From a virus, in the IMG/VR virus record IMGVR_UViG_3300009610_000362, positions 1-27,517 of that record: a stretch of 27,517 nt of DNA; one strand, given 5' to 3'. The translations under genes and the position numbers were made by a program. The notes below the pieces were generated by a model. The model was not told the origin of the DNA. It saw only the letters and a program-made list of their open reading frames with translations, and searched no databases. This document shows positions 1-27,517 of this stretch, in pieces. Position 1 is the first letter of the stretch, and every line of letters starts with the position of its first letter.

Positions 1-28
1 CGATTAAGGCCGAATAGGAGATATGAAA

Positions 29-772
29 ATGAACATTTTTGGAATGCCCGAATCAGCCGCGCATGCTTGGGATATGGTTCCTGAATCAGACAAGGTGCCG
101 AACATTAGTGCAAGCAAAACGCCTGAACCTATCGTCATTGCAGCCGAAAAATTGAAGGGTAAGGAATCAATGGGCCGAGGTATCTGTGGTGCAATGCGCG
201 TGAAATTGGATACCGTGGAATTCGTATTCAAGTCTGTAGACGAATCATCATTGATAAACGAATACCTCGCCTATCGTTTCGCTGAGGCACTAGGTTATCG
301 TTTCGTTCCTGCTACTTACTTCTGCCGCGATGAGAATTGGAATTTCTTCTCTCTGCAACGGTTCATTCCCAACATGAATTGTTGGTCAGATTGGAGTGGT
401 AAGGCACAAAACGCGAGAGCAAAGGTTAACGGCCGAAAACTCGCGCATTGCTATCTGTTCGACTACCTCATTTCAAACGGAGATAGGCATGGCGGAAATT
501 TCATGATAGGTGAGTCTGGAAAGTTTGCAGCAATCGACCACCATATTATTTTTCAAGATTACTATCGTGGTCTCTTTCCTTCCGTTTGCTATGACGGTAG
601 TATTGATTACAAAACGCCCGTCAATGAATTCGCCATGCGATTGAATCGCGCAAACCTTGCTCAATACAAAAACATTCTCGGTGCGAATCGATGGGAGCAA
701 GTGAGCGAAGGAATCCGCACGATTGGAATGCACGCAAACGGAACGCTACAACAAATGCACGACGCTTTGTAG
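29..772 (+). CDS. HipA/PI-kinase-like small protein kinase
   Basis: The protein (247 aa from this start) has the motif order of the HipA / phosphatidylinositol-kinase-like fold. Numbering from the upstream in-frame ATG at 23, there is a Gly-rich stretch (about 50-57), a strand with a candidate ATP-binding Lys70, and a helix NEYLAYRFAEALG whose Glu80 could salt-bridge to it. A catalytic loop NGDRHGGNF gives Asp154 and Asn159, and AIDH gives the metal-binding Asp172. HipA kinases are usually about 400 aa or more, so this is a minimal version, and no HipB-like antitoxin lies beside it. AGGAG at 16-20 is 8 nt from the ATG at 29 but only 2 nt from the ATG at 23, so 29 is preferred. Its own terminator follows, so it is probably expressed apart from the late genes. 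The substrate is unknown; modification of a host protein is a plausible role. The kinase fold is fairly sure, the function is not. Confidence 0.7.
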   Translation: MNIFGMPESAAHAWDMVPESDKVPNISASKTPEPIVIAAEKLKGKESMGRGICGAMRVKLDTVEFVFKSVDESSLINEYLAYRFAEALGYRFVPATYFCRDENWNFFSLQRFIPNMNCWSDWSGKAQNARAKVNGRKLAHCYLFDYLISNGDRHGGNFMIGESGKFAAIDHHIIFQDYYRGLFPSVCYDGSIDYKTPVNEFAMRLNRANLAQYKNILGANRWEQVSEGIRTIGMHANGTLQQMHDAL

Positions 773-797
773 CAATACCTAGACTCGCATAAGGGAA

Positions 798-827
798 GAG
801 GGTGCATTCGTCGCACCCTTTTCTTTT
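798..827 (+). terminator. Rho-independent terminator after the kinase gene
   Basis: AGGGTGC (799-805) pairs perfectly with GCACCCT (813-819) around a 7-nt loop, with a possible extra G-T pair at the base. The run TTTTCTTTT follows. It lies 26 nt after the kinase stop codon and separates that gene from the control region upstream of the terminase genes. Confidence 0.85.
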
Positions 828-848
828 GCCCAACAGACAATGAATATG

Positions 849-912
849 TATGCATCACAATGTATATTTATACAGCCTGTATAACTATGCATGACTATGC
901 ATAAATATGCAC
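849..912. repeat. TATGCAT repeat cluster, last three copies phased at 10 bp
   Basis: TATGCAT occurs at 849-855, 886-892 and 896-902, with a near copy TATGCAC at 906-912. The last three start at 886, 896 and 906, exactly one helical turn apart. The first two of these sit in a perfect 9-base direct repeat ACTATGCAT (884-892 and 894-902). Each full copy contains the palindrome ATGCAT. This is what a protein-binding array (operator, iteron, or terminase recognition site) looks like; the binding protein is unknown. Confidence 0.55.
869..883. promoter_or_regulatory. Operator-like dyad TATACAG-C-CTGTATA
   Basis: A perfect 7-bp inverted repeat with a one-base centre, directly abutting the first ACTATGCAT direct repeat. 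Size and symmetry suit a dimeric helix-turn-helix regulator. The half-sites resemble LexA half-sites but in the opposite order, so this is not a canonical LexA box. Confidence 0.4.
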
Positions 913-966
913 CCCATATGGGCATCTTTCGCGGGGCCCTTTCCCCGGCGAACGGAGTGAGCCTCA

Positions 967-996
967 GCACTTGCACTTGAGCACCTTGAGCACTTG
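967..996. repeat. GCACTTG direct-repeat cluster
   Basis: GCACTTG occurs at 967-973, 973-979 and 990-996, with a one-base-expanded copy GCACCTTG at 981-988, all on one strand within 30 bp. It lies just downstream of the GC-rich hairpin at 932-947. It could be a binding array or slippage-derived; role unknown. Confidence 0.45.
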
Positions 997-1160
997 TACA
1001 TAACTTACACATATTAAGGAAAAATCTAAATGAGCCTCGGACCTCGCGGATGAAAGGAAAAAATCCCAGAAATAAAATTAAAATACACTGTTCATTTTCT
1101 GACGTTAGGCCACATCCTCGTAAGTCGTTGATAATAATATGTTTAGGGGGATGAGATTTA

Positions 1161-1169
1161 TGGTAAAAT
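1161..1169 (+). promoter_or_regulatory. Possible extended -10 promoter for the terminase operon
   Basis: TGGTAAAAT has the TGn extension and five of six matches to TATAAT, about 43 nt before the first terminase ATG. No good -35 hexamer sits at the right distance: TTGATA at 1128-1133 is too far upstream. An activator bound at the upstream repeats could compensate. Weak call from sequence alone. Confidence 0.3.
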
Positions 1170-1211
1170 CTAACATGGGGAAAGTAAAGGAGGGATTCAG
1201 GAAGTGGCAAG

Positions 1212-1763
1212 ATGTTCATAGACGAAAAAGAAGCAGACCAGAAATTATCGAGTCTGGACAACTTACTGAATCGTTTGAATGGTAGTTCCAAAGTAGACTA
1301 TCGTAAAGTTGGTGGTGACAAGGGGAGAGAGAAGGGAAGAATAGAAGATAGTCTAGAGAAGAAGGCTGAAATAGCTACTGATGCAATAGTTATGGGCCCC
1401 TCGGCCGCCGCAGCTAAACATGATACAACTATCAGCCGAGCCTCTTTATTGTCAAGAGGAATAGTAACCCACCGCAATTCGTCAGATGAAGAACTCGCCC
1501 CACTAGTCCAATCTAAGAAAGACCAAGTCCACGAAAAAGCACTCGACATTATTACCAAGACTTTATTGTCCTTGGATTCCAAAATAGATTCAGTGCAAAA
1601 GCCAGTAGACTTATCTGCAATTGCGGCTAACATGGCAAAAATTGCAGAGAAGACAGGAGGTAAAGGTTATAGACAAGAAGAAGATAATAGACCCAAGGTT
1701 CAAGTTGTAATCTTTACCCCGCGTTCCAAAGAAGCAGAAGAATTTGAAACCATTGACATTTAA
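1212..1763 (+). CDS. Probable terminase small subunit
   Basis: 183 aa. The small terminase subunit recognises phage DNA and hands it to the large subunit for packaging. The assignment rests on position (one gene before the large subunit) and architecture. The N-terminus is charged and helical. Residues about 60-85 (MGPSAAAAKHDTTISRASLLSRG) could form a helix-turn-helix. A long helical middle includes DLSAIAANMAKIAEKTGG, and the C-terminal strand-rich tail (NRPKVQVVIFTP then EEFETIDI) resembles the portal/large-subunit-contacting tail of many small subunits. AGGAAG at 1199-1204 lies 7 nt before the ATG. A second reading frame overlaps the first 74 nt. No single motif is diagnostic, so a scaffold or regulator is not excluded. 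Confidence 0.55.
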   Translation: MFIDEKEADQKLSSLDNLLNRLNGSSKVDYRKVGGDKGREKGRIEDSLEKKAEIATDAIVMGPSAAAAKHDTTISRASLLSRGIVTHRNSSDEELAPLVQSKKDQVHEKALDIITKTLLSLDSKIDSVQKPVDLSAIAANMAKIAEKTGGKGYRQEEDNRPKVQVVIFTPRSKEAEEFETIDI

Positions 1764-1781
1764 CTTAGGGAGTTCATAACA

Positions 1782-2312
1782 ATGCCTGATTCAACAAAGT
1801 CAGTGAACAAACCTCTTCCTCTAGCTGCACCTCTAACGGAAATTGGTAATGAGGAAGTTAGGAAAACAGTTCTAGGACCAGCAACAATCGTAGGAAGTAA
1901 TCCTACTTCGGCCCAGATGGAAAAGGCGCGTGAGGATGGTCGAAAGATTATTGAAGATAAAGTAGCCGATAGCCGAGCCTATGTGGAGAGTGACGAAGCA
2001 ATTCCACAACGTGGCGACTATGTTTCTTTTGTTTATAGTAAGGTTGATTATCCCACTGCAAAGCTAGGCAATCTCCAAGGCACTGATGTTGTTTGCTATG
2101 GTCGTGTCCATTCTGTTGAACATGAAATGGTCCGTGGATTGGATGGGATTGAATTCCAGGGCCGAGCAACATTCGTTCGTGTGTCTGTAATCAATAACAA
2201 CATGGAAGCTGAGACTGTTACTATTCCCTATGGAAAGATGTCTCGACTTGATGTTGTTGATTCTAATTGGTCTAGACCAGGAACAACTCCAGTTCCGATG
2301 TCCGATAAGTAA
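1782..2312 (+). CDS. Hypothetical protein between the terminase subunits
   Basis: 176 aa, not recognised. The first 75 residues are polar and probably flexible or helical. Residues about 76-160 are strand-rich (GDYVSFVYSKVDYP, GRVHSVEHEMVRG, RATFVRVSVINN, AETVTIPYGKMSRLDVVD) and could form a small beta-barrel. There is no signal peptide, membrane segment or cysteine pair. GGGAG lies just upstream of the ATG. Its place between the two terminase genes suggests a packaging accessory or a minor virion protein, but nothing in the sequence proves this. Confidence 0.6.
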   Translation: MPDSTKSVNKPLPLAAPLTEIGNEEVRKTVLGPATIVGSNPTSAQMEKAREDGRKIIEDKVADSRAYVESDEAIPQRGDYVSFVYSKVDYPTAKLGNLQGTDVVCYGRVHSVEHEMVRGLDGIEFQGRATFVRVSVINNNMEAETVTIPYGKMSRLDVVDSNWSRPGTTPVPMSDK

Positions 2313-2313
2313 T

Positions 2314-2332
2314 CTTACTTTAGTAAAGTAAG
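2314..2332 (+). promoter_or_regulatory. Inverted repeat between a stop codon and the large-terminase GTG start
   Basis: CTTACTTTA (2314-2322) and TAAAGTAAG (2324-2332) are exact reverse complements around one base. As RNA this gives a hairpin of about 7 bp with a 5-nt loop. It begins 1 nt after the upstream TAA and ends 3 nt before the GTG at 2336, where a ribosome-binding site would normally be. There is no U-tract, so it is not a terminator. It may tune translation of the large subunit. Confidence 0.5.
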
Positions 2333-2335
2333 CAG

Positions 2336-4012
2336 GTGAATCTCAACGCCGAATCGCCTATCGAAAAGGCGTGGAAGCCTCATCGGAAGCAACAGGAGTT
2401 TATTCAAATTCCATTCGAGGTTGCCGAAGGATTATACGGCGGAGCGGCAGGTGGGGGGAAGTCTGAATTACTTGTCATGCTTCCCCTCATTTATAGATTC
2501 CATGAACATCCTAAATTCAAGGGAATTATACTCCGCCGAACTAATCCAGAATTAGAAGCAGAAATCATCGGCCGAGCACATGAATGGTATAGAGAGACAG
2601 GGGCAATTTGGAATGAAGGTAAGAAGACTTATACTTGGCAAGACCAATGGGGCAATGATGGCGCGAAAATGCGCTTTGGTCATGCTGAACTTGAGAAAGA
2701 CATTAGAAAGTATGATGGAGTTCAGTATAACTACGTCGCCTTTGATGAGGCAACTTCTTTCACCGAATTCCAATACTTATATCTTATTCTCACTCGGCGC
2801 CGCTCTGCAACTACTGACCTTCCCGCTATTGGCCGTTCTGCCACAAACCCCGGTAACATCGGCCACGTATTTCATCGTTCCCGTTTTGTTGACCCTTACC
2901 CTCCGGGCGGTAAGATTTTACGGGATAAGCTTACAGGTATTAAACGATTCTTCCTCCAATGCATCGGAACTGAGAATCCATTTCTCATCAAAGCCAATCC
3001 ACGATACTTCGATGATATGCGTGGATTGCCAGATGCCGAATATCGAGCTAAGGCATTAGGAGATTGGTATACATTTTCTGGTCAGGTATTTACTGAGTTT
3101 CGTCTTGAACCTTTAGATGATGAACCACCAGAAGCTAGACATGTAATTGAGCCATTTGAAATTCCTAGTTGGTGGCCGAAAGTCATTGCTATAGATTGGG
3201 GATTCCTAGCTTATACAGTAATTGGTTGGGGAGCAATTGCGCCGACCGGAAGGCTTTATATTTATAGAATCTATGCAGTCAAAGGGAGTTACATTACTGA
3301 CTGGATTGGAGAACTCATCAATCGAACTGGTGATGAATGGGAAATGGTAAGGGACATTGTTATTTGTCATTCGGCCAACCAGAATAGGGGCGAGCCACAT
3401 ACGATTTTTAATCAAGTTCAGGATGCATTGAATAAAGAGTTCGATTCAGTAATGCAGACTCCAACAGTTAGGTTAGGTAAGAGAGATAGAATAGGTGGTA
3501 AATTACTTATTCATGAATATCTTAGGTGGAAGCAGAAGCCAACTAGACCAGTTCCAATAGAGCAGTATAACGAGGCTCTTGCAGAAAAGATTCTAAGATT
3601 AAATGGGACAGCAAAGTATCAGGAATATTTATCTTTCTTTCAAGAGAAAGCGCCAGAGACTAATTTACCAAAGTTACAAATCTTCTCTCATTCGCCTGAA
3701 GGTCACAGTAACGAATTGCTCTATGATACTATCCCCCTTTGCATGTATGCAGATAAGGGCGAGAAGGATAAGACGCCTGAAGACGTAAAGGAATTTGAGG
3801 GTGATGACCCATATGACATGTTACGAATGCTTTTAGAGAGCGTAGATAGATATACAAGTGAATCAACAAATGAATCTGACAAATTGGCTCAGCGAGATAA
3901 AATTATTCAGCAGTTCCAAGTTTCAGGTGATGCAACTTCGTTTTATCGCCGTATGGAAAAGCTGGAATCTGGTTCAAAGACTTTTGGTGTTCGGCGCTTT
4001 AGTCGGCGTTAG
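2336..4012 (+). CDS. terL: Terminase large subunit (packaging ATPase/nuclease)
   Basis: 558 aa, a normal length. The motor domain has Walker A YGGAAGGGKSE (residues 34-44, Lys42), Walker B YVAFDEA (133-139, Asp137/Glu138) and coupling motif SATNPGN (168-174). The C-terminal RNase-H-like nuclease begins at KVIAIDWGF with catalytic Asp287, and the later GDDPYDML (about 488-495) supplies further acidic residues. It drives DNA into the prohead and cuts concatemers. The start is GTG with no clear Shine-Dalgarno and a hairpin immediately upstream, so translation is probably coupled to, or controlled from, the preceding gene. A shorter in-frame start was not needed because the Walker A lies only 34 residues in. 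Confidence 0.95.
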   Translation: MNLNAESPIEKAWKPHRKQQEFIQIPFEVAEGLYGGAAGGGKSELLVMLPLIYRFHEHPKFKGIILRRTNPELEAEIIGRAHEWYRETGAIWNEGKKTYTWQDQWGNDGAKMRFGHAELEKDIRKYDGVQYNYVAFDEATSFTEFQYLYLILTRRRSATTDLPAIGRSATNPGNIGHVFHRSRFVDPYPPGGKILRDKLTGIKRFFLQCIGTENPFLIKANPRYFDDMRGLPDAEYRAKALGDWYTFSGQVFTEFRLEPLDDEPPEARHVIEPFEIPSWWPKVIAIDWGFLAYTVIGWGAIAPTGRLYIYRIYAVKGSYITDWIGELINRTGDEWEMVRDIVICHSANQNRGEPHTIFNQVQDALNKEFDSVMQTPTVRLGKRDRIGGKLLIHEYLRWKQKPTRPVPIEQYNEALAEKILRLNGTAKYQEYLSFFQEKAPETNLPKLQIFSHSPEGHSNELLYDTIPLCMYADKGEKDKTPEDVKEFEGDDPYDMLRMLLESVDRYTSESTNESDKLAQRDKIIQQFQVSGDATSFYRRMEKLESGSKTFGVRRFSRR

Positions 4013-4040
4013 TATTAAGAGCTTTGTTTGGGAAAAAGAA

Positions 4041-4328
4041 ATGCCCTGCAAAACATGTGAAATATTTTTTGATGAAGTTAGGTACCTCCGAGAAGAGATA
4101 AAGATTCTCAGGGCCGAGAGAAATGATTTACAGGCAAAGCTATTTGGTTTACTTCGTCTACCTACCACCTTGCAGGCATTGAAGGTTGAAAGTTCAGAAC
4201 CCCAAAGAATTCAAGGGGTTCAGTCTCCTATGAGGCAGCGTATACAGGCCGAAGCCGAAAGTAAGAAGAAGTATTGGGAAGAAAAGCTAAAGAAATCTGA
4301 AGAACTTCCTGAAGCAGTTACTAGTTAG
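4041..4328 (+). CDS. Small coiled-coil protein with N-terminal CxxC
   Basis: 95 aa, not recognised. Cys3 and Cys6 form a CxxC. Residues about 10-35 are a strongly charged amphipathic helix (DEVRYLREEIKILRAERNDLQAKL) likely to form a coiled coil. A second charged helix (about 66-88) is near the C-terminus. The same frame stays open upstream into the large-terminase gene, but the ATG at 4041 with a GGGAAA-like site avoids a 155-nt overlap. The position between large terminase and portal fits a head or packaging accessory. Confidence 0.55.
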   Translation: MPCKTCEIFFDEVRYLREEIKILRAERNDLQAKLFGLLRLPTTLQALKVESSEPQRIQGVQSPMRQRIQAEAESKKKYWEEKLKKSEELPEAVTS

Positions 4329-4341
4329 GGGAGATAATATA

Positions 4342-4551
4342 ATGGGTTTATTTGGTGCTATCAAGAAGGCTACTAAAGCAGTAACAAAGTTTTCTACGAA
4401 TTCTTTGAAGGGTAAATTTCCAGGGTTAGGTGGCAAGCCAGAAGAGAAGAAGAAACCTAATCAAGCACCAGAAATGATTAGGAGGGAAAGTGGTCCTGCT
4501 AAAGCCTTTGGTAATTTCAAGAAGAATGTAAAGGCACAACAGAGATTTTAA
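4342..4551 (+). CDS. Small basic hypothetical protein
   Basis: 69 aa, very lysine-rich. The N-terminus MGLFGAIKKATKAVTKF resembles a basic amphipathic helix. The rest is polar with Pro and Gly and no domain I recognise. GGGGAG lies about 8 nt before the ATG, and the gap to the previous gene is 13 nt. The charge suggests contact with DNA, RNA or membrane. Phage minor virion proteins often start with similar MGLFG-type sequences, but no function can be assigned. Confidence 0.55.
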   Translation: MGLFGAIKKATKAVTKFSTNSLKGKFPGLGGKPEEKKKPNQAPEMIRRESGPAKAFGNFKKNVKAQQRF

Positions 4552-4581
4552 GGTAAACAATTGACTTTTATTGATAAGGAA

Positions 4582-4851
4582 ATGATGACCGAAAAGAAAA
4601 CGACAGTAGAGTATCATGCTGAATCTTTGTTCGTATCTAAAACATTCTGGGCTGGTGTTGGTGTTTTTGTTATTGGTATCCTTTCATTGCCTGAAGTACT
4701 AGCTTTGATTCCCATGCGTTACCTACCAGCATTTACATCTGTTGTAGGTGTAATAATGATTGCTCTTCGTAAAATGACTACTCGGCCGGCGGCTTTCATT
4801 ATGCCTGGTGAAACTATACCTGTAGTTGTTGATAAGCTACCTAATACATAA
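4582..4851 (+). CDS. Holin-like small membrane protein (two membrane helices)
   Basis: About 89 aa with two hydrophobic segments: FWAGVGVFVIGILSLPEVLAL and YLPAFTSVVGVIMIAL. These are joined by a short turn and followed by LRKMTTRPA. This matches the layout of many phage holin-like proteins (SKTxW motif, two helices, LRxxTTxP), which would make holes in the inner membrane at lysis. The start is uncertain: a TTG at 4561 with AGGT upstream would add 7 residues, and ATGs at 4582/4585 follow an AAGGA. No endolysin is adjacent, so a lysis role is inferred from size and topology only. Confidence 0.55.
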   Translation: MMTEKKTTVEYHAESLFVSKTFWAGVGVFVIGILSLPEVLALIPMRYLPAFTSVVGVIMIALRKMTTRPAAFIMPGETIPVVVDKLPNT

Positions 4852-4853
4852 TC

Positions 4854-5462
4854 ATGGCTGCTAATTCTACTCAGCCTGTAAGTAGGCATATAGTTGACCC
4901 CACTAAGAACGTATTGGATTTGGTGGAGGCAAAGAGTAAATCATCGAGTGAGTTACGTGAAGCAGACTTAAAGCGAATTGATGCAGAACATCAGACATTT
5001 ACGGAACATATTAAAGAGATAATGGTAGCGAACGATAAGAGGTATGAACAAAGATTTGAAGCACAGCAGAAAGCATTAGATGCAGCATTTGCTGCTCAAA
5101 AAGATGCTGTTAATGCAGCAATGGTTTCTCAGAAGGAATCTGCTGCCGATGCGTTATCTTCACAAGAACGTGCAGTTGCTAAATCCGAAATAGCTTTTGA
5201 GAAACGATTTGAAGCGGCCGAGCGGGCTAGATTAGAACAAGCAGAACAACAGCGGACATTAATGCCACGTACGGAAGCTGAGAAAAGTTTTAGTTCACAA
5301 GCTGAAAAAATAGGAGTCCTGGAAGGATTCAGGACAGAGCAATTATCTAAGGGAGTTGGGTCTAAAGAGGGATATGGTTATGCTATTGGAGTAATTGGAT
5401 TAATCATGACCATCTTAAGTATTATTTCTGTTGGTATTATGATAGCTACTAGATTGACATAA
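4854..5462 (+). CDS. Coiled-coil protein with C-terminal membrane anchor
   Basis: 202 aa. The N-terminal DPTKNVLDLVEA is a motif common in phage proteins of unknown role. Residues about 28-155 are almost wholly heptad-like, charged and Ala-rich (for example RRxxA-type segments QKALDAAFAAQKDAVNAAMV), predicting a long coiled coil. A single transmembrane helix closes the protein (YAIGVIGLIMTILSIISVG, about 175-195). The start lies 2 nt after the upstream stop with no clear ribosome site, implying coupling to the holin-like gene. A spanin-like or membrane-attached structural role is possible; neither is proven. Confidence 0.6.
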   Translation: MAANSTQPVSRHIVDPTKNVLDLVEAKSKSSSELREADLKRIDAEHQTFTEHIKEIMVANDKRYEQRFEAQQKALDAAFAAQKDAVNAAMVSQKESAADALSSQERAVAKSEIAFEKRFEAAERARLEQAEQQRTLMPRTEAEKSFSSQAEKIGVLEGFRTEQLSKGVGSKEGYGYAIGVIGLIMTILSIISVGIMIATRLT

Positions 5463-7907
5463 ATGTATCCACCTATTGAGCCAGAAGTAGAAGATATCGA
5501 CAATGAGGTTCAAGGCTTGGACCCTGAAGTGGGTGGTCTACTTCCTGATGAAATGCTCTCTGATGAAATTGATGGTGGACTTCCTCCAGATGGGGATATT
5601 CCTAATCCAGGTGAGACTCCTATTCCGAATGAGGAAGTTGAAGAGACTATCGATGAAGATGATACGTTACCAGAAGAAATCAAAACAGCACTCAAATCAA
5701 TTGTAGATGAATTCGATAGGAACGAACAGCCAGTCCGCGAGAATATGATTCGTTTCTGGAAGAAGCTAGATTTATTCTGGAAGGGAATACAAGATATTTA
5801 TTGGGATTATTCTGCAAAGGATTATAGACGCCTAAATACTGACAATGATGGACAAGCCGGGGAAATTGACCATTACTATCAGGATAAAATCATCAACATC
5901 TTCAGAGCACATGGTGAAAGTGTAATTAGTGCTCTCTCACAAGATGTTCCAACGACGATATTCCCGCCTGATGATGCAGATAATCCCGACGACCAAGCTA
6001 CGTCTAAAGGTTATACTAAGGCGGCCGAACTTCTACAAAAGTGTAATGATGTTGAATATCTTTTGATGTATGCAATCCAAGTTCTTTGGTGTCAGGGTGT
6101 TGTAGGCGCATATAATTACAACACAACTGACTTTGAATTTGGTTCGTACATGGAACCTCAATTCAAAGAGATTACTGATTACGAGCGAGAATATAATTGT
6201 GATACTTGTGGTGCTCCAATGCAAGGTGAGGGTGAACCTTGTATAGATTGCGAGCAGGGTTCGGGCATGTTGATGAATGAAACTCCTGTAAAAAGGACTG
6301 TTTATTCACATGATGCCGAAATGCCTAAGCGTCGGGAACGAATTGAATTCTATGGGCCGTTAAATTTCAGAATTCCTCATTATGTTACTGCACCAAAGCA
6401 TTCACCTTATGTCATGTTGGACACGGAGTGCCATATTGACTATGTGCGTGACTTGTTTCCAAATCTTGATATTTCTGAAGAGCATGATTTAGGGAAGTAT
6501 GATAGGTGGGCACGAACTTCTACTGATTACCAGGGTGATTTTACTACCGGATTAGTCACTCTTCGTAGAGTTTGGCTTCGAGCTTGGGTTTATAACCGAT
6601 ATAAGCGTGACCAAAAGGAAATCTATACTTTTCTTACTACGAATTTCCCCGAAGGACTCAAAGTTACTCTTGTAAATGATAAAATAGCTGAAATTGTTAA
6701 GGAAGATGTAGACGACCACTGGACATTTACTCAAAGTCCTCTCTCTACACATATCCATGCCGAACCCTTGGGTGCTAGTTTACTTCCAATTCAGGAAATG
6801 CGGAATGAATTGGTCGTTCTAAAGCTCCAAACTGTCGAGTATGGAATTCCAGAGACATTTGCCGACCCCTCAGTGCTTGATTTTGACCAGTATAGGAAAC
6901 GAGAGAATCGGCCGGGAGAGGTTTATCCAGCTAAAGCCATTCCTGGTATGGGATTGGATGCTGGGTTTACTACACTAAAAACGGCGGTCTTTCCAAAGGA
7001 AGCAAACGATTTCCAACAGAGTCTAGACCAAGATGGTCAGTTCATGAGTGGTGCATTTCCATCTGTATATGGTGGTGCAATGCCTTCGGCGTCCAAAACG
7101 GCGGCCGAATACCAAATGAGTCGTAATCAGGCATTGCAGAGACTTCAGAATACTTGGAAAATCCTATCTAGGTTCTGGGCAAAGGTAATGGACAAGTCAG
7201 TTCGGTCCTTTATCTTGAATATGCAGAAGGATGAGCAATTCGTTAAGAAGCAGGGTAGTTCATACATTAATATGTATATTCGCCAGTCTGAAATGACTGG
7301 TCGCGTAGGCGTGGCCGAACCTGAAATAGCGCAAACCTTCCCAATGAGTTGGATGCAGAAGAAGGATATGCTAGTTCAGATGATGCAATTGAATAACGAA
7401 TATATCAATGAGGCATTGTTCCATCCAGAGAATACTGGGTTGCTTGCTCAATACCTTGGATTCAAAGATTTTCATATTCCTGGGGATGATGACCGTTCCA
7501 AGCAGTTGAGAGAGATTCAAGATATGCTCTTATCTGAGCCTATTGAGAATGTTCCTCCTGCAATGGGACAGGGAATGGAACAAAGTGGAATGCCTCCCCA
7601 ACAGGGGCAAGAATTACCACCAATGGAAGGTGGGGGAAATCAACCACAGGGACCACCCCCAATGCAATCCACTGTTCCTGTTGACCCTGAAATGGATAAT
7701 CATAAGATAGAGCATGAAACGTGTCTATCTTGGATGAAGTCAGAAATTGGACAGGAAGCTAAGATATCCAATCCTGCTGGATTCCTTAATATTCGCACTC
7801 ATGCGGCCGAACATCTTAAGTTTGTTATTATGGAGCAGGAACAAGAAGCTGAGGCAGGACAAGAAAGTGCAGAAGGTGAACCTATGCCAGAAGGAGAACA
7901 GGAATAA
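5463..7907 (+). CDS. Portal protein, P22-like, with inserted zinc ribbon
   Basis: 814 aa, long like P22-type portals. The portal ring is the DNA gate of the capsid and the docking point for terminase and tail. An acidic Pro-rich leader (1-70) precedes the portal core. The core includes helices with KIINIFRAHGESVISALSQ and the segment PSVYGGAMPSASKTAAEYQM before long stem/crown helices. Residues 246-263 hold C-x2-C-x10-C-x2-C, a zinc-ribbon insertion. The C-terminus is Met/Pro/Gln/Glu-rich and ends with a helical segment. The ATG immediately follows the upstream stop. Position after large terminase and before scaffold/capsid supports the call. Confidence 0.8.
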   Translation: MYPPIEPEVEDIDNEVQGLDPEVGGLLPDEMLSDEIDGGLPPDGDIPNPGETPIPNEEVEETIDEDDTLPEEIKTALKSIVDEFDRNEQPVRENMIRFWKKLDLFWKGIQDIYWDYSAKDYRRLNTDNDGQAGEIDHYYQDKIINIFRAHGESVISALSQDVPTTIFPPDDADNPDDQATSKGYTKAAELLQKCNDVEYLLMYAIQVLWCQGVVGAYNYNTTDFEFGSYMEPQFKEITDYEREYNCDTCGAPMQGEGEPCIDCEQGSGMLMNETPVKRTVYSHDAEMPKRRERIEFYGPLNFRIPHYVTAPKHSPYVMLDTECHIDYVRDLFPNLDISEEHDLGKYDRWARTSTDYQGDFTTGLVTLRRVWLRAWVYNRYKRDQKEIYTFLTTNFPEGLKVTLVNDKIAEIVKEDVDDHWTFTQSPLSTHIHAEPLGASLLPIQEMRNELVVLKLQTVEYGIPETFADPSVLDFDQYRKRENRPGEVYPAKAIPGMGLDAGFTTLKTAVFPKEANDFQQSLDQDGQFMSGAFPSVYGGAMPSASKTAAEYQMSRNQALQRLQNTWKILSRFWAKVMDKSVRSFILNMQKDEQFVKKQGSSYINMYIRQSEMTGRVGVAEPEIAQTFPMSWMQKKDMLVQMMQLNNEYINEALFHPENTGLLAQYLGFKDFHIPGDDDRSKQLREIQDMLLSEPIENVPPAMGQGMEQSGMPPQQGQELPPMEGGGNQPQGPPPMQSTVPVDPEMDNHKIEHETCLSWMKSEIGQEAKISNPAGFLNIRTHAAEHLKFVIMEQEQEAEAGQESAEGEPMPEGEQE

Positions 7908-8245
7908 TGGCGGGATTTAATACGTTGCTCGCTGAATTGCTAGGTTCTGCTGTATCAGCATTAAATGCTATTGTTCTTATCAATAACAATGCTGTCCAGA
8001 AATGTCAACGCTCTGTAATTTATGTTATATTCGGCGCCGGGAGCTCGGCCGGAACTTTTGTTGTGGAAGAAGCTCCATATGAAGGCTATACAGGAACATG
8101 GGCTGTAATCGCAACATTAGCATGGGCTGCTGTAACTTCAGTTAAATCTGCCAATATTCAAGGGCCACATGGTGCTCTTAGAATTAGATGTTCTGTTGCT
8201 ATGGTTGGTGGAACAGCAGATGTTTATGTTCGAGTTTTGGCATAG
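7907..8245 (+). CDS. Hypothetical, probably structural beta-rich protein
   Basis: 112 aa. It starts within the portal stop codon (TAATG), so it is translationally coupled. The N-terminus (LLAELLGSAVSALNAIVLINNNA) is hydrophobic but lacks the charged n-region and cleavage site of a signal peptide. The remainder reads as alternating strands (RSVIYVIFGAG, TGTWAVIATLAW, ALRIRCSVAMV, TADVYVRVLA), like a small jelly-roll virion protein. A capsid decoration or fibre-base protein would fit; no family is recognised. Confidence 0.5.
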   Translation: MAGFNTLLAELLGSAVSALNAIVLINNNAVQKCQRSVIYVIFGAGSSAGTFVVEEAPYEGYTGTWAVIATLAWAAVTSVKSANIQGPHGALRIRCSVAMVGGTADVYVRVLA

Positions 8246-8254
8246 GAGATTAGA

Positions 8255-8476
8255 ATGTCAACGAAAGACCTTTTCGATAGACTAATGAATGCGGCCGATG
8301 ATGTTAAGACTAAGCGTGCCGCAATGGATAGTGCTCAAGTTACTCTAAATGAGGCATCATCTGCTTATTCGGATGCAGTGAACAATGCAAGAACTCTTAG
8401 AGGCGAACTGGATTCTGCTCTAAGTGAAATTGCACCCGGAATCATCAATGACCCGCGAGTTAGAGTTAGTCAGTAA
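8255..8476 (+). CDS. Small coiled-coil hypothetical protein
   Basis: 73 aa, predicted almost entirely helical: KDLFDRLMNAADDVKTKRAA and the following Ala/Ser/Asp-rich segment form a probable helical hairpin. AGGAG precedes the ATG by a few bases. The gene sits between a putative structural gene and the fibre cassette and ends 1 nt before the next ATG. It may be a chaperone or oligomerisation partner of neighbouring fibre proteins; this is inference from position. Confidence 0.5.
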   Translation: MSTKDLFDRLMNAADDVKTKRAAMDSAQVTLNEASSAYSDAVNNARTLRGELDSALSEIAPGIINDPRVRVSQ

Positions 8477-8477
8477 A

Positions 8478-9434
8478 ATGCGAAAAGTTCTAGTTCTAGC
8501 ATTTATACTACTACCAAGTCTAGCCTTTGGTCAGAACCTTGTCAATGGTAAGCTACCGCAGCTTCCTGATGAACTAGGGCCGAATGGTGGATTAAAGGTA
8601 GAGTGTATTGCTGGAACTTGTACGAGTGGTGGAGCAGGTGCAGATGTTAATATTGTTTCTGTTGGTGGGAATGCAGTTACAACTTCAGTCCCTATTTCTG
8701 TATTATCACCAATAAACGTTGTTTGTACTTCAGGGTGTAGTGGTGGACCTTCTGATACTGATGACAATTCAATAGTATCAGGTTCAAGTCTACCAGTAAG
8801 TATACTATTGAATTATAGGTATAATGGAACAACTTGGCAAAGATGGGATGGTAGTGTAACTCAATCTGGAACTTGGAATATTGGGACTGTTACTACTATT
8901 ACTGGTATTACAAATCCTGTAGCTGTAACTGGAACCTTTTGGCAGGCCACCCAACCTGTTAGTGGAACATTTTGGCAAGGAACTCAACCTGTTTCTGGTC
9001 CTTTAACTGATACACAATTAAGAGCAGCGGCAGTTCCAGTATCAGGGGCGTTTTTTCAGGCAACTCAACCTGTATCTATCGCAACAATGCCATCTACTCC
9101 CGTAACAGGGACTTTCTGGCAAGGAACACAGCCGGTATCAATAGCGGCTGATGTTGCAATTGATAGGTCGGCAACATCTTCTTTGGCTAACGTAGCAGCG
9201 TCAGTTACTAGTGTTACTTGTCGAGCATCGGCTGCTGGTAGAAGGAAAGTTATTCTTTTTAATGATTCTACCTCTAAAGTTTATGTTAAATATGGTGCAA
9301 CTGCATCTTCTACATCATTAACATATTCTTTAGAGGCTGGTCAGACTTCGACTGAAACTGAATATACCGGAATTATTGATTGTATTTGGGTTTCGGCCGT
9401 GGGCAATATGAGAGTGACGGAGATTACGAACTAA
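8478..9434 (+). CDS. Secreted-type fibre protein with TFWQ-TQPVS repeats
   Basis: 318 aa. Residues 1-18 form a textbook Sec signal peptide: MRK, then a hydrophobic core, then AFG before Gln19. The mature part has short Cys-containing motifs (ECIAGTC, VCTSGC). Four repeats of GTFWQ(A/G)TQPVS-type sequence, plus PLTDTQLRAAAVPVS, occupy about residues 150-222. A C-terminal beta-sandwich (VTCRASAAGRRKVILFNDST, KVYVKYGATAS, ECIWVSAVG-like end) follows, of a kind frequent at phage fibre tips. The frame is open 54 nt further upstream, but the ATG at 8478 gives the signal peptide and follows the previous stop directly. Likely an adhesin; the export signal is the oddity. Confidence 0.65.
   Translation: MRKVLVLAFILLPSLAFGQNLVNGKLPQLPDELGPNGGLKVECIAGTCTSGGAGADVNIVSVGGNAVTTSVPISVLSPINVVCTSGCSGGPSDTDDNSIVSGSSLPVSILLNYRYNGTTWQRWDGSVTQSGTWNIGTVTTITGITNPVAVTGTFWQATQPVSGTFWQGTQPVSGPLTDTQLRAAAVPVSGAFFQATQPVSIATMPSTPVTGTFWQGTQPVSIAADVAIDRSATSSLANVAASVTSVTCRASAAGRRKVILFNDSTSKVYVKYGATASSTSLTYSLEAGQTSTETEYTGIIDCIWVSAVGNMRVTEITN
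8926..9144 (+). repeat. Protein-level tandem repeats in the fibre gene
   Basis: Four copies of a unit reading roughly V-(T/S)-G-(T/A)-F-(W/F)-Q-(A/G)-T-Q-P-V-S. They begin near 8926, 8960, 9037 and 9100; the third is separated by a PLTDTQLRA segment. The DNA copies differ at many third positions, so the repeats are old or under selection for the protein rather than recent duplications. Confidence 0.7.
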
Positions 9435-10465
9435 TGGCTTGGAAGACTCTTTTATTCCGTTGCTGGATTGTCCTAGTTTCCTTTATTGCCTTTGCAAACA
9501 TTGGTAGTGCTGTAGATATCTTCCCAAACGCCTACTATCTTATACAAGAAGAAGGAGTTGATTTAGTTCGGCGTTTGAAGATTAATTTTACTGGTAGTGC
9601 AATTACCTGCACTGATGATTCAGGTAATGGTACGACTGATTGTGATGTAACTGGCGGCGGCGGTGGTGGTCATACTTTTAAAGAAGAAGGAACACCATTA
9701 ACTGCTAGAGCAGGATTGAATTGTATTGGTGTAAATGTTACCTGTGTTGATGATGCAGGTGGTGATGAAACCGAATTAACAGTCACAACAATAGGAATAG
9801 CTGGAGGCGGAACAGGCCAAGTTACAAAGACTCCAGCATATGATGCTCTATCTCCCAATACGACAAAGGGAGATATTGCTGTTTATGATGGAACTAATAA
9901 TGTTAGATTAGCTGCTGGCACAGTTGCTCAATTTCTCCGTGTTAATTCAGCAACCGCTACTGGATTAGAATGGACATCCAGTACTAACTTTGATGTTGCT
10001 GAGACAGATACGACTGATGCTGTCATTGCAACTAATACATTAGTTGCTGGTATTGCATTTGTTCCTCCAGTAGATACATGGGTTCAAATTCAATGCGTGA
10101 TAATGTATCGGACGGCAACAACGACGACTGGTATTTCTATTAGTCTCTTTGCTAATAATGCAGGTCGAACTTCTCCTGCACAACTTGTTGCTGCCGATGT
10201 AAGTATAGGTGGTGTTGCAGCAGATGGTACTGGTTCACTTGCTGAGTGGACTGGTTCTATTACTTCTAGTGAGGATATGGTTACTGCAACAGGTGTAGTA
10301 GCTATTAATACGGACTACATCATTAAAATTGATGGTGTTATTCTTACACATGCTAGTGATGCAACATCTTTCATTGCGCCTATCTTCACCGCAGAGGCAG
10401 CAACAACAGTTACAGTAAGGGAAGGAAGTTCTTGTGGAGTCACGACATTCCATGCAGACGTATAA
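9434..10465 (+). CDS. Signal-peptide-bearing tail-fibre-like protein
   Basis: 343 aa, starting in the previous stop (TAATG). Residues 1-26 look like a signal peptide: MAWK, a hydrophobic stretch to IAFANIGSA, then Val27. Two repeated modules with Cys pairs follow (ITCTDDSGNGTTDCDV and LNCIGVNVTCVDDAGGD). Next comes GGTGQVTKTPAYDALSPNTTKGDIAVYDG, a segment very common in phage tail fibres, split here by no obvious break. The C-terminal half is a Thr/Ala/Val-rich beta domain ending in a single-Cys strand (SCGVTTFHADV). It is probably a receptor-binding fibre or adhesin. The export signal is not expected for a virion part assembled in the cytoplasm. Confidence 0.65.
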   Translation: MAWKTLLFRCWIVLVSFIAFANIGSAVDIFPNAYYLIQEEGVDLVRRLKINFTGSAITCTDDSGNGTTDCDVTGGGGGGHTFKEEGTPLTARAGLNCIGVNVTCVDDAGGDETELTVTTIGIAGGGTGQVTKTPAYDALSPNTTKGDIAVYDGTNNVRLAAGTVAQFLRVNSATATGLEWTSSTNFDVAETDTTDAVIATNTLVAGIAFVPPVDTWVQIQCVIMYRTATTTTGISISLFANNAGRTSPAQLVAADVSIGGVAADGTGSLAEWTGSITSSEDMVTATGVVAINTDYIIKIDGVILTHASDATSFIAPIFTAEAATTVTVREGSSCGVTTFHADV

Positions 10466-10796
10466 GATTGTAATATTTTCAATCTTTCTGAGCATTCCGA
10501 TATTTGCTCAGGAGAAACTTACTCTTACGACTCCTATATCAGTTAGTAAAACTGGATGGGATATAACATCAATGTTTATTGATGTTCAAGGTAGTCGTAT
10601 CATAGTTAGTTTACTGAGTAATAATGGTGAAGTTCTAGTTAAGACTTATGACGCTAGTACGACACCGACTGGAGCATTTCTAATTAGTAATTTGAATACA
10701 GCAAATTTGACAACTCGTTCGCTTCTACAAAGAGTTTTTGACCGTCTTATTACAGATGGCGCATTTGTGGGAACAGTTACAGGGACTCCACGATAA
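10452..10796 (+). CDS. Small exported protein, unknown
   Basis: 114 aa. A signal peptide is clear: MQTYK, hydrophobic IVIFSIFLSIPIFA, then Gln20. The mature 95 residues are strand-rich (TLTTPISVSK, GWDITSMFIDVQGSRIIVSLL, EVLVKTYDAS) followed by a helix (TTRSLLQRVFDRLITDG). It overlaps the upstream gene by 14 nt. An in-frame GTG at 10434 with AGGAAG upstream would add six residues and still keep the signal peptide, so the start is uncertain. No family recognised; the context suggests a fibre-associated or periplasmic protein. Confidence 0.6.
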   Translation: MQTYKIVIFSIFLSIPIFAQEKLTLTTPISVSKTGWDITSMFIDVQGSRIIVSLLSNNGEVLVKTYDASTTPTGAFLISNLNTANLTTRSLLQRVFDRLITDGAFVGTVTGTPR

Positions 10797-11425
10797 TGGC
10801 AATTACTGCCGCTTCACCATTAGTTGATATGGTAATAGGGGTTCCTATCTCTAGACCATTAAGTAATGATGCAGCTAATTGTGTATATTCTATTCCATCC
10901 GGCTCTATACTTCCTCCTGGGTTGTATATTAATGCTGATAATGGGATATTGTATGGTCTTCCTACAACTATAGGAACGTATTCTTTTTGGTTTCTAGAGA
11001 GAAATACTGTTACTGGAGTTGAAGCAAAGCAAGAATATTTAGTTTTAGTTATTAATTCAGTAGGTGTTGGTGGCGGATTAAGTCAGGCAGCAGTAGAAGC
11101 TATTGCATTGCAGGCAGCAACAGATGCGGCTGATGCAGCATTGGCTACAGCATTAACTGCGGCGGCAACGGCGGAGGCAAATGCTATCGCTGCGGCTGTA
11201 GTAGCTGCCGATGCTGCTGAAGCTGCTGCAATAGCTGCTGCAAATATTGCGGCAAATGATTCAGCTAGGGCATTAATTGATGCAACATTTCAATTAGGTA
11301 GAGTATCCCCTAACCAGGGAGTTTGGTTTGCTGAATCTATAGATGGTCTTGGCCGAACAATACTATCGGTAAAGACTGAACATGAAGGTCAAGAAAGAAC
11401 TATTGGTAGTGTTACTATTCCATAA
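10796..11425 (+). CDS. He_PIG-like domain plus alanine-rich helical stalk
   Basis: 209 aa, coupled to the previous gene by TAATG. Residues 1-88 resemble a putative Ig (He_PIG-like) domain: a strand, then SIPSGSILPPGLYINADNG and LYGLPTTIGTYSFWFLE, the typical LPxGLxxxxxxGxxxGxPT pattern. Residues about 95-160 are mostly Ala with spaced Asp/Glu/Thr, a long low-complexity helix or coiled coil. The last 45 residues form a small beta unit (GVWFAESIDGLGRTILSVKTE). Unlike its neighbours it has no signal peptide. It looks like a short trimeric fibre with a head, stalk and tip. Confidence 0.6.
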   Translation: MAITAASPLVDMVIGVPISRPLSNDAANCVYSIPSGSILPPGLYINADNGILYGLPTTIGTYSFWFLERNTVTGVEAKQEYLVLVINSVGVGGGLSQAAVEAIALQAATDAADAALATALTAAATAEANAIAAAVVAADAAEAAAIAAANIAANDSARALIDATFQLGRVSPNQGVWFAESIDGLGRTILSVKTEHEGQERTIGSVTIP

Positions 11426-11433
11426 GGGTTAAA

Positions 11434-14400
11434 ATGAAGAGAAGTATTTTTCTATTCGTTCTCTTATCACTTATAATCATTAATCGTAATGATGTGGGTG
11501 CTATTACTAGAACTGTTTGTGCCAGTGGCTGTACTTATAACAATACCCAATTGCAAACTGCGTTGGATGCTGCTCAGCCTGGGGACATAGTTCTTCTTCA
11601 GGAGAATTTTGAGTATGTTGGCGATTTTGAGTTACGAGCTAAAACTTGTCCTGCTAATGATTCTAGCTGTATTATTACTGTCAGAACTGGAGTAAGTTCA
11701 ATAGGTGTAGAGTTAGCTCTTAGTAACTTTCCGGCCGCCGATATTCGTATAACTCCAACATATGCGAATAATCTGGCTAAACTTAGGGCATCAACTAATA
11801 ACTCACCTGCATTGAGAACTGACCTACCATCAACTGTGGATTTGAGATGGTGGCTTATTAAGTGGCTTCAATTCAACTCTAATAGTTATGGTGGTAGTTC
11901 TCATATTCATCTAGGTGCTGATGATAATACTGACCAAGCTACTATCTCAATCAGCCCTAATCAAATTACTATTGACCAGGTTTATTTTAAGGCCGATTCC
12001 AAAGTTGGCCAGCATCGTGGAGTATCTATTAATGCTAGAAATGTAACTGTTAGAAACTCATACTTTCAAGATTTTAAAGCTATGAGTGAGGGACAGACTA
12101 TTTGGGTTAATAGCACTCCCGGCCCTGTAACTATCACCAATAATTATATGGATGGTGGTAGTGAGACATTTTTGACTGGTGGTTCGTCCGGATGTTGTAG
12201 ACCAACTACTACCGTAGTTAGTAATGCAACGACTACTAGTGCTGTGTTTTCTGGTGTTGTTGAATTATCAGTCGGCCAAGGAATGACATTGAATGTCGCC
12301 TCGGTCGAACAATATGGAGAAGTTGTATCAATTGGTAGTTCTACTTGCACTGGTTCGGCTAATGTCAATTGTGTTGTTTGGACTCCGGCACTAACGGCTG
12401 CACCAGATATTCCTGGTGATGTGGATTGGGGAGTTCTACTAAAAGACCTATCATTCACTAAGAATTATGTTACAAAGAATCTATCTTATAGGAATCCAAT
12501 TATTGGAACTCCTGTTGGTGTTAGTGCAACCCCATTAAATACTGGTTCATTAGGAATTGGAACATATTTTTATAGGGTTGTAGCAAGACACTCTGTTGGA
12601 ACTGGTAATACTGGTCGTTCTACTGCTAGTGCTGAAGTTTCAGCTACAACTACTGGAATTGGAATTGGTAGTGTTCAAATTTCATGGAATGCTGTAGTTG
12701 ATGCAGAAGAGTATTATATCTATGGTAGAAATGCTGGTGGACAGAGTATTCGATTTTCTGTAACTGCCCCAACAGTAACTTTTACTGATACTGGAGCGGC
12801 CGGAACTGCTGAAAATGTTCCTACTAGCACTGGAACCAAATGGAATATTAAGAATGTTTTTGAATTAAAGAATTGTGATACCTGTTTAGTTCAGGGTAAT
12901 ATCTTTGAGAATTCTTGGCTCTCTGGTCATACAGGGATGCTTGTTATTCTTCATGGAACTACACAAGATAGTGGTAATGATTCATCGAGAACAAGGAATA
13001 TTACTTTTCGAGATAATATATTAAGACATGGGACTGGTGGAGTATCTATTTCTGGTAGAGATTCAACTCAGAATCCTTCTGGTAGAAATGGTTCAATATC
13101 AGTTACTAATAACTTAATGTATGATTTGGATTCTAGTTATGGTATTGCCACTAATGGTATTAGTTTATCTGCTGGTGGCGACCCTGCACAGCTAGATAAG
13201 ATGCCTTTTGATATTACTATTAATCATAATACTATTCAGCAAACAAGTGGTTCACAGAGTATTGGCGTAGATGGTTTTAGGAGCGGTGTATATAATACAA
13301 TTCCTAATTGGATTATCACTAATAATTTGATACGTAAAGCAAATTATGGGTTGATGGGTGGCGGAGAAGGTAATGGAACTTGGGATAATTATAAAGGTGC
13401 TGGTTCTGTATATGATAGGAATGTCTTTGCTGGTGCATCTTGTTCAATTTATCCGACTGGAACTGGATGCCCGACGACGACCCAACTAGATAATGATATT
13501 TTTACTAATCCATCAGCGGATGATTATGTTGTTAAATCTACTTCGGTTTACTATAATGCAGGATTAGATGGGACTAGTTATGGAGCCGTTATTCCAACCA
13601 TCACAGCTTTTACAGATATTTCTATTTCAGGTAATAATTCTGGTGGTGGTGGACCCCCGGAGCCGTTAATTATTAGTAGCATTCCTGAATTTACTTCTGC
13701 CTTAACAGGTAGACAATATAGTGTTCAATTAACTATAAGTGGTGGAACTTCACCTTATACATGGTCTGTTTCTAGTGGATTATTACCTACTGGAATAACT
13801 TTAAGTTCAACTGGATTAGTTAGTGGTACCCCAACTGTATTAGAAACAACTAATTTTGTTATTCAGGTAATAGATAACTCGCCAATTCCTCGTTCTGTTG
13901 CAACTAGGTCTGGTCAGATTATTGTTAATGAAATTATTAGTCTCGAACCTCGACCTGAGAAGATAGATTTAAGCGAGGGTGTTTTCTTTCGTCGTGAATC
14001 TGCTCCAACTGATATTGACCAAGTTAGAGTTGGAGATATATGGTATGATTTAACAACATCAGTAATGAAGGTAGCTACAGCTACTTCACCAGCTATTATT
14101 TGGTCTGGATTGACTGCTACTTCTACGTTATCACCTCAGGATATTACTATAACTACAACTAGTTTAATTTCAAGTAATACTCCTGACCTTGGGCATGAAT
14201 ATCCTAGTGGTGGTAGTAGATTTAGATTTCAACCAAATTTGTTAGGGTACACTCAATGCTCTTTGAATTTCCAAGTTTTAACAGCGGGATTTACTGGAGC
14301 TAATCTAATTATTCAGTATTGGGATGGGGATTCTTGGGAAGTAACTGGAATATCTGTTCTTATGGATACTTCTGGTCAGAAACAAGGGTCATATCAAACT

Positions 14401-14529
14401 TTGACAGCAGCAGCTAGATTGGATTATCCAGCCGAGAGTCCTGCTAAATCTCTACGTCCATATATTGATGATGGTAATGGTGTAATAGACCCTGATTTGT
14501 CTGGTATTCACTTGGTTTGCAAACCGTAG
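11434..14529 (+). CDS. Large exported beta-helix protein (tailspike/adhesin-like)
   Basis: 1031 aa. A signal peptide covers residues 1-23 (MKRS, hydrophobic core, VGA then Ile24). Next comes a right-handed beta-helix of pectate-lyase-like type, opening with VCASGCTYNNTQLQTALDAA and PGDIVLL and carrying many NNY/NNTI/DNI turns. At about 360-455 a fibronectin-III-like domain is inserted (GTYFYRVVARHS, VQISWNAVVDAEEYYIYG), and the helix then resumes. About 750-830 is a He_PIG-like domain (FTSALTGRQYSVQLTISGG, LPTGITLSSTGLVSGTPT). The last 190 residues are a beta-rich module with a Cys-containing C-terminus. Paired cysteines (CASGC, SGCC, NCDTC) imply disulfides and hence an oxidising location. 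Catalytic residues cannot be assigned. Confidence 0.7.
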   Translation: MKRSIFLFVLLSLIIINRNDVGAITRTVCASGCTYNNTQLQTALDAAQPGDIVLLQENFEYVGDFELRAKTCPANDSSCIITVRTGVSSIGVELALSNFPAADIRITPTYANNLAKLRASTNNSPALRTDLPSTVDLRWWLIKWLQFNSNSYGGSSHIHLGADDNTDQATISISPNQITIDQVYFKADSKVGQHRGVSINARNVTVRNSYFQDFKAMSEGQTIWVNSTPGPVTITNNYMDGGSETFLTGGSSGCCRPTTTVVSNATTTSAVFSGVVELSVGQGMTLNVASVEQYGEVVSIGSSTCTGSANVNCVVWTPALTAAPDIPGDVDWGVLLKDLSFTKNYVTKNLSYRNPIIGTPVGVSATPLNTGSLGIGTYFYRVVARHSVGTGNTGRSTASAEVSATTTGIGIGSVQISWNAVVDAEEYYIYGRNAGGQSIRFSVTAPTVTFTDTGAAGTAENVPTSTGTKWNIKNVFELKNCDTCLVQGNIFENSWLSGHTGMLVILHGTTQDSGNDSSRTRNITFRDNILRHGTGGVSISGRDSTQNPSGRNGSISVTNNLMYDLDSSYGIATNGISLSAGGDPAQLDKMPFDITINHNTIQQTSGSQSIGVDGFRSGVYNTIPNWIITNNLIRKANYGLMGGGEGNGTWDNYKGAGSVYDRNVFAGASCSIYPTGTGCPTTTQLDNDIFTNPSADDYVVKSTSVYYNAGLDGTSYGAVIPTITAFTDISISGNNSGGGGPPEPLIISSIPEFTSALTGRQYSVQLTISGGTSPYTWSVSSGLLPTGITLSSTGLVSGTPTVLETTNFVIQVIDNSPIPRSVATRSGQIIVNEIISLEPRPEKIDLSEGVFFRRESAPTDIDQVRVGDIWYDLTTSVMKVATATSPAIIWSGLTATSTLSPQDITITTTSLISSNTPDLGHEYPSGGSRFRFQPNLLGYTQCSLNFQVLTAGFTGANLIIQYWDGDSWEVTGISVLMDTSGQKQGSYQTLTAAARLDYPAESPAKSLRPYIDDGNGVIDPDLSGIHLVCKP

Positions 14530-14546
14530 TTTCGTAGGAGATTATC

Positions 14547-15797
14547 ATGTTTGTACGAGGTTTGTTTCCGATTCAGCTTCCATCTTATGATTCACCCGAT
14601 GAATTGGGCCAACTTGACTCATTGGATTCAGATGTAAAGTTACTTGAGTCAGATGAGAAAGCAGATGATGATTCTGGTAAGGAGGATGATAAAGAGGATG
14701 AAGTAAAAGATGATAAGAAAGAAGATGAAGTAGAAGATGAGGAATCTTCTGATGAAGATGAAGAGAAAGAAGATGAAGGAGATGAAGAGGAAGAAGAATC
14801 TAAAGAAGAAGATGAAGAAGAGGAAGAACCTAAAGTAGCTCTTGATGGTAAGATTAGTGTAAAGGCTCTAAAGGAAGCATATCCTGATATCTTTAAGAAG
14901 AATCCAAGTCTTAAAGATATTATTTTTCGTGAGCGGGAATACTCTAAGGTATTTGGTTCTGTGGATGATGCTAGAGAGGCTCAAGAGAAATCAGATACAC
15001 TTGATAAATTTGAAGAGAGTTTGATGGTAGGAGATATTGGTTCTCTTCTGGATGTAGTTGCAGATGCGGACCAAGATGCGGCTCTGAAGATTGCAGAACA
15101 GTTCCTTCCTGCACTCTATGAGCGTAGTAAGCCTGTTTTTCAGAAAGTGACATTACCTATCGTAAAGGGTGTCATTAGGAATACCTTTACTAGAGCACAG
15201 AATAAGGGGGATAAACAACTGGCATTGGCTTGCCAGTATCTCTCTAAGGAGTTCTTTGATAGTCCTGATGTTCTGAAGGTAACTCAATTCGAGGAAGAAG
15301 AGGAAGACCCTCGGCGCGCTGAAATTGAGGCCGAGAAGCGTGGCCTTCAGGAGGAAAAAGCTAGTAATGCAAATAATGATATTCTTGGTGTAGTGGTTAA
15401 ATCACTTAACAAAGATATCCTTAGCCGACTCGATGCAAAGATGAGCGATTTTGTGAAAGAGGCCCTATCAGAAAAGATTATCTCTGAACTGAATAGAACA
15501 CTTAGTTCAGATAAAGGTCATATGATGCATCTATCGTCACTTTGGAAGAAGATGCAGCGGAACGGATATACTGCTGAAGCGAAGTCCAAGATAATTTCCG
15601 CTTCCTTGGCGCGGGCTAAAGCAGTTCTCCCTTCTGTTATTGCCAAAGTGAAAGCGGCGCAAGGTAAGAAGGTAGAAGCGAAAGGAAAGGCTGACAAGAC
15701 AGTTCCGAATCAGACCCGCTCGAAAACTTCAGGTAATCGGCCACCTGCAAAACTAGGCCGGGGCGTTTCTGATTTTGAGTTCTTGTCGCAACCATAG
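14547..15797 (+). CDS. Scaffold-like acidic protein
   Basis: 416 aa directly before the capsid gene. Residues about 35-95 are nearly all Asp, Glu and Lys. Residues about 100-135 include ISVKALKEAYPDIFKKNPSL. Long charged helices fill 140-340, and the C-terminus is basic (AKVKAAQGKKVEAKGKADK) before a short GRGVSDFEFLSQP tail. An acidic, helical, non-domain protein upstream of the major capsid gene is the usual pattern of a phage scaffold, which guides shell assembly and then leaves. A basic helical C-terminus is the usual coat-binding part. AGGAG lies 6 nt before the ATG. Confidence 0.65.
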   Translation: MFVRGLFPIQLPSYDSPDELGQLDSLDSDVKLLESDEKADDDSGKEDDKEDEVKDDKKEDEVEDEESSDEDEEKEDEGDEEEEESKEEDEEEEEPKVALDGKISVKALKEAYPDIFKKNPSLKDIIFREREYSKVFGSVDDAREAQEKSDTLDKFEESLMVGDIGSLLDVVADADQDAALKIAEQFLPALYERSKPVFQKVTLPIVKGVIRNTFTRAQNKGDKQLALACQYLSKEFFDSPDVLKVTQFEEEEEDPRRAEIEAEKRGLQEEKASNANNDILGVVVKSLNKDILSRLDAKMSDFVKEALSEKIISELNRTLSSDKGHMMHLSSLWKKMQRNGYTAEAKSKIISASLARAKAVLPSVIAKVKAAQGKKVEAKGKADKTVPNQTRSKTSGNRPPAKLGRGVSDFEFLSQP

Positions 15798-15839
15798 TGT
15801 TTAGTTAATTCGTCTTAATAAGATAGGATAATAGTAAAA

Positions 15840-17090
15840 ATGGCTTTGACTGAATCTGCTGTTCTAGCGAATGAGCTAGAGAGAGTCAGTCCAAAAGTCC
15901 CCACTCTTTTCGATAGGGAAGCTACTTGGTTTAGCTCTATTGAAAAAAGGCCAGTTGAAAAGGTTTCAGCTAGGGACATGAGGATTCCCCTCGAAATTCG
16001 TCCTGGTGGAAACTTTGGACACTTTGACCCAGATGGTGGCGACCTTGGATTGGGCGATGGGCCGAGCTTTGATAAGGCAGTAGTTTCTACTGTCCATCTT
16101 CGCCATGCAGTTGAATGGACGAAGAAGGCTGAATGGGCTACTGACGATGCACGGAAAGCCGTTCTTAATACTTTCCGTCATCTCCTTGCAAAGTCAATGG
16201 CCGAATTCCGCCGTCATGTTGATTCTTTGTGCATGACAGGTGGGGATGGAGTCCTCGGCGTTGTTTCTGCCACTGCCAATGGTGGTGGTTTTGATACAAT
16301 TGATTTGAATACAGACGGATTTGGAGCACGTTTGCTCCGATTCGGCCAGACAATCAATGTGTATAATGCTGCACTCAGTACCAATAGGACAGTTGGTGCT
16401 GAGAAGAAAATCACTTTCCATGACCTGCAAGCGAAGCAGATTAAAATCCCAACTGTTGCAGGTATTATTGCAACAGATAAGATTGTGGTTGGTGGTTTGT
16501 CTGCAACTCCCCCGGTTTCCCTCCTTGGGATTCCATATCATCATTCTAATGCATCGACTGGTTCGTGGCTTGGTTTCGACCGTGCCACTACTCCTGAAAT
16601 TCGTGCAAATCGAGTGAATGCTAACGGTGGTCTTGCATTGCCTTTCCCCCGCCTTGCCATCAATAAGATTGGTGATAGGGTCGGAATGGATTACAATGCA
16701 AAACTCACTGCTTGGATGCATCCTTGCCAAAAGCAGGCATATGAGGAACTTGGTCAGCTTGTTTCTATTATCAATAAGAATGCGAAACAGGATAATCTTG
16801 ACCTTTATTTCTCAGATAATATGCAGATGGCGGGAGCGCCTGTTAAGACCAGCTTCTCTTGGGACAAAAAGCGTATTGACTTTGTTCTATCAGAGGTTTG
16901 GGGCCGAGCGGAAATGCATCCTGCGGGTTTCTACACAGTTGATGGCCGGAAGATTTTCGAGCTTCGTGGTGCATCAGGTGGTGTGAAAACTTCGCAGATT
17001 TTCTACATTACCGCTTCGTTCAACCTGTTTGTCAACAATCCAGCAGCTTGCTCTTACATTGATGGCCTAAGTGTCCCATCTGGTTACTAA
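15840..17090 (+). CDS. Major capsid protein
   Basis: 416 aa. It follows the scaffold-like gene and is followed by a strong terminator, typical of the most highly expressed phage gene. It begins MALTESAVLANELERVSPKV, then DREATWFSSIEKR and a Gly/Asp-rich loop (GHFDPDGGDLGLGDG) that could be the extended E-loop. A long helix follows (AVLNTFRHLLAKSMAEFRRHVDSLCM). It ends with the beta-rich YITASFNLFVNNPAACSYIDGL. No signal or membrane segment is present. The HK97-like fold is expected from the phage type, not read from a specific motif. AGGA lies 11 nt before the ATG. The 42-nt gap upstream is AT-rich and could hold an extra promoter. Confidence 0.75.
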   Translation: MALTESAVLANELERVSPKVPTLFDREATWFSSIEKRPVEKVSARDMRIPLEIRPGGNFGHFDPDGGDLGLGDGPSFDKAVVSTVHLRHAVEWTKKAEWATDDARKAVLNTFRHLLAKSMAEFRRHVDSLCMTGGDGVLGVVSATANGGGFDTIDLNTDGFGARLLRFGQTINVYNAALSTNRTVGAEKKITFHDLQAKQIKIPTVAGIIATDKIVVGGLSATPPVSLLGIPYHHSNASTGSWLGFDRATTPEIRANRVNANGGLALPFPRLAINKIGDRVGMDYNAKLTAWMHPCQKQAYEELGQLVSIINKNAKQDNLDLYFSDNMQMAGAPVKTSFSWDKKRIDFVLSEVWGRAEMHPAGFYTVDGRKIFELRGASGGVKTSQIFYITASFNLFVNNPAACSYIDGLSVPSGY

Positions 17091-17104
17091 TTGATAGACC
17101 TGAA

Positions 17105-17137
17105 GGGGGAGCAGGATGCAAGAACTCCCCCATTTTT
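17105..17137 (+). terminator. Rho-independent terminator/attenuator after the capsid gene
   Basis: GGGGGAG (17105-17111) pairs perfectly with CTCCCCC (17125-17131) around a 13-nt loop, and ATTTTTA follows. It begins 14 nt after the capsid stop codon. It supports starting the next gene at the ATG at 17148 rather than at an in-frame TTG at 17091 whose reading would run through the hairpin. Confidence 0.8.
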
Positions 17138-17147
17138 AAGGAATTAT

Positions 17148-17702
17148 ATGGACAAAGCAAGAGCATATAAGGAGCCACACGATATAAAGGTTATCAATAG
17201 TAAACTCAAGTCGAAGTTTGGATTTTGTGAAGGTCATATCAAGTTTCGTATTGTTTGGTCTGATGCAGAACTTGAGCATCGTAAGATAGATTTTGTGAAT
17301 GGGATTCACCTCCTATTCCCTGAGATTAGGATAGTTCCTAAGTATCCTTACTCCAAAGAAAGATTTATCCTTGAGCGATGGACGCCATTTGAACATGATA
17401 CGGACATAGCTACAGCCGAGAATGGTAGTTATGAACCTGTATGGGTATGGCAAACAGCTAAGGGTGAAGCAATTAGACCAATTTATAATGCGGTTTATCT
17501 TGTCTGCAACGTGGCCGAGCATGGTAATCCTGGTGGTAGACGAGCAGGAGATGCTAAATCAGAAGATGAAGCTGCATTGGTTAGAGAAATAGAATCATTT
17601 GAGCAGATGTTAGAAGAAGAACAAACCCATAATTATGGGAATCAATCTGATGCATTTGTTGCACCTGTGTTCAAGGATTCAACGAAGAGGTTCCAAAGTT
17701 AG
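17148..17702 (+). CDS. Hypothetical protein downstream of major capsid
   Basis: 184 aa, not recognised. AAGGA at 17138-17142 lies 5 nt before this ATG. The N-terminal half includes INSKLKSKFGFCEGHIKFRIV and a strand FVNGIHLLFPEIRIVPKYP. Aromatic-rich segments follow (RFILERWTPFEH, EPVWVWQTAKGE, NAVYLVCNVAEHG). A charged helix ALVREIESFEQMLEEEQ comes near the C-terminus, with a flexible tail. Short proteins of this style are usual after the capsid gene in podovirus-like phages, but the role (head completion or otherwise) is unknown. Confidence 0.6.
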   Translation: MDKARAYKEPHDIKVINSKLKSKFGFCEGHIKFRIVWSDAELEHRKIDFVNGIHLLFPEIRIVPKYPYSKERFILERWTPFEHDTDIATAENGSYEPVWVWQTAKGEAIRPIYNAVYLVCNVAEHGNPGGRRAGDAKSEDEAALVREIESFEQMLEEEQTHNYGNQSDAFVAPVFKDSTKRFQS

Positions 17703-17716
17703 AGAGGAATTCAATC

Positions 17717-18370
17717 ATGAGCAAATCTACAGTTATTAGTCTTGTGCCTTTTGAAATTAATGAGAAAAAGCCCCTATACCCAGGTCATTTTACCATTCCC
17801 CCTGCTAAGGATAATGACTTTGAATTCATTGTAATTGATAACTCTGTCCATCATGTTTATCTAGATGCTGATAGGGGTTCTCTTACCATTCCAACAATTA
17901 GTGAGGAAGTAGCTCGCTCTATTTGTCAAGATTACATAACCTCTCAGTTAGGTTATATGGCAAGTATTGCCGAGCCTGGTTTGTTCTGGATTATTGGAGA
18001 TTATCGTGTTTATCTTGATGATAAGATAACTCTTGATATTACCAAGACAAAGAAAGCTATTACTGCGGTAGCTTCACATCAGATTCAGAAGTCTAGAGAA
18101 AAACAAAAGGCTTGGTTTATTCGTCTTCTTGAAATTGCTGATGATGAGTGGGTAAAGTATCACTCCCATCGTTCTATTTCTGATTTACAAAGGTATGCAT
18201 CAAAGTATCTTGGTTTAGAGAGAGAATGGGCAGAGATTGGAGAGGCAGAAGTTCCTACACTTTGCCCTGCTTGTAAATCTCCCATTCAATCTGATGCTTT
18301 GATTTGTGGAAACTGCCGAACTGTTGTCAATGCTGAAGGTTATAAGAAGTTTCAGCAGGTGAGCGCCTAA
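17717..18370 (+). CDS. Hypothetical protein with C-terminal zinc ribbon
   Basis: 217 aa. An N-terminal beta-rich part (PLYPGHFTIPPAKDNDFEFIVI) is followed by a helical part (IQKSREKQKAWFIRLLEIADDEW). The C-terminus carries CPACKSPIQSDALICGNC (C-x2-C-x10-C-x2-C, about residues 186-203), a rubredoxin-like zinc ribbon, then VVNAEGYKKF. GAGG lies upstream of the ATG. The same Cys spacing occurs inside the portal of this phage. Proteins with this ending are frequent beside capsid genes in environmental phages; a head-completion or connector role is inferred from position only. Confidence 0.6.
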   Translation: MSKSTVISLVPFEINEKKPLYPGHFTIPPAKDNDFEFIVIDNSVHHVYLDADRGSLTIPTISEEVARSICQDYITSQLGYMASIAEPGLFWIIGDYRVYLDDKITLDITKTKKAITAVASHQIQKSREKQKAWFIRLLEIADDEWVKYHSHRSISDLQRYASKYLGLEREWAEIGEAEVPTLCPACKSPIQSDALICGNCRTVVNAEGYKKFQQVSA

Positions 18371-18371
18371 A

Positions 18372-19028
18372 ATGCCTTCAGTTGTATCCATTCACGGTGA
18401 TGTAAGAGCTTGGTTAAATGATGTAAATGGAATCATCTTCAATGATGCTACTCTACTACCATTTACCAAACTTGCATATCAGGAGCTACAAGATGAACTC
18501 GCCTTGAATGGGATTGGGGATACTTTCGAGGATGAGAGTGATGCAATTGGTGTAGGACCAAACGTAGCTCGTATTCCAGCATCAGGTGCTCCGGCCGATA
18601 TGATTGCGCCCATTACTATATTTCAATCAGATGTAGTTACTACCCTATCTAATTGGGAGCCAATGGAGGAAGGTAATTGGGAACCTGGAGATATATCAGG
18701 TGCTAGACTTTCTATGTGGAAATGGAAGGAAGGTGAAATAAAGCTCAAACCAACTCCAGTAGGAGGCCCAAATAATTATATCAAGATTAGATATTACAAG
18801 TTAATGACTGCGCTTGTAGATAGTAACTCAAATATCCCTATAGTCAATTGTGTTACATTCTTGTCCAAACGAGTAGCTGCAATAGCAGCCCTTGTCATTG
18901 GTGGTAATTTGGAAAGGGCCGGGGTTCTAGATACAGATGCACAAAGGAGTCTAAAGACAGTTGTGGCGATTCTTGTGAAGCGTAATCAGGGTCAACCTAC
19001 TCGGCGGCAACCGTTTCGTGCTCCGTAG
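18372..19028 (+). CDS. Head-to-tail connector/adaptor-like protein
   Basis: 218 aa, starting 1 nt after the previous stop. The N-terminus (VSIHGDVRAWLNDVNGIIFNDATLLPFTKLAYQELQDELA) has the helical layout of phage connector proteins that sit under the portal, like P22 gp4. The middle has a conserved-looking ADMIAPITIFQ and tryptophan-rich NWEPMEEGNWEPGD. The C-terminal helices (SKRVAAIAALVIGGNLERAGVLDTDAQRSL) end in a basic Arg/Gln/Pro tail. Its place between the capsid gene and the propeller-like tail gene agrees. Homology is judged from pattern, so the exact family is not certain. Confidence 0.55.
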   Translation: MPSVVSIHGDVRAWLNDVNGIIFNDATLLPFTKLAYQELQDELALNGIGDTFEDESDAIGVGPNVARIPASGAPADMIAPITIFQSDVVTTLSNWEPMEEGNWEPGDISGARLSMWKWKEGEIKLKPTPVGGPNNYIKIRYYKLMTALVDSNSNIPIVNCVTFLSKRVAAIAALVIGGNLERAGVLDTDAQRSLKTVVAILVKRNQGQPTRRQPFRAP

Positions 19029-19066
19029 TTAAGTAAACTAGGTGAGTTAATTAGGAGAGACAAAGA

Positions 19067-19426
19067 ATGGCTATTGTAGTTACATTCGATGATGTTTGGA
19101 CGGACGTTAAAAGACTACATGCTGTTGGTACTATTGTATTGACAGGAAACTATGCAGCAGGTGGAGAGCCTATTGATATTAAGGCTGCTTCTGCAAGTGC
19201 TAGGGGTCATCGTTGGTTTGCAAACTCAGACCCATTCTTTGTAGTTGTTCAGGGGATTGCTGGATTTGTATATGCCTACAATCTAGCTACTAAGAAACTC
19301 ATGGTGTTTGCCAATTCTGCTGGTGGTGCTAACCTTGCATTGACTGAGCACACAGCAGTGGCATATGTTGCTGGTATTCTTGCTGATACCATTAAATTCT
19401 ACGCCGTCGGAAAGAAACTCGTCTAA
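19067..19426 (+). CDS. Small beta-rich virion protein
   Basis: 119 aa. AGGAGAG lies 7 nt before the ATG. The sequence reads as consecutive strands: VVTFDDVWTDVKRLHAVGTIVLTGNYAAGGEPID, then FFVVVQGIAGFVYAYNL, KKLMVFANSAGGA and DTIKFYAVGKKLV. This resembles a recurrent small beta-sandwich found near capsid and tail genes of podovirus-like phages. It is probably a capsid decoration or tail-accessory protein. There is no signal peptide, cysteine or membrane segment. Confidence 0.6.
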   Translation: MAIVVTFDDVWTDVKRLHAVGTIVLTGNYAAGGEPIDIKAASASARGHRWFANSDPFFVVVQGIAGFVYAYNLATKKLMVFANSAGGANLALTEHTAVAYVAGILADTIKFYAVGKKLV

Positions 19427-19445
19427 ATCATAAAGAGGCCCCTAC

Positions 19446-21374
19446 ATGTTTGAGAATCATGAGAAGGTAACGTTTACAGACTTTAGGGGTCTCTTTAATC
19501 GTGGTAACATAAATGCTGTTCCGTTGACTCATGCTATTACTGCGATGGATTGTGTTTTTAATAAAAATGAAGTCCTTACGCGTGGAGCATTCAAACGCTC
19601 TGTCAATGATGGTGAAAGTATTTATCTTGCTAGGGATATATTTCAATATTTTCTTGCGGGTGGTGGGACATCTTATTTAGCTTCTGCTCAAAATGCTGGA
19701 TTCAGTAATATTTTTGATACATCCACTATACCTCCAACTAGCATTTTAATTATCCTAGATTGGGATGGTAGATTTTCGGCCGTGCAGGTTGGGACTAGGG
19801 TTTATATCATGCCTTATTCCCTATCTACTGCTAAACTCTATGTTTGGGAAGTTGGCGGAGCAGAGGCTAGATTATCTAGTGGTGCTAAACCAACCGTAGC
19901 TCCTACTGCTGCGACTGGTGCTGTTGGTAATGGTGATGCTGGTTTTCATGCAATTCAATATGCTTGGGAAACTAGCACAGGATTTATAACCGGTCCAAGT
20001 CCAGCAGTAGTATATAATTCTGCTGGTGCAGTTACTATTGATGTTGCTGCTATTGCCAATGGTCCTGTTGGAACCATAGCCAAGCATGTCTTAATGACTA
20101 AAGCTAAGACTACAGCAGCATTAGCTTTGACTGCTGAATATTTCATGGTAGGTAAGATTAGTGATAATGTCACTCTTACCTTTAACATTAATAAGTTTGA
20201 TTCTGAGTTGTCTAGTTCGGCAGACTATTTAATTGACCAATTAGCTGAAATTCCTAATGCTCGTGGTGTAGCTTACTATGAGAATAAGTTAGTTGTATTT
20301 GGATTGAGAGAAGATAGAAATCTTATTAAAGTATCTCGGCCGAATGAGCCTGAGTCATTTGATTCTGTTGATGGTAATATTGTTCTTTCACCTAAGATTA
20401 GAAATGGTGTTTATGGTGTTGCAGAATATCATGGTCTGATGTATATATTCTGCGCCGAGAAAACACTTGTTACTCAGGATAGTGGTGGTATACCATCAGA
20501 ATGGGATGTCTCTACAGTTGATTCTTCTGTTGGTATTGCAGTAATTGAATATTTAGATATGCCTTCAAGAGCAATTGGGCATTATCGTGGTATCATTGGT
20601 AGTACAGTAGATGATGTTTTGATTGTTGGAACAAATACTGGTATTAGGATATTTAATGGTAGTTATGGAGACTACATAACTTTTAATATTGAAAGTCAAT
20701 ATACATGGTCTAATTGGGATAATATCATAATAGATGTTCCTAATAAGAGACTTTTCTCATACCAAACTGGTTCTGAAAATACTTTGTTGTATGGTGATTA
20801 CTCTGAAGGTTTGACTGGTGAAGCTATCAAATGGTCAATTTGGAATATACATTCAGATTTACTTGATTATGATGGTAATCTCCAATTTACTATTGATAAC
20901 ATCGGCACCATGTATTTGTGGACAGGTAGATTAAGATATATCTATACATCTAATAAACATTCAGATGGTTCGGAAACTACAGTAGTACCTATTTATTGGA
21001 GGTATCAGTTCGCCCCTGCATTCTTTAACTATGGGTGGGTTCACCATTTTACTGGTTTAGTTATAACTGGTTGGTTTGATGATGTTGCATATAACGTTGA
21101 TGTATTAGTATTAGGTAGTGGATTAAATCTAGTTTCTAGTACTCCTATTACAATACCTTTGATTTTTACAACTGAGTCTATTCCTAGGATAAATACCAAA
21201 CATAGATTAATAAATTATATCTCTGACGCATTATCTTTGACATTAGGTTTGAATAACCCGTTGGCCATAGACCTTAGTCGGCCAGATATGGAATTTAGAG
21301 TTAGTCGTGTTGATATCTATGGTTATCCATTGTGGGCGCATAGAGTTATGGATATGCTTCCACTATCAGATTAG
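19446..21374 (+). CDS. Tail nozzle/hub-like protein, propeller-type
   Basis: 642 aa. Repeated strand blocks suggest a beta-propeller: GVAYYENKLVVFGL, GVAEYHGLMYIFCAEK, HYRGIIGSTVDDVLIVGTNTGIRIF, DVPNKRLFSYQTGS and IDNIGTMYLWTGRLRYIY. An inserted FnIII-like part lies at about 145-205 (HAIQYAWETSTGFITGPSP). The C-terminus is beta-rich with RVSRVDIYGYPLWAHR. P22 gp10-type tail nozzles are propeller-containing, follow the connector gene, and form the tube end to which fibres or a needle attach; this gene has the matching position and size. It has no signal peptide. Confidence 0.55.
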   Translation: MFENHEKVTFTDFRGLFNRGNINAVPLTHAITAMDCVFNKNEVLTRGAFKRSVNDGESIYLARDIFQYFLAGGGTSYLASAQNAGFSNIFDTSTIPPTSILIILDWDGRFSAVQVGTRVYIMPYSLSTAKLYVWEVGGAEARLSSGAKPTVAPTAATGAVGNGDAGFHAIQYAWETSTGFITGPSPAVVYNSAGAVTIDVAAIANGPVGTIAKHVLMTKAKTTAALALTAEYFMVGKISDNVTLTFNINKFDSELSSSADYLIDQLAEIPNARGVAYYENKLVVFGLREDRNLIKVSRPNEPESFDSVDGNIVLSPKIRNGVYGVAEYHGLMYIFCAEKTLVTQDSGGIPSEWDVSTVDSSVGIAVIEYLDMPSRAIGHYRGIIGSTVDDVLIVGTNTGIRIFNGSYGDYITFNIESQYTWSNWDNIIIDVPNKRLFSYQTGSENTLLYGDYSEGLTGEAIKWSIWNIHSDLLDYDGNLQFTIDNIGTMYLWTGRLRYIYTSNKHSDGSETTVVPIYWRYQFAPAFFNYGWVHHFTGLVITGWFDDVAYNVDVLVLGSGLNLVSSTPITIPLIFTTESIPRINTKHRLINYISDALSLTLGLNNPLAIDLSRPDMEFRVSRVDIYGYPLWAHRVMDMLPLSD

Positions 21375-21381
21375 GTACATA

Positions 21382-21534
21382 ATGGCTCATAAAATCAATC
21401 TTGTAATTATTCGTAACTTGCTTCAGGGAATGAAAGAGGAAGAAATAAACCATAGATTAGCTGATGCATTAGACCTAATTGTAAATGCAATTGAGGATTT
21501 AGATAAATCAGTAAAAAAATTGGAGGGGGAATAA
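21382..21534 (+). CDS. Small helical hypothetical protein (50 aa)
   Basis: 50 aa. It opens MAHKINLVIIRNLLQGMKEEEINHRL and ends in an acidic heptad-like helix DALDLIVNAIEDLDKSVKKL, so it is probably a short coiled coil. AGGT lies just upstream of the ATG at 21382. The same frame is open further upstream inside the tail gene, but those starts lack a ribosome site. It ends in a TAATG overlap with the next, exported protein, suggesting coupled expression of the two. Confidence 0.5.
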   Translation: MAHKINLVIIRNLLQGMKEEEINHRLADALDLIVNAIEDLDKSVKKLEGE

Positions 21535-21947
21535 TGACTAGAATTATAGCACTCATACTTCTCCTACTTTCTTCTACACAGGTATATGCTCAGGCTTTAC
21601 CTATTGCAAATCCTGGCTCATTCATAAGATGGGAATATGTTCAAGTAGATATTACACGGCTAGGTATTACCCAATTCCAGTCTTGTTTGTGGTTAACTAC
21701 TAATACCACAAATAAAGGCTGTTCTATGTTGCCTGTTTCATCTTATGTTCCTCCTGCATCTGAGCCTTCAGTAGTCCCAGGTAATTTAGCATTTAAGACA
21801 GCTATTCCAACATTACCTGTAGGTAACTATACAGTATCAATTGCTGCTTGTACTTCTTCAGGTTGTGGTTTAACTGTAGAATTAAACTTTGTGTTTGCTC
21901 TCACCAATACTGCATTACCAGTAACCAATATAATTATTGTTAAATAG
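21534..21947 (+). CDS. Small exported Cys-paired protein
   Basis: 137 aa. A strong signal peptide covers residues 1-19: MTR, a Leu/Ile-rich core, then TQVYA before Gln20. The mature part reads as a beta-sandwich with two Cys pairs (FQSCLWLTTNTTNKGCS and IAACTSSGCG), the arrangement of a small Ig/FnIII-like domain with disulfides: LPVGNYTVSIAAC is a typical last-strand sequence. It is the fifth signal-peptide gene of the window and lies far from the other four. Function unknown; a periplasmic or surface protein is the simplest reading. Confidence 0.65.
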   Translation: MTRIIALILLLLSSTQVYAQALPIANPGSFIRWEYVQVDITRLGITQFQSCLWLTTNTTNKGCSMLPVSSYVPPASEPSVVPGNLAFKTAIPTLPVGNYTVSIAACTSSGCGLTVELNFVFALTNTALPVTNIIIVK

Positions 21948-21956
21948 AGGTGAATT

Positions 21957-22490
21957 ATGAAATGGCATGATAGGATTCAAGTAATTCTCAATACGCTCGC
22001 CGCCAAATTTCCATCTTGGGTAGCTGATGATAGTGGTTCTCCTAGCCCCAGATATAAACTAAATGAAATGTTTGCTCAACAGGTTTGTTTTGAGTTTGGT
22101 CCTAACTATGGGCTGAAACGTGCTGACAATGGCCGACCTATTAGTAGTGAAAATCTTGCCATGAAGGATGGTGATAAACTCTTTGCTTGGGCATGGGAGA
22201 ATAAGCATGATGGCACTGTTGATAACATGCCAGATGCAGAAGATATTACTGGGCAGGTATTTGTAAAGGTAGACCCTATTAATCATTTGAATGTTCCTAG
22301 TGAGAATCCTAATCCAGAAGAACCGGGAGAAGGAGAACCTACTGAAGTTCCTGCATCTTTGGATATTGGTGCTATTCTAGTAGCTCTTGATGCTAGTACT
22401 TCAGCTAGTTCAATTCTAGCTGCTCAAGTAAAGCATCTTACAGGTGAAATTACCAAACTGAATAAGAATGGTGTCAAGTTGCGATGGTAA
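21957..22490 (+). CDS. Hypothetical conserved phage protein
   Basis: 177 aa. GAGGTG precedes the ATG. The segment FAQQVCFEFGPNYGLKRADNGRPISSENLAMKDGDKLFAWAWENKHDG, in pieces, together with DITGQVFVKVDPINHL, has the look of a conserved phage protein of unknown function often found near tail genes. A Pro/Glu-rich linker (about 120-133) leads to a C-terminal helix (LDIGAILVALDASTSASSIL) and a short helix that could be a coiled coil. There is no signal peptide or membrane helix. The 3' end overlaps the next gene by 7 nt. Confidence 0.55.
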   Translation: MKWHDRIQVILNTLAAKFPSWVADDSGSPSPRYKLNEMFAQQVCFEFGPNYGLKRADNGRPISSENLAMKDGDKLFAWAWENKHDGTVDNMPDAEDITGQVFVKVDPINHLNVPSENPNPEEPGEGEPTEVPASLDIGAILVALDASTSASSILAAQVKHLTGEITKLNKNGVKLRW

Positions 22491-22864
22491 AGGTTCGACG
22501 TTATACTCCTAATGATGCACCTAAGATAGATGAGATTTATCAAAGGTGTCATGGGCATTTCAATTTACCCATTATCAAACATTCTTTGGGAATGCCAATA
22601 GTTGAGAAAGATGGCGAAATCATAGCCTTCGGAGCGTTTCAACTTATACCTGAAGTTATAATGGTGGCTGACAATCATCGGCCGAAAAGGGAACAGGTTG
22701 AGGCCCTAACAGAACTATTAGGTATAGCTGAAATGCTGGCTAAGTTACATGATTTTACCGAGTATTATGCATTCCCAGATACTAGTAAGTTTGGCGATAT
22801 ACTAAAGAAGCATTATGGCTTTGAAGATTGTAAACCGGTTCTAATTAAGAAGGTAGAAGGATAA
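22484..22864 (+). CDS. GNAT-fold acetyltransferase-like protein
   Basis: 126 aa. The N-terminus VKVRRYTPNDAPKIDEIYQRCHG and the following PIVEKDGEIIAFGAFQLIPEVIMVAD have the strand-helix-strand layout of GNAT N-acetyltransferases. The C-terminal ILKKHYGFEDC is also GNAT-like. The acetyl-CoA pyrophosphate loop (Q/R-x-x-G-x-G/A) is not visible where expected, so the protein may have lost catalysis or use an unusual loop. Proteins like this recur in phage late regions, and the target is unknown. The start overlaps the upstream gene by 7 nt. Confidence 0.55.
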   Translation: MVKVRRYTPNDAPKIDEIYQRCHGHFNLPIIKHSLGMPIVEKDGEIIAFGAFQLIPEVIMVADNHRPKREQVEALTELLGIAEMLAKLHDFTEYYAFPDTSKFGDILKKHYGFEDCKPVLIKKVEG

Positions 22865-22870
22865 CCTATC

Positions 22871-24064
22871 ATGGGCAATTCTCAGGCCAAAAAGACAAAC
22901 AAAATGATGGACCAGGAGCAATCTAGGCTCTTGGGTGATAACTCTGCCTATAATTCTCAAATGGGTAGAGAACGCAACCAAACAAAATCTTGGTCGGATT
23001 CTGCTCGTGATGATATTTATGGTGGGTATAAGAATTTAATGGACCCCAACTTTGGGGGTGCAGGTGGAAGTGGTGGAGGTGGTGGATATACTGCACCACA
23101 AATGTCACTCCATAAAACACTACAAGGATTGAAGACTGATGATTATGGGAAACTAAAGCAAGGTGCTCATGATGCCTTGAGTGGCTATAATGAGTTTGCC
23201 AAGACTGGTGGATACTCGGATTCAGACCAAGCTAATATTCGAGCTAGGTCTAATTCGACTATCCCATCATTCATGGAAGGTCTAAGAAACAATATGAGCC
23301 AGAAGGCTAATGCCGCTGGTTCAAATGTGGGTAGTATTTTCTCATCTGCATCAGGTCGATTGGCAAGGCAGGGAGCACAAGCGGCTGGTGAACAGGCTTC
23401 TAATACAGAGATGGATTTATCAGATAGAATTAGGTCTGGTAGACAGTGGGGTATTGGTGGTCAGGCAGATATTGGTAAGGTTGGTCTGAGTGGAATGCAA
23501 GATATTGGTAATACAGAACAATCCATTCAGAATGAGAATGACCAAGCTGCTGCTAGTGCTGCTAATGCTAATGCTTCGGCCGCTTCTGGTGCTAGAGATG
23601 ACCAATATCGTCGATATATGTCTGGTTTAGGTGGAATGCAGGAAATGTATGGTAGCAGTCCAGCAGAACTAGCTAGATACGATGATATGGCAATGCAGAA
23701 TCGTGGCCTAACTGGTGGATTAGTTGGTAATAACCTTGACCGTAAGGCTGCCTATAATCCTAATGTTAGCACAATGGATAAGATTGGTAAGATTGCTGGA
23801 ACTGTTGGTAAGGTTGCTGGCACGGCTGCTATGTTCTCATCTAGAGAGCTAAAGGATAACATTGTAGAACTTGACCCACAGACAGTAGCAGAAGGATTGA
23901 AGAAACTTAAGCTGTATAATTGGAACTATAAGGGTGAGAAGATTCGCCATATGGGTCCAATTGCTGAGGAATTCAAGGAAATCTTTGGTGTTGGTGATGG
24001 TGTAACAATTAATATTATTGATGTTATGGCAGTCCTTCTGGCAGCAGAAAAGGCTAGACTGTAA
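22871..24064 (+). CDS. Virion protein with C-terminal S74-type chaperone domain
   Basis: 397 aa. The N-terminal 310 residues are polar, Gly/Ser/Ala/Asn/Gln-rich and partly helical, with a Gly run at about 62-72. The last 75 residues match an intramolecular chaperone (peptidase S74, endosialidase type). They begin SSRELKDNI with Ser323 and Lys328 at the Ser/Lys dyad spacing of that family, followed by LKKLKLYNWNYK, RHMGPIAEEFKEIF and a final helix. Such domains trimerise fibres and then cut themselves off. The gene lies among likely internal virion proteins, so it could be a tail needle or plug rather than a side fibre. Confidence 0.65.
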   Translation: MGNSQAKKTNKMMDQEQSRLLGDNSAYNSQMGRERNQTKSWSDSARDDIYGGYKNLMDPNFGGAGGSGGGGGYTAPQMSLHKTLQGLKTDDYGKLKQGAHDALSGYNEFAKTGGYSDSDQANIRARSNSTIPSFMEGLRNNMSQKANAAGSNVGSIFSSASGRLARQGAQAAGEQASNTEMDLSDRIRSGRQWGIGGQADIGKVGLSGMQDIGNTEQSIQNENDQAAASAANANASAASGARDDQYRRYMSGLGGMQEMYGSSPAELARYDDMAMQNRGLTGGLVGNNLDRKAAYNPNVSTMDKIGKIAGTVGKVAGTAAMFSSRELKDNIVELDPQTVAEGLKKLKLYNWNYKGEKIRHMGPIAEEFKEIFGVGDGVTINIIDVMAVLLAAEKARL

Positions 24065-25647
24065 TGCCTGGAAAAACACCTAAGCAGCGTAGTTTGGGAA
24101 TTAAAAGGCCACCCGGTATTAGTGGTCAATATCCATTGACTCCTTTTCCTGGTAAAGTCTCGCCTAATTTGGGTAATCAATTAAGGAATCCTACTCCCCT
24201 TCCTCCTATTGGACCACCAATACCTGGAATGCCTTTGCCCTTTGAAGGTCCAATGGATTTAGGTCCACAAGGGCCAATTCCTTCTGGATTTGGTGGTCGG
24301 CCTGCGGCGCCGCCTTCAATTCCACAGCGTGGAATGGGTAATTTTGGTAATCAAGGTGGGTGGAATTATCCTGAAGTTAGGCCAGATGGTGGTGGATGGA
24401 AACAACCTAATTTTGCCATTCCTAAGCCACCTGGAATGATGGATAGAATTGGTGGACTATTCAAATCTCCGGCCGCTAGAAAGATTGGTGGTATTGCTAA
24501 AGCTGGTGCTGGTGGTATAGCATCTATGGTAGTCCCACAAATTGCTGGAGCTATATGGCCAAGAAATGATGCTAATCCTACTATGCAGAAATTGAATGGT
24601 AATGCACCATTTGATGCTAGTGGTAGTGGATTAGCTTCCCGGCTCAATCGTGGCATATATGGTGGCGGGGCCGAACCTTTACCGCCAATGCAGGAAGAAC
24701 CTCCCCCACCTAAAGCTGGTGGACAGGATATCAATCTTCCACCTGAAGTTAAGAAAAGTGCATTCAAGCCTAAGCCTAGAAAGCCTATGCTGAATTCATT
24801 AGCTTTTGGTTCAACCGGAGTCCAATTACCTGATATTGAAGTTCCTGAAAATGGAAGCCAATTTGGGCAAGCAATTAATGAGTCAAGGTATGAACTACCC
24901 CCACTCGAATCTAGGGATATTCCTGACTTTATCAACCTTGGAGAACGCTCGAAGAATACTGCTCTAGGTAATGATAATCTAAATGAGGATGGACAGCAAT
25001 CAGGCGAAGCTGATGCCCAAAATCGAAAATCCATATTTGATGTTTACGCTGAACATGTTATGGATATGCCAAAGCGGGAAGATAATAAGCCTAGTAAGTG
25101 GCGTAAATTAGCTGCTGGCACTGCTGGATTCGGGGCTGCATTAAGTGGTGAAGGTGATGGACCTGCTACAGCTTATGGTATTCTCAATCAAAAGCATATA
25201 GAAAAAACACAAGATTGGGAAAGTAAGCTGGAGCAAATGAAGCCATTGCTTGCTCAAGAGACTTCGCGTGGTAATAAAGCCAGCGAAATTGAGTATAAGC
25301 AGGGTCGTGACCAACTGATTAAGTATACATCAAATTTCAAGGCCGAAACTGATAGGATGTATAAGGAAGGACAGTTAGTAGATAAGGGAGTTCAGAGAGA
25401 ACTTGATAGATTGCGTATCCAAATGCAGAGAGAAGTTGCTGAGGGTAAATTAGAACTTGCGAACCAGACTAGACAGGAATTGGAAGAATATAGGAATAAG
25501 TCTCTTGCTGTTGCCAAGCAAAGGGCAGATACAAGCTCGGCCGCCCAAGCTAAACAGAGTGAGAACGTAGATAGTCAAATCAAGAAGCGCACAAGTGATT
25601 CGGCCGTGGATGCGTTCCTCCAGAGTTTACTTGAAGAGAACAAGTAA
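24064..25647 (+). CDS. Pro/Gly-rich probable internal virion protein
   Basis: 527 aa, coupled to the previous gene by TAATG. Residues 1-125 are very rich in Pro and Gly and probably disordered. About 128-165 is an Ala/Gly-rich hydrophobic helix (IAKAGAGGIASMVVPQIAGAI). Residues 190-330 are again disordered, and the C-terminal 170 residues are long charged helices (QRELDRLRIQMQREVAEGKL) ending AVDAFLQSLLEENK. Disorder plus amphipathic and Ala-rich helices is typical of podovirus proteins ejected ahead of the DNA to bridge the cell envelope. No enzyme motif is seen. Confidence 0.5.
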   Translation: MPGKTPKQRSLGIKRPPGISGQYPLTPFPGKVSPNLGNQLRNPTPLPPIGPPIPGMPLPFEGPMDLGPQGPIPSGFGGRPAAPPSIPQRGMGNFGNQGGWNYPEVRPDGGGWKQPNFAIPKPPGMMDRIGGLFKSPAARKIGGIAKAGAGGIASMVVPQIAGAIWPRNDANPTMQKLNGNAPFDASGSGLASRLNRGIYGGGAEPLPPMQEEPPPPKAGGQDINLPPEVKKSAFKPKPRKPMLNSLAFGSTGVQLPDIEVPENGSQFGQAINESRYELPPLESRDIPDFINLGERSKNTALGNDNLNEDGQQSGEADAQNRKSIFDVYAEHVMDMPKREDNKPSKWRKLAAGTAGFGAALSGEGDGPATAYGILNQKHIEKTQDWESKLEQMKPLLAQETSRGNKASEIEYKQGRDQLIKYTSNFKAETDRMYKEGQLVDKGVQRELDRLRIQMQREVAEGKLELANQTRQELEEYRNKSLAVAKQRADTSSAAQAKQSENVDSQIKKRTSDSAVDAFLQSLLEENK

Positions 25648-27215
25648 TGCCTTGGTATGACGATATCTATAAGTTTGGTAAGAGTTCCGCTTCCAAAGCG
25701 TGGAAGTTTGCTTCTGAGCCACAACTACCAAAGGATATAGGGCTAGCAGAAGGTGGATATCCTAAGAAAATATACGATGCTATCCAGCCTATGTCTGCTC
25801 CTATTAATCTTCCAATGGCCTTTACTGGAGCTAGGGCTGCAACAGGAGTAGGTAGGTTAATTAAATCTGGTGGTAAATATAAAGGACCAGCACAAGAAGC
25901 ATTTGAAAGTGCAGCCTATCCTGCAATGCTTTCTAGTCCTCAAACTCCTATTAGGGCAGCTTTAGGTTCATTTGCTGGAACTATGGTTGGCGCCGCACAA
26001 CAAGCTGGTAAAGGTAATTGGTCTAATGCTGGTGGTATTGTTAAGGATGCATTAAATCCAGTTAAAGTTGTTAAAGGTGCAGCTAGAGGATGGATGCAAC
26101 CAGAATTAGCTGGTAAAGTTCCCCAGACAGCAGTATCAGATAAGAATGTTCTTAGTAAAGTACTTGGTGTTCCTACTCGAAATATGAGTGCTGTTGACTA
26201 TCCAGCAGTTGATAACCTTACTAAGCATGGTTTTGGATTAGATGAAGCTCAAAGATTAACATTAGGAGGAACTCCTGAATCTACAGCAGGAAAGACCTTT
26301 GTTAAGTTCTTTGATGACTTTCCATTGGGCCGAGCAATTACTCCATTTGCTAGAATGGGTGTTCATGCGACTGAACAATCATTAGGTACAAAAGGTAGGA
26401 TGTTAGCATCATTAGGTGTAGGTGCTGGTGCTGCTGCATTAGAAGATAAAGTTCCAGTAGGTTTTGAACCTTATCTAGCCGCTGCTGCTGGCCCATTTAC
26501 ATTACCTGCTGCTGCTGGATTAGCTGGTAAACACGCCTATGATAGATATAAGAATGATGATGATAAAGGCTGGATGGATGTTGTTGGGGCAACTCTAAAG
26601 GAAGGTGGTCGTAACCTCCCTATACCAGCTATCTCGCCTGTTGAAGCTGTTAAGAATCTACCTGACATGTTCGTCCCTAATATTCAAAGGGATTTAGCTA
26701 AAGTTAAAGACCCTTATGAGAGAGATACAAAGGGAGATTTCTTTGGTTCTTTGAAAACTAAAATTTCCGGCGCCAGAGAAACGCTCCCTGTTAAGGGTTC
26801 TAAGGTAGATGTATTTGGTAAGTCTGTATCTGGTAGAAAGGATAGTAAGGCAAAGAGATTCTTTACCTCTGAACCTTATGCTGCCGATATTACTCCTGAG
26901 ACTCCAGAAGGCAAGGAAATTGAGAAGTATTCGCCCGACCTAGCCGCGCCGAGCTACTCGAATAAACTTGAGATTAAGGGAGCTAAGGTTCCTCTATCCC
27001 CTGAGACAGCTTCTAAATATCAGGAAGAACAAAGGGCTGGATTAGAGAGTGTAGTTAGGAAGATGATGGATAGTCCTGTTTATCAGGCTATGAGTGATGA
27101 AGAAAAAACAAAGGTTCATGCAGTATTGAAGGAAAAGCTTATACCTAAGATGCGCGCCGCAGCTAAAGTAAAAGCCCTACAAAGGGAACTTGAGGAAAAG
27201 AGGAAGAAGAAATGA
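25647..27215 (+). CDS. Probable internal (ejected) virion protein
   Basis: 522 aa, coupled by TAATG. The N-terminal 300 residues alternate Ala/Gly-rich amphipathic helices (LGSFAGTMVGAAQQAG, ASLGVGAGAAALEDKV, AAAAGPFTLPAAAGLAG) that could insert in membranes. The C-terminal part is different: RETLPVKGSKVDVFGKSV, then VPLSPETASKYQEEQRAG, then helices with MMDSPVYQAMSDEEKTKV and a final Lys/Arg tail. That ending resembles the C-terminal region of large podovirus internal proteins (LPD38-type), there usually joined to a far longer protein. Here it is a short stand-alone version. The match is from memory of patterns, not a search. Confidence 0.5.
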   Translation: MPWYDDIYKFGKSSASKAWKFASEPQLPKDIGLAEGGYPKKIYDAIQPMSAPINLPMAFTGARAATGVGRLIKSGGKYKGPAQEAFESAAYPAMLSSPQTPIRAALGSFAGTMVGAAQQAGKGNWSNAGGIVKDALNPVKVVKGAARGWMQPELAGKVPQTAVSDKNVLSKVLGVPTRNMSAVDYPAVDNLTKHGFGLDEAQRLTLGGTPESTAGKTFVKFFDDFPLGRAITPFARMGVHATEQSLGTKGRMLASLGVGAGAAALEDKVPVGFEPYLAAAAGPFTLPAAAGLAGKHAYDRYKNDDDKGWMDVVGATLKEGGRNLPIPAISPVEAVKNLPDMFVPNIQRDLAKVKDPYERDTKGDFFGSLKTKISGARETLPVKGSKVDVFGKSVSGRKDSKAKRFFTSEPYAADITPETPEGKEIEKYSPDLAAPSYSNKLEIKGAKVPLSPETASKYQEEQRAGLESVVRKMMDSPVYQAMSDEEKTKVHAVLKEKLIPKMRAAAKVKALQRELEEKRKKK

Positions 27216-27385
27216 TTGAACTACTTATTGCCATTGTTGTCATTGGTGTTATAGTCTGGTTGGTGGAAACATATATTCCAATGTCACCACCATTTAGGAC
27301 TATTCTCAGGGTTGTGGTTGTTCTGTTCCTGATTATCTGGTTACTCCGATTTCTTGGTGTTGGTGGGTTGCCTAATTTGAGATAG
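27212..27385 (+). CDS. 57-aa two-helix membrane protein, holin-like
   Basis: 57 aa. It starts in the previous stop (ATGA overlap). Two hydrophobic segments (LLIAIVVIGVIVWLV at about 4-18 and ILRVVVVLFLIIWLL at about 31-45) flank a short polar turn with the motif SPPFRTI. This layout occurs in small membrane proteins of phages and bacteria of the Thivi_2564-like type, some placed near lysis genes. It is a candidate holin or holin partner; no endolysin is visible next to it before the window ends. Confidence 0.65.
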   Translation: MIELLIAIVVIGVIVWLVETYIPMSPPFRTILRVVVVLFLIIWLLRFLGVGGLPNLR

Positions 27386-27517
27386 CATTTCAAGTGCATG
27401 AAATCACGACGATTCATCATTCTGTTATCCCATCTATTATTGCTATTTGAGAAGGGTTATTAACCCATAAATTGAATGATGTATATATATAATATAATGT
27501 ATTTTCATCCCAATTCA
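27386..27517. other. AT-rich non-coding tail of the window
   Basis: No gene is seen in these 132 bp. ATTTCA (27387-27392) pairs with TGAAAT (27399-27404), a weak hairpin without a T-run. A palindrome GGGTTATTAACCC lies at 27454-27466. The rest is strongly AT-rich with overlapping TATAAT elements. It looks like a transcription-unit boundary followed by a new promoter. Confidence 0.45.
27472..27498 (+). promoter_or_regulatory. Possible sigma70-type promoter
   Basis: TTGAAT (27472-27477) is followed after 15 nt by a perfect TATAAT (27493-27498), with a second TATAAT overlapping at 27488-27493. The spacer is 2 nt shorter than ideal. It would fire rightward into sequence beyond the window. Confidence 0.4.

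Follow-up and report, generated by a model that had tools for sequence, protein, structure and literature searches.

The left end of this viral DNA raises the question of what a small kinase gene, standing by itself next to the packaging genes of a tailed phage, contributes to that phage. The stretch analyzed here (the window) is a linear IMG/VR virus record of 27,517 bases, probably a fragment, with the gene content of the late half of an uncultured tailed phage. On balance, we favor with moderate confidence a stand-alone, catalytically competent kinase of the PI3K/PI4K-HipA clan that is carried as optional cargo and most likely acts as a Ser/Thr protein kinase on host proteins.

The kinase ORF is open on the + strand from the ATG at position 23 to position 772 (23..772), which corresponds to 249 aa, or 247 aa if translation starts at the ATG at 29. 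A ribosome-binding site, AGGAG (16..20, + strand), is located 8 nt before ATG 29 and 2 nt before ATG 23. Since the former spacing is better, the start at 29 is preferred, in agreement with the gene of about 247 aa at 29–772 proposed in a first-pass annotation of this DNA. The kinase core spans residues ~35–240. The window begins 22 bases before ATG 23, leaving the kinase promoter and any upstream partner outside it; a search among viral contigs recovered none that overlaps the left edge.

The Pfam family PI3_PI4_kinase (PF00454) matches the ORF with 40 bits (5.7e-10; curated cut-off 27.1 bits), whereas HipA_C (PF07804; 20.7 bits, cut-off 30.5), HipA_2 (PF20613; 16 bits, cut-off 27) and the SCO1664 family (TIGR03843; 29.1 bits, cut-off 172.4) all remain below their cut-offs. 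The Couple_hipA N-terminal domain was found neither in the ORF nor elsewhere in the 27.5-kb fragment. The description of this protein as HipA-like, for which an HMM search had been proposed, is therefore appropriate for the clan and not for the family: the PI3/4-kinase profile passes and HipA_C does not. Judged by these profiles, a family label other than HipA suits this kinase better. Its best match among phage families is phrog_3162 (5.6e-13), a PHROG without assigned function, and phmmer against PDB sequences gave no match.

The PI3_PI4_kinase signature, a catalytic D-R-H-x-x-N and a metal-binding aspartate, is present in the ORF, with D154, R155, H156, N159 and D172 conserved. The conservation of the active site was assessed in an alignment (A7) of 36 phage kinase rows, consisting of the window and 35 others, with residues numbered from ATG 23 and all codons on the + strand. 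The N-lobe ATP-binding lysine, Lys70 (230..232), is a lysine in 30/36 rows, and the helix-C glutamate, Glu80 (260..262), is a glutamate in 34/36, with one gap in each column. The catalytic loop N-G-D154-R-H-G-G-N159 (476..499) is even more conserved, as N152, D154, R155, H156, G158 and N159 are invariant in all 36 rows. The same is true of D172 in the metal-binding motif I-D172-H-H (533..544), which in the window kinase replaces the DFG/DHG of its relatives. The first-pass choice of Lys70, Glu80, Asp154, Asn159 and Asp172 as key residues was thus correct, and the kinase is probably catalytically competent, as predicted from these conserved positions.

The AlphaFold2 model of the kinase (mean pLDDT 80.2, pTM 0.80) consists of strands at residues 44–70, a helix at 74–89 (helix C), further strands at 98–113 and a helical C-lobe, while the N-terminus (residues 1–28) is predicted to be disordered. 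PI3K structures top the list in a Foldseek search with this model. In a second structural comparison, the top hit among the matches listed is Helicobacter pylori CtkA (Z 14.9, rmsd 3.8, 206 residues), with PI4K-II (Z 14.7) next, and then Fam20 and PI3K. The structure prediction suggested at first pass thus yields a kinase fold, closest to CtkA and PI4K-II. HipA is absent among the 50 structural matches listed, which is uninformative either way. In the comparison with viral models, the top hits come from phages and include proteins with a portal fusion as well as head-morphogenesis proteins. The HMMs, the predicted structure and conservation together support both the fold and the active site of a kinase.

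The genes that follow define the surroundings of the kinase. The first gene of the late block (1212..1763, + strand) probably encodes the small terminase subunit, an assignment made by position and by eye from an HTH-like stretch, its place before terL and its conservation in relatives. The large terminase subunit is encoded at 2336..4012 (+ strand). A portal-like gene starting at 5463 and a capsid-like gene (15840–17090) were named by position and weak profile matches, and tail genes are also present. The last ~155 nt of the large terminase gene are shared with an ORF at 3858–4328, which is kept at the same place in five relatives (L002, L084, L085, L086 and L106; 32–35% identity). The protein encoded at 22871–24064 ends in a Peptidase_S74 (endosialidase chaperone) domain and is thus a self-cleaving tail spike or fiber. 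The capsid-like protein shares 54–81% identity with proteins of uncultured relatives. Neither it nor the first 2.4 kb of the window has a BLAST match among 50,697 phage records, indicating a lineage without cultured members, and a phage without a close cultured relative, in that collection. Neither the kinase nor the portal had a relative in the genome_contigs set.

Only one ortholog of the kinase was found, and it is truncated. With the kinase as a single query sequence, neither viral nor genome contigs yielded a relative; the viral contig that holds the ortholog (L002) was instead found via its terminase (75% identity). It retains the C-terminal 125 aa of the kinase just before a small-terminase-like gene, the same place as in the window. 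This fragment is 44% identical to the window kinase over about 115 aa and passes the PI3_PI4_kinase cut-off with 31.8 bits.

The boundary 3' of the kinase gene is marked by an intrinsic terminator (792..828, + strand); the region 785–832 on the + strand folds with -23.1 kcal/mol (z -4.8), and the next gene begins 440 nt past the kinase, beyond the terminator. A terminator occurs at this boundary in three phages: that of the window, that of L002, where it differs in sequence, and that of two close relatives (L106 and L085; 73% terL identity), which look like one phage lineage and have it behind genes that do not encode a kinase. The first-pass annotation had credited the kinase with its own terminator. 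The terminator is real; since L106 has it at the same position and lacks the kinase, it is better described as an element of the boundary. In place of the kinase, these two relatives encode an AAA_5 (MoxR-like) ATPase and, downstream of it, a 400-aa protein that has no Pfam match and, by eye, an apparent D-x-S-G-S metal motif; in L106 the two genes together span 2151-4071. More distant relatives have other genes or none at this slot, and eight records of relatives, four of them ~45 kb long, contain no PI3/PI4 kinase domain. The content of this slot, between early region and late block, thus varies, and since relatives lack the kinase, it is optional cargo; its status as an accessory gene is well supported by this comparison.

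Between the terminator and the small-terminase-like gene lies a conserved, GC-rich non-coding block (911..972, + strand) that ends in CGGAGTGAGCCTCAGCA. It is kept in L002, L106 and L085, thus also without the kinase, and is a candidate packaging (pac/cos) site. The possibility that it forms a structured RNA was rejected, as it folds no better than shuffled sequences.

More distant relatives of the kinase could be detected only with a two-row profile, which located the domain at 67 viral loci. PHROG 3162 holds 33/45 of the related phage kinases. In a tree of 36 kinase domains, the window kinase was not placed in any supported set. Six other loci (L006, L008, L009, L010, L035 and L056) contain at least two very long ORFs in tandem, and in many of these a PI3K-like kinase domain forms the C-terminus; in L008, the ORFs are near a capsid-like gene. 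Kinase domains of the PI3K/HipA clan are therefore common in tailed phages, many of them fused to head proteins, and we found no report of a tested function for them in the literature.

In the mechanism that we favor, the kinase gene would be a "moron", inserted after the early region and before the small-terminase gene, with which the rightward late block begins. Its product would phosphorylate one or a few of the host's proteins during infection, and this modification would favor phage production or block rival phages. This reading is supported by homology, by an active site that is conserved, by the predicted fold, by the gene's accessory position and by the terminator that follows it. From these we infer an ATP-dependent activity, a protein rather than a lipid substrate and a host-directed role. 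Host proteins are known to be modified by the phage kinases of T7 and 933W (reviewed in PMC8008677), and phosphorylation of host proteins for takeover or superinfection exclusion is moderately likely here. Against the protein-kinase reading, the lipid kinase PI4K-II fits the fold as well as CtkA does, and the class of substrate cannot be read from sequence. A narrower proposal, that a solo, antitoxin-free kinase of the PI3K clan reprograms the host or excludes rivals by phosphorylation late in infection, is tentative and somewhat unlikely; this fold is not known to play such a role in any phage. A minimal, stand-alone kinase of ~247 aa offers an easy handle on the substrates of these domains and could show if their role is in host takeover, superinfection exclusion or growth arrest.

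A HipB antitoxin gene usually lies upstream of HipA, and the kinase could be the toxin of a HipA-type toxin-antitoxin or defense pair, whose antitoxin (HipB-like or DUF3037) would be encoded just upstream; the kinase would then arrest the host upon attack by another phage. At three loci (L022, L054 and L063), a stand-alone kinase of the same size lies behind a probable repressor gene and ahead of a partner gene of ~290 aa, identified as phrog_21150 in one of them, and the HipA_2 kinase of Staphylococcus phage PhiSepi-HH1 is also followed by a second gene. Moreover, the combination of HipA and DUF3037 (HipAD, DS-6) has been validated as an anti-phage pair and becomes toxic when DUF3037 is lost (PMC12548924, PMC13092281). 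However, HipA_2 is above its cut-off for the kinases of these three loci and L012, and below it for the window kinase. No DUF3037, HTH_3 or Couple_hipA domain is present in the 27.5-kb fragment, which starts 22 nt before the ATG, and the downstream gene is 440 nt away, behind the terminator. Low-scoring PADLOC matches were rejected as too weak to indicate a defense system. We consider this alternative unlikely.

It is less probable still that the kinase is a virion-borne effector, packaged and injected with the DNA. Among 45 distinct phage kinase ORFs, a MuF Pfam domain is found in 8 and a Mu-type portal domain in 2, and several match head or portal PHROGs. Fusions of MuF with other domains have been argued to be injected effectors (PMC5576092, PMC5512222), and by analogy the fusions of phage kinases to MuF, portal and head proteins suggest the same role. 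The rows next to the window kinase in the tree include a MuF-fused kinase (L020), a neighborhood without statistical support, and the predicted disordered N-terminus might, speculatively, be a targeting tail. The window kinase, however, has no Phage_Mu_F match in the Pfam scan and no head or portal domain; it lies outside the structural block, separated from it by the terminator, and the head modules of relatives hold no kinase elsewhere. A lipid or small-molecule kinase is the least probable reading, even though phosphoinositide kinases make up the top Pfam family and many of the structural matches and the clan includes Fam20 relatives, as the bacterial Ser/Thr kinase CtkA matches as well or better and phosphoinositide signaling is seldom used by bacterial hosts.

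The favored host-directed protein kinase can be compared with several known systems. HipA-family kinases located between the portal and MCP genes of five Gratiaviridae were described by Benler et al. (2021; PMC8008677), who compared them with T7 gp0.7. The suggestion that a kinase of this fold next to the packaging genes is a distinct solution is not new, since it had already been proposed for these phages and kinases of the clan are widespread. Both are kinases of the HipA/PI3K clan near head or packaging genes of tailed phages, and the role proposed in Gratiaviridae is late or immunity-related. However, the Gratiaviridae kinase has an AAA ATPase and a glycosyltransferase upstream, whereas the window kinase is not part of the structural block: it comes before the small-terminase gene and is set off by a terminator. 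The HipAD/DS-6/PDC-M66 pair, a HipA-like kinase with DUF3037, shares the clan, the catalytic motif and a similar size, but no DUF3037 is encoded in the fragment, whose upstream side lies outside it, and the match to PDC-M66A is weak (0.0027). The PI3K-like domains fused to MuF or portal proteins share the domain and the motif N-x-D-R-H-G-G-N; they are parts of large head proteins, whereas the window kinase stands alone. CtkA is likewise a compact kinase of the clan and the best structural match among those listed, but it is a bacterial protein with 14% identity and a role unrelated to phages. With T7 gp0.7, the window kinase would share the strategy of directing a phage-encoded kinase at host proteins, by analogy only, since gp0.7 belongs to the eukaryotic-type protein kinase family and is an early gene. 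Rather than a new system, the window kinase is a good new example of phage kinases that are already common.
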